The notes under the pieces: model-generated
Told to the model about the DNA's origin: nothing
Seen by the model: the letters and a program-made list of their open reading frames with translations, nothing else
Database searches by the model: none
Position numbers and translations under genes: made by a program
Assembly: GCF_000332095.2 (NCBI RefSeq)
Contig: NZ_KI913949.1
Coordinates: 2,979,170 to 3,043,169, forward strand
Source: Leptolyngbya sp. PCC 6406
Lineage (GTDB): Bacteria > Cyanobacteriota > Cyanobacteriia > Phormidesmidales > Phormidesmidaceae
Direction: 5' to 3'
Length of the DNA stretch: 64,000 bases
In this document: positions 1 to 64,000 of the stretch, piece by piece
How the letters are laid out: the number at the start of each line of letters is the position of its first letter
How positions within the stretch are numbered: the stretch's first letter is position 1

Positions 1-1192
1 TGGTGGGGTAGGGGCGAGCGGCGCTCGCCCTGTCAGGGGGTAGGCAGTAGAGATATTGGGGTAGATCCCGTAGGGGCAATCCCTTGCCTGTCCTGTTCGC
101 GTAGCGGCTCCGGAGGAGCAACGGAGTCGTATAGCCCTTCGGGCAATAGCCTCCGGCATGGCTACACTAAGGCTAACGCTAGGGCGGAGCCTGCCCGGAG
201 GGCATAGGGCTTGCCTTGTTCGCGTAGCGGCTTCTAAGAAACTTCCCTCTGTGAGCAAGACCGAGATTCCTCCCGCTGGTCGGAATGATGGGCTTGTCAT
301 ATTGAAGCGCACTTGTCATGTTGTTCGCGAAGCGACTGCTAAGAAACTTTCCTCTGTGAGCAAGACCCAAATTTCCCCCTGCGCTCAGAATGACAGACTC
401 ATTGTCATGTTGAGTGCAATTGTGTAACGAAGCGAAGCGGAGTCGTAGACGCGAAGCGGCTTCTCGGGGAGTAGCCTCTCGGTCTAACAGCCAGACCAGA
501 ATCCCTCCCTGCGCTCGGCTGCTGTGTATACCTCGGCTGCTGTGTATAGATATAGCGGTTCTCACTCGGGTTAAGTACAGACAAGGGGCTTAAGCCCCTT
601 GTTCCCCGAATTGCCATCAAGTTGAGCTGTACCTCATCCATTAGGGAACCGCTATAAGCCTTCGGTTGAGTCTTGTTTAGGGTTTGATCCCCCCAACCCC
701 CCTTTTTAAGGGGGGCAGCCCTATCCAGAATTGGAGTAGCCCCCTTGAAAAGAGGGCGGCAATAGCGGGGGATTCGCCAAAACGTGACTGCTCAGAAAGA
801 GGTTTGTACACCGTGCCAAGCTCCAGAACTTACTCAAGCAGGCTAGTGGGGCTTCTGTAAGGCGACTGAAGCAATTCAACCAGCGGGCTAGCGCCCGCCC
901 GATCCGGATTTCATCGCTCCAGTCCCATGACTTGCTTGGCCTTCAGGGACAACGCTAGGGATGATGTATTTCGCAACAATGTCATCGGATAGGGGTTTTG
1001 TGGCGGCCTAATGTGAAAAATGTCTGATCAACTGGGGAAGTTGGCCAACTCGGTCGTTATATATCGAGAGCGGTGGATGCCCAGTTGCTTACGAAATGTT
1101 ACGTGAGGGGCCGTAGGGGCCTGGGTATTGATGACCGTGAATGACCTGGGCTTGATGACCTTGGGCCTTATTTTTAGAGAGGACTTCCATTC
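1..1192. repeat. Gene-free, repeat-rich left end
   Basis: No convincing gene is present. Short open frames here are built from dispersed repeats. Bases 200-430 contain two diverged copies of a unit that runs from a 'gttcgcg(t/a)agcg' box through 'ctctgtgagcaagacc' to 'gaatgac'. The same family recurs near 29.1-29.4 kb and 53.9-54.2 kb. Bases 690-780 hold a C-run/G-run element ('aacccccc...ggggggc'). The last 150 bases before pntA presumably hold its promoter, but I see no clear -35/-10 pair. Confidence 0.6.
551..656. repeat. MITE-like element with TATAGCGGTTC terminal inverted repeats
   Basis: The left end TATAGCGGTTCTC and the right end GGGAACCGCTATA are inverted repeats about 105 bp apart. 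The interior includes a small palindrome, 'aggggcttaagcccctt'. There is no coding capacity. The size and termini fit a miniature inverted-repeat element mobilised in trans. The parent transposase is not in the window. Confidence 0.6.
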
Positions 1193-2797
1193 ATGACAGT
1201 CGCGATCGCGCCAGAGACCAGTCCTACACCTGTTTCCTCAGGTCCGATGCGAATCGGGATTCCGCGAGAGATTTTTCCAGGGGAATGCCGCGTGTCGGCC
1301 ACCCCGGATACGGCTAAAAAGCTGCAAAAACTAGGCTTTGAAGTCTGGGTAGAGGCGGGGGCTGGAGCCGCCGCCAGCTTCCCCGACAGCAGCTATCAAG
1401 CCGCAGGCTGTCAGGTGTTGGCAGACCCAGCGGCAGTGTGGGCAGCGGACATTGTGCTGAAGGTGCGGGCTCCCCAGCACCATCCCGCCTTGAATCAGGA
1501 TGAAACGGAGCTGCTGCATCCCGGCGGCACCTTGATTAGCTTCATTTGGCCCGCCCAGAATGAGGCGTTGCTGGCCCGTCTCGCGGCCAAGCAGGTGACC
1601 GCCCTGGCCATGGACAGCGTGCCTCGGGTCACCCGCGCCCAAAAAATGGATGCCCTGAGCTCCATGGCCAACCTGGCGGGCTACCGGGCCGTCATTGAGG
1701 CCGCCCAGCACTTTGGCCGTTGCTTCACGGGCCAGATTACCGCTGCGGGTAAAATGCCCCCCTGTAAAGTCCTGGTGATTGGGGCCGGGGTAGCGGGACT
1801 GGCGGCTATTGGCGCAGCTCGGAGCCTGGGGGCTATCGTCCGGGCCTTTGACACCCGCCCGGTGGTTAAGGAACAGGTGCAGAGTATGGGGGCGGAGTTC
1901 CTAGAGCTGCACTTTGAGGAAGATGGCACCGGAACCGGCGGCTATGCCAAGGTCATGAGCCCCGCCTTCATTGCAGCGGAAATGGCCCTCTTTGCCCAAC
2001 AGGCGGCGGAGGTGGACATCATCGTCACCACCGCTTTGATTCCGGGTCGTCCCGCCCCCAAACTGGTGACGGCGGAGATGGTGCAGGCCATGAAGCCCGG
2101 TTCCGTGATTGTGGATATGGCGGCGGAGCAAGGGGGGAATTGTGAACTCACCCACCCCGACGAGGTCTACACCACAGAGAATGGGGTCACCATCGTGGGG
2201 CTGACGGATTTCCCTAGCCGGATGGCAAACCAGGCCAGTCAACTCTACGGCACGAATTTATCCCACCTTTTGAGCGATCTGGGCGGGGCCGAAAATTACC
2301 TGGTCAACATGGAGGATGAGGTGATTCGGGGGGCGACGGTGGTGCTAGAGGGTAAGGTGACTTGGCCTCCCCCGAAGCCGGAAGCCCCTGCACCCAAGGC
2401 TCCGGATCCGGCGACCCCGGTGGCAGCGGCGGAGAAAACCGCTGCGGCTCCCAATCCCCTGAGTAAATTCCTCTGGCCGGGGCTGATTGGGGTGGCTCTA
2501 TTGGGGGTGGGCATTGGCGCACCGGAATCCTTCCTGTCCCACTTCACGGTGTTTGTGCTGGCGGTGTTCTTGGGCTGGAAGTTGATCTGGGATGTGTCGC
2601 CCTCGCTGCATACCCCCTTGATGAGTGTGACCAATGCCATCAGCGGCATCATCATCATCGGTGGCATGTTGCAGATTTCTGGGGAATTGACGGCTCCGAC
2701 GACAATTTTGGGCGCGATCGCAATTCTCGTTGGCACCATCAACATTTCTGGGGGCTTCCTAGTCACCCAGCGCATGTTGAAGATGTTCCGCAAGTAG
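1193..2797 (+). CDS. pntA: NAD(P) transhydrogenase subunit alpha (PntA)
   Basis: This is subunit alpha of the proton-translocating transhydrogenase, which moves hydride between NADH and NADP+ coupled to proton flow across the membrane. The 534-aa protein has the NAD(H)-binding domain I at about residues 15-385, with a Rossmann loop [20 protein letters not shown] and the motif [16 protein letters not shown] Pro/Ala-rich linker follows at about 395-425, then about four membrane helices to the end. The alpha-1 and alpha-2 parts are therefore one polypeptide, as in Escherichia coli, whereas some bacteria split them. The ATG follows a purine-rich stretch (AGAGGACT). pntB lies 87 bp downstream on the same strand, and both subunits are needed for activity, so the pair is probably one operon. 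Confidence 0.96.
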
Positions 2798-2884
2798 GGC
2801 TCTGATGCAGCCTGAATTCAGAATTCAGGAGCCAGAAGCCAGCATCCAGTATTCAGCGTCTGATCCAGCTATTTAACGGAATCC

Positions 2885-4309
2885 ATGACTACCAACCTTG
2901 TCACGGTCGCCTATATTGCGGCCAGCATTCTTTTCATTCTGAGCTTGGGGGGCTTGGCTAACCAAGAATCTGCCAAGCAAGGTAACCTCTATGGCATTGC
3001 CGGGATGGCCCTGGCGATTGGGGCCACCGCTGCCAGTGCTCCGGTGAACAATTACGGCTTATTGGTGGCGGCGATCGCCCCTGCCATTCTGGTGGGAGCC
3101 CTGGTGGCCTCCCGCGTGGCCATGACCTCCATGCCGGAGTTGGTGGCGATTCTCCACAGCTTTGTGGGTCTTGCCGCCGTACTGGTGGGCATCGGCAACT
3201 ACCTCCAGCCCGAAAGTGGTCTGGTGGGGGCCGAGGGCACCATCCACCAGGTGGAAATCTACATTGGGGTATTTATTGGGGCCTTGACCTTTACCGGATC
3301 CTTGGTGGCCTTTGGCAAACTGCGGGCCATCCTGGGCAGCAAGCCCCTGCTGCTCCCCGGTCGCCATGTTCTCAACCTGCTGCTCTTGGCGGGCACGGTG
3401 GCCTTAGGGGTGCCCTTCCTGGGGGCGGAGGGCACCGCTGGTTTGGTGCCACTGTTGGGGATGACTGCGATCGCGTCACTCCTGGGGATTCATCTGGTGA
3501 TTGCCATCGGCGGAGCCGATATGCCCGTGGTAATCTCCATGCTCAACAGCTACTCCGGCTGGGCGGCGGCGGCGGCGGGCTTTATGCTCTCCAATGACCT
3601 GCTGATTATTACGGGAGCCCTGGTGGGGAGTAGCGGGGCCATCCTCAGCTTCATCATGTGCAAGGCCATGAACCGCTCCTTCTTTAGCGTCATCCTCGGT
3701 GGCTTTGGCGCGACCGGGGGCAGTGGCAGTGGCAAGGCGGTGGAAGGTACCGCTACGCCCACCACCGTGGAGGAAACGGTGGAAGCCTTGGATGCGGCTG
3801 GAAGTGTGATCATCGTTCCCGGCTATGGGATGGCGGTGGCCCAGGCCCAGCACGCCGTGGCGGAGATTACGAAAATTTTGCGCGATCGCGGCAAGACGGT
3901 TCGCTTTGGCATCCACCCCGTAGCGGGGCGACTCCCTGGCCACATGAATGTGCTGCTAGCGGAAGCCAATGTACCCTACGACATCGTGCTGGAGATGGAT
4001 GAAATCAACGAAGATTTCCCCGAAACCGACGTGGTCTTGGTGATTGGGGCCAATGACACCGTCAACCCCAGCGCCCTAGAGGATCCCGACAGCCCCATCG
4101 CCGGGATGCCCGTCCTAGAGGTGTGGAAGGCCCATAATGTGGTGGTGCTGAAGCGCAGTCTCGCGGCGGGCTATGCCGGGGTGGGTAATCCCCTGTTCTA
4201 CAAGGAGAACGCCCAGATGCTCTACGGCGATGCCCGTACTAATGTGAATGCGGTGTTGAGTCAACTGACCACCACCACCGCTGCCCCAGCCCTGACCGCC
4301 GTCGCCTAA
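2885..4309 (+). CDS. pntB: NAD(P) transhydrogenase subunit beta (PntB)
   Basis: This is subunit beta of the transhydrogenase. Residues 1-265 form about nine membrane helices of domain II, the proton channel. Residues about 285-470 are the NADP(H)-binding domain III, with [34 protein letters not shown] and [12 protein letters not shown], all family hallmarks. The length of 474 aa is normal. It follows pntA and ends just before a strong hairpin terminator. The short spacer between the genes contains small 'attcag/gccag' repeats only. In cyanobacteria the complex balances NADPH and NADH. Confidence 0.97.
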
Positions 4310-4323
4310 CCCGATGACGGCAG

Positions 4324-4353
4324 CCCTTCTCCCTCCCTGGGAGAAGGGGTTTT
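4324..4353 (+). terminator. Rho-independent terminator of pntAB
   Basis: A 10-bp perfect stem, CCCTTCTCCC/GGGAGAAGGG, with a 5-nt loop is followed by GTTTT, 15 bp after the pntB stop codon. It closes the pntAB operon and separates it from the accessory island. Confidence 0.75.
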
Positions 4354-4401
4354 GGCACCAACAGATAGGTTGTCGGTTGCGCCCCAACCGAGGACTCAGC
4401 G

Positions 4402-4488
4402 GCATAACGGTGAAGTGTAGCGGCGGCAGACAAGCTCGAACTTCACATCAGTAGACTTCGACCGTCCGCTGCCACGCAGTGTTTATGC
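4402..4488 (-). other. attC-like recombination site A (downstream of the HNH cassette)
   Basis: Read on the minus strand, the site starts with GCATAAACACTGCGTGGCAG, continues GCGGACGG, and ends CCGCCGCT...CCGTTATGC. The two ends are imperfect inverted repeats: GCATAAC at the left against GTTTATGC at the right, and AGCGGCGG against AGCGGACGG. Single unpaired bases interrupt the match, as in integron attC sites, whose inner boxes often read GCGGACGG/CCGCCGCT. It is 87 bp long and lies 16 bp beyond the stop codon of the HNH gene. The R' box is GTTATGC, one base away from the consensus GTTRRRY. This is an assignment by pattern, and no integrase is present in the window. Confidence 0.7.
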
Positions 4489-4504
4489 CGCCGCAATCGC
4501 CCTC

Positions 4505-4957
4505 TCATCTGGATTCAATAGCATCATTGGATGGTGGATGCCAACCGCCTTGAATCCACAGGCGACGGGCTTTAACAATCGCTCCCTCATTATGCTCTTG
4601 GTCATTCAAATCTAGGCGATCGCACGTTGCCCGCCCAATTGAAGTCTTGCCTCGAATTACTAGACCACCTTTCTCCCAAACAAAATGGTCATTCCACTGA
4701 TGCAGTCGTGGGTCAAACAACTGAGTAGAAACTTGAGATTCTGGATCAGTTCCTTCTGTAAAGTTGTAGCGGTAGCTATTACATTGCTGACAAGCCAAAG
4801 CTAAATTTTCAAATATATCTGCCCCTCCAAGCGATCGCGGTTGGATGTGATCAATTTCAAATCGTGCTGCACTAGCTTCTTCGGAGGAGTGGCAGTATTC
4901 ACACAGATACTTAGCTCGCTCCCGAACCTGTTGCCGAGTCTTTTTTGAAATCGCCAT
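4505..4957 (-). CDS. HNH endonuclease
   Basis: This 150-aa protein has an HNH nuclease domain at about residues 15-65. It shows the two zinc-binding CxxC pairs (CEYC and CQQC), the catalytic-type DHIQPRSLGG core, and N/H residues in ENLALACQQC. The C-terminal half (about 80-150) contains a short conserved FDPR...W motif common in cyanobacterial copies. It probably cuts DNA, but the target and role are unknown. The 81-aa gene upstream ends 2 bp before this ATG, so the two are co-translated. The pair looks like the cargo of one integron-type cassette, because attC-like site A lies just past the stop codon. Confidence 0.85.
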   Translation of the reverse strand: MAISKKTRQQVRERAKYLCEYCHSSEEASAARFEIDHIQPRSLGGADIFENLALACQQCNSYRYNFTEGTDPESQVSTQLFDPRLHQWNDHFVWEKGGLVIRGKTSIGRATCDRLDLNDQEHNEGAIVKARRLWIQGGWHPPSNDAIESR

Positions 4958-4959
4958 GC

Positions 4960-5205
4960 CTAAGCAGAATCAGCAATGATTTTTGCATTAAGCAACGTAA
5001 AAATTCGATCGAGTTCCAAAATTCCAGTCAGTTCTACTGCTTCATTGGGTGATAACTGCAACTCTCGCTGTTTTTCGTTCAGGCTCTCCAGCCGCTCTTG
5101 CAGGTCTTCACTAAATTTGAATAAGAACAATCCTCGAACTAGTTTGATTTGAATGCCAGCATCAATAAAAGAGGAGGGTTGAATCATTAGTTGTGCATTC
5201 ATCAT
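4960..5205 (-). CDS. Small protein of unknown function paired with the HNH nuclease
   Basis: This 81-aa acidic protein has no signal peptide or membrane helix. The middle (about 30-60) is predicted to be helical, with a charged stretch (EDLQERLESLNEKQRELQLS). I do not recognise a named family. It ends 2 bp before the HNH start, so translation is probably coupled. Two adjacent ATG codons exist. GAGGTGA just upstream favours the second (5202) on spacing, so the start is uncertain by one codon. A small protein fused in expression to a nuclease could be an inhibitor, a targeting partner or an antitoxin, and nothing in the sequence decides between these. Confidence 0.65.
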   Translation of the reverse strand: MMNAQLMIQPSSFIDAGIQIKLVRGLFLFKFSEDLQERLESLNEKQRELQLSPNEAVELTGILELDRIFTLLNAKIIADSA

Positions 5206-5288
5206 TCACCTCAGAGACAATGTTATACGGATCGGTTCTAGTGCTCTGTCAAGCTTAAATTTGTAGATACTGTGTTAGCGCCTTAGGG

Positions 5289-6287
5289 TCAAGACTGCTG
5301 AGGCGCTAGCTTTTTGGGGTCAAATTCCTGTCCAGAGGACAAGACCGCATAGATCACACGAATGAGCTTGTGCATCACCGCCCCCACCACCGCCATCTTG
5401 TGCTTGCCATTGTCCAAGAGCCGTTGGCGAAAAGCTCTGACCTCAGGGCAATGACGCATCAGACTCAGCGCTGGGAAAAAAAGAGCTTCGCGCAGATGGG
5501 CATTGCCAATTTTGCACAACCGCGCCTTGCCATTGATAGAAGAGCCAGACTGATGCTCCTGGGGAGTCAACCCAGCAAAAGCCGCCAGTTGAGCGGCAGA
5601 GCCAAAGACCTTAATCGAGCCAATTTCCGCCAGGATAATGCTAGCGCTATGTTCAGCAATGCCAGTAATGGAGGTCAACAAGCGGCAGGGCTCCGCCAAC
5701 GATTCCTCCCCTTGAATATGCTGCTGGCAGCGCTCCTTGAGAGCCTTAGCCTGTTTTTCGAGAAACTCGATATGGGCCTCAATATCCGTTCTCAGTTCCG
5801 AGTCACGACAGAGCTCAAGGCGATTTTTCTCTTGGGTGAGCATCTGCTCCAGCGCCTTCAGACGGCGGGTGAGGCTCTGGAGCTGGGCGATCGCCGCTGG
5901 CGTGGGATGCCACAGACTGGGCTGGATATCTCGACAAAAGCGGGCAATCAGGGCGGCATCAGCGGCATCGTTCTTGGTGCGGCTGAGTTGACTTTTGGCA
6001 TACCCCTTGATGCGGGCTGGGTTGACGATACTGACCTGGTGGCCCTGCTCATGGAGATAGGTAGCTAAGTCATGGCCATAGATGTTGGTCGCCTCCAGAC
6101 AGGCATGAATTGCCCCGAGAGCATTCCCTTGGAGCCAATGGCTCAACTGCTCAAAGCCGCTGGGGGTGTTGTCAAACTTGGCGTGTTTAGAGGATTTGCC
6201 ATTACGCTTACCACCACTCAGTAAAGCTACGTCAAAGGTGGCTTTGCTGATATCAATACCGAGGAAGATGATGGGGGCTGTACTCAT
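5289..6287 (-). CDS. IS110-family transposase (DEDD recombinase)
   Basis: The protein has 332 aa from the preferred ATG at 6287. An upstream in-frame start at 6335 would add 16 residues, but the family normally begins a few residues before its GIDISKATFDV motif. The N-terminal RuvC-like domain shows the acidic residues: Asp12, the Glu of ACLEATNIYG, and the Asp pair of KNDAADAALIARF. A coiled coil at about 140-195 follows, then the C-terminal Transposase_20 domain with the serine-bearing motif GSSINGKARLCKIGNAHLRE. IS110 recombinases use a structured bridge RNA from the element's own non-coding end to pick target and donor. The gene is full length and looks intact. Confidence 0.93.
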   Translation of the reverse strand: MSTAPIIFLGIDISKATFDVALLSGGKRNGKSSKHAKFDNTPSGFEQLSHWLQGNALGAIHACLEATNIYGHDLATYLHEQGHQVSIVNPARIKGYAKSQLSRTKNDAADAALIARFCRDIQPSLWHPTPAAIAQLQSLTRRLKALEQMLTQEKNRLELCRDSELRTDIEAHIEFLEKQAKALKERCQQHIQGEESLAEPCRLLTSITGIAEHSASIILAEIGSIKVFGSAAQLAAFAGLTPQEHQSGSSINGKARLCKIGNAHLREALFFPALSLMRHCPEVRAFRQRLLDNGKHKMAVVGAVMHKLIRVIYAVLSSGQEFDPKKLAPQQS

Positions 6288-6440
6288 TGGACTGGCTCCA
6301 GAGAATAGAGGTTGGCAGGGGCTCAACAATCGCACTATCCTTGCTAAATTCGAGGTGCCCAGTCGGGCCGCTCATGATACTGTCCAGGCTGATTGGCGAT
6401 GCCCTTGGGGGAGGGGGGAGGCTCAATGAATCTACGAAAC
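6288..6440 (-). ncRNA. Candidate bridge-RNA region of the IS110 element
   Basis: In IS110-group elements a bridge RNA is encoded in the long non-coding end upstream of the recombinase. Here that is this stretch, read on the minus strand toward the transposase start. It has no gene. It contains local complementary segments, for example GGTTGGCAGGGGC near 6311 and GGCTGGCTCC near 6291, but I could not fold it. The assignment rests on position only. Confidence 0.3.
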
Positions 6441-6646
6441 AAGCTTGAAGGCTTGGGGTTGGGTTCGGAGTTCTCCCCTGACGGTCTGCTTCCAAAATAA
6501 CTCTCGATGGCAGGCCGCTTACATACAAGGTTGGGTGCAGCGCTAGCGAAACCCAACATGGCCAACCGCTGTTGGGTGACTTCGTTCCACCCAACCTACG
6601 CAGACTTCTCCCAAGGAGGGAGAAGGGGCTGGGGATGCGTGTTATT

Positions 6647-6790
6647 TTACGGCCCGTCCCAGATGATTGTCGCAGCATACAAGTCAAACAACGCTTCGCT
6701 GCCATCCCCTAACGTGACAATATCAGAAGCACTCCCAGGTATGCCGAGCCCTCTTGGATTACCTACAACTAAAGGATTGCCTCTTGGCCA
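6647..6790 (-). pseudogene. Remnant of a secreted/surface protein gene
   Basis: The minus strand is open for 47 codons between two stop codons and has no start codon. It reads GNPRGLGIPGSASDIVTLG then DGSEALFDLYAATIIWDGP. This resembles the N-terminal part of bacterial surface proteins with a pattern like 'G-x-P-G-S-x-D-V-V-S-L-G-x-G-G ... I-V-D-G-P-G'. It stops where the motif would continue, so it is probably a decayed fragment. Its neighbours are the IS110 element and a repeat. Confidence 0.35.
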
Positions 6791-6846
6791 CTAAGCAAGC
6801 GTAGTCCTCAGGAAGCCATAGCCCTTGGGGAGCAAGGCTTTAGAGT

Positions 6847-7014
6847 TCAATAGTTCGGATAAACTATCCATGAATGGTCATAGGTGGCCGAAACGATGAC
6901 AGTGGCCTCAAACCCCACCCTCACATCTACCAGCCACTCCGGGCATTCTTGAATGCGATGCTCCAGGTAGTGTTGTGAAAACAGCAGCTTATTCGGCTTT
7001 TGCCCATTTGCCAT
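6847..7014 (-). CDS. Short ORF, possible N-terminal stub of a large restriction-modification enzyme
   Basis: The 55-aa frame starts at an ATG preceded by GTGAGGGAA at good spacing. The stretch LLFSQHYLEHRIQECPEWLV resembles the opening of Eco57I-type restriction-modification methylases, which often begin 'LFS-x-x-Y-L-x-x-x-L-P-x-x-P-E-W'. The rest (VIVSATYDHSWIVYPNY) matches nothing I know. It is either a truncated relic in the cassette or a small gene with a chance match. Confidence 0.35.
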   Translation of the reverse strand: MANGQKPNKLLFSQHYLEHRIQECPEWLVDVRVGFEATVIVSATYDHSWIVYPNY

Positions 7015-7234
7015 AATCGAGTTCCCTCACTTCATTCCTATGAGTTGAGCGTAAAATCCTGGAGACTGTTCAGGACTTCCACTTAATCTTAATTCTGGCT
7101 CAAAAGTCTTTAGCCCGGATCGTCAAACCTAAAAACCCAACTCAGAATTAATACACCTGCCATAGACAAGTCACTCCACGCAAGCAAGCAATTTATCAAC
7201 TGGCTCCCGGCTACATCCCCACCGAGGACTTGCA

Positions 7235-7323
7235 GCATAACGTTGACCATCACCCGCCTCAGATAACCTCTGCATCACAGCCGATCAACTCTCAGCGGTC
7301 GGCGTGCATGGGCGTTGTTAGCT
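7235..7323 (-). other. attC-like recombination site B (downstream of the methyltransferase)
   Basis: On the minus strand the site begins AGCTAACAACGCCCATGCAC, continues GCCGACC, and ends GGCGGGTGATGGTCAACG then TTATGC. The arms CCATGCACGCCGACC and CCATCACCCGCC pair with single extra bases. It is 89 bp long, almost the length of sites A and C. It lies 17 bp from the methyltransferase stop codon. The sequence beyond its R' box (ACCGAGGACT on the plus strand) is shared with site A. Confidence 0.65.
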
Positions 7324-7340
7324 GTTTTCAATGAGCTCCT

Positions 7341-8546
7341 TTAGGCTTCTAGTAATTCTAACTGTGTAATTACCCTTGGATACTGCTGAAAATAATTTCT
7401 AGGTGGGCTTTGATTAGATTTTAGCGAAATGATATGTTGAGCTATTTGATTAGATATAAGGGGTGGGACAGCATCACCAATCTGATTATACTTAGCAGCC
7501 AAAGCACCCTCAAAAAAGTAGTGCGTAGGAAATCCCTGTAATATAGCCATTTCCCGAACCGTGAGCAACCTATCTTGCTCAGGATGAGCATATCGACCAT
7601 TCCCAACATGACCACATTCCCGAGTGATCGTTGCAGCAACATCGTGCCACTTTAGGCGACCATAAACATCTGGAAAAGAACCTGGTCTCGCACGAAACAT
7701 CGATGGAATAAGTAGTTTTTTCTTTTCCTCGTCAGAGATTTTGGGATTTTTCATAATATCTCCCCAGGAACCTCCATCTTTTGGAATAGCCTGTATTCGT
7801 GACAGAACAACCGAAGTCATTCCTGGTGATACATGCATAGGATCAGACGATTTCTCTTGACCCGCATTAGTCTTTTGTAAATGAGCAATAGCCTGCCAAA
7901 CCGTGACTTTTTCTACCTGACGTTTGAGTGGGCAACCACCGATAAATCCATGATCACGTCTAGCTATTATTAACGCCCTTTCTCGTCTCTGTGGCAGACC
8001 ATACTCTGAAAGTTCATGGATATCTGCGTATATTGAATATCCTAAGACATTCAACCGATCATAAAGTACCTGAAAATGATGTTGATGTTTCCCTCGTAGT
8101 AATTCTTTTACATTTTCCATCACGAGAAATTCGGGCAAGAATTCTTCAACAAAATCAGAGGTACGAACCACCAACTTATTCCGTGGATCATCACCCAGAT
8201 GATTTTTGGAATTTTTTTGGGAGAATCCTGTACAAGGAGGGCAGGCAATCAATACATGCAGATCCCCCTTTTTTAGACCTAATTCTTCACGATATGACTT
8301 AGGCTCTAACTTCAATAAATCAGCGTACTTAGGTTCAATACCAATATTGCGATGATAAGTAGAATTACATCGCGTGGAAGAAGCTTTATGTTTTCCTCTA
8401 CCAGGTTTAGCTACTTCGATATCAACAGCTCCAATTATCTCAAAATAGTCCCTATAGGTACGAAAGCCTTCACTCATACCCCCACACCCTGAAAACAAGT
8501 CAACCACTTTCCACAATGTATTAGGTTTTGGAGAATTGTTAGGCAT
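7341..8546 (-). CDS. DNA (cytosine-5-)-methyltransferase of a type II R-M system
   Basis: This is a C5-cytosine methyltransferase. The motifs run in canonical order: I VVDLFSGCGGMSEGF, IV ACPPCTGFSQ with the catalytic Cys, VI EFLVMENVKELL, VIII QRRERALIIARR, then a target-recognition region of about 90 residues, IX LTVREMAILQGFP and X QIGDAVPPLISNQ. From the ATG at 8546 it has 401 aa. Starts at 8600 or 8633 would add 18 or 29 residues of non-family sequence and crowd the divergent promoter. It diverges from the RHH-endonuclease pair. AT content is far above pntAB and the kinases, which suggests transfer. The target sequence cannot be read. Confidence 0.93.
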   Translation of the reverse strand: MPNNSPKPNTLWKVVDLFSGCGGMSEGFRTYRDYFEIIGAVDIEVAKPGRGKHKASSTRCNSTYHRNIGIEPKYADLLKLEPKSYREELGLKKGDLHVLIACPPCTGFSQKNSKNHLGDDPRNKLVVRTSDFVEEFLPEFLVMENVKELLRGKHQHHFQVLYDRLNVLGYSIYADIHELSEYGLPQRRERALIIARRDHGFIGGCPLKRQVEKVTVWQAIAHLQKTNAGQEKSSDPMHVSPGMTSVVLSRIQAIPKDGGSWGDIMKNPKISDEEKKKLLIPSMFRARPGSFPDVYGRLKWHDVAATITRECGHVGNGRYAHPEQDRLLTVREMAILQGFPTHYFFEGALAAKYNQIGDAVPPLISNQIAQHIISLKSNQSPPRNYFQQYPRVITQLELLEA

Positions 8547-8582
8547 CGCAATGAGGTAACGAGGTTCTTTGGCAAATGTAAC

Positions 8583-8650
8583 ACATTGTGAGACAGACAT
8601 TGTAGCCGCCTTTTGATAACGTTTTCGTAACACAATGATTCACAATGTCT
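8583..8650. promoter_or_regulatory. Divergent promoter region with repeated ACATTGT boxes
   Basis: Four copies of one box lie between the methyltransferase and RHH genes: ACATTGTGA at 8583-8591, ACATTGT at 8597-8603, inverted ACAATGA at 8632-8638, and inverted ACAATGT at 8642-8648. AGACATTGT (8595-8603) and ACAATGTCT (8642-8650) are perfect inverted repeats. Ribbon-helix-helix proteins bind such short repeated boxes, so this may be the operator of the adjacent 63-aa protein, controlling both directions. Confidence 0.55.
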
Positions 8651-8657
8651 CTCACCT

Positions 8658-8849
8658 ATGTCAAGGGCACCTAAGACTGAATTTTTGCAAATCAGGCTAT
8701 CACAGGAAGATCGAGACCGGATAGCTCATGTTGCGTCCAATGAGCATTTAGAGCCATCAACATGGGCAAGACAGATTTTACTTAAAGCTGTGGAAGACTG
8801 GGAAAAGCTCAACCTACCTAAGCAAGATGTTGAAGGTAGGAAGATCTAG
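8658..8849 (+). CDS. Ribbon-helix-helix DNA-binding protein, putative R-M controller
   Basis: This 63-aa protein is of the Arc/MetJ/CopG type: a short beta strand (TEFLQIRLS), helix A (QEDRDRIAHVASNE), a turn, then helix B (EPSTWARQILLKAVEDWEKL). It probably dimerises and binds DNA. It ends 3 bp before the endonuclease ATG. In many type II systems a small C protein with a helix-turn-helix delays the endonuclease. Here an RHH protein occupies that place, and four repeated boxes lie just upstream. A control role is inferred from position only. Confidence 0.7.
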   Translation: MSRAPKTEFLQIRLSQEDRDRIAHVASNEHLEPSTWARQILLKAVEDWEKLNLPKQDVEGRKI

Positions 8850-8852
8850 TTC

Positions 8853-9629
8853 ATGCTTGCGCCCAATTTGGACGAATTATTAGAGCAATTAAATGCAACT
8901 GCTCCACAACTGACCGCAACTAGGCTGATGTTACTTAATCGTATGGCATCCGCTCTTCAGGTTAGATTTGGTGGTTTCGTAAATCAAAGTAGCGATCTTG
9001 CGACCCCCTTGTTTTCTGAGTATTTTGCGAGTCGCTTACTAATTCATCATGCCGTAGTCGAAGAAAGACTTAACAAAAAGTCATTTGAGTATATATTTCG
9101 TGATGCCTTGCGAAATGATGGCAAAAATGCCTACATCACTGCCAGTGATGTCTATCCAGGAGCAGATTTAATAGTAGATGAAACCAGAATATCGCTTAAG
9201 ACTGAGGCATCAAAAAATATCCGAGAAGCAAAGATTACTATTTCTAAATTTATGGAAGCTCGCTGGATTCGAGATCAGGATACTGTTGGCTTAGCACGGC
9301 TAGCTTCTGAGCGACTACGTGAACATCTAGCAGGCTACGATCGTATCGTGATGCTTCGAGCCTTTAACATGCCGAGGAACGAGGTGAAATATGAGTTGAT
9401 AGAAATTCCGCACAGCCTGTTAAGTTTAGCGTCATTCTTGCAGCCGAATGACATTACCCTCAGCCCCGGTCGAAGTGGAGGAGGCAGCACTACAATTTGG
9501 CAAAACAATCGAGAAGCGTTTACTCTCAGATTTGACGGCAGTGTAGAAAAATTGACTATTACAAACCTGTCGGTAGATCTTTGCACGAGCCATGCAACGT
9601 GGAATATACCACTGACCATTCTAATTTAG
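8853..9629 (+). CDS. Putative type II restriction endonuclease (PD-(D/E)xK)
   Basis: The 258-aa protein has no name that I recognise. At about residues 105-120 it shows GADLIVDETRISLKTEA, an acidic residue followed by a strand with E/S-x-K, the pattern of a PD-(D/E)xK nuclease core. The upstream helical region (about 60-90) and the basic C-terminal half fit a small restriction enzyme. It is divergent from a C5 methyltransferase and cotranscribed with a small regulator, the usual architecture of a type II system. The stop codon is only 16 bp from attC-like site C, so the whole R-M module fills a cassette. Cleavage specificity is unknown. Confidence 0.7.
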   Translation: MLAPNLDELLEQLNATAPQLTATRLMLLNRMASALQVRFGGFVNQSSDLATPLFSEYFASRLLIHHAVVEERLNKKSFEYIFRDALRNDGKNAYITASDVYPGADLIVDETRISLKTEASKNIREAKITISKFMEARWIRDQDTVGLARLASERLREHLAGYDRIVMLRAFNMPRNEVKYELIEIPHSLLSLASFLQPNDITLSPGRSGGGSTTIWQNNREAFTLRFDGSVEKLTITNLSVDLCTSHATWNIPLTILI

Positions 9630-9645
9630 AGGCTGATGCATGAGC

Positions 9646-9726
9646 AGCTAATGGCACAATGCAGCGGCGGCAAGCAATCTCGACAACCACACAAGTGTCT
9701 CTCGACTGTCCGCTGCCATGACGTGT
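9646..9726 (-). other. attC-like recombination site C, split by a group II intron
   Basis: This is the left part of a site that continues at 10458-10462 on the other side of the intron. Rejoined it is 86 bp, matching sites A and B. Rejoining gives GTTAGAC, a perfect GTTRRRY core, at the right end. The arms ATGCAGCGGCGG and ATGGCAGCGGACAG pair with extra unpaired bases. The left core AGCTAAT departs from consensus at two positions. On the minus strand the site follows the stop codon of the 248-aa gene. That stop (TAA) overlaps the core. Confidence 0.7.
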
Positions 9727-10457
9727 GTGCGCCCAGTATGGGCATGAACTAATGGGGTGAAAGTCCCCTGTGGGAGAACCAGCCATCCAAATGCTCGTAA
9801 GTCATAGGAGCCGAGAGATGGACAACCACTAGCTTAAGGCAAGGGCGTTTCCGCGAGAGAGGGTCGGTCGGAAGCCAGCGGCAAAAGTGCGAGCCGACGG
9901 ACAGAAACGTCATAGAAGGCCGAGTCTCTGGGGCGAGTTGGCACAACACAACATAGGCGCAGCCTTCCCGAAGGGTAGCCCTATGGTTCAGGAGATACAG
10001 TAAATGACGCGGTTGCGCATGGACAGTTCACGCTCTTATCTGGGGAGATCTGCCTCCTTGGCAGTCTTTGAGGCTAAGGGAGTCTGACTGAGGACTATCT
10101 GGAAACGGGTAGGAAGCCACAGAACCCTAAGGACTGGAAGACGGCCCGACAGTTGGCAACAATCGTCGCCGGAAGCAGAAGTCAGCCGAGGCCATAGTAG
10201 TCAAACGCTGGCCTGTAATGGGCTAGACAAGGCAAAGGGCCAAACCATGGAAGGCAGAGAGGAGCCGCCAGGGCTCGTTCTGAGCGTTGAACCCGAATGG
10301 GGGAGCTATAGGAACGGCGCTTAATGGTGTAGCCAGCTCTGGGAGTCAGAGTCGAAAGAGTCTTGATTTCTAAAACTTTCTAAGGAACCGCCCGGTGCGG
10401 ACCCGCACGCCGGGTGGTGTGGGAGGGGGAGATCGTGAGGTTTTCCCCTATCCCGAT
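9727..10457 (+). mobile_element. ORF-less group II intron inserted in attC site C
   Basis: The 5' end is GTGCGCCCAG, a common bacterial group II intron start. The next 60 bases (ATGGGGTGAAAGTCCCCT) form a domain I-type hairpin. Near the 3' end, 10382-10425 looks like domain V: a stem ACCGCCCGG/CCGGGTGGT around TGCGGACCCGCA. It is followed by domain VI, GGGAGATCGTGAGG, and TTTTCCCCTATCCCGAT with a bulged A, ending in AT. At about 731 nt with no reverse transcriptase, it must depend on a maturase elsewhere. It lies on the strand opposite to the cassette genes, as known for attC-targeting introns. Confidence 0.85.
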
Positions 10458-11203
10458 TAGACCGTGGAAAGTACAGTATCCTGATTCGGAAACTTTCCAG
10501 ACATCACAACAGCATGGCATCTTTGCTGTCCATCTACTATCCCCATTGTTTGTTTGATATGTATAAATTTCGAAGCGATCTTTTTTGAATGAAATGTCTT
10601 TGTTAAAGTAAGCGCATTGGCAAAGTCATCACCCTGATAATATAAATGGTGATCAAAACTTGCCTCTTCATGAACTTTACCATCATGAATATGAACTGTA
10701 GGGAAGAAGAGTTTATCAGGCAATCGAGTGACAAACTCAAACGCTATTGGATGTGGTTTCTTCAGATTTTTCGTGGATTCTCGTAACTTGAATACGGCAA
10801 AACCATAGTCTTGATATTCGGGTAAAAGATCCCAAACTTGCCTTGATAATTTGAATTGAGGATCTAGACGATCAAAATCATTAAGCGTAGGGATAAAACT
10901 CGCATCATAATCTCCTACTTCATATACGGTCAGCGATCCTGAAGCGGAACGACACACGTTTTTAGTCAAATCAGGAAAACCCATTTCAATGTGATCGAAG
11001 AAATCTTTATAGCCGTCTAAAGGAATAAAACGAATAGTCATATATTCATCGTGAGAGCCAACGGGCAATGGCAAAATCATCGCCACATCTTGGCTGGCTT
11101 TATACCCCATGCTATAAACCAAGAACTGCTTTGAATCAGCAGAACGTCTTGCAAAGATCTTTGTGCCTTCTACTAATGGAACTGAAGGAACGATAATACA
11201 CAT
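10457..11203 (-). CDS. Cassette-borne protein of unknown function, 248 aa
   Basis: I do not recognise the family. The protein has no signal peptide or membrane helix. The N-terminus (MCIIVPSVPLVEGTKIFAR) is hydrophobic-rich and may be a strand. AMILPLPVG at about residue 41 and a Trp/Tyr-rich segment (QVWDLLPEYQDYGFAVFKL) at about 145 are notable. It has several Cys and His residues but no paired metal motif. It is AT-rich like its neighbours. The stop codon is formed at the intron junction: its last base is intron sequence, and removing the intron would regenerate TAA. There is no good ribosome-binding site. Its cassette runs from the core at 11255 to site C. Confidence 0.65.
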   Translation of the reverse strand: MCIIVPSVPLVEGTKIFARRSADSKQFLVYSMGYKASQDVAMILPLPVGSHDEYMTIRFIPLDGYKDFFDHIEMGFPDLTKNVCRSASGSLTVYEVGDYDASFIPTLNDFDRLDPQFKLSRQVWDLLPEYQDYGFAVFKLRESTKNLKKPHPIAFEFVTRLPDKLFFPTVHIHDGKVHEEASFDHHLYYQGDDFANALTLTKTFHSKKIASKFIHIKQTMGIVDGQQRCHAVVMSGKFPNQDTVLSTV

Positions 11204-11254
11204 AATCTTAACCAGGAGGATATTTACAAATACAACTTAATGGATGACTCAACA

Positions 11255-11261
11255 GTCTAAC
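11255..11261 (-). other. Perfect integron-type core site at the right edge of the array
   Basis: GTCTAAC on the plus strand reads GTTAGAC on the minus strand, an exact GTTRRRY core identical to the core rebuilt in site C. It lies 51 bp upstream of the 248-aa gene and so defines the possible start of that cassette. The next copy, GTTTAGAC, is inverted 5 bp away as the first arm of the hairpin array. Confidence 0.5.
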
Positions 11262-11263
11262 TC

Positions 11264-11512
11264 GTGTTTAGACAGATCAGGGTGCCTCTACTCTGCCTAA
11301 ACACCTTGTGTAGGGGAGATAGACAGAGTTGGTGATGTCTATCTCCCTGCTGAGGGGATATAGGCAGATTACAGTCTTTATAAGCACCCAAATGGGTGGA
11401 TTAGGCAGATTATAGTCTGCCTATCTAGCTGCTGGGGCGATATAGACCGATCATGATCTGCCTATATCGCCTGAATAGGGTGTTTAGACAGATCACAGTC
11501 TGTCTGAACATC
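11264..11512. repeat. Tandem array of six related hairpins
   Basis: Six units of about 34-41 bp lie 4-10 bp apart. The inner core is shared (about TAGRCAGATYA...TCTGYCTA), and the outer stems differ but remain paired. Unit 1 (11264-11304) has stem GTGTTTAG/CTAAACAC. Unit 2 (11314-11347) has GGGAGATAGACA/TGTCTATCTCCC. Unit 3 (about 11354-11390) is degenerate. Unit 4 (11402-11423) has TAGGCAGA/TCTGCCTA. Unit 5 (11436-11471) has GGCGATATAG/CTATATCGCC. Unit 6 (11477-11512) has a 16-bp stem with two wobble pairs. Linkers contain TGCTG/TGAAT and G-runs. No gene overlaps. Confidence 0.85.
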
Positions 11513-11794
11513 CTGGGGGAAGGAGTTCGGCAGACAGCTTCACAAAAGCCTTACCAGCAGATTCAAACCGTGGGAAGCAGCATTCAAGCGATAAAGACCC
11601 TTTAAGCAGGTCGGCCTGATCCAAAATCTCGCCTAGAAAGAGGTTGGGTGGCTGGGGCGCAGTGGGTCATCAGCGGGATGGGGTTCGGTACTGTAGCGCA
11701 TTTGAAGGTTTGCTAAACCGCCAACCGTGCCGGGGCTAGCCATAATCCACCGTAGTCTCCAGCTCCTGGTTCACCCGCGCTAGTACTGGGCGGC
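11513..11794. other. Gap between hairpin array and repeats, no gene assigned
   Basis: I see no convincing gene. The minus strand near 11750-11800 reads YFRRPVLARVNQELETTVDY then G and a stop. It could be the tail of a gene cut off by the repeat on its right, but it is too short to name. Confidence 0.3.
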
Positions 11795-12050
11795 GGAAAT
11801 ACCTAGCCGTTCATCGTGGCACACTCGGCCCCTCACCCTAGCCCTCTCCCACGGGGAGAGGGGACCGGAAAAGGTTGGGCTGGTGCGACAATAGTGGAAA
11901 TACCTGGCCGTTCATCGTGGCACACTCGGCCCCTCACCGTTCGGCTGAGCTCACGCCGAAGCCCTAGCCCTCTCCCAGGGGGAGAGGGGACCGGAAAAGG
12001 TTGGGCTGGTGCGACAATAGTGGGCTGATTTACACCCTGCGGTACTAGTA
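11795..12050 (+). repeat. Dispersed repeat, two direct copies ('GGACCGGAAAA..GTTGGGCTGG' family)
   Basis: Two direct copies start at about 11795 and 11895 and run through 'ccgttcatcgtggcacactc', 'agccctctccca', 'gagaggggaccggaaaagg' and 'gtgcgacaatagtgg'. The second copy carries an extra 'gttcggctgagctcacgccgaa' segment. Other copies lie at 44662-44772 and, inverted, at 61654-61808. There is no coding function. Confidence 0.75.
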
Positions 12051-12073
12051 ACTCCAGCACCAGCTTGCCAGTG

Positions 12074-12235
12074 CTAAGGGACTCGCAGGAAAATAAGGTA
12101 CCCATTGCGACCTTGCCTATTGGTGCATTGCTGCGCGTTTCGCAAGCGACATAAAAGGCGAAGCCGCGCCTTAGCGCTATGCACCCTACAGTGATCAACG
12201 CTTCCGGTGCTTTATTTAGATGCAAGTCCCTAAAG
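12074..12235 (-). repeat. MITE-like element with CTAAGGGACTCGC termini, copy 1
   Basis: The ends CTAAGGGACTCGC and, inverted, GCAAGTCCCTAAAG enclose about 160 bp. The interior holds the palindromic core GCGCTAAGGCGC and GGTGCATTG. The second copy (33700-33844, inverted) lacks a segment of about 17 bp present here. A third, partial copy of only the core lies at 42138-42191. Confidence 0.7.
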
Positions 12236-12243
12236 TCCAGGGC

Positions 12244-15200
12244 TCACTCTAGGAGTAGAGGGGAGGTGAGTTGGGCGATGCTTTCAAATTTGTAGTCATA
12301 GATCAACCGATTTAGGCCCTCCACCAAAACCGATTGACTCGTCGGTATTTCTTGAACCAGGCTGGAAGCAGCTTGATCATCGCAGTGGAGAGCGGCTTTG
12401 TGAAGGGCGGCGATCCATTCGAGGGGCATGATTCGCAGAGATTGGGCATCTAGGGTAATGGCAGTGGCGGTGGCTGATTGTGCTCCTGGGGCTGGGGTTA
12501 CCGTCTGGGCATATTCGTAACGGAGATCCAAATAGTCCGCCATTTTTGACAGGATTAAGTTGAGCTGAATGGGCTTGCTGACAAAGTCATCACAGCCTGA
12601 CTCTAGGGCGCGGGTGCGTTCATCCATAGAAGCTTGGGCGGTGAAGGCAATGATGACGGGGTCTTCTGGGCGATTTTCGGAGTCAAGTTCCTGGGCTTGG
12701 GCACGGATTTGGCGGGTCGCTTCGCAGCCATCCATATCAGGCATTCGCAAATCCATCCAGATCAGGTGGGGGTGCCATTGCTGATTGGCGGCAATGGCAT
12801 CAGCACCGCTGGCGGCCTCTTGCACCTCTAAGCCAATCTGGGAAAACACCGTGACCAAGAGTTGGCGGTTGTCGGGTTGATCGTCTACGACCAGAATACG
12901 GTAGGGGGACTGCCCTGGTGCTAGGCCAATTACCGTTCCAAGGCTCCCTTCTGAGGTCACATCTTCACCTCGTGCTAGGTGGAGGGGGATGGCAAATTGG
13001 AAGGTACTGCCTTGGTCTGGGGCACTATTCACGGTGAGTTCACCCCCCATCAGCTTGACAAGACTGCGACTGATGGCTAGCCCTAAGCCAGTACTGCCGA
13101 GGGTGCTTTTGCCAGCTCTGGCCTGGGTAAAGGCATCGAAGATGATGTCTATTTCTTCGGAGGGAATGCCTACCCCGGTATCTATAACCTGGAAGCATAA
13201 ACTTGGGGTAGGAGGGGTATCTGAAGACGTTATTGAGCTAGAGAGGTGGAATTGTTGATCAGCTTCAGCCCCCTGAAGCCGGACCGATAGTATTACTTGG
13301 CCTTGTTGCGTAAATTTAATTGCATTGTTCAGGAGGTTGATCAGAACTTGGCGAAGTTTGTTGGGGTCAGCGACGATGTATTGGGGCAGGTCTGGGGGTA
13401 AGGCGAGGGTGAATTGAAGTTCTTTGTCTGTGGCCCGCTCCTGAAACATGGCCTGGAGGTCGTGGAGCAGACTGAAGAGGTCGATGCTTTCTGGCTCTAG
13501 GGTAATGCGGTTGGCTTCAATTTTGGAGAGGTCAAGAATGTCGTTAATCAAATGCAGTAGATGATCGCCGCTGCGGTGCATGATGCGGATATAGTCTTGG
13601 TGCTGAGGCTGAAGCGATAGGTCGGAATTGAGCACTTGGGCAAAGCCCAAAATGACATTCAGAGGGGTGCGGAGTTCGTGGCTCATGTTGGCCAAGAACT
13701 CGTCTTTGAGGCGGGTGGCGCGGCTGAGGTCTTGGTTGGCAATGGCTAGCTCTTGATTACGCTCGACCAGTTGCTGCTGGGCCTGCTGTCGTTGGATCAG
13801 CTCTTGCTGCAATTGTTCAAAGAGGTGTGCCTGTCGAATGGCGATCGCCAGTTGGTTGGCAATCTGCTGCAAGAGTTGGGCGTCTTCTGCTTTCCAAGTC
13901 CGGCGCTCATGGCAGGCATGAACCACCAGCACCCCCCAGAGTTTGTGAGGGTGGTTCGGATCTTGCCAGCGGTTGCCTGTGGCGGTATGCCCCTGTTGGA
14001 GGATGGGGGCAACTATTTTGGACTTAATCTGTCCAGCTTGGGCATATTCCACCAGGCAGTCAGTCCAGATATCATCCATTACATCGGGCACAATCCGAGG
14101 CTGCCCTTGCCAGTAGAGGGCGAGAATGTCCTGGGACCACACTTCATCCTCCCAGTGCATGGTTCTGAGTGCGGGCAAAGATCCTAGAACCTCCTCCTCT
14201 ACAATTTGGCTGCGGCCATCGGCAAAGAGCTGAAACACAATGACGCGATCGCATTGAAAAACCACCTGCACCTGTTGGGTCACAATGGCCAAGATATCTT
14301 GCAGGTCTAGAGATTGGCGAATCTGTTGCCAAATCATGCCTAGAGCTGTTTGTTGCTGCAATTGCTGGGAAATCTTGGTCTCAGCTCGCTGGCGTTCCTG
14401 CAACTCTGACTGGAGCTGTTCGTAGAGAATGGCCTGCTGAATCGCGATCGCGAGTTGATTCGCCAGTTGCTGCCCTAGATCGATGTTTGCTTGTTGCCAC
14501 TGACGCGGAGCGTTGCATTGGTGAATGCACAGCAGCCCCCACAACACATCGCCACAGAACAGGGGCATGACTAGGGTAGCCCGCACCTGAAACTGGGCCA
14601 GAAGGTCGATGTAGCAGTCCGCCATATTGGCGCTGTAGATATCATCAATGACGCAGTAGTGACCCTGGGCATAGAGAGTGGCATAGTTGTCCCCAAAGCA
14701 GTGGTCTTGGACAGGGATAGTCAGCACTGAGGGCAGGCCGCCAACGCAGGCTTCGGCGATAAACTCACCGTCGTCGTAGCCTGAGTCAGGGTCAAACTTA
14801 AAGATGCCGACTCGGTCAGCATTCAGGCAGCTACGAATTTCTTGGCAGGCGGTGTCAAAAATAGTTTGAAGGTCAAGGGACTGGCGAATGCGTTGGCCGA
14901 TTTCTCGCAGCAGGGCTTCTTGCCTTGCCTGCTGAAGAATGATTTGCTCGACTCGCTTGCGATCGGTGATATCTAAACAGGTACCCAACAGCCGTGTGAT
15001 TTGTCCACTGCAATCGCGCTCGACCTCGCCACGTCCTTCGTGGTAGCGGGTACTGCCATCGGGCAACTGCGCCTGATAATCAATCGAGTAGGGGGTACCC
15101 GCCGTCACAGCGCGGTCAATGGCCTGCTGCAAGAGGAGGCGATCATCAGGATGAATCAGTTGCAAGTAGTCAGGGTAGCTGGGTTCGTCCTGGGCCGGGT

Positions 15201-18200
15201 CAAGGCCAAACATGCGAAACAGTTCCAGCGACCAGGTGATTTTCTGACTGGCGAGGTCAAAGGCCCAATTGCCAATGTGGGCAATCCGCTGAGCCTCTAC
15301 GAGAGCAGTTTGTAGTGTTTGGCTTTCTAATTCAGCTTGTTTGCGAGTACTAATATCTAGGGCAATCCCATGCCAAGCTATATCACCATCGGGGCGCTGT
15401 TCTGGGCAAGAACTGGCTCTGAGCCACTTAGTCTGACCCGAAGGGGTAATGATACGCCACTCACAGGTAAAAGGGGCTAGCGCTTGCAGACTGGCGGCAT
15501 AGGTGGCGGCATAGTGCTCCCGATCCTCTGGATGCATTTGCTCGGAAATTAACATCCCATTTTGTAGGAGAGTATCCACCGGGATTTCGTGGATCTCCTC
15601 AGCCGCTGGACTGATGTAGTCAAAACGATTGATGCCCTGGGCCGTTTCTATCACGGTGTAAATTACCGCTGGAGAGGCTGCTGACAACAATTGAAAGCGG
15701 GCTTGACTTTCTTGAAGCGCTAGTTCGGCTTGCTTGCGATCGCGAATATCCACCACCACCGCCAGGTTGCCCACGACCTGGCCCGCCCCATCTCGCAGTA
15801 CAGAAATATTACTTTTGATCCAAATCCAGTCCCCATTTTTGTGGCGTTCGCGCCTTTCATAATCCAGGAAGTCAATTTCGCCGCGTACAATGCGATCGAC
15901 CTCAGACCAATGTTTAGCCAGATCCTCTGGATGAATCACATCAACAAAGGTGAGCGTCAGCAGTTCTGCTCGGGAATAGCCCAGCAGATTGCAATAATAC
16001 TGGTTAGCCTCGGTAAAGCGCCCCGATACATCGATTTGATTGATGCCCGCCGCCGCTTGTTCGAAGATGGCCCGAAAGCGGTCTTCACTTGCGTGAAGCG
16101 CTAGTTCGGCCTGTTTGCGATCGCGAATATCAACTACTACCTCTAGGTTGCCCGCCAATTCACCCGCCTGATCTCGCAGTACGGAAATATTACTTTTAAC
16201 CCAAATCCAGTCGCCATTTTTGTGACGCAAGCGCTTTTCATACTCCAGAAATTCAATTTCACCACTTAAAATAAAATTGTTCTCAGACCAATATTGAGCC
16301 AGAACTTCTGGATGAAGCACATCGACGAAGGTGAGCGTCAGCAGTTCTGCTCGGGAATAGCCCAGCAGATCGCAATAATACTGGTTAGCCTCGGTAAAGC
16401 GCCCCGAGGCATCAATTTGATTGATGCCCGCCGCCGCTTGTTCAAAGATGGTCCGAAAACGGGCTTCACTGGCTTGCAGGGCAGCATTAGCCTGTTTGAG
16501 ATCGCTGATATCCAAGACAATAGCCAGATCCGAGATTGCCCGCCCGTCGGCATCGTGTATGAGCGACACCGTTACCTCAGTCCAGATCCAGTCTCCCTGT
16601 TTATGGCGGTAACGTTTTTGTGCGGTGACGGATGTCAGTTCCCCTGCCAAAAGTCGAGAGAAGACCGAGTCTTGCTGAAAATCATCAGGGTGGGTAATGG
16701 CTTGAAAGGTGAGGGCCAGCAGTTCATCGCGGGTGTAGCCCAACAGGTCGCAGAAATACTGATTAGCCTCTATAAATTGTCCTGAGACATCGGCCTGGTT
16801 AATGCCCACTGCCGCTTGTTCAAAGATGGCCCGAAAACGGGCTTCACTGGCTTGCAAGGCCAGCTCATTTTGCTTTTGTTCGGTGATATCCATAACCACA
16901 CCGAACATGCGGACAATCTGTTCCCCTTCATACTCCAGTTCCAGGTAACTGTTGACATAGCGCACTTCCCCAGTAGGACGCAGGATGCGGAAACAAAAGT
17001 TTTGTGGAATTCCCTGATTGGCCTCTGCCACCCGCTCCAACCATGAAGACTGATCATCGGGATGGATTTGCTCAAGATGTTCCCTAAAGGTGGGTTCATC
17101 CTGGTCTGTGGTCATGTCAAAGATGCGAAAAACTTCGTCTGACCAGGTAAGTTTTTGAGTATCCAGATCAAAAGACCAGTGACCTAAGTGAGCTATTTCC
17201 TGGGCTCTTTCTAGTTGACTCCTAAGGTTTGACAACGCAATTTCAGTCTGCTTGCGATCGCTGATATCACGATATAAGCCAATGAACCGGACTGGATTAC
17301 CCGCCTGATCCCACTCAATCACTTTCCCCTGAGCCAGATTCCATTTGTAAGTGCCATCTTGGCAACGAATACGGTGAACACTTTCATAGGTTTCTGTCTC
17401 CCCCCGTAGGTGTTTGGCGATGTCCACCTCTAGCTGAGCTTTATCCTCAGGGTGAATCCGACTTTCCCACTCGGTAATCGTGTTGCCAAACCTATCATCG
17501 GCACCATAACCCACCATGGCTCTCCAGGACTTCTCCGAAAAGAACACCTCGTTGGTTTCCATGTTCCAGTCCCAGGTGCCGGTGCCACTACTGTCTAGGG
17601 CTAGCTCTAGCCGCAGTTGACTCGTTTGCAGCGCAAGTTCATTTCGCTTTCGTTCGGTAATATCTCTACAGATGCATAGACTAACCGATTGGTCACCCCA
17701 GTTTATGGTATTGGCACTAATTTCAACGGCATAGATAGAACCATCTTTGCGCCGATGGCGACTTTCAAAGTGATCTAGACAGAGCTCATCTTTGTCAATT
17801 TTTCCCTCGATTTCTACCGATGACAAGTTGACATCAAAGTCCACCAGGTTTAAAGTCTTTACTTCTTCTAAGGAATACCCCAGCATATTGGCAAATCTGG
17901 CATTTGACTCTAAGACATTGCCCGCCCTATCCACAATGACGATCCCATCAATGGAGGTCTCAAATAGAGATCGCCTCCGCGAAACCTCTTGATGCAATGA
18001 AATTTCTGTCTGCTTGAGGGCGGTGATGTCGGTGAACAAGCCATCCCAGACTATCCCCGCCGGGGTGACATAGGGGCGAGAATAGCCTCGCAGCCACTTC
18101 AGTTCACCCGATGGTGTCGTCAATCGCCCTTCCCAGTGCCAGTCAGTACAATCTCGAACCGCGATCTCAACCGAATCTTGTAGGGTGAGCACATCCTCAG

Positions 18201-19206
18201 GATGAATTAAGGCCCAAACAGTACTCACGTCTTGGCGTACCTGTTCTGGCTCTAGACCTAGCAGCTCATAGGCCCCAGCACTCACCTCCAAAAAAGTGCC
18301 ACCCCCATCGTCAATGGGCAAGTAGCGATAGATCATCCCTGGGGTGTTCGCCAGCAAGGCTTGCAATCGCATCTCACTGTCTCGCAAAGCCAGTTCGGCC
18401 TGTTTGCGATCGCTAATATCATGGGCGATACCCAAAATACAATCTTGCCCTTCCAGACAAGAAACCTGCGCCGTTAATAATAGGGTTTTAGTGCCTCCTG
18501 ATTGGGTCCGAAAGACACACTCAAAATCCCGAACTTGGCCCTGGGTCGTCAGACCGTGGCGAAAATTCTGGTAGTCTACCAGGTTATCCCAGAACTGCAA
18601 TTGCCTACAGGTCTGGCCTATGATTTCTGCCTGGGCATAGCCCATCAATTGACAAAAACTGTCATTGACCAGCAAACAGCGCCCCTCTTCTAGGGTGGCA
18701 ATCCAAGTGGGGATGGGGCTGTAGTGAAATAGGAGCGTAAATTTCTCTTCTAAAGCAGCTAAATTATCCTGGGTCTGAACTTGGTATAGATCGACCGCTG
18801 TGGCCATTTGTTGAAAAGACTGAGCCAACCGATCTAGATCGCCAATCATACTCCCCCTAGGCAAAGGGGGAGGCATCTGACCTGCGGCCAGAGTCTGACT
18901 AGCCTGGATTACCTGATCAATGCCTTGGGTAATCTGGCGGCTGGTGAAGAACCCCAGAACAATTGTCACCCCCCAAGTACCGCAAATCAGGATGATCAGC
19001 GCGATCGCCAGCGGTACAGACCCCCCTAGGGGTGACAGCAGCGGCGGTAGTCCTGCCCCTACCCCACCGCCATAGCCCAACAGACCATAGAGCAGATACC
19101 CCACTAAGGCCATAGTCCCCACCGTTTGCAGCCCCAAAGACACCCGGAACAGCACCTGGAGAGAAATTGGGCCTAGGGGACGGTTCAAGTCGCTAAATTG
19201 GCGCAC
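12244..19206 (-). CDS. Giant hybrid sensor histidine kinase: ten PAS domains, two GAF domains (one DXCF-type), HisKA, HATPase, REC
   Basis: The 2320-aa protein starts with GTG. Two membrane helices (about 17-37 and 50-75) and a HAMP-like segment precede ten PAS domains (about 150-1440). Two bilin-GAF-like domains follow (about 1460-1620 and 1640-1810), then HisKA with His1843 (NMSHELRTP), HATPase, and a receiver with Asp2152 (HLIWMDLRMPD). The first GAF has the DXCF motif (DHCF, Cys1503) and a Cys at the canonical chromophore site (DCYIDLL, Cys1531, with Tyr instead of the usual His), so it may bind a bilin and sense light. The second GAF lacks DXCF. PAS 7 and 8 are near-duplicates. A membrane-bound light or redox sensor is inferred. 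Confidence 0.92.
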   Translation of the reverse strand: MRQFSDLNRPLGPISLQVLFRVSLGLQTVGTMALVGYLLYGLLGYGGGVGAGLPPLLSPLGGSVPLAIALIILICGTWGVTIVLGFFTSRQITQGIDQVIQASQTLAAGQMPPPLPRGSMIGDLDRLAQSFQQMATAVDLYQVQTQDNLAALEEKFTLLFHYSPIPTWIATLEEGRCLLVNDSFCQLMGYAQAEIIGQTCRQLQFWDNLVDYQNFRHGLTTQGQVRDFECVFRTQSGGTKTLLLTAQVSCLEGQDCILGIAHDISDRKQAELALRDSEMRLQALLANTPGMIYRYLPIDDGGGTFLEVSAGAYELLGLEPEQVRQDVSTVWALIHPEDVLTLQDSVEIAVRDCTDWHWEGRLTTPSGELKWLRGYSRPYVTPAGIVWDGLFTDITALKQTEISLHQEVSRRRSLFETSIDGIVIVDRAGNVLESNARFANMLGYSLEEVKTLNLVDFDVNLSSVEIEGKIDKDELCLDHFESRHRRKDGSIYAVEISANTINWGDQSVSLCICRDITERKRNELALQTSQLRLELALDSSGTGTWDWNMETNEVFFSEKSWRAMVGYGADDRFGNTITEWESRIHPEDKAQLEVDIAKHLRGETETYESVHRIRCQDGTYKWNLAQGKVIEWDQAGNPVRFIGLYRDISDRKQTEIALSNLRSQLERAQEIAHLGHWSFDLDTQKLTWSDEVFRIFDMTTDQDEPTFREHLEQIHPDDQSSWLERVAEANQGIPQNFCFRILRPTGEVRYVNSYLELEYEGEQIVRMFGVVMDITEQKQNELALQASEARFRAIFEQAAVGINQADVSGQFIEANQYFCDLLGYTRDELLALTFQAITHPDDFQQDSVFSRLLAGELTSVTAQKRYRHKQGDWIWTEVTVSLIHDADGRAISDLAIVLDISDLKQANAALQASEARFRTIFEQAAAGINQIDASGRFTEANQYYCDLLGYSRAELLTLTFVDVLHPEVLAQYWSENNFILSGEIEFLEYEKRLRHKNGDWIWVKSNISVLRDQAGELAGNLEVVVDIRDRKQAELALHASEDRFRAIFEQAAAGINQIDVSGRFTEANQYYCNLLGYSRAELLTLTFVDVIHPEDLAKHWSEVDRIVRGEIDFLDYERRERHKNGDWIWIKSNISVLRDGAGQVVGNLAVVVDIRDRKQAELALQESQARFQLLSAASPAVIYTVIETAQGINRFDYISPAAEEIHEIPVDTLLQNGMLISEQMHPEDREHYAATYAASLQALAPFTCEWRIITPSGQTKWLRASSCPEQRPDGDIAWHGIALDISTRKQAELESQTLQTALVEAQRIAHIGNWAFDLASQKITWSLELFRMFGLDPAQDEPSYPDYLQLIHPDDRLLLQQAIDRAVTAGTPYSIDYQAQLPDGSTRYHEGRGEVERDCSGQITRLLGTCLDITDRKRVEQIILQQARQEALLREIGQRIRQSLDLQTIFDTACQEIRSCLNADRVGIFKFDPDSGYDDGEFIAEACVGGLPSVLTIPVQDHCFGDNYATLYAQGHYCVIDDIYSANMADCYIDLLAQFQVRATLVMPLFCGDVLWGLLCIHQCNAPRQWQQANIDLGQQLANQLAIAIQQAILYEQLQSELQERQRAETKISQQLQQQTALGMIWQQIRQSLDLQDILAIVTQQVQVVFQCDRVIVFQLFADGRSQIVEEEVLGSLPALRTMHWEDEVWSQDILALYWQGQPRIVPDVMDDIWTDCLVEYAQAGQIKSKIVAPILQQGHTATGNRWQDPNHPHKLWGVLVVHACHERRTWKAEDAQLLQQIANQLAIAIRQAHLFEQLQQELIQRQQAQQQLVERNQELAIANQDLSRATRLKDEFLANMSHELRTPLNVILGFAQVLNSDLSLQPQHQDYIRIMHRSGDHLLHLINDILDLSKIEANRITLEPESIDLFSLLHDLQAMFQERATDKELQFTLALPPDLPQYIVADPNKLRQVLINLLNNAIKFTQQGQVILSVRLQGAEADQQFHLSSSITSSDTPPTPSLCFQVIDTGVGIPSEEIDIIFDAFTQARAGKSTLGSTGLGLAISRSLVKLMGGELTVNSAPDQGSTFQFAIPLHLARGEDVTSEGSLGTVIGLAPGQSPYRILVVDDQPDNRQLLVTVFSQIGLEVQEAASGADAIAANQQWHPHLIWMDLRMPDMDGCEATRQIRAQAQELDSENRPEDPVIIAFTAQASMDERTRALESGCDDFVSKPIQLNLILSKMADYLDLRYEYAQTVTPAPGAQSATATAITLDAQSLRIMPLEWIAALHKAALHCDDQAASSLVQEIPTSQSVLVEGLNRLIYDYKFESIAQLTSPLLLE

Positions 19207-19780
19207 AACGGTTCTAAACGTTCCTAAACGTAGCTCTAGAATGACCCTTCCAATAACCCTTCTACTAGAATGACCCTTCCAATAACCCTTCTAATATATA
19301 GGGGCAATGACGATTTCCGGGGGCATCCCACTTTTGCCGCTCAACTCAACTTTCGGGGTTGGCAGGTTGAGCGCAGTCCTAAGTCTTTCAGACAGGCTCC
19401 GCCCTAGGGCTAGCCTTAGCGTACCCATACCGCAGGGTATTGCCCCTTGGGCTATATACTTTGCGTCGCGCGACAAATCTCGTGGGGAGGGGTTAGGAGT
19501 TAGGAGCCAGAATCTAGGAGAGTACTGACTCCTAGCTACTGAATTCCTCGGAGCCCATATTGTCTCGGCTTACGTTGATACCCGGCTGCTGTGTACACAT
19601 ATTTCTGGAAGGGTGCTGATGCCCCTTGCAAACCCCCCTTAATCCCCCCTTGTAAAGGGGGGAAACTCTAGTCCTCCCCCTTTACAAGGGGGAGTTAGAG
19701 GGGGTCAGGCCGGGATGCCCATCAAACAGTGACTTATGTGTACACCGTAGCCCACGGGGCGAGGGGACCGGAAAATTGCG
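19207..19780. repeat. Gene-free spacer with MITE-like element (TIR GTGTACACATA)
   Basis: The spacer has no gene. From about 19589 to 19757 an element begins GTGTACACATA and ends TATGTGTACAC. Its interior is the C-run/G-run pair AATCCCCCCTTGTAAAGGGG and a later CCCTTTACAAGGGGG. Bases 19468-19588 match 58612-58745 ('gacaaatct(c/t)gtgggga', 'ctaggagagtactg', 'cctcggagcccatattgtct'). Further pieces lie near 56230 and 58527. Confidence 0.65.
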
Positions 19781-22700
19781 TTACAGAACGTCCTGGATCA
19801 GTTGGAGCACTTCATCAAATTGAAAATTCTGAATCCAATTTGTCAACGCTTGGGCCAAGGGTCTTTGTTTTGGGGGAATATCTGCCATCATAGCTAGCAT
19901 GAGATGATCTGCTCCAATAATGGCTAGGTGCTGAAGCTGTCGAATCCAGTCTTCTGGCATTTGCTGAAGATGGTCAGTCAACTCGGAAACAGTCAAAAGA
20001 TCAGCAGAAGGTAACAGATTAGCGGGAACAACAGGCGTATCTGCTTCGTAGAGATACTGCACCCCTAAATGCTCAGCCAACTTTGCGAGTAGCATGGTGC
20101 CCTGAATTGGTTTGCGCAAAAAGTCATCACAGCCAATTTCGACAGCCTTCAACTGCATAGACTCAAACACATTGGCAGTCAGAGCCAAAATTTTCGTCGG
20201 TACAAGGGTGTATGGGGGCAAAGTCCCCTGGGAAGGGTCTCTGTGCCGGTTCTGAAATTGACGACCTCGTTCCATCGTCCGAATTGCTTGGGTAGCATCA
20301 ACACCATTCATCACAGACATTTTCATATCCATCAGAATTAGATGGGGATGCCACTGTGCCCAAATTCGGATACCTTCCTGGCCATTCCTGGCCTCTTTAA
20401 TAGCAAACCCTAGGGGAACCAATAACTTAACTAAAAATTGACTGTTCTCCCACTGATCTTCGACAATTAAAATTCGATAGGCGGGCTGATTGGGCGCTAA
20501 GCCAATTACCCGATTGTGCTTGATGGGCATTAGACTAACTGGAGCGATAGCGCGGTGGGCTTGAATGAAAAACTTGAAGGTACTACCTTGACCCAAAGCA
20601 CTACAAATGGTGATTTCTCCACCCATCAAGCGAATAAATTTCTGACTGATGACCAGCCCCAAGCCAGTCCCTTCTCGAACATTCTGGGCAGATTTAGCTT
20701 GGATGAAGGGTTGAAATATAGCCGTCAGATCTTCAGCAGCAATACCAGGGCCTGTATCTTCGATCTCAAATTCCAGGGTTATGGCAGAGGGAGGCACAGC
20801 ATCGGTATCGGTATCGGTATCGGTATCGGCAGTAGGGGACTGAAGGGGGACTGACTTCACCCGCAAGATCACATGACCCATCGTTGTAAACTTGATCGCA
20901 TTTCCCAGTAAATTGAGTAATACCTGTCGCAATTTCCCTTCGTCCCCCTCAACATAGCGGGGTAACTCAGAACCATATTTAAAGATTAACTTTAGTTTTT
21001 TTTCTTGGGCGCGGACCCCTAGCATAGCTTCTAAATCATAAAGTAATCGGCTCAGATCAAAGCTATTTAAATTGAGTTGAACTCTACCTGCCTCAATTTT
21101 CGACATCTCCAACACATCATTGATTAACCCCAGGAGATGTTGCCCACTACGGTTGATGATTTTGAGGTTGGTTTGGTGCTCTTGAGCTAGAGAAAGGTCG
21201 CGACTAATAATTTGAGTGAAGCCCAAAATTGCATTTAGGGGGGTACGCAACTCATGGCTCATATTAGCAAGAAATTCACTTTTAGCTTGGTTGGCCTTAG
21301 CACTGGCGGCAGCTTCTCGCATCGCGTCTTCTTTCGCAGATATAAGCTCCGCTTCTATCTGCTTGTGTTGTGTAATGTCTTCTAGAAATAGAAGAAAGTG
21401 ACTACAGGAATACCGTTGCGAGTTGTGGTTGTCATTAAATCTACCATGGGCTACCTTTCTGGGAATTTTATAGTCGGAAATGGGTTGTAGTGTAATATCA
21501 AACCAGCGCTCTCCTTGTTGGATGTCTTGCTGTTTACTAGACTGTCCTAGCTGGAAATCATTGAGGCTTTGTTGCCATTGTTCAGGGCTCAACCAATGGG
21601 GAATTAATCGCTGGGGCAAGGAGGTACCGACCTTAACCTGTAACCATTGCTCTGCCCTAGGGTTGCAAAACCAGATCAGGCCCTCTAGATTTGCCGCCAG
21701 CAACCCCATGTCTAGGGTACGGGCGATGGCACTTTGCATCGACTGCGATCGCCCTAACTGCTCGGCGAGAACGGCCAGTTGGGTTACCCGTGATACTGCA
21801 TTTTGGGGTTGGGGCAGATCTTGAGTGTGGTACGGCAGCAAGCCCGGATCAAGGGCTGGGGCATCCATCAGCAAATCTTGCCGATAGTGGTGCCAGAGGC
21901 GGTTCACCTGATGCCGTAACAGGTAGTCTTCCCGGATGCGATCGCTCAGAATAGCCACTATTGCGGTTGTGGCAAACAAGGTAATGGGTGCACTACTTGG
22001 GAGCCAATAGTTGGCATTAAATAGGGCCAGACTCAGCAGGCCCCAACCACCACAGAGTCCGAGGATTACGACCACTTGCTGGCGGGTACTCCAGCGGGCC
22101 ATCAGCCAACTGAGACCCGGCGCACTCAGCAAGAGCAGGAGCCAAAAACGCTCACCTTGAATCGGTTTCAGCGGATTGCCTTGCAGCAGATTATTGATCA
22201 TCGTCGCGTGGAGATATAACCCACTGCTGGGGGGGTTTCGGTTCCAGGGGGTGACTAGAGGATCGAGGCCCGTTGCCGTTACCCCCAGTAAGACAATCTT
22301 GTCGTGAAAACGATGGGCCGGGACTTTGCCTTGGAGCACCTCTACAAAGGAGTAGGTGTTGCCCTGAAGTTTGGGGTTAACCCAATTGATCCAGAAAGGG
22401 GAGTCTAGATCGAGTCCCGATACAGGGGTGTTACCCTGTCCAGAGAAAAGCGATTCATCAACCTGAAGCGCCGCTACGGCTAAGGCGGTTTGCCCCAATA
22501 CCTCTAAATCAACTTGGCGAACCATGCCATCCGTATCTTCCTGCTTCATCACATGCCCGGTACTGGCGGCAGCGGCAGCCAGATCGGGAACCGGATAGAG
22601 ATGAATCCCATCGGCATCCCACGCTTCTGCTAGTACGACCCCTCCATGCTGTGCCATGGCTTGAGCTAAGGGCGCATCATCTGGGCTGGATTCTGACCAG

Positions 22701-23002
22701 ATGAGGTTAATGGCAATGACCCTAGGGTCAGCGGCTGTCAGTTTCTCCAGCAGTTGGGTGTAATACTGGCGCGACCAGGGAAATCGACCCAATGCCTGAA
22801 TGCTGGCATCATCAATCTCAATGACCACTAGGCGTTGATCTAGAACTGGGGGCTGGCGAAGTTGAAACAAATGACGGTAGACCAGTTGCTCTAGGGGCTG
22901 AAAGGCATTCCATTGCAACAGGATCGCGATCGCGATCGCGGCAATACCTCCCGGTGCCAGCCGCCATATACATTGCCACAGATGCCTATTCATGAGCCAC
23001 AA
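19781..23002 (-). CDS. CHASE2-domain hybrid histidine kinase
   Basis: The 1073-aa protein has an N-terminal membrane helix and then an extracytoplasmic CHASE2 domain (about 50-290; LVVIEIDDASIQALGRFPWS). Three membrane helices follow (about 300-370), then a PAS-like region (about 420-530), HisKA with His583 (NMSHELRTP), HATPase (NLLGNAIKFT; GTGLGLVISQ) and a receiver (RILIVEDQ, LILMDMKMS). The C-terminal 130 residues resemble those of the 2320-aa kinase upstream on the same strand. A run of five ATCGGT-type hexamers (20801-20830) encodes alternating Asp-Thr in a linker of the HATPase domain. The adjacent FecR gene is a common neighbour of CHASE2 proteins in cyanobacteria. The signal is unknown. 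Confidence 0.93.
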   Translation of the reverse strand: MWLMNRHLWQCIWRLAPGGIAAIAIAILLQWNAFQPLEQLVYRHLFQLRQPPVLDQRLVVIEIDDASIQALGRFPWSRQYYTQLLEKLTAADPRVIAINLIWSESSPDDAPLAQAMAQHGGVVLAEAWDADGIHLYPVPDLAAAAASTGHVMKQEDTDGMVRQVDLEVLGQTALAVAALQVDESLFSGQGNTPVSGLDLDSPFWINWVNPKLQGNTYSFVEVLQGKVPAHRFHDKIVLLGVTATGLDPLVTPWNRNPPSSGLYLHATMINNLLQGNPLKPIQGERFWLLLLLSAPGLSWLMARWSTRQQVVVILGLCGGWGLLSLALFNANYWLPSSAPITLFATTAIVAILSDRIREDYLLRHQVNRLWHHYRQDLLMDAPALDPGLLPYHTQDLPQPQNAVSRVTQLAVLAEQLGRSQSMQSAIARTLDMGLLAANLEGLIWFCNPRAEQWLQVKVGTSLPQRLIPHWLSPEQWQQSLNDFQLGQSSKQQDIQQGERWFDITLQPISDYKIPRKVAHGRFNDNHNSQRYSCSHFLLFLEDITQHKQIEAELISAKEDAMREAAASAKANQAKSEFLANMSHELRTPLNAILGFTQIISRDLSLAQEHQTNLKIINRSGQHLLGLINDVLEMSKIEAGRVQLNLNSFDLSRLLYDLEAMLGVRAQEKKLKLIFKYGSELPRYVEGDEGKLRQVLLNLLGNAIKFTTMGHVILRVKSVPLQSPTADTDTDTDTDAVPPSAITLEFEIEDTGPGIAAEDLTAIFQPFIQAKSAQNVREGTGLGLVISQKFIRLMGGEITICSALGQGSTFKFFIQAHRAIAPVSLMPIKHNRVIGLAPNQPAYRILIVEDQWENSQFLVKLLVPLGFAIKEARNGQEGIRIWAQWHPHLILMDMKMSVMNGVDATQAIRTMERGRQFQNRHRDPSQGTLPPYTLVPTKILALTANVFESMQLKAVEIGCDDFLRKPIQGTMLLAKLAEHLGVQYLYEADTPVVPANLLPSADLLTVSELTDHLQQMPEDWIRQLQHLAIIGADHLMLAMMADIPPKQRPLAQALTNWIQNFQFDEVLQLIQDVL

Positions 23003-23016
23003 CAGTTGTTCAACCT

Positions 23017-23112
23017 ATAGCGACATGCAGTTGGATTGCGTAAATCCCTGAGGTCGCACAGCCGTGCGCCCCTACCGTAGACGTACTGGGTTGAGATAAA
23101 TGCCGCTATGGC
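23017..23112. repeat. MITE-like element with ATAGCGACAT termini
   Basis: ATAGCGACAT at the left and ATGCCGCTAT at the right are inverted repeats with one mismatch, about 94 bp apart. The interior is a small GC-rich hairpin (GGTCGCACAGCCGTGCGCC). It sits immediately upstream of the CHASE2 kinase start, in the gap to the FecR gene. The termini resemble those at 551-656. Confidence 0.45.
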
Positions 23113-23250
23113 ACTTAGTCAACCTAACTTAGTCAATCTTTTTGTGGCAGACCGTTATGGTAGGCAGTTGTGCTAGGCAGTTGTGGCAGACGCGAATAAG
23201 GATTCGCAAATGGGTTTCCCCCTGTGTCGTTCGATCACACTCCTTGGCCT

Positions 23251-24192
23251 TTAGCGTATGGGAATGCGGTCCAAGGTAAGGGGATGGGTCCGAGATTCTC
23301 CGAGAGAATTACGGACCGAAAACGTGAGAGTGCGGCTACGAGGCTCTAGGGGCAACCGGATTTCAAATACCCCGCCTTGATTAATAGGAATTTCTCGACT
23401 ATCGGCTTCCATCTCCTGCCACAGGGTATTTGCCACATCAATACGTCCTACCAAATAGATCGTATTCCCCTGGCGCGATTGAGATTGCCAAGTAATATCC
23501 AGCTCTCGGTCTAGCACCAGAGGTTGAGTGGGAGGCTGCCCTGGTCGTAACACCGAGGCAAAACCAGTAACCACCGGGACAGTAACGCCCTGGGCCGTTA
23601 ACTCCACATGCCCATCCAAAGTGCCAACAGCCGTCTTCTGATCTTCACCGACAGCCACGCCAAAATCCGTTCCCCTCACCGCTGCAATACCATTAGGGAT
23701 TTGCAAGTCAAACCGAGAGTTGGGGTTATTCATGGGGCGAGCTTGAATTCTGGCCTGTCCACGGTGCACCTGCAAGAGAGTCACCCGCGCCCCATCGGAT
23801 AGCACCTCCAATCGTTGCACCGTGATGTGGGTATTTTCCGCTAGGCTAACAGTGCCAATATTCAGATCAACAGCAAGGGTGGCACTGGCACGTCTACCAG
23901 TGCTAACGCCATGCCCGCTGTTATGCAAACGATCTCCCACACGGGCACTCCGATTTCCCCCAGCGTGGATAGACACACTGCGAGCTATCTGCCGCACCTC
24001 TAGCCATCGTCCTGGAGCAGATTGGGCACGCAGAGCCAAAATTCTAGGGCTACTCCAGGAAAGACCCAGGAGTAGCCCTGTTAGCGACAATACCCTGCGC
24101 CGCCTGAGGCGGAGCTGCCTGGACAAGACGGCCAATAGGGGACTAGGTGGGGCCATGGAGATACACTTAGAGACTTTCAGGTTGTGATACAT
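23251..24192 (-). CDS. FecR-domain protein, exported
   Basis: The frame has 313 aa. A signal or anchor helix lies at about residues 31-50 (RVLSLTGLLLGLSWSSPRIL). A FecR domain occupies about 65-200 (SVSIHAGGNRSARVGDRL, SATLAVDLNIGTVSLAENT, NGIAAVRGTDFGVAV). The last 100 residues are beta-rich. Translation may instead begin at the ATG at 24156 (MAPPSP). FecR domains in cyanobacteria often occur next to CHASE2 kinases or cyclases, as here. It probably sits in the periplasm and passes a cell-surface signal, but no direct evidence for a partner is visible. Confidence 0.85.
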   Translation of the reverse strand: MYHNLKVSKCISMAPPSPLLAVLSRQLRLRRRRVLSLTGLLLGLSWSSPRILALRAQSAPGRWLEVRQIARSVSIHAGGNRSARVGDRLHNSGHGVSTGRRASATLAVDLNIGTVSLAENTHITVQRLEVLSDGARVTLLQVHRGQARIQARPMNNPNSRFDLQIPNGIAAVRGTDFGVAVGEDQKTAVGTLDGHVELTAQGVTVPVVTGFASVLRPGQPPTQPLVLDRELDITWQSQSRQGNTIYLVGRIDVANTLWQEMEADSREIPINQGGVFEIRLPLEPRSRTLTFSVRNSLGESRTHPLTLDRIPIR

Positions 24193-24364
24193 AGGGCAAT
24201 AAAATCACCCTTACAGACTAAGGATGGAATGTGGCATCTCTGTGGCATCGGATAAAGGGAGTATCAAACCTGATCGGTCAGGGGGAGTGCCACAAGTCTG
24301 TCATATTTTATCCTTATCCTCTGAGATAGTGTTTTCCGTAGCTGCTATCTCTTGGAGGTCATCC

Positions 24365-25909
24365 ATGCCAGCCCCTATACCCATTAATGAAGAGCAAAGG
24401 TTGTCTAAGCTCCTCAGCTACAATATCCTAGACACTCCATCCGAAGCCGCTTACGATGACATTGCTCAATTAGCAGCCTATATTTGCAAAACCCCAATTG
24501 CCCTGGTGAGTCTGGTAGACCTTGACCGCCAGTGGTTCAAGGCAACCGTTGGCCTTGACGCCAGTGAAACACACCGGGACTTGGCTTTTTGCGCCCATGC
24601 CATCTTGGGCACCTCCATTTTTGTGGTGCCCGATGCCAAAGCCGACACCCGCTTTGCCGACAATCCCTTGGTTACTGGGCCACCCTACATTCGCTTCTAT
24701 GCTGGTGCACCACTAATCACCAGAGAAGGCTTAGCCCTAGGCACCCTCTGTGTCATTTCCCCAGAACCTCAAACCCTATCTGCCGAACAGACCCAAGCTT
24801 TGGCTGCCCTCAGTCGTCAGGTGGTAAGCCAGCTAGAGTTGAAACTGAGCCATCAAAATCTCAGCCATGAAATGGCTAAACAGCAACAGACCGCTGCGGC
24901 CCTCCAACAGGCCCAAGTCAAGATGATCCAATCCGAAAAGATGTCTAGCCTAGGGCAACTAGTAGCTGGGGTCGCCCATGAAATCAATAATCCCGTCAAT
25001 TTTATCTATGGAAACTTAAGGCACTCTGAAGAATACTTCCAAGATTTGCTATATCTGGTCAAAACCTACCAAGAAGAATATCCAGATCTAACCAGTAAAA
25101 TGCAAGATAAAATTTCAGGCATCGAAATCGATTTCATCCAGAAAGATCTTCCACAACTTCTAAATTCCATGCAAGTTGGAACCAATCGAATTCGTGAAAT
25201 TGTCAGCTCTCTTCGCAACTTCTCTCGCCTAGATGAAGCAGAATTTAAAGTATCTAACCTACACGATGGTATCGAAAGTACCTTGATGATTTTAGGTAAT
25301 CGACTGAATGATAGTCAAGGGGTTCCCGCCATAAAAATCATTAAAGAATATGGAAAAATTCCAGAATTCTGTTGCTATCCAGGTCAGCTTAATCAAGTCT
25401 TTCTAAATATTCTAAACAATGCCATTGATGCTCTAGAGGAGAAATTCCTAAAAGAAAGGTATGAACAAAACAATCCAACATCGATAGCCGAAAACTTTCC
25501 TTCTTCTCATGGCTCCTTTGCAACCCCGGCAACCATTACAATTCAAACAGAAGTTCTGCAAAACACAGCAGTTATACGTATTTCTGATAATGGCCTAGGG
25601 ATCCCAGCCGCTCTCCATGACAAGATTTTTGATCCCTTTTTTAGCACTAAAGTAGTGGGTAAAGGTACGGGATTAGGATTGTCAGTAAGTTACAAGATTG
25701 TGGTAGAAAATCATGGTGGTCAACTCAAATGCAATTCTCAATCAGACCAGGGGACTGAATTCATCATCGCTATCCCCATGCCAGACCCCACACCAAAAGC
25801 AATTAGCTCCCCTGCCAAGAAACGGAAATCTTTTAGGCAATTTAGCCTTCATCAAACCAACCCAAGCTATGGCAGTCTAATATCTCATGAGAATTTTATT
25901 GGTCGATGA
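24365..25909 (+). CDS. GAF-domain sensor histidine kinase
   Basis: The ATG at 24365 follows TTGGAGGTC, a good ribosome-binding site. An in-frame start at 24224 is less likely. The 514-aa protein has a GAF domain (about 25-165; PIALVSLVDLDRQWFKA), a helix (about 166-200), HisKA with His205 (VAGVAHEINNPVNF), and HATPase (NILNNAIDAL; GKGTGLGLSVSYKIV). It has no membrane helix, so it is a soluble kinase. The next gene overlaps its end by 23 bp, so it probably phosphorylates that response regulator. Confidence 0.94.
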   Translation: MPAPIPINEEQRLSKLLSYNILDTPSEAAYDDIAQLAAYICKTPIALVSLVDLDRQWFKATVGLDASETHRDLAFCAHAILGTSIFVVPDAKADTRFADNPLVTGPPYIRFYAGAPLITREGLALGTLCVISPEPQTLSAEQTQALAALSRQVVSQLELKLSHQNLSHEMAKQQQTAAALQQAQVKMIQSEKMSSLGQLVAGVAHEINNPVNFIYGNLRHSEEYFQDLLYLVKTYQEEYPDLTSKMQDKISGIEIDFIQKDLPQLLNSMQVGTNRIREIVSSLRNFSRLDEAEFKVSNLHDGIESTLMILGNRLNDSQGVPAIKIIKEYGKIPEFCCYPGQLNQVFLNILNNAIDALEEKFLKERYEQNNPTSIAENFPSSHGSFATPATITIQTEVLQNTAVIRISDNGLGIPAALHDKIFDPFFSTKVVGKGTGLGLSVSYKIVVENHGGQLKCNSQSDQGTEFIIAIPMPDPTPKAISSPAKKRKSFRQFSLHQTNPSYGSLISHENFIGR

Positions 25910-27440
25910 TGATGAACTGTTAACCCAGCGTCTAGCGGAATTTTTGGCATCCCATTCCTATGCTGTAGATATAGCCCTAGATGGTGAAGCAGGTTGGGAT
26001 TATACCCAAGCCGCTATCTACGACCTCATCGTGCTAGATATTAATCTGCCCAAACTAGATGGTGTCCGCCTCTGTCAGAAACTTCGCCGAAACAAATACA
26101 ATAGTCCCATTTTGCTGCTAACTGCTAAAGGAGATAGTTCAGACAAGGTCATGGGGTTAGATGCAGGAGCCGATGACTATTTGGTCAAGCCCTGCACCCT
26201 AGAAGAACTATCTGCCCGGATTCGAGCTTTGTTACGTCGTCCCCAAACCGCAGTCTCCCCTCTCTTGAAATGGGGTGGCATTACGATGGATCCTGGAACC
26301 TGTGAAGTAACTTGTCAAGGAAAATTATTACCCCTATCTCCCAAGGAATACGGTTTGTTAGATCTATTTTTACGCAACCCTAAACGGGTATTTAGCAGCA
26401 GTATTATTCTCGAACATCTCTGGGGATTTGACGATGCTCCAGACAAAGAAACAATTCGAACTCATATCAAACGATTGCGCCAAAAACTAAAAGCAGTAGG
26501 GCTAGAGAATATGATCGATACAGTTTATGGCATGGGATATCGCCTCCAGCCCCTAACAGCTACTCCCACTGCAACAGAGAATCAATCAACAGGGGATCAA
26601 TCGGCAGAGGATCAATCGGCAGAGAATGAAGCACGCGCTGCTGCGATCGCACTTTGGAGCAAATTCAAGGCTCCCATCCTAGAACGCATAGCTAATGTAG
26701 AGCAGGCTGTAGCCGCCCTCAAAAACGGTAATTTATCCGTAAGTCTACGGCAAGTAGCAGTCGCCAATGCCCATAAGCTATCCGGTTCCCTAGGGATGTT
26801 TGGATTTCCTGAGGGATCTCGACTGGGGCAGGAGATCGAAACGCACCTCCAGCAAGCGACTACAGCAGCGGAGATTGATCAATTACAAACTCTGCTAGCT
26901 GCCTTGAACCAGGAGCTTCAGCGATCGCCCCAGCCTTCAGAGACGAATCTGCCTAGAGATGGAGTTATCAGGCAAACCTCTTCAGCACAGCCAACCCCCA
27001 CCCTGCCTCTGCCCCAAACGTCTCAATCGTCATCACCCGAAATTAAAATACTAGCCGTAGATGATGATCCGCTCATTCTCAAATCTTTGCAGCATCTCTT
27101 GCCCCGTTGGGGGCTTCACCTAATTACCCTAAATAATCCCCTACAGTTATGGGATACCTTAGCCAGTGAAATGCCAGATCTACTGATTTTAGATGTAGAT
27201 ATGCCCCAGGGTAGCGGCATTGAGCTATGTCGATTTATTCGCGACAATGATATCTGGAATGGCATACCTATTTTGTTTTTGACCGCCCATCGTGAAGCAG
27301 AAATGATTGTAAAAATGTATAGTGCTGGAGCCGATGACTATATTGCCAAGCCTTTCACGGAGCCCGAAATAATCACACGTATTTTTAACCGTCTAAAACG
27401 TAATCGCCTGCTCCAGAGCTGGCAAAAACCAACCCTTTAG
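25887..27440 (+). CDS. Response regulator: REC, winged helix, HPt, REC
   Basis: The 517-aa protein has a receiver (about 1-120; LIVLDINLP), an OmpR/PhoB winged helix (about 130-225; RTHIKRLRQKLKAVGLENM), a linker with three STGDQSAEDQS-like repeats, an HPt domain (about 245-340) with His296 in ANAHKLSGSLGMFGF, then a second receiver (about 385-505; LLILDVDMP). A DNA-binding regulator that also carries an HPt can accept and forward phosphate within a relay. It overlaps the upstream kinase gene by 23 bp and is followed after 24 bp by a lone receiver gene, so the three form one operon. Confidence 0.93.
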   Translation: MRILLVDDDELLTQRLAEFLASHSYAVDIALDGEAGWDYTQAAIYDLIVLDINLPKLDGVRLCQKLRRNKYNSPILLLTAKGDSSDKVMGLDAGADDYLVKPCTLEELSARIRALLRRPQTAVSPLLKWGGITMDPGTCEVTCQGKLLPLSPKEYGLLDLFLRNPKRVFSSSIILEHLWGFDDAPDKETIRTHIKRLRQKLKAVGLENMIDTVYGMGYRLQPLTATPTATENQSTGDQSAEDQSAENEARAAAIALWSKFKAPILERIANVEQAVAALKNGNLSVSLRQVAVANAHKLSGSLGMFGFPEGSRLGQEIETHLQQATTAAEIDQLQTLLAALNQELQRSPQPSETNLPRDGVIRQTSSAQPTPTLPLPQTSQSSSPEIKILAVDDDPLILKSLQHLLPRWGLHLITLNNPLQLWDTLASEMPDLLILDVDMPQGSGIELCRFIRDNDIWNGIPILFLTAHREAEMIVKMYSAGADDYIAKPFTEPEIITRIFNRLKRNRLLQSWQKPTL

Positions 27441-27464
27441 TCCCTCTTCAATGCTGACAACATC

Positions 27465-27854
27465 ATGAAAAATATTCTCGTAATCGATGATGAAGCAGAT
27501 ATCTGCGAAATTGCTAAAGTTAGCCTGCAAATCACCAAGAAGTGGCAAGTGTTAACGGCAGCTTCGGGCCAAGAAGGCGTGGCAATAGCCATAGACACAC
27601 AGCCTGATGTCATTCTCTTGGACGTAGTCATGCCTAGCATAGATGGCCTTGCCACCCTCAAAATCCTTAAAACGACTGCCGCGACTCAACAGATCCCTGT
27701 GATTATGCTGACAGCAACGGGCAGCATTGTCAGCCAGCGGCAATACGCGGAACTCGGTGCCCATGCAGTGATGCTCAAACCATTTGACCCAGGGCTGCTA
27801 GGTCACCAGATCGCCACTGCCCTTAAGTGGGAACCTGAGCCTATCTCGAACTAA
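27465..27854 (+). CDS. Single-domain response regulator (CheY-like)
   Basis: The 129-aa receiver has the acidic pocket DDE near residue 7, VILLDVVMP with the phospho-Asp at about residue 55, the T of LTATGS, and the K of MLKPFD. There is no output domain. It is the third gene of the operon with the GAF kinase and the REC-HPt regulator, so it may shuttle phosphate to the HPt or from the kinase. Confidence 0.93.
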   Translation: MKNILVIDDEADICEIAKVSLQITKKWQVLTAASGQEGVAIAIDTQPDVILLDVVMPSIDGLATLKILKTTAATQQIPVIMLTATGSIVSQRQYAELGAHAVMLKPFDPGLLGHQIATALKWEPEPISN

Positions 27855-27925
27855 GCTGTCGAATTCTCTGGCGCTACCGCTGACTCGACCGGAAGGTTCG
27901 TATCCATAGAAAATAACCTTGCGCA

Positions 27926-28366
27926 TTAGATGGCGTACTCGTAGGAGGTGGCATTGGGCTGGGCTGGAGATAGGCGATCGATCACTCGCTGGACAGTCTG
28001 GCTGGCCGCGATCGCAATTTCCCTAGCCTTTGGACTCTCGACCGGGGCAAACATCGCCAAGGGGTCAACCGCTGAAACCTCAACCCGACCATCGGTGTGT
28101 TCTTGCACCACGACGTTGCAGGGGTACAGAACACCCGCTTTGTCATCGGTCTGGAGCATTTGATAGGCAATTTGAGGATGGCACGCTCCCAGAATTTTGT
28201 ACTGGCGAAAGTCAACATCCAGCTTTTTCTTAAAAGCTGCCTGCACATCAATTTCGGTCAAGATGCCCATACCTTCTTGCTTGAGAGTTTCGGTAACCTG
28301 GGCGATCGCCTCCTCAAAAGAGGCATCAACAACCTTGCTGAAGTGGTAAGTCATCGTAATTTCCAA
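27926..28366 (-). CDS. DUF302 protein
   Basis: This 146-aa soluble protein of the DUF302 family has the opening pattern FEEAIAQVTETLKQEGMGIL and the conserved ILGACHPQIAYQMLQTD and VLYPCNVVVQE. Translation may start at 28354 (MTYHFSKVV), which is the usual family start. The function is unknown, and members often occur with sulfur or metal-stress genes. It lies downstream of the DUF2892 gene with a gap of about 200 bp, so the two may be cotranscribed. Confidence 0.88.
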   Translation of the reverse strand: MEITMTYHFSKVVDASFEEAIAQVTETLKQEGMGILTEIDVQAAFKKKLDVDFRQYKILGACHPQIAYQMLQTDDKAGVLYPCNVVVQEHTDGRVEVSAVDPLAMFAPVESPKAREIAIAASQTVQRVIDRLSPAQPNATSYEYAI

Positions 28367-28567
28367 GTAATTTCCAAGTAATTTCCAAAAACTATGCGTA
28401 AGTGGGTCTAGGGGCTGTGGGCCATCAAAGCCAGATGCCTGGTTATGGGGCGATTACAACCCCTAGCTTGATTTAGCAGGGGGTGGGCGTGGTCATGCCT
28501 ACCCCACAAGGGTTTCCTCGTTAATTTTCCACATGCCCTAGATCTGTATGCCCTAGATCCATATGCC

Positions 28568-28780
28568 CTAGATCTGTTCGCGAGGCTGACTGGTGCGCAG
28601 GCCCAGCAGGCTATAGAGCCCACAGAAACCAACCAGCCCAGTGGCCAGCAACACACCGCCTGCCACCACTAGGCCAATGCCCAAGGCAGAACCGCTGTAA
28701 AGGAATAGTCCTAGATACACCAGCACCGACGCCAACAGTAAGCGGATCAGGCGATCTAGCAAACCAACATTTGTTTTCAT
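28568..28780 (-). CDS. Small membrane protein, DUF2892 (YgaP-like)
   Basis: The 70-aa protein has two membrane helices (about 10-28 and 32-55), the second with G-L-V-G-F-C-G-L-Y-S-L-L-G, the hallmark of the DUF2892 domain. That domain is also found fused to rhodanese in YgaP and encoded near sulfide genes. The start has GGAGA at good spacing. Upstream, at 28879-28910, lies a motif shared with the sulfide:quinone oxidoreductase promoter, which suggests a sulfur-linked role. Confidence 0.85.
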   Translation of the reverse strand: MKTNVGLLDRLIRLLLASVLVYLGLFLYSGSALGIGLVVAGGVLLATGLVGFCGLYSLLGLRTSQPREQI

Positions 28781-28878
28781 AGCGAAAATCTCCAGTGTTG
28801 AATAGATTTCAAGCCCCTTGGCCTAGTCATGAAGCATTGACTGTCCAGGCAATCGGCATCGTTATCTAACTTTACCCA

Positions 28879-28910
28879 CATTATATGGCTATTTAGTTAT
28901 AGAATAACAA
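28879..28910. promoter_or_regulatory. Candidate operator shared with the SQR gene, copy 1
   Basis: The motif ATAT-G-GCTAT-T-TAGTT ... AGAATAAC matches ATAT-A-GCTAT-A-TAGTT ... AGAATAAC at 33921-33949. Here it is about 100 bp upstream of the DUF2892 start, on the side from which that gene is transcribed. ArsR-type sulfur-responsive repressors bind AT-rich palindromes, and that is only a candidate explanation. Confidence 0.4.
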
Positions 28911-29039
28911 GGTCAGGCAAATTGGGTTTACTCAATCCTGCCAAACCCTTGTTCTATAAGGGTTCTCGGGGGAGAGGATTCGCGATCGCCCAGCAAGTCG
29001 CTGGAGCGTTAGCCCTAAAGACAGCCCCTCTTATCCATT

Positions 29040-29460
29040 AAGAGGATGTTTTGAAAGTCACATTTGTCATTCCGAGAGTAGCGAAGCAGAACATAGACGC
29101 TCTGCGACTTCCCGTAGGGTGGAATCTAGGCTTTGAGCCTCTACGTCGAGATGCTTCACGACGCGATCGTGCCATTACACCTTCGGAGCAACCGACCCAA
29201 CCCAAAATGTTGGGTAATGCCCTGAAGAAACAGAGGGAAGCCTATGATTCCGAGCGCAGGGAGGAAGCCTGATCTGGCTGTTAGACCAAGATGTTTCAAC
29301 TCCGCTCCGCTCCATTACTCCTGCGGAGTCGCTCCGCGAACAACATAACAAGTACACTCAACATGACAATGAGCTTGTCATTCCGAGCGCAGTGAAACAG
29401 AGAGAGGAATCTCCATCCCTCAGCATAGTCCAAGATCCTTCACTATGACATTGAACACTT
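29040..29460. repeat. Dispersed repeat of the 'cattccgag...aacagaggga' family
   Basis: The gap from 28911 to 29619 holds no gene. Bases 29058-29430 contain pieces such as 'tcattccgag', 'acccaaaatgttgggtaatg', 'gaagaaacagagggaagcct' and 'gagcgcaggga', found again at 53870-54180 and, diverged, at 205-430. ACCCAAAATGTTGGGT is a palindrome inside it. Confidence 0.65.
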
Positions 29461-29619
29461 CTCAGACACCCTCTTAGAGCGCCATCACTAAGCGACTCTA
29501 ATTACGTTTAATATCAAACTCAATCAACTCATACAATTCACTCAAAGAATCAAGCAATAGCCTGTCACCATGAATTTGGTCCAACTCAAATAATCATTTC
29601 ACCAGTTGAGGAATAGGTC

Positions 29620-29802
29620 ATGAGCTTAGAAGATAGAGCCAAGGCCACGGCCAAAAATATTGAAGGTAAAGTTCAAAAAGCTGTAGGGGATATAACAGGA
29701 GACCCTAAGACCCAGACGGCGGGCACAGAAAAGCAAGCAGAGGCAAAGGTTCAGCACACCGTCGAAAACATAAAGGAGAAAGTCAAGGAGGCAATTGACT
29801 GA
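29620..29802 (+). CDS. CsbD-family stress protein
   Basis: The 60-aa hydrophilic protein has the CsbD pattern: KATAKNIEGKVQKAVGDITG, then DPKTQTAGTEKQAEAKVQ. Proteins of this type accumulate under general stress, and their molecular role is unknown. It heads a row of small plus-strand stress genes reaching to dps, with gaps that suggest several transcripts. Confidence 0.93.
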   Translation: MSLEDRAKATAKNIEGKVQKAVGDITGDPKTQTAGTEKQAEAKVQHTVENIKEKVKEAID

Positions 29803-29910
29803 AATCCGCTTAAAGAACCCATCTCGTTTCTTGCTCTCACTCTATTAGTAGATGAGAGAGCAGAAATTTCATTGCTGATTTAGTAACCAAAGAATTTTCT
29901 GGAGATTAAT

Positions 29911-30330
29911 ATGATCTTTTCTCATCAGATTCGCAAAATTTTGATGACTGTTGGATTAGTTGTAATCCTCTCAACGGTTATCACCTTTGGTTTTGCCTCT
30001 GGAAAAAGTTGGGCTAATCCTTTATTGACATCTAGCATTAGCCAACCACATGCTTTAGTTGCGACTACAAACCAAGCTAAAGTAGCCGCCAAGAAGATGG
30101 AAGGTAAAGCCCAAGAAAGAATTGGTAATATGACCGGTGATCTTAAAACCCAGGCTGCCGGAAAAGCCAAGCAATTTGAAGCTAACACTCAAGAGGCAAT
30201 CATTGAAAGCATTGACAATCCCAATTATCAACCTAATGGGAAAAACTTGAGAAAGCAAAACCGTGAAGCCGTGAAATGCCTAGAAGATGATGTTAGTAAT
30301 TGCTTTGATCAAACACAAGGCCCTGACTAG
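29911..30330 (+). CDS. Membrane-anchored CsbD-like protein
   Basis: The 139-aa protein has a signal or anchor helix (about 10-30), then a CsbD-like segment (KVAAKKMEGKAQERIGNM, LKTQAAGKAKQFEANTQ) and an acidic tail with two Cys. The same motif order as the preceding 60-aa gene suggests a duplication followed by gain of an export signal. Its function is unknown, and it probably responds to stress like its neighbour. Confidence 0.8.
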   Translation: MIFSHQIRKILMTVGLVVILSTVITFGFASGKSWANPLLTSSISQPHALVATTNQAKVAAKKMEGKAQERIGNMTGDLKTQAAGKAKQFEANTQEAIIESIDNPNYQPNGKNLRKQNREAVKCLEDDVSNCFDQTQGPD

Positions 30331-30347
30331 GCTTGCCTAACTATCAC

Positions 30348-30450
30348 ATAGCGATCCCACATTGATGTCCGAAAACCTTCGTAGCGTGGGTGAAGCAAAG
30401 CCTAACTCACGAAATAAGAGGCTTACTCAAAGTCCACGCAGGATCGCTAT
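30348..30450. repeat. MITE-like element, TIR ATAGCGATCC, copy 1
   Basis: The perfect 10-bp terminal inverted repeats ATAGCGATCC/GGATCGCTAT are 103 bp apart. The interior carries CTTCGTAGCGTGGGTGAAG and GAGGCTTACTCAAAG. A diverged copy with one end changed (ATAGCAATCC) lies at 56335-56432. Confidence 0.8.
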
Positions 30451-30599
30451 AGATTGCCTTAGCAATTGGGAAAATAGGCACTGGTCTCTAAATAACCGAT
30501 CGGCAGAGTGGAATTATCGAAAGCCTTGAAATAGAAACTTTCTAAAATTCATCTCTCGTTAGCAGCCCAGTGCCATCAACACTACATAGGAGTATAGCA

Positions 30600-30956
30600 A
30601 TGAGCACCCAAAATGAGTCTCAAGAGCACGTTCCCCAGTATGACGCGCACCTTATTCCGGCTGAATCTGCCGCCCGCCAGCATCGAGAAGGCAAGGATTT
30701 TGGCCACACCCCCCATGACGAGCCTGATCAAGAATTGAGCCACACCACAGATGGCTACACCGTAGATCAGGAGGGATTGATCAATAACTACGCAATTGAG
30801 CCAGAAATGTACGTCGAGGTGCCCGGAGATCTGCGCGAGAAAGCTGCCCAGGAAACGGCAGAACATGCCCATGAAATGCAGGAGTTATCTGAAGATGAGG
30901 ACGGCAAACTGACCACAAAACATGATTGGCGTCACAAAGGCCCTGGCCTAATTTAA
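30600..30956 (+). CDS. Acidic small protein of unknown function
   Basis: The 118-aa protein starts at the ATG at 30600 after AGGAGTATAGCA. It is hydrophilic, with many Glu, Asp and His (SAARQHREGKDFGHTPHDE; TAEHAHEMQELSEDED) and no membrane helix. It looks disordered. I do not recognise a family, though similar short acidic proteins occur near cyanobacterial stress genes. It stands between CsbD-type and cupin genes. Confidence 0.7.
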   Translation: MSTQNESQEHVPQYDAHLIPAESAARQHREGKDFGHTPHDEPDQELSHTTDGYTVDQEGLINNYAIEPEMYVEVPGDLREKAAQETAEHAHEMQELSEDEDGKLTTKHDWRHKGPGLI

Positions 30957-30996
30957 GGCAACAGATCGACAAAATTAAGCTCTCACTAAAGGCATT

Positions 30997-31022
30997 GATT
31001 CTGTCCCTTTCAAGACAGAATC
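30997..31022. other. Hairpin between the acidic protein and cupin genes
   Basis: GATTCTGTC and GACAGAATC form a 9-bp perfect stem with an 8-nt loop, 40 bp past the preceding stop codon. There is no T-run. It may slow or protect transcript ends. Confidence 0.4.
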
Positions 31023-31115
31023 TAGCCCGAATTAGCAGGTCAAATATGACACCTAAATTAGCTATCAGCGTCTTCACCGTTCAAACCTATCTCCCTGCTA
31101 TAAAAGGCCAATTAC

Positions 31116-31484
31116 ATGAGCACAGCTATCCTGTCGTTGAAAGTAACTCAAATTAATTGGCCTGATGTCATTGAGTATCCTCAATCTGGAGTCAAGAGCA
31201 AGCTTCTGCTAGAAGATAAAAATTGTCGCTATGTACTGATGTCTCTGGGGACATCAGCGTCCATTGCAGAACATACTAACCCTCGCAATGCCACCGTAAA
31301 TGTTCTTGAAGGGCAAGGCATACTGACCCTAGAAGACAAAGAAATTGTTTTAGAACTAGGGATCTTTGTCTTTATACCGGCTAACGCACGCCACTCACTT
31401 AAAGCGATGACTGATCTCACCTTTTTGCTGACACTTTCTGAAATGGTGACAGACTCTAATCATTCACCCAACCGTCAGGGCTAA
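31116..31484 (+). CDS. Cupin-domain protein
   Basis: The 122-aa single-domain cupin has the two motifs: EHTNPRNATVNVLEGQG and FVFIPANARHSLKA. The His residues could bind a metal. The substrate is unknown. It is in a row with CsbD, flavin-binding and Dps genes, so a redox or stress role is likely. Confidence 0.88.
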   Translation: MSTAILSLKVTQINWPDVIEYPQSGVKSKLLLEDKNCRYVLMSLGTSASIAEHTNPRNATVNVLEGQGILTLEDKEIVLELGIFVFIPANARHSLKAMTDLTFLLTLSEMVTDSNHSPNRQG

Positions 31485-31537
31485 ATTTCTTTTACTTGAC
31501 TACATTATGGGCATCCTAATTTTCAGGAAGAAAGATC

Positions 31538-31990
31538 ATGTTAGATATTGATGAGATGAGCGCAATAGAGATAAATAAACTACTTCGAGAAGTAGGACAT
31601 GGACATCTGGGCTGTGCCCTTGACGGGCATCCTTACGTTGTGCCAATGCACTATTACTTTGACAATTCAGCTATTTACATCTTCACCACAGTGGGGATGA
31701 AAACTAAGTATATGGATGTCAATCCAGAGGTCTGCTTACAGGTTGAAGATGTCAAAAATCTCCAGCACTGGCGCAGCGTTACGGTGACAGGTCGGGCTGA
31801 GCATATCACTGAACAGGGCCATATCGATCGCGTGCTCGAATTTGTTAAAACACGAAATCCGGCACTGTCACCGGCCATCAATCGCACCTGGATTGATGCT
31901 TGGGGTCGGGCATCAGAAATGGCGCTTTATCAGATTCATCCTAGTGAAATTGCTGGACGAACAACCGATGGCTTGAGTAGTGAAGAATAA
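31538..31990 (+). CDS. Pyridoxamine 5'-phosphate oxidase-like flavin-binding protein
   Basis: The 150-aa protein has the split-barrel fold of the PNPOx/NimA-like family: LREVGHGHLGCALDGHPYVV, then IYIFTTVGMKTKYMDVNPEV, and a C-terminal extension. These proteins bind FMN or F420. It lacks the motifs of true PdxH. It probably reduces a small molecule, with the substrate unknown. It sits 53 bp after the cupin gene. Confidence 0.88.
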   Translation: MLDIDEMSAIEINKLLREVGHGHLGCALDGHPYVVPMHYYFDNSAIYIFTTVGMKTKYMDVNPEVCLQVEDVKNLQHWRSVTVTGRAEHITEQGHIDRVLEFVKTRNPALSPAINRTWIDAWGRASEMALYQIHPSEIAGRTTDGLSSEE

Positions 31991-32024
31991 ATAACAATTT
32001 AACTTGGATCCAGAAAGACTGAAC

Positions 32025-32549
32025 ATGAAGACCATTCTACGTTTCATTGGCTCAGCGCTCCTACTCGGAATACTCGTTTGGACAGTCACAATTAATGTGG
32101 CGATCGCCCCCGCCCAGGCCGACTTACGCCAACTAGAAGAAGCCCCAGGACAGATCGTCTACCAGTCACGCCAAACCCTCAAGGACCAGCAGGGTAATAG
32201 CTGGCAAGCGATCGCCTTCAAGCGCATTCGTCCCGACGATACAGCCGTGATCTACTTGCGGCTGGTTGGGTTTCCAGGCACCGCAGACATTGATCATTCG
32301 CAGCCATTAATACTCACCGACTCAATGGGCAAAACATTGACTGCCGCAGATATATCTCAGGATATATTTACGGATAAAACCCAAATGGAACCTGATGTCG
32401 GGCAGTATAACTTGCAGCCAATCTTGATGCAGTTAGAATCGGCGGTTCCGTTGCAGCTTATCCTGCCAACCCTCGATCAATCAGAGATTATCCTCAATGT
32501 CTCCCCTGAGATGCTTAGAGAATGGCGATTACTCACGGATCAAAAATAA
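32025..32549 (+). CDS. DUF3122 protein, exported
   Basis: The 174-aa protein starts at the ATG at 32025, not at the TTG seven codons upstream. A signal peptide ends near residue 31 (AIAPAQA). The rest has the pattern of the cyanobacterial DUF3122 family (GQIVYQSRQTLKDQQGNSWQ; VYLRLVGFPGT-like segment near residue 80). The function is unknown. It lies between the flavin-binding and DUF4079 genes on the same strand. Confidence 0.8.
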   Translation: MKTILRFIGSALLLGILVWTVTINVAIAPAQADLRQLEEAPGQIVYQSRQTLKDQQGNSWQAIAFKRIRPDDTAVIYLRLVGFPGTADIDHSQPLILTDSMGKTLTAADISQDIFTDKTQMEPDVGQYNLQPILMQLESAVPLQLILPTLDQSEIILNVSPEMLREWRLLTDQK

Positions 32550-32617
32550 TCACTGCATAACTATTCGCCATGCAGTGACAGATTAAAAAGATACATGACA
32601 ACAATTTTGGAATCATT

Positions 32618-33103
32618 ATGACTTTAGAACGTCTAGCGGCGCTTAAACCCTATCTCAGCTTTTTTCACCCCGTTACCATGTGGATTTTGCTGGCCCTAGC
32701 GATCTACACCCTATACCTCGGAGTGCAGGTTCGGCGGACAAGACTGGCAGAGGGTGAGCCTAAAAAAGAGCTGATCAAGGGTCGATTCGCGATTCGGCAT
32801 CATCAAATTGGCTCTATATTTTTGGCGCTGGTCGTCATGGGAGCGATCGGTGGCATCACCGTGACCTATATCAACAGCGGCAAGATTGTTATTGGTCCCC
32901 ACCTGTTTGCCGGGTTAGCCATAGTCGGGTCGGTTGCCACCTCGGCGGCACTGGTGCCCTTTATGCAAAAGCACACTTGGGTTCGCAGCGTCCACGTTTC
33001 GTTGAACTTAGTCGTGCTGGGGCTATTTGGCTGGCAGGCCATAACCGGGGTGCAAATTGTGCAAAAGATTGTCAGCCAGATGACGGCCAATAGTGCTGGA
33101 TGA
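32618..33103 (+). CDS. DUF4079 membrane protein
   Basis: The 161-aa protein has four membrane helices (about 15-35, 65-85, 95-115, 130-150) and conserved His in HPVTMW, RHHQIGS and VHVSLN. These are placed as possible haem ligands, as in cytochrome b561-like proteins. The assignment to DUF4079 is by overall pattern. Its stop codon lies inside a 17-bp perfect hairpin. Confidence 0.82.
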   Translation: MTLERLAALKPYLSFFHPVTMWILLALAIYTLYLGVQVRRTRLAEGEPKKELIKGRFAIRHHQIGSIFLALVVMGAIGGITVTYINSGKIVIGPHLFAGLAIVGSVATSAALVPFMQKHTWVRSVHVSLNLVVLGLFGWQAITGVQIVQKIVSQMTANSAG

Positions 33104-33124
33104 ATCGATCCAGCACTATTGGCC
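33085..33124 (+). terminator. 17-bp perfect hairpin overlapping the DUF4079 stop codon
   Basis: GGCCAATAGTGCTGGAT and ATCCAGCACTATTGGCC form a perfect 17-bp stem with loop GAATCG. The stop codon (33101-33103) sits at the top of the left arm. There is no U-tract, so it may be a transcript-stabilising or attenuating structure between DUF4079 and dps rather than a full terminator. Confidence 0.55.
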
Positions 33125-33165
33125 CACGAAACTTTAATCCCTTGAATCCTTAGGAGATCAGTTAC

Positions 33166-33645
33166 ATGCAGACGATGCCCATCAACATTGGTATGGCAGA
33201 AAAAGAGCGCCACGAGATTGCTCAGGGCCTTTCTAAACTATTGGCCGACACCTACACCCTGTATTTAAAGACCCACAACTTTCACTGGAACGTGACTGGC
33301 CCCATGTTTCGTACCCTGCACTTGATGTTTGAAGAGCAGTACAACGAGCTGGCATTGGCGGTAGATCTAATCGCTGAACGTATTCGAGCGCTGGGGTTTC
33401 CAGCTCCCGGCACCTACAAGGAGTTTGCGGCGCTTTCGTCCATTGGCGAAGAAGAGGGCGTGCCCAGTGCCGAAGACATGATTCGTAAGTTAGTGGAGGG
33501 TCAGGAAGCCGTGGTGCGCACGGCGCGATCGCTCTTTGCAGCGGTCGAGCAGGCCCATGATGAACCCACCTCAGACCTGCTTACGCAACGCATGCAGATA
33601 CATGAAAAAACCGCCTGGATGCTGAGGAGTCTGCTGGGAAATTAG
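33166..33645 (+). CDS. dps: DNA-protection during starvation protein (Dps)
   Basis: The 159-aa ferritin-like protein forms a shell that oxidises and stores iron and protects DNA. The ferroxidase motif is [17 protein letters not shown] then MFEEQY and DLIAERIR, with the conserved His, Asp and Glu. The length is normal. It follows DUF4079 after the hairpin and closes the small stress-gene row. AGGAGATCAGTTAC provides a clear ribosome-binding site. Confidence 0.95.
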
Positions 33646-33699
33646 GGTCACACAGCCACCATCGATTGAAAGACGAGTGGGGTTGGCTACCGTGAATGT

Positions 33700-33844
33700 C
33701 CTTAGGGACTTGCGTCTAAATAAAGCACCGGAAGCGTTGATCACTGTAGGGTGCATAGCGCTAAGGCGCGGCTTCGCCCACGCGCAGCAATGCACCAATA
33801 GGCAAGGTGGCAATGGGTACCTTATTTTCCTGCGAGTCCCTTAG
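33700..33844 (+). repeat. MITE-like element with CTTAGGGACTTGC termini, copy 2
   Basis: The ends CTTAGGGACTTGC and GCGAGTCCCTTAG are inverted repeats. The body matches copy 1 (12074-12235) in inverted orientation, minus a 17-bp segment. It lies between dps and the SQR promoter. Confidence 0.75.
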
Positions 33845-33918
33845 GTCTCTCCAGTGCGATCGCACAGAATAGTCACCCCACTAACATCAAAATATTTGTC
33901 ACAAAAGCAACCCATGAC

Positions 33919-33950
33919 AAATATAGCTATATAGTTGATAAAGAATAACG
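33919..33950. promoter_or_regulatory. Candidate operator of the SQR gene, copy 2
   Basis: ATATAGCTATAT (33921-33932) is a perfect 12-bp palindrome, followed by AGTT...AGAATAAC. The same composite motif is found upstream of DUF2892 (28879-28910). It is about 150 bp before the SQR start codon. A sulfide-responsive ArsR-type repressor site is a plausible reading, though no such regulator gene is in the window. Confidence 0.45.
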
Positions 33951-34091
33951 GGCTTTGTGCGTCTGTCATCACCTCAGTCATCGCCCCACCTTAAGCGCAG
34001 GCTACACAAGGGGTTGGGATATTTTTCGCCCCTGTATGCATCATTGTCGGCACCGCATGGATCCGTCGGAAATAGCATTGAGGTTTTTTCT

Positions 34092-35402
34092 ATGGCTCAC
34101 GTTGTTGTGATTGGTGCCGGATTAGGCGGGCTTCCCACCGCCTACGAGCTGCGGCAATTATTGCCGTCTCAGCACCGGGTAACGCTCATCTCTGACCAGC
34201 CTAAATTCACCTTTATTCCGGGCCTGGTGCGCGTCGGGCTAGATGTCGATCCGCTCGATCATTTCCAGCTAGACCTAGAGCCCCTGGCTCACCGTCATAA
34301 AGTCGCCCTAGTGCAGAGCAAGGTCACCACCCTTGACCCCCACGACCAGCGCATTACCCTGGAAAATGGCGAAGTTATTGACTACGACTATGTGGCGATC
34401 GCCACGGGGCCAAGCTTTGCCTTTGACGCCATCCCAGGATTGGGACCCCATGATGGCTACACCCACTCCATCTGCTCCCCCAGCCACGCCCTCCATGCTA
34501 GAGAGGCATGGCTCCAATTTTTAGAAAACCCTGGCTCATTAGTAGTAGGGGCCGCTCCCGGCGCGGGCTGCTTTGGGCCAGCCTACGAATTTATTCTGAT
34601 GGCCGAGCAGATTTTGCGCCAAAAAGGACTGCGCGATCGCGCCACCTTAACGCTGATTACCCCCGAACCCTACGTCGGACACCTGGGGGTCAGCGGCGTT
34701 AAAAATGCCCAGAAACTCACCGCCACCCTACTGCGGAAGCGGGGGATAGAAGCGATCGCCAATGCGGCGATTACCGCCATTTCTCCAGACGCTGTCACCC
34801 TAGACGATGGCCGCACCCTGCCCCAGCAATACGCCATGATTCTCCCAGCCTTTCGGGGGGCATCATTCATCCAAAATACCCCCGGTTTAGGCAACAAAAA
34901 GGGCTTCATTCCCGTGCTGCCCACCTACCAGCACCCCGATTTTCCCTCGGTCTATAGCCTCGGAGTCGGCGTCAGTCTGGCTCAGCCCGAGCAGTTCCGC
35001 GTGCCGATTGGCCTGCCCAAGAGCGGGCAAATGACCGAAGCCATGGGCATGGCCGTAGCCCACAATATTGCCGTGCAACTTGGAGCTATCCATAAGCTGC
35101 TACAAACGCCGACCCTAGAAGCCATTTGCTTCGCCGAATTTGGCGAAACCGGCATTCTCTACGTGGCAGCTCCGGTACTACCCGACCCAGCTACGGGAAA
35201 ACGGCGCTACTCCTACGCCATCCAAGGGAAATGGGTGGTGTGGGGCAAAGCTCTATTTGAGCAATACTTTATGACCAAAATGCGCCTAGGCGCTGCCGTG
35301 CCCTGGTACGAACGGCTGGGGCTACGGATGATGTTTGGCGTTGATTTGGTCAAACCAATTGCAGCCACTCCCACATCAGCCCCCGCCAGCGTCCGAGCCT
35401 AG
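34092..35402 (+). CDS. Sulfide:quinone oxidoreductase-like flavoprotein
   Basis: The 436-aa protein starts at 34092 with GAGG at 8 bp. An upstream frame start is not supported. FAD-binding motifs are VVVIGAGLGGLPTAYEL at the N-terminus and a second glycine box at about residue 150 (VVGAAPGAGCFGPAYEF), whose Cys is at the position of a redox Cys of SQR. A further Cys is in AICFAEFGE. With two of the three Cys seen in type I enzymes, it may be another SQR type or flavocytochrome c-like. It would oxidise sulfide to sulfane and reduce quinone. Its neighbours are a haem protein, a transporter and, convergently, a rhodanese gene. Confidence 0.85.
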   Translation: MAHVVVIGAGLGGLPTAYELRQLLPSQHRVTLISDQPKFTFIPGLVRVGLDVDPLDHFQLDLEPLAHRHKVALVQSKVTTLDPHDQRITLENGEVIDYDYVAIATGPSFAFDAIPGLGPHDGYTHSICSPSHALHAREAWLQFLENPGSLVVGAAPGAGCFGPAYEFILMAEQILRQKGLRDRATLTLITPEPYVGHLGVSGVKNAQKLTATLLRKRGIEAIANAAITAISPDAVTLDDGRTLPQQYAMILPAFRGASFIQNTPGLGNKKGFIPVLPTYQHPDFPSVYSLGVGVSLAQPEQFRVPIGLPKSGQMTEAMGMAVAHNIAVQLGAIHKLLQTPTLEAICFAEFGETGILYVAAPVLPDPATGKRRYSYAIQGKWVVWGKALFEQYFMTKMRLGAAVPWYERLGLRMMFGVDLVKPIAATPTSAPASVRA

Positions 35403-35423
35403 AAAACATTCAGGAGAGCATCA

Positions 35424-36026
35424 ATGAGGCCCATTTACCGAATTGCTTTTTGTATTGGCATGGCAATCATCGTCATGCTGCTCCAGCCCACCGCCACCTG
35501 GGCAGCGGTCAACCCCGCCGAACTGGCCAAGGCCGTTCAAGAAATTGAACAGTTAGACATGCTGCGTTCCGGCCTAGCCTCAACCTTAGAAGGCCAGACC
35601 GCAGAACCCACCATGAAGACGATGAAAGAAGTCTGCCGTCCCGTAGGGATGAAAGCCATGGAGCTGAGCAAAGAAAACGGCTGGCAGGTAAAACAAATTG
35701 CCACCAAATATCGCAACCCAGCCCATGCCCCCGATACGCTTCACTCCCGCATAGCCCTCGCCCAATTTGAACAAAAGCCCGAACTCATGGGCTTTTGGGA
35801 AAAAGCCACGATAGACGGACAGGCAGGCGATCGCTACTATCGCCGCATTAATGTCGAAGCTAGTTGTCTGGCCTGTCATGGGCAGCAAAATCGACGCCCC
35901 CAGTTTGTCAAAGAGGGCTATCCCCAAGATTTAGCCTACGACTTTAATGTGGGCGACTTGCGCGGGATGTACGCCGTGTTTATTCCCGAAGTGCAGCAGT
36001 CCATTCAAGCCGCCCTACAGCCCTAA
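35424..36026 (+). CDS. Tll0287-like c-type haem protein (DUF3365)
   Basis: The 200-aa exported protein has a signal peptide (about 1-27, ATWAA). A DUF3365 domain follows, with CLACHG (CxxCH) for a covalent haem at about residue 152 and the sequence KVNPAELAKAVQEIEQL-like helix near residue 33. Tll0287-type proteins bind haem with an unusual Cys-His ligation and are proposed redox or gas sensors. It lies 21 bp after the SQR gene, so they are cotranscribed. Confidence 0.88.
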   Translation: MRPIYRIAFCIGMAIIVMLLQPTATWAAVNPAELAKAVQEIEQLDMLRSGLASTLEGQTAEPTMKTMKEVCRPVGMKAMELSKENGWQVKQIATKYRNPAHAPDTLHSRIALAQFEQKPELMGFWEKATIDGQAGDRYYRRINVEASCLACHGQQNRRPQFVKEGYPQDLAYDFNVGDLRGMYAVFIPEVQQSIQAALQP

Positions 36027-36028
36027 GT

Positions 36029-36044
36029 AACCTGAATTCAGGTT
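36029..36044. other. Perfect 16-bp palindrome after the haem protein gene
   Basis: AACCTGAATTCAGGTT begins 2 bp after the stop codon. It is followed by TAAGCTTCGCTGCCCC, a piece that recurs at 53988. It may act as a weak transcript end. Confidence 0.4.
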
Positions 36045-36118
36045 AAGCTTCGCTGCCCCGCCACCAGGGAATACGTTACCGACGATTTCAACTGACATAA
36101 TTTTTGAGGATTTGGTCG

Positions 36119-37108
36119 ATGTGGAAGCTGTTAGAGCTAATTCAGAAAAACTTGACCTGGGCAATTCCCGCCTCAATGATTTTAGGAATTCTGGTCGGGT
36201 ACATCATTGAGCCAGCCCCACTAAAGGCGCTGATCATTCCCCTTACCTTCCTCATGGTGTACCCCATGATGATTAACCTGCAAGTTCAGAAAGTCTTTTC
36301 TGGGCAGGATTACAAACTGCAATTAGTTACTCAGCTCATCAACTTTGCCATCGTCCCATTCTTTGCCTTTGGCATGGGGCAGCTCTTTTTTGCCGATCGG
36401 CCCCTGGTAGCTCTGGGACTTTTGCTAGCCTCGCTTTTACCCACCAGCGGCATGACCATTTCCTGGACAGGGTTTGCCAAAGGCAACCTGAACGCAGCAG
36501 TAAAAATGACCGTGATCGGCCTGATTTTGGGGTCAATTGCCACCCCCTTTTATGCCAAATGGCTGATGGGTGCGGCGATTGAAATTCCTCTAGCCGACAT
36601 TTTTAGACAGATCATTGTGATTGTGTTTCTCCCCATGCTTTTAGGAGTAGCTACTCGCCTGCTGCTGATTCGCGTCGTGGGAGCAAACAAATATAACAAG
36701 ACCCTGAAGCAGAAGTTCCCAGCTTTTTCGACTCTAGGAGTTTTGGGCGTGGTGTTTGTGGCTATGGCGCTTAAAGCAGAGGCCATTGTCAGCCAACCCA
36801 TGATTTTGGGGTCATTTTTGGTACCCTTGGCTATTTTGTACATCGGCAACTTTGCCCTTAGTACCCTCGTAGGCAAGCTGTTGTTCAATCGGGGAGATGC
36901 GATCGCCTTGGTCTATGGCACGGTAATGCGAAACTTGTCTATCGCATTGGCGATCGCCATTACAGCCTTTGGTGGTGAACAGGGCTCAGAAATTGCCCTA
37001 ATCATTGCCATGGCTTACATCATTCAAGTGCAAGCAGCAGCCTGGTATGTGAAATTAACCGATAGAATCTTCGGCCCTGCTGAACAGTTTCAAACTCAAA
37101 CGAGTTAG
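36119..37108 (+). CDS. Bile acid:sodium symporter/ACR3-like transporter
   Basis: The 329-aa protein starts at the ATG at 36119 after TTTGAGGATTT. It has about nine membrane helices, with the conserved LLPTSGMTISWTGFAKGN motif. ACR3 arsenite exporters carry a Cys in the equivalent helix (PCTAMV); here it is TSGMTI, so arsenite transport is doubtful. In this context, next to sulfide:quinone oxidoreductase, it may export a sulfur anion or polysulfide-related compound. The family name is safe; the substrate is not. Confidence 0.72.
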   Translation: MWKLLELIQKNLTWAIPASMILGILVGYIIEPAPLKALIIPLTFLMVYPMMINLQVQKVFSGQDYKLQLVTQLINFAIVPFFAFGMGQLFFADRPLVALGLLLASLLPTSGMTISWTGFAKGNLNAAVKMTVIGLILGSIATPFYAKWLMGAAIEIPLADIFRQIIVIVFLPMLLGVATRLLLIRVVGANKYNKTLKQKFPAFSTLGVLGVVFVAMALKAEAIVSQPMILGSFLVPLAILYIGNFALSTLVGKLLFNRGDAIALVYGTVMRNLSIALAIAITAFGGEQGSEIALIIAMAYIIQVQAAAWYVKLTDRIFGPAEQFQTQTS

Positions 37109-37204
37109 CAATACAACACATGATGCCGTTCAGTTGCCCAGTGCCAACCGGGAGCACTCCACTTTCGTGAGCTTTCCCCCCAGAAAATCAGGCTAAAGAA
37201 GTGA

Positions 37205-37726
37205 TTACTGGGCGATCGCTTCTCCAGCAATTTTCCAGCCAGCAAAACTCGGTGGAAACCCCTGGGCTTTGTCATAGCCTAGCAAGTGCAGTGTCATGAC
37301 ACCCATTGCCGATCGATAACCCGTTGAACAGTACAACACTATGGGACGATCGCGATCGATTTTGTCCAGATTATGCGCCAATGTTCGGAGTGGAATATTG
37401 ATTGCATTAGGAATATGCCCTGATCGATACTCAGAGAGTTCTCGCACATCCACCAATACAGCCTGAGGATCTTTCAACAGACTTTTCAAACCTTCAATAC
37501 TAGGGATTGTGTAATAACCTGCTGGAATCGATGTAAGAAAGTGATCGACTTCTAACTCCAACTTGAGGGACTCGTCTGAAGGCGCACTTATTCTTTCTGG
37601 AGCGATCGATTCAGTTTCCGTGAGTGTTGCTGCCATAATTGGACGTTCTTCAACACTAAATAGAAGAAAAATACAAAACAGCGTTATTCCCAAAATCATA
37701 GCCTGAAGCGACTTCTTGAATAGCAT
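37205..37726 (-). CDS. Exported rhodanese-domain protein
   Basis: The 173-aa protein has a signal or anchor helix (about 10-30), then a rhodanese domain (about 70-170) with AVLVDVRELSEYRSGHIPNA and the active-site loop VLYCSTGYRS. The Cys would carry persulfide sulfur. It lies convergent to the transporter gene. Together with the SQR it suggests sulfide oxidation and sulfur transfer outside the cytoplasm. Confidence 0.93.
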   Translation of the reverse strand: MLFKKSLQAMILGITLFCIFLLFSVEERPIMAATLTETESIAPERISAPSDESLKLELEVDHFLTSIPAGYYTIPSIEGLKSLLKDPQAVLVDVRELSEYRSGHIPNAINIPLRTLAHNLDKIDRDRPIVLYCSTGYRSAMGVMTLHLLGYDKAQGFPPSFAGWKIAGEAIAQ

Positions 37727-38228
37727 AGATTTCTCCTAAAATTAGTGATTTATCAGTAATCGCCCAGCGGACCATCGCCGTCAAATCGGTTGTCTCTAAT
37801 GCTAGGGAGTGCTAGCCCTGTAGCGCTTCCTCCCCTCAGCCTACCAAGCACGTTATCGCAGCCCTATATCATGGGAATGACAGCAACCCTGGCTAGAGAT
37901 CCCTAGGCTGTTGATGACCTCAGATCAGTCATCAACTCAGTCATCAACAGCCTAGAATGCTAGGGCGTGTAGACAATTAACAAAAAAGTAACAAAAAAGC
38001 TCTTGCAGGGTAGGCATGACCACTCCCGCTCGACTGAATTAAGCTAGGGGCTGTAACCGCGCTTGTATAGACGCATCGGTGAAGCCCGCCCCGAGAGCTT
38101 AGGGTTTTGAGATCGAATAACATGCCGACCAATCCGGTTTTCGTCCTCCGGGAGACGCAAAGCGCATAGCCTAAGGGGTCACTGGTAATTCATTTGCAAG
38201 CCAGCCCCTTATTGGTCGAAGGGAGAGA
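37727..38228. other. Intergenic stretch with a long hairpin
   Basis: No gene is seen. TAGGCTGTTGATGAC (37904-37918) and GTCATCAACAGCCTA (37940-37954) form a perfect 15-bp stem. Between them a second GTCATCAAC offers an alternative arm. Bases 37996-38060 repeat a block found inverted at 28420-28500 ('gtaggcatgaccac', 'taagctagggg'). Confidence 0.5.
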
Positions 38229-38477
38229 TTAAAAGAAATCCAAATCCGGTTGCGGCTGGGGAACAGCAAAGTTCGAGGTGTCTAAGAGGTAGCGCCTAGC
38301 CTCCTGTTCTAGGCGATTGATCAGATAGGGCTCAATGGCATCGCTGTGGCGCAGGGCCGTGATATACCCCTCTAGATAGAGGCGGAGTTCATCAGTGCGA
38401 TAGCCCTGGTTCCAGTGATCAACGAGAGCATCGGTGATGCGCTGGTAGTAGCGAATGGATCTGGCGTCCTGCAACAT
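38229..38477 (-). CDS. DUF6761 family protein
   Basis: The 82-aa protein opens MLQDARSIRYYQRITDALVD and contains YRTDELRLYLEGYITALRH and LEQEARRYLLD, the pattern of a conserved cyanobacterial family (DUF6761). It is helical and soluble, and its function is unknown. It lies alone, divergent from the response-regulator gene. Confidence 0.82.
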   Translation of the reverse strand: MLQDARSIRYYQRITDALVDHWNQGYRTDELRLYLEGYITALRHSDAIEPYLINRLEQEARRYLLDTSNFAVPQPQPDLDFF

Positions 38478-38725
38478 TTTTTAGCGGACCTTGGGAAAGG
38501 GTAAGTAGGCGTCTTGCGTTTAGGATGCCCCAATTTCATGGGTAACAAAAGTAACGTGGCCCGCAATAGCCCTTATTTTCTTATAACGCAACTTAGCGGA
38601 GGGAGGGAGATCGCGCTGCATTGCCGTAGAAAGGGAGGGAGGGGCGTAACGGCAGCTACAAAACCACCCTAAGGGCTTTGTTAGTCTATGGGTCATCTTG
38701 ACGCACCTCACGCTGGACAGAATCT

Positions 38726-39487
38726 GTGGGCGCAGCTTGCATTCAAATTGTTGAAGGAAATCCCCATCTGCGATCGCTACTAGGATGGCACCTCCAGCAA
38801 GCGGGCTATCGTGTCCTCCAATCCGCAGATTTGGCTCGGGCTCGGGACACCTTTCAAACCCATAAGCCCAACCTCATGGTGCTAGATGCTCAACTCCCCG
38901 ACGGCGACGGGTTGGAATTGTGCCGCTGGGTCTATCAGCAGACCGAAACCTGCATCCTGATTCTTTCTGCCCGCACCACGGAAGCTGATGTAGTTGCGGG
39001 ACTACGGGCGGGAGCCGACGATTACTTAACCAAACCCTTTGGGATGCAAGAGTTTCTGGCCCGAATTGAGGCCCTGACCCGGCGCATGGGGCGGATGCGG
39101 GCTCCAGCTTCCCTAACCTATGGCGATCTCAATATTGATCTGGTGCAGCGACGGGTACGCTACGGCGAAATGTTTATCGATCTAACGCCCCAGGAATTTA
39201 GTCTCCTGTATGTCCTGACCCAGGCAGCGGGATCGCCCCTCAGCCGCACCGACCTGCTCCAGCGGGCTTGGCCCGACGCCATCGACAATCCCCGCACCGT
39301 AGATACCCACATTCTTTCCCTCCGCAAAAAAATTGAGGTGGATCCGCGCCAGCCCAACATCATTCAAACCGTGCGGAATGTAGGCTACCGCTTCAACGTG
39401 GATCGTCTGATCAACGTCGCCAATACCAATGGCAGTGATCAGAACGGCGTAGCCTCGCCCCTGCCGGTAACGGTGCCGTCCCTGTAA
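38726..39487 (+). CDS. OmpR-type response regulator
   Basis: The 253-aa protein has a GTG start chosen because family members begin CIQIVEGNPHLRSLLGWHLQ. Receiver: LMVLDAQLPDGDGLE with the phospho-Asp at about 53, and DDYLTKPFGMQEFLARIEAL. Winged helix at about 140-230 with VDTHILSLRKKIEVDPRQPN. No kinase gene is adjacent. It is a conserved cyanobacterial regulator of unknown target, ending 84 bp before upp with a perfect palindrome between them. Confidence 0.92.
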   Translation: MGAACIQIVEGNPHLRSLLGWHLQQAGYRVLQSADLARARDTFQTHKPNLMVLDAQLPDGDGLELCRWVYQQTETCILILSARTTEADVVAGLRAGADDYLTKPFGMQEFLARIEALTRRMGRMRAPASLTYGDLNIDLVQRRVRYGEMFIDLTPQEFSLLYVLTQAAGSPLSRTDLLQRAWPDAIDNPRTVDTHILSLRKKIEVDPRQPNIIQTVRNVGYRFNVDRLINVANTNGSDQNGVASPLPVTVPSL

Positions 39488-39499
39488 ACTGGTGGACTG

Positions 39500-39538
39500 C
39501 TTAGACCTCCGAGGTTTTGAAAACCTCGGAGGTCTAAG
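39500..39538. terminator. 19-bp perfect palindrome, likely terminator or mobile hairpin
   Basis: The arm CTTAGACCTCCGAGGTTTT and its complement are separated by one base (39519). It stands between the response-regulator gene and upp. Such 'AGACCTCCGAGGTTTT' palindromes are widespread in cyanobacteria as REP-like mobile hairpins. The arm ends in a T-rich tract, which could support termination. Confidence 0.6.
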
Positions 39539-39571
39539 AGCGAATATGATGATTCAGGTTTACGGACTGCG

Positions 39572-40228
39572 ATGACTATGGTTTCTCAACTCCGCATCTT
39601 TGTGCCCCCCCATCCCCTAATCAAGCATTGGCTGGGGGTGTCTCGGGATGCTAATACCCCTTCCCCATTATTTCGCACCGCTATGACGGAGTTGGGGCGA
39701 TGGTTGACCTACGAAGCGGCGCGGGACTGGCTGCCCATTCTGGAAACCACGGTCACAACCCCCTTGGCGGACTGTCCGGCCACCTTTGTGGACCCAGAGG
39801 TACCCATTGCCATTGTGCCAATTTTGCGGGCGGGCCTAGCCCTGTTAGAAGGCGCACAGTCCCTGCTGCCCCTGGCTTCCATCTACCATGTGGGCTTTGT
39901 GCGGAATGAGGAAACCCTAGAGGCGACCTGCTATCTGAATCGGCTACCGGAAACCTTTACCCCAGAAACACGGGTGCTGATCACTGAACCCATGCTGGCT
40001 ACTGGGGGCACGATGATGGCGGCGATGGCGGAGTTGACCCAGCGGGGGGTAGACCCGGCCATGGTGCGGATTATCTCGGTGGTGACTGCACCACCTGCGC
40101 TACAAAAGCTGGCGGTAGCTTACCCTGCCCTCAAGATCTACGCGGCTATGATTGATGAAGGGTTAAATAACAACGGTTATATTGTGCCGGGGCTGGGGGA
40201 TGCGGGCGATCGCACCTTTGGTACCTAG
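39572..40228 (+). CDS. upp: Uracil phosphoribosyltransferase
   Basis: The 218-aa protein converts uracil and PRPP to UMP in pyrimidine salvage. The PRPP-binding motif LITEPMLATGGTMMAAMAEL (about residue 134) and AIVPILRAGLALLEGAQSLL are diagnostic. Family length is normal. A YtxH-like gene follows after 64 bp. Confidence 0.95.
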   Translation: MTMVSQLRIFVPPHPLIKHWLGVSRDANTPSPLFRTAMTELGRWLTYEAARDWLPILETTVTTPLADCPATFVDPEVPIAIVPILRAGLALLEGAQSLLPLASIYHVGFVRNEETLEATCYLNRLPETFTPETRVLITEPMLATGGTMMAAMAELTQRGVDPAMVRIISVVTAPPALQKLAVAYPALKIYAAMIDEGLNNNGYIVPGLGDAGDRTFGT

Positions 40229-40292
40229 ACGAAGCCCCCCTTTAGCCCATAGGATCAAGCCAATCAGCGATTCCCTGGCGGTTCTCTTCACC

Positions 40293-40616
40293 ATGAGTCA
40301 GCAAGATAACTTTGGCAGCGGGTTCCTCTTGGGAACCTTGTTTGGCGGTATTGTCGGCGGCCTTGTCGGCGCTGTCGTGGCGTCTCGCCTAAACCGAGAG
40401 GCCAGCGACGATGATCGGGGAGAATTGCCCCCAGGACGTAGTGAGGCGGATCTCCTTTCCCCCAGCGAGGAGGAAATGGAACTCGCCCGCCGGGGTTTAG
40501 AGGATAAAATTGCCCAGCTCAATAGCGCCATTGACGATGTCCGCCAGCGCTTAGGCGGTGTCAATGGCCACGCTCAACCGGCCCCAGGGGAGCAAACCAC
40601 ACCCTATGACGGCTAA
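40293..40616 (+). CDS. YtxH-like small membrane protein
   Basis: The 107-aa protein starts at the ATG at 40293. It has one N-terminal helix with glycine zippers (GSGFLLGTLFGGIVGGLVGA), then an acidic tail with a short coiled coil (EDKIAQLNSAIDDVRQRLGG). It fits the YtxH/general stress type. The function is unknown. It is probably cotranscribed with upp. Confidence 0.78.
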   Translation: MSQQDNFGSGFLLGTLFGGIVGGLVGAVVASRLNREASDDDRGELPPGRSEADLLSPSEEEMELARRGLEDKIAQLNSAIDDVRQRLGGVNGHAQPAPGEQTTPYDG

Positions 40617-41120
40617 TCTGCCCTCCGTAGGGGCAACCACAAGGGATTGCCCCTACGGATCCAGATCAATATCGATCACCCGGCAACAACAGGACGGGTT
40701 TTGAGCCTCCCATTCTGGATTTCCCAAGGGGATTGCCCCTACGGAATTAATTTCAATCCTGGATTACCCGGCACTGGGTAGGGCGGGTTTTGAGCCTCCC
40801 ATTCTGGATTTCCCAGTCAATACGAGCCAAACCCGCCCCTACGGGATTTACCCCCTCACCCCCTCACGGGTCACCCGACAACAAGGGCAACCACAAGGGA
40901 TTGCCCCTACGGATCCAGATCAATATCGATCACCCGGCAACAACAGGGCGGGTTTTGAGCCTCCCCTACGGGATTTACCCCATCACCCCATCACCCCATC
41001 ACCCCAATACCCTTCACCCTTCACCCCTTCACCCCATCACCCCCCCACCCCATCACCCCCCCTTCGGTATTCCCCAGGATTTGTCACCCCACCTTCCAGG
41101 TCCGTCCGGTAAACTAAACT
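40617..41120. repeat. Block of direct repeats and CACCCCAT microsatellite
   Basis: The 'ggggcaaccacaagggattg' unit and the following 'gatccagatcaatatcgatcacccggcaacaacagg', 'cgggttttgagcctccc' recur at about 40627-40720 and 40886-40965, with a diverged middle unit at 40725-40815. A run of 'caccccat' repeats follows (40975-41060). No gene is present. Confidence 0.7.
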
Positions 41121-41164
41121 TCTAGAGATATCTACGTTGACTCCTACAAGGAGGCGAATATTAA

Positions 41165-41458
41165 ATGGGATCCCCTGCCCTTGGGCTTGTTGCCAGTACC
41201 CTGTCTACGTTCCTCAATATCTATTTCATTCTGCTGGTCATTCGTGTTTTGCTAAGCTGGTTTCCCAATGTGGATTGGTTAAACCCGCCCTTCTCGGTGA
41301 TTAGCCAACTTACCGACCCCTACCTCAATCTCTTTCGCTCCATCATCCCGCCCCTGGGAGGATTGGATTTATCACCGCTGTTGGCCTTTATCGTGCTGCA
41401 ACTGGTGGCTCAGAGTGTGAGCCAAGTCGCCGCAACCGTTGCTATGTCAGCGTTTTAG
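41165..41458 (+). CDS. YggT family membrane protein
   Basis: The 97-aa protein has two membrane helices: an N-terminal one (LSTFLNIYFILLVIRVLLSW), then the conserved NPPFSVISQLTDPYLNLFR motif, then a second helix. The family is linked to membrane or division processes and is called CCB3/YggT in oxygenic phototrophs. The precise role is not shown by the sequence. An AAGGAGG ribosome-binding site precedes the ATG. Confidence 0.92.
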   Translation: MGSPALGLVASTLSTFLNIYFILLVIRVLLSWFPNVDWLNPPFSVISQLTDPYLNLFRSIIPPLGGLDLSPLLAFIVLQLVAQSVSQVAATVAMSAF

Positions 41459-41535
41459 ACGGTTTCAGATGTAGGATTCCGCAGAGTGGTCAATGCCCAC
41501 CAGCCTGAATTCAAGGCTATGAAACGGGTAGATCA

Positions 41536-41973
41536 CTAACGACGTACCCGCCCGGTAAACCCTGCGGCCTTGAATTTTTCGAGCCGTAGCGGTTCTGGCT
41601 GGTTAGCAGCAACGGAGATGCGGATTTCAAAGGGACTCTCACCGGGGGGGATTTCCGGGATGCCCCCTAGGCGGGAGCGATTTTGCATAACTGGGTTAGC
41701 GTTGGCGTCGTAGATCCGACCAAACACATCGGCGTCAATTACGGATTTTCCGGTGGTATTGACAGCGATGCCCTGCACCATGTAGCAGCGGGCGGTTTGG
41801 ACAGATCCCGCTGTGACCATTCCTTCTGCAAACTCTTCTGGGCAACTGGTGTAGCTCAGATCCTTGAGTTCAATCTGGGTTAGGGCCAAGGCTGGGGGAG
41901 CGACCCAGGCGTTGAACCCCAGCAGTACCAGCGCGATCGCACTGATGAGAAAACCACGCAAACCCATGTTCAT
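41536..41973 (-). CDS. Exported protein of unknown function
   Basis: The 145-aa protein has a signal peptide (about 1-31, PALA). The mature part has two Cys (SCPEEF; ARCYMVQ) and beta-rich segments such as GKSVIDADVFGRIYDANANP and PEIPPGESPFEIRI. It looks like a periplasmic beta-sandwich. I do not recognise a named domain. It lies alone on the minus strand between yggT and aroE. Confidence 0.75.
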   Translation of the reverse strand: MNMGLRGFLISAIALVLLGFNAWVAPPALALTQIELKDLSYTSCPEEFAEGMVTAGSVQTARCYMVQGIAVNTTGKSVIDADVFGRIYDANANPVMQNRSRLGGIPEIPPGESPFEIRISVAANQPEPLRLEKFKAAGFTGRVRR

Positions 41974-42059
41974 AACTGCTTGGAGATAGGGGACTTTTAG
42001 CCAAGTCCAGCCTATCGCGAAATGCTGACCCCCTCCGAATCCAGTCCCTAGTACAGAAA

Positions 42060-42191
42060 GGATGAAGGGTGAAGGGTGAAGGGTGAAAAGGGATTCCTGG
42101 TCTCACGGGGACCCCTGCTCAATCAAATAGGTGAGTTTCGTAGGGTGTATAGCGCTAAGGCGCGGCTTCGCCCACGCGAAGCAATGCACCG
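42060..42191. repeat. GAAGGGT tandem repeat and partial MITE core
   Basis: 'gatgaagggtgaagggtgaagggtgaaa' spans 42061-42089. At 42138-42191 a piece matches the core of the CTAAGGGACT element ('gcgctaaggcgcggcttcgccc', then 'aagcaatgcacc') without its ends. Confidence 0.6.
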
Positions 42192-42200
42192 CAGAAATGT

Positions 42201-43127
42201 CTAGGCCAGACCCAGATGGGTTTTGAGGGCGTGGCGCATAACCGCGATTGGGGGTGGTTGATGAATCCAAATCTCCAGGGCAGCGGCCCCTTGCTGCACT
42301 AGCATTTCCACCCCATCGATAGTGTGCAGCCCTCGCTCCGTTGCCCAGCGGAGGAATTGGGTCGGGCTAGGGGTATAGATCAGGTCGTAGGCGATCGCGT
42401 CTGAGGGTAACTGGGCTAGATCCTGAGGGGAAACCGGAGATTGATCCTCACGGGGATGCATCCCCAGTGGGGTGGTGTTTACCAGCAGGGTGGTTTCTGG
42501 CAGCAGAGCTGGCAACTGATCCCAGGACGCAACTTGGAGTGTGGGACACAGGGGAGAATCCTGCCAGCTTTCGGCAAAGGACTGGAGCTTGTTGCGATCG
42601 CGCCCCACCACCCAAATTTCCCCACAGTGGAGCTGGCTACAGCCCGCCACTGCCGCCCGCGCTGCACCGCCATTGCCCAAAATCACGGCCCGCCGCTGGG
42701 ACCAGGGAAGATGGCCCGCAAGGCTGGATTCGGGCACTAAAGCTTCATGGCCCCAGTCCTGGAGCGGAGCCACAAATCCCAGGACATCTGTGTTGGTGCC
42801 TGCCCAACCCTGCTCCTGACGCCACACCGTATTCACCGCCCCCACCGCTTGAGCCAAGGGGGTCACCTCCGCCAGTGCCGCCATCACCGCCTGCTTGTGG
42901 GGAATCGTGACGTTAAATCCCACCACGCCCAGAGCCCAGAGCCCCGCCAAGGCTGTATCCACCGCCGCCGCTCTGACGGGAAAGGGGACGTAAATGCCAT
43001 CCCAGCCCAATGCCCGCAGGGCTGCATTCTGCATGGGGGGTGACAGGGAATGGGCAATGGGATCGCCGATAATGCCCAAAACCTGGGTTTTGCCCGTGAT
43101 CGAAAGCGGAATATCCAGCGCCACCAT
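42201..43127 (-). CDS. aroE: Shikimate dehydrogenase
   Basis: The 308-aa enzyme reduces 3-dehydroshikimate with NADPH in aromatic amino acid synthesis. Motifs: GDPIAHSLSPPMQNAALRAL near residue 22, VTIPHKQAVMAAL with the catalytic Lys, and the nucleotide loop VILGNGGAARAAVAG. Length is a little above the E. coli enzyme (272 aa). It is monocistronic on the minus strand. Confidence 0.95.
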   Translation of the reverse strand: MVALDIPLSITGKTQVLGIIGDPIAHSLSPPMQNAALRALGWDGIYVPFPVRAAAVDTALAGLWALGVVGFNVTIPHKQAVMAALAEVTPLAQAVGAVNTVWRQEQGWAGTNTDVLGFVAPLQDWGHEALVPESSLAGHLPWSQRRAVILGNGGAARAAVAGCSQLHCGEIWVVGRDRNKLQSFAESWQDSPLCPTLQVASWDQLPALLPETTLLVNTTPLGMHPREDQSPVSPQDLAQLPSDAIAYDLIYTPSPTQFLRWATERGLHTIDGVEMLVQQGAAALEIWIHQPPPIAVMRHALKTHLGLA

Positions 43128-43352
43128 AGCCCCCAGTTGTCAGTCCTTATTGTCAGCCTTTCGGATGGGGACCACCCCAGTAGGGTCATTGTCCCAGGAA
43201 TATTCCCCTATTGCCCCTACACCCAATATCGCTTTTCAAAGATCCGTATCAATTCCGAGGCGCAGATCGCCCCAGCCACCAGACTTAAATTAGTAGCCTT
43301 TGATACAAAATAGGCGCAACTGACCCCTAAGAGGTCCATAAGGAGAGTCTCC

Positions 43353-44639
43353 ATGGCCACTACGCTCCTGTCCGATGCCAACATCCGCCTAGAGCGGGCG
43401 TTAAAGTACGTCCACATTTCCGCCGATGCTAGCGAGCGTCTCAAGTTTCCCAAGGCCAGTCTCAAGGTCTCCATCCCTGTCCGCATGGATAACGGTGACC
43501 TACGGGTCTTTGAGGGCTACCGGGTCCGCTACGACGACACCCGAGGACCAACTAAGGGGGGCATTCGCTTCCATCCCGGTGTCACGATGGATGAGGTGCA
43601 GTCCCTAGCCTTTTGGATGACCTTCAAATGCGCCGCCTTGAGTTTGCCGTTTGGGGGAGCCAAGGGGGGCATTACCCTAAATCCGAAGGAACTCTCTAAG
43701 TTTGAACTGGAGCGCCTGAGCCGGGGCTACATTGATGCGATCGCAGATTTCATTGGCCCCGACGTGGACATTCCCGCCCCCGATGTCTACACCAACCCCA
43801 TGATCATGGGCTGGATGATGGACCAGTACAGCATCATCCGCCGCAAACTTTCCCCCGCCGTAATCACTGGCAAACCCCTGGGTATGGGGGGCAGTCAAGG
43901 CCGCGATACAGCGACAGGCACCGGAGCCTTCTACGTGCTAGGGGCCATGATGCGCAAATTCAACCGGGTTCCCCAAGACACCACCATAGCGGTGCAGGGG
44001 TTTGGCAATGCTGGCAGCATCATCGCCCGGTTGCTCTTTGATGCTGGATATCGCGTCGTGGCCGTCAGCGATTCCCAAGGAGGCGTCTACTGTCCCCAGG
44101 GCTTGGATATTCCCAGCCTCCAACAATTCAAAGCCTCGACCCGCAGCGTCAAGGCCGTGTACTGCAAGGGCACGGTCTGTAACCTGGTGGATAATCAGGA
44201 GGCCATTACCAATGAAGAACTCCTGACGCTGGATGTGGACATTCTGATTCCCGCTGCCTTGGAAAACCAGATCACCGAGGCCAATGCTGCCAATGTCCAG
44301 GCTCGGTTCATCTTTGAGGTGGCCAACGGTCCCATTAGTTCCGGGGGCGATCGCATTCTAGAAGCCAACGGCGTCTACGTGTTTCCTGACATTCTGGTCA
44401 ATGCCGGAGGGGTCACCGTCAGCTACTTTGAGTGGGTGCAAAACCGCAGTGGCCTCTACTGGTCTGAATCCGAGGTGAACCAGCGCCTCCAGACCAAAAT
44501 CGTGGAGGAGGCGGAGAGTATCTGGCGTCTGTCCCAAAATCTGGACATTCCCATGCGCACCGCCGCCTATGTCCATGCCCTAGAGCGCCTAGAGGAAGCC
44601 CACAGTGCCCGAGGTACCCGCGACTACTACGTGAGCTAG
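43353..44639 (+). CDS. gdhA: Glutamate dehydrogenase (Glu/Leu/Phe/Val dehydrogenase family)
   Basis: The 428-aa protein has the glutamate dehydrogenase layout: substrate domain with GPTKGGIRFHPGVTMDE and FGGAKGGITLNPKELS (catalytic Lys), then the Rossmann domain with VQGFGNAGSIIARLLFDAG. It catalyses reversible amination of 2-oxoglutarate. Cofactor preference cannot be fixed by eye. AAGGAGAG precedes the ATG. Confidence 0.93.
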   Translation: MATTLLSDANIRLERALKYVHISADASERLKFPKASLKVSIPVRMDNGDLRVFEGYRVRYDDTRGPTKGGIRFHPGVTMDEVQSLAFWMTFKCAALSLPFGGAKGGITLNPKELSKFELERLSRGYIDAIADFIGPDVDIPAPDVYTNPMIMGWMMDQYSIIRRKLSPAVITGKPLGMGGSQGRDTATGTGAFYVLGAMMRKFNRVPQDTTIAVQGFGNAGSIIARLLFDAGYRVVAVSDSQGGVYCPQGLDIPSLQQFKASTRSVKAVYCKGTVCNLVDNQEAITNEELLTLDVDILIPAALENQITEANAANVQARFIFEVANGPISSGGDRILEANGVYVFPDILVNAGGVTVSYFEWVQNRSGLYWSESEVNQRLQTKIVEEAESIWRLSQNLDIPMRTAAYVHALERLEEAHSARGTRDYYVS

Positions 44640-44661
44640 GGGCTGTGGACAATCAAACTAT

Positions 44662-44772
44662 CGTGGTACACCTCGGCCCCTCTCCCTAGCCCTCTCCCAA
44701 GAGGAGAGGGGACCGGAAAATGTTGGGCTGGTGCGACAATAGTGGGCTGATTTACGCCCTGCGATACTAGTG
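44662..44772 (+). repeat. Dispersed repeat, 'GGACCGGAAAA..GTTGGGCTGG' family
   Basis: One copy of the family also found at 11795-12050 and 61654-61808: 'agccctctcccaagagg', 'gagaggggaccggaaaatg', 'gtgcgacaatagtggg' and 'ctgatttacgccctgcg'. It fills the gdhA-ldh gap. Confidence 0.7.
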
Positions 44773-44837
44773 ATCATTGGCCATGATTTTTGCGGAGGAA
44801 TACTTTACCCTGCATAGGGTAAGCCTAAGGCTAACCT

Positions 44838-45824
44838 ATGCTGGAGCAACTCTTTACCGCGAATACCTTGCCCGACTTGAAGGTAGATCCCCTACGACCA
44901 CTGAAGGGGGTGATCATTGGTGCAGGGCAGGTGGGCATGGCCTGTGCCTACGCCATGGTGATTCAAAACACCTTTGATGAACTGGTGATGGTGGACATCA
45001 ACCAGGACAAGCTGGAGGGGGAAGTCATGGACCTCCAGCAGGGGATGCCCTTTGTCCAACCCACCCAAATCACAGCAGGCACCCTGGCGGATGGGGCCGG
45101 GGCCGACATCGTGATCATCACTGCTGGCGCTGCCCAGAGGCCGGGAGAAACCCGCCTAGCTCTGGTACAGCGCAATGTGGATATTTTGAAAAAGCTGATT
45201 CCCGAAGTGGTCAGCCATTGTCCTGAGGCTATTCTGCTCCTGGTGGCCAATCCGGTGGATGTACTGACCTATGTCGCTGGGAAACTCTCGGGGCTACCCA
45301 GTGCGCGGGTACTGGGGTCGGGCACGGTGCTGGATACCGGACGGTTTCGCTATCTTCTGGCCCAAAAGCTGCGGGTCGATCCTCGCAGCCTCCACGCCTA
45401 TATCATTGGCGAACACGGTGACAGCGAAGTGCCCTTTTGGAGCGAGGCCAACATAGCTGGGGCACGCATCTATACTGATAAGCTTTCAGCCTCAGATCGG
45501 GCTACTTTGGATGATGTCTTTATCCAAGTCAAGCAGGCCGCCTATGAAATCATTCGCCGCAAGGGCTACACCAGCTATGCCATCGGTTTGGCGGTAAGCC
45601 AGATTGTCCAGTCCATCCTGCGAGATCAAAATCGAGTGCTGACGGTCAGCTCGTTGATGAACGGTCCCCAGGGGCTCCAGGATGTCTGTCTGAGCCTGCC
45701 CTCGGTGGTGGGGCGATTTGGCGTAATCCGCGTGTTGAATGTATCCCTCAACGATCGCGAGCGATCGCAACTGGATGCCTCCGCCGCCACACTCCGGGCC
45801 GCCCTCGACCAGATCCAGTTTTAG
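44838..45824 (+). CDS. ldh: L-lactate dehydrogenase
   Basis: The 328-aa NAD-dependent enzyme interconverts pyruvate and lactate. Motifs: [18 protein letters not shown] near residue 24, [20 protein letters not shown] with Gln at the position that selects pyruvate (malate dehydrogenases have Arg), [16 protein letters not shown], and the catalytic His in [14 protein letters not shown]. The annotation is secure to family. Its likely use is fermentative NADH disposal in the dark. Confidence 0.94.
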
Positions 45825-45858
45825 CCAGTTTCCAGCCCAGAAACCCCCCTTTTCTTGC

Positions 45859-47349
45859 TTAACCGACGGGTTCCTTGTCGGCAGAACCGTAGGCCCTAAT
45901 CTTCTGACTCAAGTGGAGAAAGTTAAAGACTTGGGTATGCCCCTGCTGAGCTTGCCAGGTAATACTCCCTAAACACAGCAGGATAGAAATGACCACTGGA
46001 GCAGTAAAGCTCACTAGCAAATCCCCAGATCCGGGTAGGCCATTCCAAGGGGCAAAGTCTGGTCTAGGGAAAAAGAGTGCCCCGGTGCCGATGGCAATCA
46101 GAGTGCTCCAGAGGGCGATCGTCCCCGTCAGCCGTCGGGAATAGAGCCCAAACAAGACTGGAAACAGTGCCCCAGCACAGACTAAATCCGCCAGTAAGAA
46201 CAAATACAGGACGTTATAGCCTCGGGCCGCGATCGCGATTGCCGGAATCCCCACCACCACCGCCATGCCCCGACAGAGACGCAGAATGCCCTGGGTCGCC
46301 ATGCCAGGAAACAACCGCAGTAGGTCCGTGGTAAAGACGCTGGCGATGCCATTCACCAGGGTATCGAGGCTGGACATGACCAGGGCCAGCACCAGAACTA
46401 ATACCCCAATCGTGACGATACGGGGTAGGGCCAATTCTTGAATCAGGGCAAAGAAGGTGCGATCGTCGCTAAAGCCAAAGTGCATTCCCAAGATGCCCAG
46501 TAACCCGGCGATGAATAGGAGGGGCACAATTACTAGAAACGATCCCAAAAATGCCCGCCGCACCACCCCATCATTCCGGCAAGCATAGATGCGCTGCCAG
46601 TTGGCCTGGTTAAACATTTCCGCTGCAATAATGGCGATGATCAGGGTGAGCCCAAACTTCTGTCCCGGACCATAGCCCAAGCTGAACAACTCTGGAGCGG
46701 ATTGTAGGACCGGCGCGATCGCGGCTTCCCATCCCCCCAGAGCCACCACCACCACGCCAAAGCTCAACAGCAACAGGGGAACAATCAAGGCAAACTGAAT
46801 CGCATCGGTGAAAATCGTCGCCCCCAATCCCCCTACGGTGGTGTAGACAAACACCGCCCCCATTACGACCAAGGCCGTCACCCACAGCGGCACCCCTGCC
46901 ATGAGTTCCACTGCTTTTGCGATCGCAGTTAGCTCCGCCGTCAGATAGACAAACATGTAGAAGGTGATAATGGCCAAGGTCACCCAGTACATGGCATTGC
47001 CAAAGCGATAGAGCACATACTCATTCAAAGAATGGCCCTGGGGCATCAGGTGACGAATTCGCGGTCCCAACACAGCAAAAGCCACAGCGGGCGTCGCCTG
47101 TCCAATGCAATAGCCCAAAATTCCCGCCACCCCACTTGTGGCCCCCACCTCCGGAGGACTAAACAAAATCCAGGCCCCCATCGCACTAGCCACCACCGTC
47201 GCCAGCGCCATACCCGTACCGAAGCGATTGCGACTGACCATGAAGTCCTCCAGGTCAACCGCCTGACGGCTAGCCTGGATTACCCCCAACACCGTAAACA
47301 CCGCAGCGGTCACCAACGTGACCCACAGCCCCACCGCCCCAATCGCCAT
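45859..47349 (-). CDS. Sodium:solute symporter, TPP-riboswitch controlled (thiamin-related transport)
   Basis: The 496-aa SSS-family permease has about 13 membrane helices. Typical motifs include NRFGTGMALATVVASAMGAW and VFVYTTVGGLGATIFTDAIQ. A TPP riboswitch 150 nt upstream indicates control by thiamin pyrophosphate. SSS permeases of the ThiV type are predicted to take up thiamin or its pyrimidine precursor, and that is the best guess here. No thiamin biosynthesis gene is adjacent. Confidence 0.82.
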   Translation of the reverse strand: MAIGAVGLWVTLVTAAVFTVLGVIQASRQAVDLEDFMVSRNRFGTGMALATVVASAMGAWILFSPPEVGATSGVAGILGYCIGQATPAVAFAVLGPRIRHLMPQGHSLNEYVLYRFGNAMYWVTLAIITFYMFVYLTAELTAIAKAVELMAGVPLWVTALVVMGAVFVYTTVGGLGATIFTDAIQFALIVPLLLLSFGVVVVALGGWEAAIAPVLQSAPELFSLGYGPGQKFGLTLIIAIIAAEMFNQANWQRIYACRNDGVVRRAFLGSFLVIVPLLFIAGLLGILGMHFGFSDDRTFFALIQELALPRIVTIGVLVLVLALVMSSLDTLVNGIASVFTTDLLRLFPGMATQGILRLCRGMAVVVGIPAIAIAARGYNVLYLFLLADLVCAGALFPVLFGLYSRRLTGTIALWSTLIAIGTGALFFPRPDFAPWNGLPGSGDLLVSFTAPVVISILLCLGSITWQAQQGHTQVFNFLHLSQKIRAYGSADKEPVG

Positions 47350-47502
47350 AGCCCATCCCCCCCGATTGCTTTAAATAGCGCCGGGGTGCTCAACCTGTCA
47401 AAGCGAACAAACTTCAGACAGAACTAGGGGCAAACAGGTTTCCCCTGTCACCACCACTACCGAAGCTGGCCCTACGTCGTTTTGGTACCCTTGACCGCAA
47501 GC

Positions 47503-47582
47503 AACGCTTTCCTCCGCTGGTCTGAACCAGGTCAGGTTCTGAGGGTATAATCTCAGCCCGATTGCTCGGACACCCCTAGCTT
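47503..47582 (-). ncRNA. TPP riboswitch
   Basis: On the minus strand: GCTAGGGGTG, then CGGGCTGAGATTATACCCTC, GAACCTGACCTGGTTCAGAC, CAGCGGAGGAAAGC. This is the thi-box, with its CUGAGA, ACCC, GAACCUGA and GCGNAGG elements in order. It precedes the SSS permease by about 150 nt and lies in the gap after the glycosyltransferase gene. Confidence 0.92.
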
Positions 47583-47601
47583 GAGGCTGATTGTATCAGC
47601 C

Positions 47602-48801
47602 TTAGGAACGACCCGCCAGCTTCTGGCACAGACTCCGCTGCCAGAGATAATAAGGACTCACTAAGCTGAAGAGATAGAGCGTGAGTTCGCTAGCGGCAAC
47701 CGTATCCGTCCAGGCATCACTGCCATAGCGCTTCAGGTGAATCAACACCTTGCGAAGATCATTCAGGTGATAGGCCCAAAACATCAGGGGACGCTTCCAG
47801 GCTGGGAGACTCAGCATCCGAGTACGATGGCGACTGAGGCCAATTCCCCGCATCAAACTCAGCAAATATTGCCGCTGGAGGCGCTTAGCGGGAATCTTGT
47901 GGGCAATTCGCATGGCAGGGTTGTACCAAACCTCTCCCCCCGCCTGCTGAATCTGGAGCACAGCCTCTATATCCTCCCCCGTGAGCATACTTTTTCCATC
48001 TCTGCCCCCCAATACGGGCTCATCCGGTACATGGCGAAGCCAGAGATCGCGCCGGACCACCATACCTGCACCTGGGGGCAGGATCTTTTGCTGAGGCCGA
48101 TAGGGAATCGGCTCATTGCCCCGATCCGTCAGGGCTAGAAAAGCAGCAATACGTTCAAAATGTGCCGGGGGATCGGTTTCAAGATCACCATGAATACGAC
48201 TTCCTATCACCGCAGCTTGGGGATGCTCTTGAGCAAAGTAGTAGGATGCCTGAATCCAATTGGACTCAGGTAAATTGTCATCGTCTAGAAACCCAACTAG
48301 GGAACTGTGAGCCTCACGGATCGCTGTGTGACGGGCGTAGCCTGCACCCTGGCGGGATTCAGAGGTGTAGCGCAATCCTAGGTGCGGATATTTTTTTTGG
48401 TAGGTTTGGACGACTTGAGGGGTTGCGTCAGTACTGTTGTTATCGACGACGATCACCTCCCAATTGCAGTCCTCTATGGGACCCTGCTCAACTAGACAGT
48501 CCAAAACATCAGGCAGTCGCTCGGCCCCGTTGTAGGTGCAAATCGCAACGGTGAAATCCAGAGCAGCTACTCCCTGTAAATTGTCAGAAGTAATGTTTTC
48601 CCGCAGATCCACTGTGCTTGAGTAGGACTTACCTGAGGCGTTGAAAGAGGTAGATGCCTTACGGAAAGACCGGGTTACGAAGGCGCTAGCGGGTCGGATA
48701 GAGCTGTCCATGGAGGTAGCCAATTGCGACAGGGTGGGGTGCTGTACGGCACCTGTCGATATCCTAAATAGCTCCTTGCCATCACCCCACAGGGGGATCA
48801 C
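47602..48801 (-). CDS. Glycosyltransferase family 2, HpsE-like
   Basis: The 399-aa frame has a GTG start at 48801; an ATG at 48711 is also possible. The GT2 fold occupies about residues 80-290: DFTVAICTYNGAERLPDVLD, VVDNNSTDAT, SSLVGFLDDDNLPESNW (DDD metal site), LTGEDIEAVLQIQQAG. The overall order matches the cyanobacterial HpsE-type enzymes of exopolysaccharide synthesis. The sugar is unknown. Other hps genes are not in this window. Confidence 0.85.
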   Translation of the reverse strand: MIPLWGDGKELFRISTGAVQHPTLSQLATSMDSSIRPASAFVTRSFRKASTSFNASGKSYSSTVDLRENITSDNLQGVAALDFTVAICTYNGAERLPDVLDCLVEQGPIEDCNWEVIVVDNNSTDATPQVVQTYQKKYPHLGLRYTSESRQGAGYARHTAIREAHSSLVGFLDDDNLPESNWIQASYYFAQEHPQAAVIGSRIHGDLETDPPAHFERIAAFLALTDRGNEPIPYRPQQKILPPGAGMVVRRDLWLRHVPDEPVLGGRDGKSMLTGEDIEAVLQIQQAGGEVWYNPAMRIAHKIPAKRLQRQYLLSLMRGIGLSRHRTRMLSLPAWKRPLMFWAYHLNDLRKVLIHLKRYGSDAWTDTVAASELTLYLFSLVSPYYLWQRSLCQKLAGRS

Positions 48802-49060
48802 CCAAGTATTTTCCCGAAAATCAGTCTAAATTGACCCCGTCCACTGGAAAATACGGAATTGCTTTAGAGGTAAAACTATTCTTCACCTTATTCCCTAAGA
48901 ATGGCTTCTAAAGTAGGAGAAATACTGTGAAAATACGGTGAAGATTAGGCTGGGAATTTTCTGGTGCCCCGGCAAAGCTGGGCAAACGTCGCCGGGGATC
49001 TGCCTCCGGCTCCTAGGGATAAGCTCACCCTGAGCGTATCCCAACCCGAATCTTGTCTGG

Positions 49061-51385
49061 TTACCAAGCGCGGATCGTTAAGGGCGGGGTGGGGGCTACG
49101 AGGGGAACCACAGTGCCGATGGCAGCGGCGGTGTAGCCCTGGGCGTGGAGCGATTCGAGACAAGCGGTGGCTTGTGCCGCTGGGACGCTGGCCAGCAGTC
49201 CCCCTGCCGTCTGGGGATCAAAGAGGATGCCGTAGAGGGGATGGGCGCTGTAGGTGCTGCCATTGCTCAAGGCCCGCGTCACCTGGAGATTCTGGGGCTG
49301 GAGGGAGCTGACTAGCCCCTGGGCTAGGGTTTCCCGTGCCCCCGCCAAGAGGGGCAAGTCCCGCAGATCCAGCTCGGCCCCCACCTGGGATGCCTCCACC
49401 ATTTCCGCCAAGTGGCCCAGCAGCCCAAACCCGGTGATATCGGTGCAGGCGGTGGCTCCGTGGTGCCGCAGAATATGGGCGGCGGGGCCATTGGGCTGAA
49501 TCATGGCCGCGATCGCACTTTCAATCCACTCCCCCTTGGCCCGGTACTGCATGTCAGCGGCAAACAGCGTCCCCGTGCCCAAGGGTTGAGTCAAGATCAA
49601 CACCTGTCCCGGCTCCATGCCCCCCTTGGACCAGATGGCATCGGGGGCCACCCAGCCATTGCAGGCAAAGCCCAGGGACAGATCCGGCCCCGCCGTCGTG
49701 TGGCCCCCCACCAGGGCCGTATCGGCTATGGCCAGGGCTTTTTTCGCCCCCGCCAGCAGGTGAAATAGGGTTTCTTCCTGGAGGGTGAAGCTGCCGTAGG
49801 GAATCGTCGCCATCGCTAGGGCCGTTTGCGGCGTCGCCCCCATGGCATAGAGATCACTGAGGCAGTGCTTGACACAGATCTGGGCAAAGATAAAGGGATC
49901 GTCCACTAGGGCACGAAAGAAGTCCACGGTCTGGACCGCTAGGGTATGGGGCGGCAACTGGACGATCGCGGCATCATCCGGCGCAGTCAACCCCACCACA
50001 ATGTCCTCCCGCTCCAGACTGGGCACCGTAGCCTGCGATCGCACCAGGGCACGACTCAAAACCGTTTGCCCCACCTTGGAACCGCACCCGGCACAGTACA
50101 TGGACGGAGGCTGGTCCCGAGGGCCAGGGAAATTCTGCCCAGCGCCAGGGATTCCCAGGGCAGCCCCGAGGCCATCGGCCCGCCCTGGTCGAGGCTGGGG
50201 GCTCTCCACCATAGGCGGAAAATCCGAGAACAGGCCCATGAAGCGGCGATCAATGCGATCCTTCCAGGCCCGCATCCAGGGCGATTCCCAGGTGAAGGGG
50301 CCGCGAGATGCGATCGCACTGCCATCCCCAGTGTCAATGATGTTCAAATACTGGCGCTGGGGGCGAAAGGGTTTCAATGGGGTGCCCAATAATCGAGCTT
50401 GCAGGTTGTGGAACAGTGGCGGTCCCTGGCGCACCGCAAACACCCCCGCCTTGGGTCGGGGATGGTTGACCATCGTGGCCATATCCCCAGCGGCAAAAAC
50501 CTGGGGATGGGAACAGCTTTCTAGGGTGTCCTGCACTAGCACAAACCCCTGGTCATTGGTGCGGAGCCCCGTGCCCTGAATCCAGTCTGGGGCCGCAGCC
50601 TGGGTAACCCAAAAAACGCGATCGCACGTTACCGTCAAGCCCGACTCGCAACGCACCCGCCGCCCAGTTCCCACCGCTTCCACCCCAGAGACCGACTCCC
50701 CCAAGTGGAGCTGAATGCCTCGCTCCTGAAAGTGTCGCCGCAACTTACGCCGAGTACTGGCATTGCGCCCAGAGGCAATATCCTCCCCCCGATGGAACAG
50801 GTGCAGGGTTAGCGCAGATTGCGATCGCCCCAGCCGCGCTAAGAGCTGCCACAACCGCACCTGCATATTCAGCGCTAATTCAACCCCGCCGACACCACCA
50901 CCGACAATCCCGAGGGACAGGGCATCGGGATTCTGGGCCTCAATGTCTGCCAGCCAATCGACCCAAGCCCGCAACAAATCGGGCACAGGCTTAGCAGGAA
51001 TCGCATACTCCGCCGCCCCCGGTACGGTGGCGGTAGCGGGGGTACTGCCAGTGTCCAGGGACAGCACATCGTAGGCAACGGGAGGATGGGTGGCACAGAG
51101 CACCTGCTGACGGTCCAAATCAAGACCGACGGCACGGTCCATAATCAGGCGGCATTGGGCAAAGCGGGTCAGGGGCCGCAAGTCAATGTGGGACTCGTCA
51201 AAGTCGTAGAGGCCAGAGATGTGGCAGGGCAACATCCCCGAATAGGGGGTATCTACCAGATTGGTAATCAGGGTCAAACGCACCCCTGCCAAGGGGCGCA
51301 TGGCAAATTTCCGTAGCACTAGGGCATGGGTATGACCGCCACCGACAAAGACCAAATCCTGAGTCAGGGGGGTAGGGAATGGCAT
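49061..51385 (-). CDS. selD: Pyridine nucleotide-disulfide oxidoreductase fused to selenide, water dikinase (SelD)
   Basis: The 774-aa fusion has an N-terminal flavoprotein domain (about 1-390; DLVFVGGGHTHALVLRKFA, SLGIVGGGVGGVELALNMQ, VFAAGDMATMVNHPRPKAGV). A linker and SelD (about 430-770) follow, with MYCAGCGSKVG (active Cys and Lys), TDITGFGLLGHLAEM and FDPQTAGGLLASVP. SelD makes selenophosphate from selenide and ATP. The fused oxidoreductase may supply reduced selenium. The fusion is known in cyanobacteria and other phyla. The active-site Cys is encoded normally, not as selenocysteine. Confidence 0.93.
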   Translation of the reverse strand: MPFPTPLTQDLVFVGGGHTHALVLRKFAMRPLAGVRLTLITNLVDTPYSGMLPCHISGLYDFDESHIDLRPLTRFAQCRLIMDRAVGLDLDRQQVLCATHPPVAYDVLSLDTGSTPATATVPGAAEYAIPAKPVPDLLRAWVDWLADIEAQNPDALSLGIVGGGVGGVELALNMQVRLWQLLARLGRSQSALTLHLFHRGEDIASGRNASTRRKLRRHFQERGIQLHLGESVSGVEAVGTGRRVRCESGLTVTCDRVFWVTQAAAPDWIQGTGLRTNDQGFVLVQDTLESCSHPQVFAAGDMATMVNHPRPKAGVFAVRQGPPLFHNLQARLLGTPLKPFRPQRQYLNIIDTGDGSAIASRGPFTWESPWMRAWKDRIDRRFMGLFSDFPPMVESPQPRPGRADGLGAALGIPGAGQNFPGPRDQPPSMYCAGCGSKVGQTVLSRALVRSQATVPSLEREDIVVGLTAPDDAAIVQLPPHTLAVQTVDFFRALVDDPFIFAQICVKHCLSDLYAMGATPQTALAMATIPYGSFTLQEETLFHLLAGAKKALAIADTALVGGHTTAGPDLSLGFACNGWVAPDAIWSKGGMEPGQVLILTQPLGTGTLFAADMQYRAKGEWIESAIAAMIQPNGPAAHILRHHGATACTDITGFGLLGHLAEMVEASQVGAELDLRDLPLLAGARETLAQGLVSSLQPQNLQVTRALSNGSTYSAHPLYGILFDPQTAGGLLASVPAAQATACLESLHAQGYTAAAIGTVVPLVAPTPPLTIRAW

Positions 51386-51587
51386 CCAAACTCCCCACAG
51401 CTTGGGGCATGAAACATCTTCCCTACAGTATGGGAATTCCCATGGATCAGTTTCAGCGTGTTTCAGCTAGACCCCTGTCCTGAATTGGCCTGTCTGGAAT
51501 TGGGCCTCTCCTGAATTTGGGCAGAGGCCGCAGCGTGAATCGGGGCTGGAGTTCGTTAGCATCAAGCCAGGTGACTTCGGAGGTTCT

Positions 51588-53231
51588 ATGCTCGCCCCTT
51601 CTCGCATGTCTCGCCAGGGAGAGATTGTAGAGGTCGTACTCCGTAACGGCTGGGATTACATGCGGCAACTGCTGACGGGCGGCAAGGCGAATGAGCCTGA
51701 CATCCCCACCCCGGAAGTATTGCGCAATATCCTGACGGAGCTAGGCCCGGTTTACGTCAAACTGGGGCAACTGCTCAGCACCCGCCCTGACCTACTGCCC
51801 AGTAAGTACATTGAGGCCCTCAGTAGCCTGCAATCTACGGTGCCTCCGGTGCCAGCGGGGCAGATGGAGGCGTTTATTCGGCAACATCTACCCCAATCCC
51901 CTGAGGAGCTGTTTGACCATTTGGACTACACCGCGATCGCAGCGGGCTCCATTGGTCAGATTCACAAGGCCGTCCTCAAAGATGGACGTTCCGTGGCCCT
52001 CAAGGTACAGCGCCCCGGCATTGACCGCTTGGTGGAGCGGGATATGACGTTGATCCGCGATGTGGCTCGTCTTATGTCCGCCACCCAGTTTGGCCAGCGC
52101 TATAACGTCGTGGACCTTGCCCAGGAATTCAGCGAAGCCATCCGGGCAGAGCTCGATTTCACCACCGAGGCGGAGTATACCGATCTGCTGCGGCATAACC
52201 TGAACCAGAGTGATTGGTTTGACCCCAGCCAGTTGGTCGTGCCTGAAATTTTGTGGGAGTTGACCAGTTCCAAGCTGCTGGTGATGGAATGGTTAGAGGG
52301 GGCTCCCATCCTTACCAGCGACATTGCCCATTCCCTCGCTCCTGAAGCCGAAGCCCAGCGACAAGCCATCACCACGCTGCTGTTCCGAGCTTTTTTCCAG
52401 CAGTATTTTGGCAATGGCTTTTTCCATGCCGATCCCCACCCCGGCAATATGTTTTATCTCCAAGATGGGCGTGTGGCCCTGTTGGACTGCGGCATGATGG
52501 GCCGCCTCGATCCCCGCACCCGTGCCGTAATGACGGAGATGGTACTTGCGATCGCAAATTCCGACGCCCAACGCTGTACCCAACTCACCCTCAAACTGAC
52601 AGAGCCCCTCGAACCCACCAATATCGCCAAACTAGAGAGCGAATTTACCCGGCTCATGGGGCGCTACTACGGCCTGAATCTAAAAAACATCAACACAGCA
52701 GAAATCTTTGGTCAAATCCTAGAAACAGGAACCCGTAACCATCTCCGCTGGCCCGCCAATATTGGCCTGTTCACCAAATCCATGGCCAACCTAGAGGGGG
52801 CAGCCCGCCAGTTCAACCCCGAGGTAAACCTGCTAGAGGAGGTGAAACCCCTGATGGTGGATCTGTTCCGGCAACAACTGGTGGGAGAAGATCCCCTGCA
52901 AACCCTGCTTCGCACCGGGCTAGAGTTTCGCAACCTCTCCCTAGAATCCCCCCGGCAGTTTGGCTTTTTGCTAGAGCGCATGAGTACAGAAACCTTACGC
53001 TGGAATCTCAGCTTGCAAGAGCTAGACGGCCTCCGTCGCAGCATCGACACAGCGGCCAACCGGCGGTCCTTCAGCACCGTTGTCGCCGCCCTAATCATCG
53101 GAGCCGCCATCGTCTCCACCAGTCAGCAGTCTTCCCAGGGGGTAATCCTCAGCAATATCCTCTTCGCCGCCGCCACCTTCCTGGGTCTCTGGCTGGTGGT
53201 GAGCATCCTGCGGTCGGGCCAACTCCGTTAG
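51588..53231 (+). CDS. ABC1/UbiB-type protein kinase-like protein
   Basis: The 547-aa protein may start at 51588 or at 51606 (MSRQGEIV). KxGQ motif: VYVKLGQLLSTRPDLLP. Ala-rich loop AAGSIGQIHKAVLKDGR, then VALKVQRPGI, HADPHPGNMF with catalytic-type Asp, and VALLDCGMMGRL. A C-terminal membrane helix follows. UbiB-like ATPases support quinone or tocopherol-type lipid metabolism. Several paralogues are usual in cyanobacteria, so no symbol is given. Confidence 0.93.
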   Translation: MLAPSRMSRQGEIVEVVLRNGWDYMRQLLTGGKANEPDIPTPEVLRNILTELGPVYVKLGQLLSTRPDLLPSKYIEALSSLQSTVPPVPAGQMEAFIRQHLPQSPEELFDHLDYTAIAAGSIGQIHKAVLKDGRSVALKVQRPGIDRLVERDMTLIRDVARLMSATQFGQRYNVVDLAQEFSEAIRAELDFTTEAEYTDLLRHNLNQSDWFDPSQLVVPEILWELTSSKLLVMEWLEGAPILTSDIAHSLAPEAEAQRQAITTLLFRAFFQQYFGNGFFHADPHPGNMFYLQDGRVALLDCGMMGRLDPRTRAVMTEMVLAIANSDAQRCTQLTLKLTEPLEPTNIAKLESEFTRLMGRYYGLNLKNINTAEIFGQILETGTRNHLRWPANIGLFTKSMANLEGAARQFNPEVNLLEEVKPLMVDLFRQQLVGEDPLQTLLRTGLEFRNLSLESPRQFGFLLERMSTETLRWNLSLQELDGLRRSIDTAANRRSFSTVVAALIIGAAIVSTSQQSSQGVILSNILFAAATFLGLWLVVSILRSGQLR

Positions 53232-53399
53232 GCTCCGACCGACCTTGGGCCATCGTGCATCTCAGGGGAAACACTGCCCTTATCCTATTAATAGGGGTTA
53301 ATAGGGGGCAGCATATTCCTGCACCAATTACGAACTGGCGACTAAGAACTACAGACGCCAATTACAGACGCCAATTACAGACAACAGAGGGATTGAGGG

Positions 53400-53711
53400 A
53401 TGAGATGGCCAGGGAGAATATTCATAGAGGGCTATCGCCGCCTGCTCACCCATCCTCGCTTTGGCGGGTGGGTTCTGCTGGCTAGCTTTGCCTATCTGAT
53501 TAGCCCCATTGATTTATCCCCAGATCTGGTGCCAATCTTGGGGCAGATCGACGATGTGGCCCTGATTTTTGTGATGGTGTCCGCCTTTACCCAGTGGGCT
53601 ACCCAGCGTATGGCCCCGTCTCCCGAAGCCGAGGGCTCCCAACCAAACACCACCGCCCCAGAGGGGCAGACCGTAGATGTGAAAGCAGTCACCCTAGACC
53701 CAGAATCGTAG
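53400..53711 (+). CDS. DUF1232 (YkvA-like) membrane protein
   Basis: The 103-aa protein contains a DUF1232 domain with the signature AYLISPIDLSPDLVPILGQI, then a second helix. Residues 1-20 are basic and may bind membranes. The function is unknown. It follows the ABC1 gene on the same strand after 170 bp that contain small 'aattacagacgcc' repeats. Confidence 0.9.
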   Translation: MRWPGRIFIEGYRRLLTHPRFGGWVLLASFAYLISPIDLSPDLVPILGQIDDVALIFVMVSAFTQWATQRMAPSPEAEGSQPNTTAPEGQTVDVKAVTLDPES

Positions 53712-54366
53712 CCCTTCCCCCGATCGCCGACCCCACCCACCCCAATCTCTGTCACCCACCCACCGGGCAAGCACCCCACGACTCCGTTGCGCCGGTATAC
53801 CACTGGACAAGCTGTTCGACAGGGCGGCACCACCCACCGGGCAAGCACCCCACGACTCCGTTGCACCTGCGGAACAACAGACCCAACGCAAAATGTTGGG
53901 TAATGCCCGGAAGAAACAGAGGGAAGCCTGTCATTCCGAGCGCAGGGAACAATCTCGGGCTCGCTCACGGAGACCTGATCTCGACTTAAGCTTCGTTGCC
54001 CATCCGCCAGGGAATAAATTACCCTGGCTCATCGCAGAAGTCCGTTAAAACGGACTCGCCCCCCTATCCCCAGCCCAGCTCCTAGTCTATTTTTAATGGC
54101 CATTAAACGAGGAATCTCGATCCCTCAGATAGTCCGAGATCCCTCACGACGCTCCGTTACTCCCCGAGCGCAGGGAGGGATCCTGTGATTTCTCGGGTGT
54201 CGGCATCGGAAGATTTCTGCCGTCGAGTACTAGAAACTTCATGGAAAATTTACCCACCCCAGAGGAAATTTTATGGGGAGCCCATAATAGGTCCGTTAGC
54301 CTTAATCGAGGACATTTACCAGTTCGCCTGTTTCATTTGGGCTCATTCTAATTATTTAGCTATTCT
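53712..54366. repeat. Gene-free stretch with dispersed repeats
   Basis: Bases 53752-53880 contain two direct copies of 'acccaccgggcaagcacccc' + 'acgactccgttgc'. Bases 53870-54180 match the family at 29.2 kb ('acgcaaaatgttgggtaatg', 'gagcgcaggga'). From 54180 to the PEP-CTERM gene I see nothing that I can assign. Confidence 0.6.
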
Positions 54367-55374
54367 ATGCACCTCCTGAAGTCTGCGGCCTTGTTAGCCG
54401 CCATTACTCCTATAGCCCTAGTCTCTCTGGCACCTGCTCCTGCCGTAGCAGGTGGCTTGGGCATCGCCTCTGACTACAACGTATTTGTCTTTGGTGATAT
54501 GAACCAAAGCTCGGATGCTGAAGGTCGCGTTGCAGTGGGTGGCAATGCCACCTTCACCAATTTTGGTATCGGCGATCGCCTGCCCAACTCCAACGGCAGT
54601 GATACTCGCCTAGTGGTGGGCGGAGACCTGAACTACAACGGCGGTCAGATCTTTGGCGGCAATGCGATCGTAGGGGGTAGCGTCAACACCCCGGTGTATT
54701 TCAACTGTGCTCCCAATTGCGGTGTTAGTCAGGGTAGCCCCATCGATTTTGTCGCCGCCCAACAGAACTTGCTAGATGCCTCCGCCTACTGGGGTAGCCT
54801 CGCTACCACTGGCACTGCTGAACATAAGTGGGGTGGGATCTGGCTAGAGGGGGACAACTCCAGCCAGTCAGTGTTCAATATTGACGGCTCCTGGTTTTCA
54901 AACTCCACTTACCTCAATATCAACAAAGTGGCTAATAATGCCACCGTTCTCTTTAACGTCTTTGGCGACACGGTTAACATTGCCAACTTTGGTCTCAATC
55001 TCAACGGAATCAATAAGGAAAATGTCCTGTTCAACTTTGTGGATGCAACCCAGCTTTCTACCACTGGCTTTTCCTTTACGGGTAGTGTCCTAGCTCCTAA
55101 GGCCCACTACACCTTTAACAATGGCAATTTGGAAGGCAACCTGGTTGCAGCCTCGGTATCTGGCAGCGGGGAGTTCCACAACTTCCAGTTCAAGGGAAAT
55201 CTGCCTACGCCTCCGGTGAGGGTTTCCGAGCCCCCAGACCAGCCTCCGGCGTCAGTGCCAGAACCCGCTCTGGGGTTAGGCTTGTTGGCTGTTGGCGCAC
55301 TGATGATACGGCGACGCGATGGCCGGCCAGTCCTTGGCAATCGCGCTCAGGCTAGTACAACTCCCCAGGTGTAG
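54367..55374 (+). CDS. Choice-of-anchor A family protein with PEP-CTERM tail
   Basis: The 335-aa exported protein has a signal peptide (about 1-28, PAVAGG). The choice-of-anchor A domain covers about 30-275 (LGIASDYNVFVFGDMNQSSD, RVAVGGNATFTNFGIG, RLVVGGDLNYNGGQIFGG, LAPKAHYTFNNGNLEGN). The C-terminus carries VPEPALGLGLLAVGALMIRR, a PEP motif, helix and basic tail used for sorting to the cell surface. No exosortase gene is in this window. A terminator follows. Confidence 0.93.
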   Translation: MHLLKSAALLAAITPIALVSLAPAPAVAGGLGIASDYNVFVFGDMNQSSDAEGRVAVGGNATFTNFGIGDRLPNSNGSDTRLVVGGDLNYNGGQIFGGNAIVGGSVNTPVYFNCAPNCGVSQGSPIDFVAAQQNLLDASAYWGSLATTGTAEHKWGGIWLEGDNSSQSVFNIDGSWFSNSTYLNINKVANNATVLFNVFGDTVNIANFGLNLNGINKENVLFNFVDATQLSTTGFSFTGSVLAPKAHYTFNNGNLEGNLVAASVSGSGEFHNFQFKGNLPTPPVRVSEPPDQPPASVPEPALGLGLLAVGALMIRRRDGRPVLGNRAQASTTPQV

Positions 55375-55400
55375 CTCCCTATTACTGGGCTAATTCTTCA

Positions 55401-55428
55401 GGGCGCACGGAATCGTGCGCCCTTTTTT
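55401..55428 (+). terminator. Rho-independent terminator
   Basis: A 9-bp perfect stem, GGGCGCACG/CGTGCGCCC, with loop GAAT is followed by TTTTTT, 27 bp after the PEP-CTERM gene stop. It is a textbook intrinsic terminator. Confidence 0.93.
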
Positions 55429-55520
55429 CGCTGCCTGCAAAAATTACGACGATTCGTTAACTTATATAAAGACACATTCATAAATACAGTTTCGCCTGGA
55501 GTTCCTCCACGTCCTCACCC

Positions 55521-56060
55521 ATGCAACTGACTACCTTCGCTGCTAAGCTTTTCCAGCCCAACGTCAATCCCAATTTTTGGTCCCAGGCCACCCTTGCCCT
55601 TGCCCGTGCTGTTATTGGCATCATGATGGTGCACAACGGTCTCGACAAACTCGCTAACATTGAGAGTTTTTCCCGCGCCTATGTGGAATATCTGGGATTA
55701 CCTTTCCCTATTTTTCTCAGCTATGTGGCGGCCTACACTGAGCTGATTGGTGCCCCACTGGTGGCGATTGGGCTCTTCACTCGTCCTGCCGCCTTGGGCC
55801 TCTTTAGCACCATGCTTGTCGCCATGTACCACCATGTTTCCGTAGCGGGGTTGAGCTTGCCCTACCTGGAACTATCTGCCATCTACGCTGCCTGTTTCCT
55901 GTACTTCACCGTGAATGGCGGTGGCCTATTCTCCACCGATGCACTGATCGCCAACGTTCTCGATACGACTACGTTGTCCCTGAAGGCCAAGCAAGTAATG
56001 CGACTAGAGCGATCCTTCCAATCTACGGCCACTCCCCAGGATACTGAGATCTCTGTCTAA
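55521..56060 (+). CDS. DoxX family membrane protein
   Basis: The 179-aa protein has four membrane helices with the DoxX pattern: LALARAVIGIMMVHNGLDKL, YVAAYTELIGAPLVAIGLFT, RPAALGLFSTMLVAMYHH. The family is linked to redox or thiol metabolism, and members in cyanobacteria are of unknown role. It stands alone after the terminator of the PEP-CTERM gene. Confidence 0.92.
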   Translation: MQLTTFAAKLFQPNVNPNFWSQATLALARAVIGIMMVHNGLDKLANIESFSRAYVEYLGLPFPIFLSYVAAYTELIGAPLVAIGLFTRPAALGLFSTMLVAMYHHVSVAGLSLPYLELSAIYAACFLYFTVNGGGLFSTDALIANVLDTTTLSLKAKQVMRLERSFQSTATPQDTEISV

Positions 56061-56334
56061 GCGAGTGTCTGAAAAGGGTAGTTGCCTAGGAAAGAATCAG
56101 GGTTATGAGTACTGGCGCATGAGGAAAGAATAGGGGTTTCAGCACCCATACTCGACTTCTCAGACACCCTCCAATAAGACACAAGGGGAGCCGGAAAGTC
56201 TTGTCCGGCCTCCCCATTTTGGGGGTGCCATGTACACATATTTCTGATGGGTACTTCTGCTCCTTGCAACCCCCCTTAATCCCCCCTTGTTTAGCCTGCC
56301 CGATAGGGCTGGGGGGGAGGAGCAAGATGTGTAC
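56061..56334. repeat. Repeat-filled spacer, C-run element
   Basis: It contains 'agtgtctgaaaagggta' and inverted pieces near 56158 ('ctcagacaccct'). From about 56229 a 'tgtacacatatttctgatgggta' end and 'aaccccccttaatccccccttgttta' match the element at 19589-19757 in part. There is no gene. Confidence 0.55.
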
Positions 56335-56432
56335 ATAGCAATCCCATTTGATTTCTGAAGACCTTCGTAGCGTGGGTGAAGCAAAGCGTAACCCATGAAG
56401 AGGCTTACTCAAAGCTCATGCAGGATCGCTAT
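56335..56432. repeat. MITE-like element, TIR ATAGC(A/G)ATCC, copy 2
   Basis: The left end ATAGCAATCC and the right end GGATCGCTAT differ by one base. The interior matches the copy at 30348-30450 (CTTCGTAGCGTGGGTGAAG, GAGGCTTACTCAAAG). It is 98 bp long. Confidence 0.75.
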
Positions 56433-56807
56433 GCACAGTAGCCCACCTACAGGATATCAGCCCGAAACCTATTGAGAGCTGCTATCAATAGTGGTAGGAT
56501 GGCTCTCGCAGTTACTTAATAAGAGTAATTCGCAATAAGGGGTGACATCCTCCACTGGACAGCATCATGCTGGCCAAGAATTCTTGTGGGTATCTTCAAG
56601 AACTCTCCCAGCGCAAGAGCTGAGAGGGGGATGAAGTTGTGGGCCAACTTCGTCCTGATTGGGAATAATGTACCTAACAGCGGGTAAATTCCGGATTCTG
56701 GCCAACTTTAGGCTATTGCGACCTCCGGCACAGGTCCAAGATGGAATGTCAACCTCCTTCTGGCAGTAAACCCTAGCCTCCTGGTGTGAGGAAAAGTTGT
56801 ACATTCA
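56433..56807. promoter_or_regulatory. Leader region of the porin gene with a weak Fur-box-like motif
   Basis: No gene is identified in 375 bp. AATTCGCAATAA (56527-56538) is close to the cyanobacterial FurA motif AATTCTCAATAA. The porin belongs to a type often iron-regulated, but the motif is 270 bp from the start codon. 'ggtgacatcctcc' (56541-56553) resembles IS200/IS605 ends and may be a relic. Confidence 0.3.
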
Positions 56808-58373
56808 ATGACTCAACAATTCTGGAAAAAAGTAGCATTAGCCAGCCCGGTTCTAATGGGTATGGTTGTAGGTAGTACTGCCCTAGCGTCAGACCCTTCC
56901 CTGACGGTACAAGGCTCTGGAGATGTTCCCCAGATGCTGGCGGATGAGGCCGTAGAAAACGAGATCGCGGATCTCCCTGCCCCTGAAGCCATAGAACCCA
57001 TTTCCATCGCCACTCCAACGCAACTAGCCCAAGTCGCCAGCGTTAGCGACCTCAGCGATGTACTGCCCTCTGACTGGGCCTACACCGCGCTGCAAAACCT
57101 CGTAGAAACCTACGGTTGTATCGAAGGCTATCCCAACCGCACCTTCCGGGGTAACCAAGCCCTCACCCGCTACGAATTCGCCGCTGGCCTCAACGCCTGC
57201 TTAGACGTGATCGCGGGCCTGATCACCGGAGACGGCCTAGACGGCAGCACCCTCGCCACCATCCAGCGCCTCCAGCAAGAGTTCCAAGCCGAACTCGCCA
57301 CCCTGCGCGGTCGTGTGGATGCCCTAGAAGCAGAAACCGCTCAACTCCGTGCCCAGCAGTTCTCCACCACCACCAAACTCCGGGGTCAGGTGGATGCCAA
57401 CTTGGTCGTGCCCTTTGGCGACCGCCAGTTGGCGGCGGGCGGTCCCCAAATTGATAACTTCACCACCTTCACCAGTCGCGCACGGCTAAACTTCGATACC
57501 AGCTTTACAGGACGGGATCGTTTGCGAACCCGTCTTCAGGCCCGCGACGAACTGGGCGGTAACAATCGGGTTTTAGGGGCAGGGGGGCTCTTGGCCAATG
57601 GCGGGACCGGGGACTTCAGTATCAGCGTTAGTCAATTGTCTTACCGCTTCCCCATTGGTAGCCGCGTTACCGCTATCCTTGCTGCCGAAGGAATTGCCCG
57701 TGAAGACTTTGTTACCAGTACTATCGTGCCCTTCCATGGCTCTTCAGTGTCTGACGCGGGTAAGCCCCAACTCTATCCCTTTGACATGGGTGGTGGTGGT
57801 GGCTTCGCTGGTGGCTTGAGTTTCCGCCTCACGAATAGTCTGGTGTTTGACGCAGGCTATTCCAGCAGTCGCGGGGGAGCACCCCTTGGCGGATCTAATA
57901 ACCCCAATGCGGGTGGTATCTTTGGGGCCAACAGTCAGAGCTACATCGCCCAGTTGAGCTTTCTGCCCGATAGCTTCTTCAAGGGAGCCTTGGTCTACTC
58001 GCGGGGGAACAGTGGCCCTGATCAGATCTTCACCAGCACTTACGGTGCCTTAGCTAGCCTTGACTTTGGCCGATTCATCCTAGCGGGTTATTTTGCCCAC
58101 CATGATGAGGCTGGTACCCCGAGGAGTACCGATAGCTGGCAGATTGGGGTAGCCTTCCCCGACTTGTTCCTTGAAGGCTCCCAACTGGGGATTTACTACG
58201 CTAGTCTCCCTAGCTACAATGCCCGTCCCTATATGGTTGAGGGCTACTACTCCATTCCCGTGAGTCGTAACCTCACCCTAACCCCCGCCCTGATCTACGG
58301 GGATTTGGATCGGAACGCCACCTTTGACCGCAATAACTTCTATGGGGCGCTGCGGGCGACCTTCACGTTCTAG
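56808..58373 (+). CDS. Outer-membrane porin with SLH domain (OprB/iron-uptake type)
   Basis: The 521-aa protein has a signal peptide (about 1-27, TALA), an SLH domain (about 70-125; VLPSDWAYTALQNLVETYGC; RYEFAAGLNACLDVI) that binds the peptidoglycan layer, and a coiled coil (about 140-185). A beta-barrel of the OprB/carbohydrate-selective family (about 195-521) ends in Phe, as usual for outer-membrane insertion. In cyanobacteria these are the main porins for small solutes and, in some cases, iron. Confidence 0.93.
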   Translation: MTQQFWKKVALASPVLMGMVVGSTALASDPSLTVQGSGDVPQMLADEAVENEIADLPAPEAIEPISIATPTQLAQVASVSDLSDVLPSDWAYTALQNLVETYGCIEGYPNRTFRGNQALTRYEFAAGLNACLDVIAGLITGDGLDGSTLATIQRLQQEFQAELATLRGRVDALEAETAQLRAQQFSTTTKLRGQVDANLVVPFGDRQLAAGGPQIDNFTTFTSRARLNFDTSFTGRDRLRTRLQARDELGGNNRVLGAGGLLANGGTGDFSISVSQLSYRFPIGSRVTAILAAEGIAREDFVTSTIVPFHGSSVSDAGKPQLYPFDMGGGGGFAGGLSFRLTNSLVFDAGYSSSRGGAPLGGSNNPNAGGIFGANSQSYIAQLSFLPDSFFKGALVYSRGNSGPDQIFTSTYGALASLDFGRFILAGYFAHHDEAGTPRSTDSWQIGVAFPDLFLEGSQLGIYYASLPSYNARPYMVEGYYSIPVSRNLTLTPALIYGDLDRNATFDRNNFYGALRATFTF

Positions 58374-58419
58374 AGCCAGGGCCGGAATCGGGATTCCCCC
58401 TCTCCGGCTCTGATTTCAT

Positions 58420-58474
58420 CGTTCCCACGCTGGAGCGTGGGAACAGCTCTCCAGACGCTGGAGCGTCTGGAGAG
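58420..58474. other. Two tandem hairpins sharing loop CTGGAG
   Basis: GTTCCCACG-CTGGAG-CGTGGGAAC (58421-58444) and CTCTCCAGACG-CTGGAG-CGTCTGGAGAG (58447-58474) are perfect hairpins with different stems and identical loops. They lie 47 bp after the porin stop codon. They may act as terminators or as REP-like elements. Confidence 0.7.
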
Positions 58475-58519
58475 CCAGAGGCGCAGGAGCACCAAAGACA
58501 GCGTCCCCCCCTAGAGCCT

Positions 58520-58745
<226 letters not shown>

Positions 58746-58944
58746 AGGACTAGAGTTTCCTCAATAAAGTTACGAACCGTTACAAACTTCGCCTAAATTT
58801 TTTCCTATTTGAAGGAAATCAAAAGTTTGCTTTAGATTCTGGGGTTGGGTGCGTAGCATAGGCACCATAAGCCACAACCTGAGCCTGTGTTACGGTGTGG
58901 CTGCGCTCTCATTGCACCCCTACTCCCCTCGGGGAGACCTCACC

Positions 58945-59991
58945 ATGAAACAGATTCCCGCGCCCATATGGACGCTTACGGTGGGTGTTGCCGTCACCCT
59001 GATCAGCCTTTGGGTGGGTCAAAACCACGGTTGGCTACCGGAGCAGGCATCTGCCCAGTCCGTCCTCGTAGATAGATTTTTCGATGTCATGGTCGTCATC
59101 GGCACCGCCCTCTTTTTAGTGGTGGAAGGAGCGATCGTGTACTGTATGGTCCAGTTTCGCCGTCCCAAGGGCGACGACAGTGATGGCTTGCCTATTGAGG
59201 GCAACCTACCCCTCGAAGCCTTTTGGACTGCTATTCCCGCTGTCATCGTCATTGGTCTTGGCGTTTACAGCGTGCAGGTTTTTCAAGAGATGGGGGGCTT
59301 TAGTCCCGGTGGGGGCATGGGTGGCCATGACCACGGCACTATGGTGGCCCAAGCTCCCGGCACCCCTATGCACGATCTCCTACCTGCCTCAGGCCATGGC
59401 GACGGCACCGTTGGCGACGGCACCCTCATCGCCAAATCCGTCTATGGCTTTGGCGCTCCCTTGGATAGGGAGGGCCAGACTGCCGATCTATCGGTGAATG
59501 TCGCCGGGATGCAGTATGCCTGGATCTTCACCTACCCCGACACCGGTATTGTGGATGGGGAGCTCCATGTCCCTGTTAACGCGGATGTGCAGTTGAATCT
59601 TTCCGCCACCGATGTGATCCATTCCTTCTGGGTGCCCCAGTTCCGCCTCAAGCAGGACGCAATCCCCGGTAAGGATACGGAACTACGGTTTGTTGCTATC
59701 AAGCCCGGTACCTACCCCGTCATCTGTGCCGAACTCTGCGGCGGCTACCACGGCGCAATGCGGACCCAGGTGATTGTCCATACCCCGGAAGATTACCAAG
59801 CCTGGTTGGACCAGAGACTGGCCCAGGGACCGACCGCCGCTAGCGCGATCGCACAAAATCCCGCCGATCTGTCTGCACCTGAATACCTTGCCCCCTACGG
59901 AGAAGCCCTAGGGGTCGAGCCCGGCCTCGTCACCCAGTTGGCCTCCAGCCTCCCTCCCCAGCAGTCCCACCTTCACCCTTCATCCCGATAG
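58945..59991 (+). CDS. ctaC: Cytochrome c oxidase subunit II
   Basis: The 348-aa protein starts at the ATG at 58945 after GGGGAGACC; the frame extends upstream without family sequence. Two membrane helices lie at about 9-28 and 45-70. The CuA domain is CAELCGGYHGAMRTQ plus VIHSFWVPQF, with all copper ligands. Between helix 2 and the CuA domain lies a Gly/His-rich insert (GGHDHG; ASGHGDG) of about 45 residues, unusual and possibly metal binding. It starts the aa3 operon: ctaD follows after 10 bp. Confidence 0.94.
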   Translation: MKQIPAPIWTLTVGVAVTLISLWVGQNHGWLPEQASAQSVLVDRFFDVMVVIGTALFLVVEGAIVYCMVQFRRPKGDDSDGLPIEGNLPLEAFWTAIPAVIVIGLGVYSVQVFQEMGGFSPGGGMGGHDHGTMVAQAPGTPMHDLLPASGHGDGTVGDGTLIAKSVYGFGAPLDREGQTADLSVNVAGMQYAWIFTYPDTGIVDGELHVPVNADVQLNLSATDVIHSFWVPQFRLKQDAIPGKDTELRFVAIKPGTYPVICAELCGGYHGAMRTQVIVHTPEDYQAWLDQRLAQGPTAASAIAQNPADLSAPEYLAPYGEALGVEPGLVTQLASSLPPQQSHLHPSSR

Positions 59992-60001
59992 CACCTCTCC
60001 T

Positions 60002-61651
60002 ATGGCTCAAGCAAATCTGACCAATCCGGAGACGGCCACAGTCGCCGCCCACCATCACCCTGAAAAGTGGAAGTGGTACGACTACTTCACCTTCAACGTC
60101 GATCACAAGGTGATTGGCATTCAATATCTAGTCACGTCCTTCATCTTTTATCTCATTGGGGGCTTGATGGCCCTCGCCATGCGGGCGGAATTGGCCACTC
60201 CCGCCTCCGATCTATTGGATCCCAATCTCTACAACGCCTTTTTGACCAACCATGGCACCATCATGATCTTCCTGTGGATCGTGCCGGGGGCCATTGGTGG
60301 TTTTGGCAATTACCTCGTGCCCTTGATGATTGGGGCGCGGGACATGGCTTTCCCCAAACTCAACGCCCTCGCCTTCTGGATTACGATTCCAGCGGGGATG
60401 TTGATTATGGGCAGTTTCTTCTTTGGGGGTGCCCAGGCTGGCTGGACCTCCTATCCACCCCTGAGCCTGATCACCGCCAATACCGCCCAGTCCATGTGGA
60501 TTTTGGCCATTGTCTGCGCGGGAACTTCTTCCATTCTGGGGGCGGTAAACTTCATCATCACCATCTGGAAGATGCGGATTCCCAGCATGGGCTGGTACGA
60601 CATGCCGCTCTTTTGCTGGGCAATCATGGCCACCTCTGTTCTGGCCCTATGTTCCACGCCAGTCCTAGCGGCGGGTTTGGTGCTACTGCTGTTTGACATT
60701 AACTTTGGTACCTCCTTTTTCCGGCCCGAGGCGGGGGGCGATGTGGTCATGTACCAGCACCTATTCTGGTTCTATTCCCACCCGGCGGTGTATCTGATGA
60801 TTTTGCCCATCTTCGGCATTATGTCGGAGGTAATCCCGGTTCATGCCCGCAAGCCCATCTTTGGCTATAAGGCCATTGCCTATTCTTCCCTCACCATCTG
60901 CCTAATTGGGCTGTTTGTGTGGGTCCACCACATGTTCACTAGCGGCACCCCGCCCTGGATGCGGATGTTCTTTACCATCTCGACACTGATCGTGTCGGTG
61001 CCAACGGGAGTCAAGATCTTTAGCTGGGTGGCAACGCTGTGGGGGGGCAAGATCCGCTACAACAGTTCCATGCTCTTTGCCGTGGGCCTGCTGGCGATGT
61101 TTGTGCTGGGGGGTCTGAGTGGCGTTACTCTGGGCACTGCCCCAGTGGATATCCACGTCCACGATACCTATTACGTGGTGGCCCACTTCCACTATGTGCT
61201 GTTTGGCGGCTCCGTCTTTGGCATCTATGCCGGAATCTACCATTGGTTTCCCAAGATCACGGGGCGCTATATGAATGAGGGGCTGGGCAAGCTGCACTTT
61301 GTCCTGACCTTCATTGGCACTAACCTGACCTTCCTACCCATGCATGAATTGGGGTTAAAGGGGATGCCGCGTCGGGTGGCGATGTACGATCCCCAGTTCC
61401 AAACCATTAATCAGATTTGCACCTTTGGGGCATTTCTCTTGGGGGTTTCGGTACTGCCCTTCTTCATCAATGCTATTTGGAGCTGGAGCCGGGGCGAGAA
61501 GGCAGGCGGGAATCCCTGGAATGCCAAGACCCTGGAATGGACAACCGATTCTCCTCCCTCTATTGAAAACTGGGAGGTGCTTCCCGTTCTCACCCAAGGC
61601 CCCTATGCCTATGGTGAGGAGCCCGAACCTGCGAAAATGCCTAGTTCCTAG
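60002..61651 (+). CDS. ctaD: Cytochrome c oxidase subunit I
   Basis: The 549-aa protein has twelve membrane helices. Haem and copper ligands are present: NHGTIMIFL for low-spin haem; FWFYSHPAVYLMILP with CuB His and the cross-linked Tyr; VHHMF; HDTYYVVAHFHYVLFGG for the haem pair. The Glu of the D-channel type (the residue in the GAIGGFGNY region) should be checked. It is the main catalytic subunit of aa3-type respiration. It lies 10 bp after ctaC. Confidence 0.97.
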   Translation: MAQANLTNPETATVAAHHHPEKWKWYDYFTFNVDHKVIGIQYLVTSFIFYLIGGLMALAMRAELATPASDLLDPNLYNAFLTNHGTIMIFLWIVPGAIGGFGNYLVPLMIGARDMAFPKLNALAFWITIPAGMLIMGSFFFGGAQAGWTSYPPLSLITANTAQSMWILAIVCAGTSSILGAVNFIITIWKMRIPSMGWYDMPLFCWAIMATSVLALCSTPVLAAGLVLLLFDINFGTSFFRPEAGGDVVMYQHLFWFYSHPAVYLMILPIFGIMSEVIPVHARKPIFGYKAIAYSSLTICLIGLFVWVHHMFTSGTPPWMRMFFTISTLIVSVPTGVKIFSWVATLWGGKIRYNSSMLFAVGLLAMFVLGGLSGVTLGTAPVDIHVHDTYYVVAHFHYVLFGGSVFGIYAGIYHWFPKITGRYMNEGLGKLHFVLTFIGTNLTFLPMHELGLKGMPRRVAMYDPQFQTINQICTFGAFLLGVSVLPFFINAIWSWSRGEKAGGNPWNAKTLEWTTDSPPSIENWEVLPVLTQGPYAYGEEPEPAKMPSS

Positions 61652-61653
61652 TA

Positions 61654-61808
61654 CCGCAGGCGTAAATCAGCCCAACATTTTCTGGTCCCCTCTCCCAAGG
61701 GGAGAGGGCTAGGGCTTCGGCGTGAGATCAGTCAAACGCTCAGCCGAACGGTGAGGGGCAGAAATGTACCACGATAGAACGGTTAGGGTATTTACGCCGC
61801 AGGGTACT
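61654..61808 (-). repeat. Dispersed repeat, 'GGACCGGAAAA..GTTGGGCTGG' family, inverted
   Basis: The third copy of the family is found inverted between ctaD and ctaE: 'cagcccaacattttctggtc', 'gagagggctagggcttcgg', 'tcagccgaacggtgagggg' and 'tttacgccgcagggtactag'. It separates ctaD from ctaE, which are usually close together. Confidence 0.7.
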
Positions 61809-61892
61809 AGCTCAATACTGACGTTGTGGGGGACAATTTTTTCTCCACGACACCTCGAATCCGTCTTAAACCTGTCTTATCGGTAACGCACT

Positions 61893-62507
61893 ATGCAAGG
61901 CACCGTTGACTCAAACGCCAAGTCGGCAACCCCCGCGATCGCACCTGCCCATGCAGAGCATCAGGATTTGCGGGTCATTGGTCTCATCACCTTCCTGGCC
62001 TCGGAATTCCTGATGTTTGCCGGTTTCTTTGCCCTGTTCCTGGTCTATCGCTCCTCGGCAGCGGCTTGGCCCCCGGAGGAAACCGAAGTGGAGCTGTTAT
62101 TACCCGCCATTAACACCGTGATTCTGGTGTCGAGTAGCTTTGTCATCCACTACGGCGATGTAGCGGTCAAGAAAGGTGATGTTGCAGGGCTACGGAAGTG
62201 GTACCTCATCACCGCCCTAATGGGGGCGGTGTTCCTAGCAGGGCAGGTTTACGAGTATATGAACCTGGGCTACGGCCTGACGACGAACCTGTTTAGCAAT
62301 TGCTTTTACTTGATGACGGGCTTCCATGGGTTGCACGTATTCATCGGATTGCTGTTGATTTTGGGGGTGTTGTGGCGATCGCGCCGTGAGGGACACTATG
62401 GCGCTGAAAAGCACACAGGTGTCGAGATGGCGGAGATCTACTGGCACTTCGTCGATGTGATCTGGGTTGTCCTCTTTAGTCTGATCTACCTGCTGACGCT
62501 GATTTAG
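61893..62507 (+). CDS. ctaE: Cytochrome c oxidase subunit III
   Basis: The 204-aa protein has five membrane helices, with FLASEFLMFAGFFALFLVYR and MTGFHGLHVFIGLLLILGVL, typical of the short subunit III of bacteria (lacking two N-terminal helices of the long form). It is the third gene of the ctaCDE operon, 241 bp from ctaD because of a repeat insertion. Confidence 0.95.
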   Translation: MQGTVDSNAKSATPAIAPAHAEHQDLRVIGLITFLASEFLMFAGFFALFLVYRSSAAAWPPEETEVELLLPAINTVILVSSSFVIHYGDVAVKKGDVAGLRKWYLITALMGAVFLAGQVYEYMNLGYGLTTNLFSNCFYLMTGFHGLHVFIGLLLILGVLWRSRREGHYGAEKHTGVEMAEIYWHFVDVIWVVLFSLIYLLTLI

Positions 62508-62672
62508 GGGCTGCGGGCAATTGAGGGGAATTGTCGCCAATTAGGAGACAATTTTGTTTCTTCCATTTTGTCCTCACTCCGCAGGGGTTAGTGGGAACCT
62601 GCCTTCTGCCTTTCCCCACAGGGACAGTACAATAGATCCACCCCTGCTGCGCCCTTTCAGCCCTTCCTGCCC

Positions 62673-64000
62673 ATGCCGCGTTGGTTCAACACCACGGGTC
62701 CCTGCCAACCCCACAAGCACTACATGCTCCCCGCGACCAGTCGGCTGCCGATCGCTACCGTGCAGCAGTTGATTGCAGAGGAGAATTATTTCGTGCTCCA
62801 TGCACCCCGGCAAGTGGGCAAAACAACGGCAATGCAAGCCTTGGCCGAGCAATTGACCGCCTCGGGGAACTACGCGGCTGTGTTGGTGTCCGCAGAAGTA
62901 GGCGACCCCTTCCGCCATGATCCAGGGGCTGCTGAACTCGCCCTGCTCGCCAGTTGGCAACTGAACGCTCGATTACAACTCCCCGCCGACCTACAAATGC
63001 CACCGCCACCGTCCGCGCCTCCCGGTCAGCGGGTTCAGGCAGCTTTAACAGCGTGGGCACAGGGGATTCGCTTGCCTTTAGTTCTGTTCATTGATGAAAT
63101 TGATTCGCTCCAGGATGAAGCCCTCCTATCAGTGCTACGGCAACTGCGCAGTGGTTTCCCCAATCGCCCCCACGCATTTCCCCAATCCCTAGCGCTGATC
63201 GGACTGCGAGATGTGCGCGACTACAAGGTTGCGTCTGGAGGCAGCACGCGACTGAACACCGCCAGTCCCTTTAATATCAAGGCGGAATCGCTCACCCTAC
63301 GCAACTTTAATCAAGGGGAAGTCGCAGAGCTATACCATCAGCATACGGAGGCGACGGGGCAGGGCTTTGAGCCTGAGGCGATTCAGTTAGTTTTTGAGCT
63401 AACCCAAGGTCAACCTTGGCTGGTGAATGGGCTGGCGCGGCAATTGGTTCGAGAGATTGCGCCCAATCCAGCCACGCTGATTACGCTGATCATGGTGGAA
63501 GAGGCCAAGGAAATCTTGATTCAACGTCGGGATACCCACCTCGATAGCTTGGATGAGAAGCTGTTGGAGCCCCGTGTCCAATCCATAATCGAGCCGATGA
63601 TGGCGGGGTTGCCGCTGCAAAATGTGGCCAATGATGACATTCAGTTTGTGATTGATCTTGGGCTATGCCGGATGCTTCCCGAAGGGGGCATGGCGATCGC
63701 CAATCCGATCTACCGCGAAATCCTGCCCAGAGCCCTTGCGATCGCGCCAGCAGCGTCACTGCCCCAGATCACGCCTTCCTGGCTGACACCAGAAGGGCGG
63801 TTGGATTTGGATGCCCTGCGAGAGTCGTTTATGGCGTTCTGGCTGCAACATGGCGAGCCCCTATTAGGCAGTGCGCCCTACCATGAGATCGCACCACACC
63901 TAGTGTTAATGGCGTATTTGCATCGGGTCGCCAACGGGGGCGGAACGTTGGAACGGGAGTATGCTATTGGGCGAGACCGGATGGATTTATGTCTGCGCTA
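62673..64000 (+). CDS. AAA-ATPase, truncated by the window edge
   Basis: The frame opens at the ATG at 62673 (MPRWFNTTGPCQPHKHYMLP) and stays open to the end, 442 codons. Walker A: FVLHAPRQVGKTTAMQALAE. Walker B: LVLFIDEIDSLQDEALL. A later LTLRNFNQGEVAELYHQHT is typical of the AAA-like/ATPase family with a C-terminal PD-(D/E)xK nuclease-like part. The last visible residues GTLEREYAIGRDRMDL look like the start of that part. Related genes are often many-copy in cyanobacteria. It is unrelated to the cta operon before it. Confidence 0.85.
   Translation, partial: MPRWFNTTGPCQPHKHYMLPATSRLPIATVQQLIAEENYFVLHAPRQVGKTTAMQALAEQLTASGNYAAVLVSAEVGDPFRHDPGAAELALLASWQLNARLQLPADLQMPPPPSAPPGQRVQAALTAWAQGIRLPLVLFIDEIDSLQDEALLSVLRQLRSGFPNRPHAFPQSLALIGLRDVRDYKVASGGSTRLNTASPFNIKAESLTLRNFNQGEVAELYHQHTEATGQGFEPEAIQLVFELTQGQPWLVNGLARQLVREIAPNPATLITLIMVEEAKEILIQRRDTHLDSLDEKLLEPRVQSIIEPMMAGLPLQNVANDDIQFVIDLGLCRMLPEGGMAIANPIYREILPRALAIAPAASLPQITPSWLTPEGRLDLDALRESFMAFWLQHGEPLLGSAPYHEIAPHLVLMAYLHRVANGGGTLEREYAIGRDRMDLCLR

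What the first reader, a model, noticed from the sequence alone, without database searches (positions are those of the whole stretch)
9646..10462. Group II intron sits exactly inside the core box of an attC-like site
Deleting 9727-10457 joins GT to TAGAC and gives a perfect GTTAGAC core and an 86-bp attC matching the other two. The intron is on the strand opposite to the cassette gene, as known for attC-targeting group IIC introns. Removing it also recreates the TAA stop of the upstream gene. It has no reverse transcriptase gene and its domain I seems long for class C, so it may be another class with convergent targeting.
Basis: partly seen in the sequence, partly recalled or inferred. Interest (0 to 1): 0.8.

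Follow-up and report, generated by a model that had tools for sequence, protein, structure and literature searches.

The report
Cyanobacterial IIC-attC intron without maturase
A self-splicing RNA element that has lost its own mobility protein sits exactly inside the recombination site of a cyanobacterial gene cassette; it belongs to the known attC-seeking class C introns, but to a protein-less branch of them that is spread over several cyanobacterial families.

Summary
A complete 731-nt group II intron (9727-10457, +) splits an 86-bp attC after GT of GTTAGAC. An attC covariance model built from 14 other occupied sites finds this site (E 1.3e-7) and two empty attCs in the window, all on the same strand. 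A homologous cassette gene in a relative ends in an intact, empty attC at the same position.

The 'other class, convergent targeting' idea fails. Intron ends, CGC triad, 4-nt EBS1-IBS1 pairing (covarying across sites) and the reverse transcriptases of close relatives are class C. That protein family lies in one clade with the IIC-attC introns of class 1 integrons, apart from terminator-type IIC. The long domain I is shared by known IIC-attC introns.

What looks new is the ORF-less form. Its 184-nt domain IV recurs in introns of about a dozen cyanobacterial genomes from several families. This genome lacks an intact cognate maturase and an intI. Domain IV keeps a covarying stem-loop like the one around the maturase start in ORF-bearing relatives. 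The domain IV tree makes ORF-less introns one clade; the core tree rejects that (AU p 5e-7), suggesting a mosaic history. Splicing and mobility are inferred.

The parts
9727..10457 (+). ORF-less group IIC-attC intron, 731 nt
   Evidence: Rfam matches; same ends in 707-733 nt relatives
9646..9726 (+). attC 5' part (R' AGCTAAT to GT of GTTAGAC); the intron strand is the attC bottom strand
   Evidence: model R1, E 1.3e-7; bulged T on the 3' half of the hairpin
10458..10462 (+). attC 3' end TAGAC (rest of the R'' core); first T = IBS3
   Evidence: joined flank
9723..9726 (+). IBS1 (GTGT)
   Evidence: TTGT or GTGT at 38 of 47 sites listed; pairs 3 of 4 with EBS1
9943..9946 (+). EBS1 (ACAA) in the DI loop
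   Evidence: EBS1 changes with IBS1 across copies
9727..10200 (+). ribozyme core, domains I-III (474 nt, with a 22-nt extra element near 9953-9974)
10201..10384 (+). ORF-less domain IV, 184 nt, shared by the ORF-less lineage
10385..10457 (+). domains V and VI, CGC triad, 3' end ..CCCGAT
   Evidence: RF00029
10457..11203 (-). cassette gene (248 aa, no Pfam or NCBIfam match); stop TAA overlaps the R'' core
7235..7323 (+). empty attC after the methyltransferase gene
   Evidence: R1 52.1 bits
4402..4488 (+). empty attC after the HNH-endonuclease gene
   Evidence: R1 60.7 bits
7341..9629 (.). restriction-modification cassette: C5 methyltransferase (7341-8633, -) and SmaI-like endonuclease (8853-9629, +)

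Best explanation
The element is a non-autonomous (ORF-less) group IIC-attC intron. A ribonucleoprotein made of this intron RNA and a class C maturase supplied in trans recognised the folded bottom strand of an attC plus a short IBS1 (NTGT) and IBS3 (T). It reverse-spliced into the R'' core right behind the cassette gene's stop codon, antisense to the gene, and was copied into DNA. Its own ORF was lost by an internal domain IV deletion shared with ORF-less introns in several cyanobacterial families. The lineage keeps a domain IV stem-loop that probably still serves as the maturase docking site. Position, class, target pairing, ORF loss and family spread are shown by sequence; splicing, trans-mobilisation and maturase docking are inferred.
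For: Intron and ends. attC and empty sites. A homologous cassette in G030 ends in an intact attC at the same place. Class C: published class C end consensus (PMC4028801), CGC triad, IEP nearest to GsI-IIC, IEP tree with class 1 integron IIC-attC introns. Same topology as class 1 integron introns behind blaIMP and aadA1. EBS1-IBS1 covariation, 7 of 20,000 shuffles as good. Shared ORF-less domain IV. Covarying domain IV stems. In G000, 5 of 6 intron 5' ends lie in attCs.
Against: No expression or splicing data. No intact cognate maturase in this genome, so the copy may be immobile today. The target attC is worn and pairs only 3 of 4 at IBS1. The attC model was trained on other intron-occupied sites of this family, although it also finds empty attCs and attCs near intI genes.
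Confidence: 0.92

Rival explanations
1. A group II intron of another class (IIB or similar) that evolved attC targeting independently, as the first reader suggested and as reported for some IIB introns near attC sites (PMC7923331).
For: Domain I is longer than in Firmicutes IIC introns; IIB introns next to attC sites have been described.
Against: Class C IEPs in ORF-bearing relatives, IEP tree, CGC triad and class C end consensus, 4-nt EBS1, and the same DI length in known IIC-attC introns.
Confidence: 0.02
2. Dead relic: this ORF-less copy is a decayed deletion derivative that no longer splices or moves; the conserved domain IV only reflects shared descent.
For: No maturase or intI in the genome; other copies in G000 are fragments; worn attC.
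Against: The domain IV module is conserved between families at about 67-69% identity with compensatory changes; ORF-less copies occupy different attCs; all domains are present with intact ends. The lineage has clearly moved, even if this copy may not.
Confidence: 0.3
3. ORF-less introns arose several times by independent ORF deletions in each host lineage, and their domain IV looks alike only because of a shared structural constraint.
For: The core tree scatters ORF-less introns among ORF-bearing neighbours; AU test rejects one clade, p 5e-7.
Against: Shared sequence words (GGGGGAGCTAT, CGGCGCTTAAT) and the same joined 3' arm; domain IV tree groups all ORF-less introns 97/96.
Confidence: 0.3

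Closest known systems
Group IIC-attC introns of class 1 integrons (S.ma.I2 type; here L177-L179 on plasmids with blaIMP-4, aadA1 and blaIMP-38)
   Same: 5' end GTACGCCCAGCATGGGC..GAACTAATG, EBS1 ACAA, TTGT|T target, insertion in R'' of the attC bottom strand, antisense to the cassette gene, DI-DIII about 455 nt, class C maturase without endonuclease.
   Different: Those carry an intact ltrA and two of the three shown lie beside intI1; this one has no ORF, no intI and no cognate maturase in its genome, and its host is a cyanobacterium.
ORF-less TeI3 introns of Thermosynechococcus elongatus (group IIB, PMC2882425)
   Same: ORF-less lineage from one domain IV deletion, mobilised in trans by IEPs of related introns.
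   Different: TeI3 introns were described from one genome and target EBS/IBS homing sites; here class IIC, several families of host, attC targets, and discordant core and domain IV trees.
Terminator-type group IIC introns (Firmicutes; GsI-IIC relatives)
   Same: Class C ribozyme and maturase, insertion after a DNA hairpin.
   Different: Insert behind Rho-independent terminators (T-run 5' exons), shorter DI-DIII (about 357 nt), separate clade in the IEP tree.

Membership tests
Group IIC-attC intron | Class C intron ends (5' GUNYGCCNRGCAUGG, 3' ..CGAU; PMC4028801) | tested here: met
   GTGCGCCCAGTATGG, one mismatch; relatives match fully; 3' ..CCCGAT
Group IIC-attC intron | CGC catalytic triad in domain V | tested here: met
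   CGC aligned with AGC of RF00029
Group IIC-attC intron | Short 3-4 bp EBS1-IBS1, target (N)TGT|T | tested here: met
   EBS1 ACAA, IBS1 GTGT, 3 of 4 pairs; covariation across 35 sites
Group IIC-attC intron | No EBS2-IBS2 pairing | not tested
   no tertiary-structure model was made
Group IIC-attC intron | Inserted in R'' of the attC bottom strand, opposite to the cassette gene | tested here: met
   attC model hit and gene orientation
Group IIC-attC intron | Class C IEP without endonuclease domain | tested here: inconclusive
   absent from this copy; ORF-bearing family members have a 444-454 aa class C IEP
Group IIC-attC intron | Splicing and retrohoming activity | not testable with these tools
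   needs RNA or mobility assay
Integron / CALIN | attC sites in a common orientation with cassette genes | tested here: met
   three attCs in the window, 32 in the genome
Integron / CALIN | Integron integrase gene (complete integron) | tested here: not met
   no TIGR02249 match over cut-off in G000, so CALIN; 52 of 136 genomes in the relatives search have one

The most novel reading that the evidence does not exclude
A SINE-like, maturase-less IIC-attC intron lineage persists across cyanobacterial families, including genomes without a cognate maturase. Its domain IV module (deletion scar plus maturase-docking stem-loop) is passed between intron cores, for example by template switching of the reverse transcriptase, so that each ORF-less intron keeps a core matched to the local maturase.
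Probability: 0.45. Interest if true: 0.65.

Novelty: new variant of a known kind. Interest (0 to 1): 0.5.

Why it matters
It shows attC-targeting class C introns as a family with many copies in cyanobacterial CALINs and integrons, not only in clinical class 1 integrons. It also gives class C a non-autonomous lineage comparable to the TeI3 introns of T. elongatus. Because the ORF-less copies keep a domain IV stem-loop that no longer codes, they separate RNA constraint from coding constraint and make the maturase docking site of IIC introns directly testable. The varied EBS1-IBS1 pairs are a natural mutational series for target choice.

Tried and rejected
Another ribozyme class with convergent attC targeting: rejected by IEP relations, end consensus, triad and EBS1. 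Alternative 5' end at 9725: rejected by comparison with relatives. Papers PMC2747902, PMC2714756 and PMC3001079 (Leon and Roy; Leon et al.) are not held, so what they say about ORF-less or cyanobacterial IIC-attC introns could not be checked. Similarity of the ORF-less domain IV to the IEP at protein level: none found, only at nucleotide level. The 35-nt domain IV match in G156 is treated as chance. Apparent forward open frames in some ORF-less introns (up to 141 codons in L059/L060) are not in a consistent frame between copies and were not pursued. The first script alignment of three own-genome copies was useless because two were on the other strand.

Full report
OBSERVATION. Rfam places domain I-IV pieces and domains V-VI of a group II intron on the + strand, ending at 10457. 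The intron is 731 nt and has no long open frame. The same element occurs at 15 places in the genome, three of them full length (709-731 nt), the others fragments, and matches 37 of the 143 genomes searched with it. I listed 32 places where its 5' end could be fixed. Thirty carry an attC-like sequence just upstream; one abuts a different 10-bp palindrome (L066; z -3.06 as folded DNA) and one is a tandem duplicate within an intron. The common arrangement is RYYYAAC(G)..~80 nt..(N)TGT | GTACGCCC...CCCGAT | TAGRC.

THE SITE. Fourteen occupied sites other than this one were joined across the intron, aligned and made into a covariance model, R1. R1 finds 4402-4488, 7235-7323 and 9646-9731 in the window, all on the + strand, and 32 sites in the genome; five of these bear an intron 5' end (compare). 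It also finds attCs close to integron integrase genes of relatives. Most of the hairpins carry an unpaired base, usually T, on the 3' half. From my knowledge of attC structure, extrahelical bases lie on the '' side of the bottom strand, so the intron strand is the bottom strand and the intron sits in R''. That matches the position of the cassette gene 10457-11203 on the other strand. The stop codon TAA overlaps R'' and is intact with the intron present. A homologous gene in G030 (64-72% identity in two pieces) ends ..DTVIATA* with its stop TAA inside the R'' core of an intact attC. This is an empty counterpart, not an allele of the same locus.

CLASS. ORF-bearing members of the same family encode a 444-454 aa maturase. 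The closest solved structure is GsI-IIC (E 6.6e-133), followed by other class C proteins; LtrA is far behind. A tree of 50 IEPs puts the ten cyanobacterial proteins in one clade (SH-aLRT 100), next to Ectothiorhodospira and Thiorhodococcus proteins and within the large clade that also holds the IEPs of class 1 integron introns. Terminator-type IIC proteins, mostly of Bacillota, form the other side. The plasmid introns L177-L179 lie antisense directly behind blaIMP-4, aadA1 and blaIMP-38, the arrangement described for IIC-attC introns (PMC7923331; PMC8876359). Domain I-III length is about 455 nt in this family and in L178, against about 357 nt in terminator-type introns, so the 'long domain I' is a feature of the subclass. 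EBS1 is ACAA at 9943-9946. In copies whose target is GTGT, TGGT or TAGT, EBS1 is in several cases ACAC, ACCA or ACTA; the total pairing was matched by 7 of 20,000 shuffles (two rows, L197 and L208, were misread by the pattern there, and the reading raises their pairing).

THE ORF-LESS FORM. The three full copies in this genome and those in G048, G050, G062 and G118 share a domain IV of about 184 nt. The module occurs in 12 other genomes of 388 (one of them a doubtful 35-nt match), with long intron matches in distant families and attCs beside those whose 5' ends were present. It resembles the first part of domain IV of ORF-bearing introns, including the Shine-Dalgarno region and a remnant of the first codons, joined to a new 3' arm. 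Its consensus fold has 36 pairs, 8 with changes on both sides; 29 double-changed cells against a shuffled mean of 10.8, and the slid controls fall far below. ORF-bearing introns fold the start of their ORF into an equivalent stem. I infer that this is the docking site of the maturase, by analogy with domain IVa of other group II introns. Of the five genomes in which full ORF-less introns were first compared, only G050 holds an intact cognate maturase (G062 and G118 are incomplete assemblies). In G000 there is a 111-aa start of one, next to an IS630-like insertion (the IS630 label is my own reading of the protein).

DISCORDANCE. A tree of the domain IV block makes all 17 ORF-less introns one clade (97/96; 98% of bootstrap trees). 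A tree of the core scatters them, and holding them together costs 60 log units (AU p 5e-7). L065 is 90-92% identical to neighbouring ORF-bearing introns in the core but 78-82% to distant ORF-less ones, while its domain IV is 68-69% identical to the latter. Either domain IV has been exchanged between introns or ORF loss was repeated under strong constraint. The coding constraint on ORF-bearing rows may help to hold them together in the domain IV tree, so I leave this open.

LITERATURE. In the held library IIC-attC introns are described from class 1 integrons and some other bacteria, and the ORF-less introns of T. elongatus are a different class (PMC2882425; class IIB from my own knowledge). A survey reports CL-type introns as the main type in cyanobacteria (PMC8919778). 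I found no description of ORF-less IIC-attC introns or of IIC-attC introns in cyanobacteria, but the key IIC-attC papers are not held.

VERDICT. The finding is real and its mechanism is that of a known kind. The protein-less, widely spread branch is a new variant as far as the held literature shows.

Noticed in passing
window 7341-9629: A complete-looking restriction-modification pair (C5 methyltransferase and SmaI-family endonuclease, genes pointing apart) lies between two attCs, as one cassette.
   Followed up: partly
window 9953-9974; L046; L062: Small palindromic elements (e.g. GGCGCAGCCTTCCCGAAGGG, TGCGAAGCAG) are inserted in loops of the introns at different places in different copies.
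   Followed up: no
G054 C2:3253061-3256092 (L058 holds most of it): About eight tandem copies of a 350-bp piece of the maturase gene inside an intron copy.
   Followed up: no
window 11361-11512: Four palindromic repeats about 41 bp apart (TAGGCAGATTA.AGTCTGCCTA type) upstream of the cassette gene.
   Followed up: no
window 47492-47587 (-): TPP riboswitch (RF00059, 64 bits).
   Followed up: no
L066 (G000 C1:5108286-5108994): One full ORF-less copy sits not in an attC but behind another palindrome, GGGCGGGTTT..AAACCCGCCC TACCTTGT|T, as if a hairpin plus TTGT|T suffices.
   Followed up: partly

What the first reader, a model, noticed from the sequence alone, without database searches (positions are those of the whole stretch)
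11264..11512. Tandem array of six covarying hairpins at the edge of the cassette island
Six units with a shared inner palindrome (TAGRCAGATYA...TCTGYCTA) have different outer stems that stay complementary: GTGTTTAG/CTAAACAC, GGGAGATAGACA/TGTCTATCTCCC, GGCGATATAG/CTATATCGCC. Unit 6 keeps pairing through G-T wobbles. Such compensatory change means the folded form is selected. No gene overlaps, and I know no named element with this layout. The first arm, GTTTAGAC, resembles the integron core beside it.
Basis: seen in the sequence. Interest (0 to 1): 0.82.

Follow-up and report, generated by a model that had tools for sequence, protein, structure and literature searches.

The report
Orphan integron attI hairpin array
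The six hairpins are most likely a leftover gene-capture site of a cyanobacterial integron that has lost its integrase; in cyanobacteria this site is usually a phased row of palindromes about 41 bases apart, a form I found described nowhere in the papers I could search.

Summary
The array is real and far beyond chance (fold z -9.2; 8 pattern hits against 0.04 expected). Outer stems stay complementary in only four of six units. It is not a stand-alone element: the same architecture lies directly upstream of integron integrase genes (intI) across cyanobacteria, between the cassette junction RYYYAA^C and intI. Among intI-linked relatives, sequence identity jumps from about 0.3 to 1.0 exactly at that junction. 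Palindrome centres are spaced 20-21 and 40-42 nt, and the first unit covaries across 50 integrons (0 of 500 shuffles). The window copy keeps the junction (11255-11261), a first gene reading away from it, and about 40 bp resembling the flank just before intI, but no intI. The genome holds at least 11 such arrays and no integrase above cut-off; arrays without intI are common elsewhere. Best reading: an orphan attI whose palindromes are accessory integrase-binding box pairs on double-stranded DNA (binding inferred, not shown). Covariation among the orphan copies does not clearly exceed shuffles, and G-T pairs are not enriched over A-C, so a selected single-stranded or RNA fold is not supported, though not excluded. 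New variant of a known kind.

The parts
11255..11261 (+). GTCTAAC, the RYYYAAC core at the cassette edge; crossover expected between 11260 and 11261
   Evidence: identity among 45 pairs from 34 intI-linked relatives jumps to 1.0 at AA^C; a CM built only from intI-linked sites starts at 11259 here (20.1 bits, E 0.0027 in 1 kb)
11264..11304 (.). unit 1 (GTGTTTAG/CTAAACAC outer stem, 15-nt loop)
   Evidence: a similar long loop is seen in intI-linked L110, L068 and L135
11314..11347 (.). unit 2 (12-bp perfect stem)
11354..11389 (.). unit 3 (degenerate 3' arm)
11385..11398 (.). link hairpin CACCC-AAAT-GGGTG between units 3 and 4
   Evidence: CCC/GGG links recur in relatives
11394..11429 (.). unit 4 (only the inner 8 bp, 11402-11409/11416-11423, pair)
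11436..11471 (.). unit 5
   Evidence: arms 18 nt, 89% complementary
11478..11513 (.). unit 6 (with G-T wobbles)
11519..11559 (+). probable remnant of the intI-proximal flank, with last box GTTCGGC 11525-11531
   Evidence: aligns to the stretch ending 79 bp before intI in L110 and to the same place in L055 and L135; score 32, shuffled maximum 31, 95% level 26
10457..11203 (-). ORF (248 aa, DGQQR motif, no Pfam or PADLOC match) in first-cassette position, reading away from the array, cut by a group II intron
9721..10462 (+). ORF-less group II intron interrupting that gene (ends approximate)
   Evidence: Rfam RF02001, RF01998, RF00029 at 9847-10457; sequence of the ends

Best explanation
The array is an orphan attI: the cassette-insertion site of a cyanobacterial integron whose intI gene, once at the right, is gone. 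Cassettes enter at RYYYAA^C (11255-11261), so the gene at 10457-11203 (-) lies where a first cassette would. The palindromes between junction and intI are read as tandem inverted pairs of the integrase box (TTAGRCAG/CTGYCTAA), spaced about two and four helical turns apart. Integrase molecules would line up on one face of double-stranded DNA and help synapsis with the folded attC of an incoming cassette, as the two accessory repeats of attI1 do on a smaller scale. Shown: position next to intI in relatives, junction, phasing, covariation, gene polarity, no intI detected here. Inferred: integrase binding, the role in insertion, and that this copy came by intI loss rather than by dispersal of the array. 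The confidence given is for the identity as an attI-type site; for the box-pair mechanism it is about 0.55.
For: A blind DNA search with the window array brought up arrays beside intI: G171 (intact intI about 270 bp away), G159 (truncated), G162 (disrupted). Fold z in -280..-80 from intI: median -3.43 in 85 cyanobacterial loci (54 below -2.5) against 13 of 227 further upstream, 1 of 8 in one picocyanobacterial family, 17 of 60 non-cyanobacterial. Autocorrelation peaks at 20 and 40-41 only there; centre spacings cluster at 20-21 and 40-42. Unit-1 covariation 0.219 against 0.100 +/- 0.015 shuffled, slid maximum 0.144. Junction. First gene reads away in 44 of 52 intI-linked and 19 of 22 orphan arrays. 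intI-side remnant in the window. No intI in the genome above cut-off or near the copies.
Against: No intI and no canonical attC were found in the window, so no functioning integron is here. The CM score of the window itself is modest (20.1 bits), and the intI-side remnant only just exceeds the shuffles. At least 11 arrays in one genome without integrase is more than simple loss of one integron predicts. Integrase binding was not tested. Dispersed copies could also come from duplication.
Confidence: 0.85

Rival explanations
1. The units are selected as folded single strands (attC-like ssDNA or an RNA leader of the first gene), not as double-stranded sites.
For: Outer stems differ between units yet stay complementary in units 1, 2, 5 and 6; links have an attC-like order RYYYAAC..CCC..GGG..GTTRRRY in some relatives; strong fold z.
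Against: G-T is not clearly enriched over A-C in stems compared with control regions (203:252 against 149:214), as a one-strand fold would give; phasing of 20.5/41 nt; no terminator or promoter signal; no Rfam match.
Confidence: 0.25
2. The arrays are a dispersed non-autonomous mobile repeat (MITE-like) that also lands beside intI.
For: At least 11 copies in two subfamilies in this genome and many intI-free arrays in other genomes.
Against: One edge is nearly always the RYYYAA^C junction, usually with a gene reading away; right ends vary and some keep intI-side flank or intI remnants; target duplications were not looked for.
Confidence: 0.12
3. Complementarity is kept by a mutational process (template-switch correction of quasi-palindromes), without selection on the array.
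For: Would give compensatory changes in unit-specific stems (own knowledge of quasi-palindrome correction; not tested here).
Against: Phasing and position relative to the junction and intI are conserved across many families; orphan copies show no covariation clearly above shuffles, although only five sequences.
Confidence: 0.1

Closest known systems
attI1 of class 1 integrons (simple site plus direct repeats DR1 and DR2)
   Same: Lies between intI and the first cassette; crossover at the RYYYAA^C / G^TTRRRY junction; extra integrase-binding repeats beside the simple site (PMC8946536)
   Different: Here several palindromic units, centres phased about 20.5/41 nt, array start 177-426 bp from intI in 59 relatives, not two direct repeats; no intI detected in this genome
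attIA of Vibrio cholerae
   Same: Chromosomal integron insertion site next to intI
   Different: attIA is reported to lack such repeats (PMC8946536)
attC sites of gene cassettes
   Same: Palindromic; R''/R' type boxes; some links between units read RYYYAAC..GTTRRRY
   Different: attC ends a cassette downstream of its gene; here the gene starts at the array and reads away; links are only about 30 nt
CALIN (attC clusters lacking intI)
   Same: Integron remnants without integrase (PMC8618304)
   Different: Here the attI side, not an attC cluster, is what remains

Membership tests
integron attI | lies between intI and the first cassette | tested here: not met
   no intI near the window copy or above cut-off in the genome; met for many relatives. 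Hence 'orphan attI', not a member of a complete integron
integron attI | cassette junction RYYYAA^C at one edge | tested here: met
   GTCTAAC 11255-11261; identity boundary at AA^C in 45 pairs of 34 intI-linked relatives; CM hit at 11259
integron attI | first cassette gene reads away from the site | tested here: met
   ORF 10457-11203 (-), start 54 nt from the junction
integron attI | bound and recombined by IntI | not testable with these tools
   needs binding and recombination assays
complete integron | cassettes with attC sites | tested here: not met
   simple scan for RYYYAAC/GTTRRRY hairpins found none in the window (0; shuffled 0-6), a rough test
attC site | site at the 3' end of a cassette gene, single R''-L''-L'-R' hairpin | tested here: not met
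   gene start, not end, faces the array; six tandem units
known structured RNA | match to an Rfam family | tested here: not met
   no hit at the array at gathering thresholds

The most novel reading that the evidence does not exclude
Cyanobacterial integrons use an attI built as a phased array of integrase box pairs, and such arrays persist in many copies per genome without intI, serving in trans as docking or expression platforms for defence and restriction-modification genes.
Probability: 0.2. Interest if true: 0.85.

Novelty: new variant of a known kind. Interest (0 to 1): 0.7.

Why it matters
As far as the papers I could search show, attI sites are little described outside mobile and Vibrio integrons. 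A phased palindromic attI with a sharp junction, together with a covariance model that finds it (152 of 390 genomes), makes integrase docking in cyanobacteria testable and uncovers integron remnants that an intI search would miss.

Tried and rejected
Rfam families (none at the array). Promoter and terminator scan 11150-11700 (none). attC scan of the window (none). tblastn for intI remnants beside the own-genome copies (none convincing; the first run used only 6 intI sequences because of a filter that was too strict, the second 82). G-T against A-C strand test (no one-strand signal). Covariation on the five closest copies (inconclusive). Literature: nine searches of the open library gave no description of cyanobacterial attI arrays; subscription papers and preprints were not searchable, and two papers sought were not held.

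Full report
Observation. The array at 11264-11512 exists as described in its main points: six units about 41-46 nt apart with a shared inner palindrome and no overlapping gene. The inner pattern with up to three mismatches hits 8 times in the window against 0.04 expected, and 11255-11520 folds with z -9.2 on the + strand and -8.1 on the - strand. Units 1, 2, 5 and 6 have long complementary outer stems; units 3 and 4 do not. Rfam has no match there.

Family in this genome. DNA and pattern searches found four further copies in the genome (near C1:423616, 2881593, 2916322, 3077886) and one in another genus, G011 (78% identity), besides the window. On the five closest copies 87% of cells pair, but covariation does not clearly exceed shuffles.

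Link to integrons. A search of 390 genomes of the class with the window array found short matches in six further genomes. Three of these carry intI or clear remnants directly to the right of the array: G171 with an intact gene about 270 bp away, G159 with a truncated one, G162 with a disrupted one; a fourth, G092, has only a short resemblance. intI above the family cut-off occurs in 124 of 390 genomes of the class. Reading the regions upstream of about 90 intI genes showed arrays of palindromic units in most cyanobacteria, with inner boxes that differ between lineages but stay palindromic.

Measurements. In the stretch 80-280 bp upstream of intI the fold z has median -3.43 in 85 cyanobacterial loci (54 below -2.5); further upstream only 13 of 227 windows are below -2.5; in one picocyanobacterial family 1 of 8, and in non-cyanobacteria 17 of 60. 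A few of the 85 are the same loci reached by two searches. Several Anaerolineales and other Chloroflexi have short versions of about 2-4 units. Palindrome autocorrelation peaks at 20 and 40-41 nt only in the cyanobacterial attI region, and centre spacings cluster at 20-21 and 40-42 nt in 59 arrays. In unit 1 of 50 intI-linked arrays, aligned by sequence from the AAC edge, the covariation score is 0.219 against 0.100 +/- 0.015 in shuffles, 0 of 500 reaching it, and at most 0.144 when slid. Candidate edges in that step were picked by a sequence pattern, and loci whose pick looked wrong, duplicates, and nine further units without a similar first hairpin were left out by eye (one search lists 59, one search uses 50); this choice favours pairing to an unknown degree, although it does not by itself create two-sided changes.

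Junction. In 45 pairs of intI-linked relatives (34 integrons) with similar arrays and unlike left flanks, identity rises from about 0.3 to 1.0 exactly at RYYYAA^C, the known integron crossover. In the window this is GTCTAAC at 11255-11261. A covariance model built from intI-linked first units only, without the window, places its best match in 11000-12000 at 11259 (20.1 bits).

Why the window copy is read as an orphan attI. The gene on the junction side, 10457-11203 on the - strand, starts 54 nt from the junction and reads away; the same polarity holds in 19 of 22 arrays without intI and 44 of 52 with it. Right of the array, 11519-11559 aligns with the stretch just before intI in L110 (79 bp before the gene), L055 and L135, with a score above all 200 shuffles, although only just (32 against 31). 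No intI was found in the genome above the cut-off or near the copies.

Orphans are common. The model hits 152 of 390 genomes. Of the 30 best loci, 9 have intI coding sequence in the available flank and most of the others do not. In this genome it found six more arrays of a second subfamily, again without intI, so at least 11 in all (two of the six are weak model hits, recognised as arrays by reading); in the same genus G003 has at least six, one with what reads as an intI start. First genes of orphans include cytosine and adenine methylases, Eco57I and Eco29kI types and a HicA-like protein, and in this genome an HNH nuclease, a PDC-S11 candidate, and a UvrD helicase next to a gene matching part of UG35. 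Whether this exceeds what first cassettes carry in general was not tested.

Mechanism. The box TTAGRCAG beside the junction is inverted relative to the RYYYAAC core, as the L box is to the R box in attI1 (own knowledge), and each unit repeats it as an inverted pair. I infer tandem integrase box pairs on double-stranded DNA, akin to the accessory repeats DR1 and DR2 of attI1, which favour attI x attC recombination, while attIA of Vibrio lacks them (PMC8946536). G-T pairs are not enriched over A-C, which speaks against selection for one folded strand, though it does not exclude it. Binding and function were not tested.

Novelty. The open-library searches found no account of such attI arrays in cyanobacteria; that is absence in the library searched, no more.

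Noticed in passing
window 9721-10462: ORF-less group II intron on the + strand cutting the 3' part of the DGQQR gene; the reading frame continues for a short stretch across it.
   Followed up: partly
window 7341-9629: C5 cytosine methylase and SmaI-family restriction enzyme near the array.
   Followed up: partly
window 5289-6335: IS110-family transposase gene.
   Followed up: no
window 47492-47587: TPP riboswitch on the - strand.
   Followed up: no
L039 1-1566: Tandem 308-bp repeated frames upstream of the attI array in G159, perhaps a repeated cassette.
   Followed up: no
L066 (upstream of intI): Near-identical 41-nt units TATACAGACGAAGATCTGTATAACGTCCGATATTGGAGAAC in a row, as if recently amplified.
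   Followed up: no
L033 11127-12395 and L035 10195-11463: The same transposase-like gene (identical 422-aa translation) lies near two of the orphan arrays.
   Followed up: no
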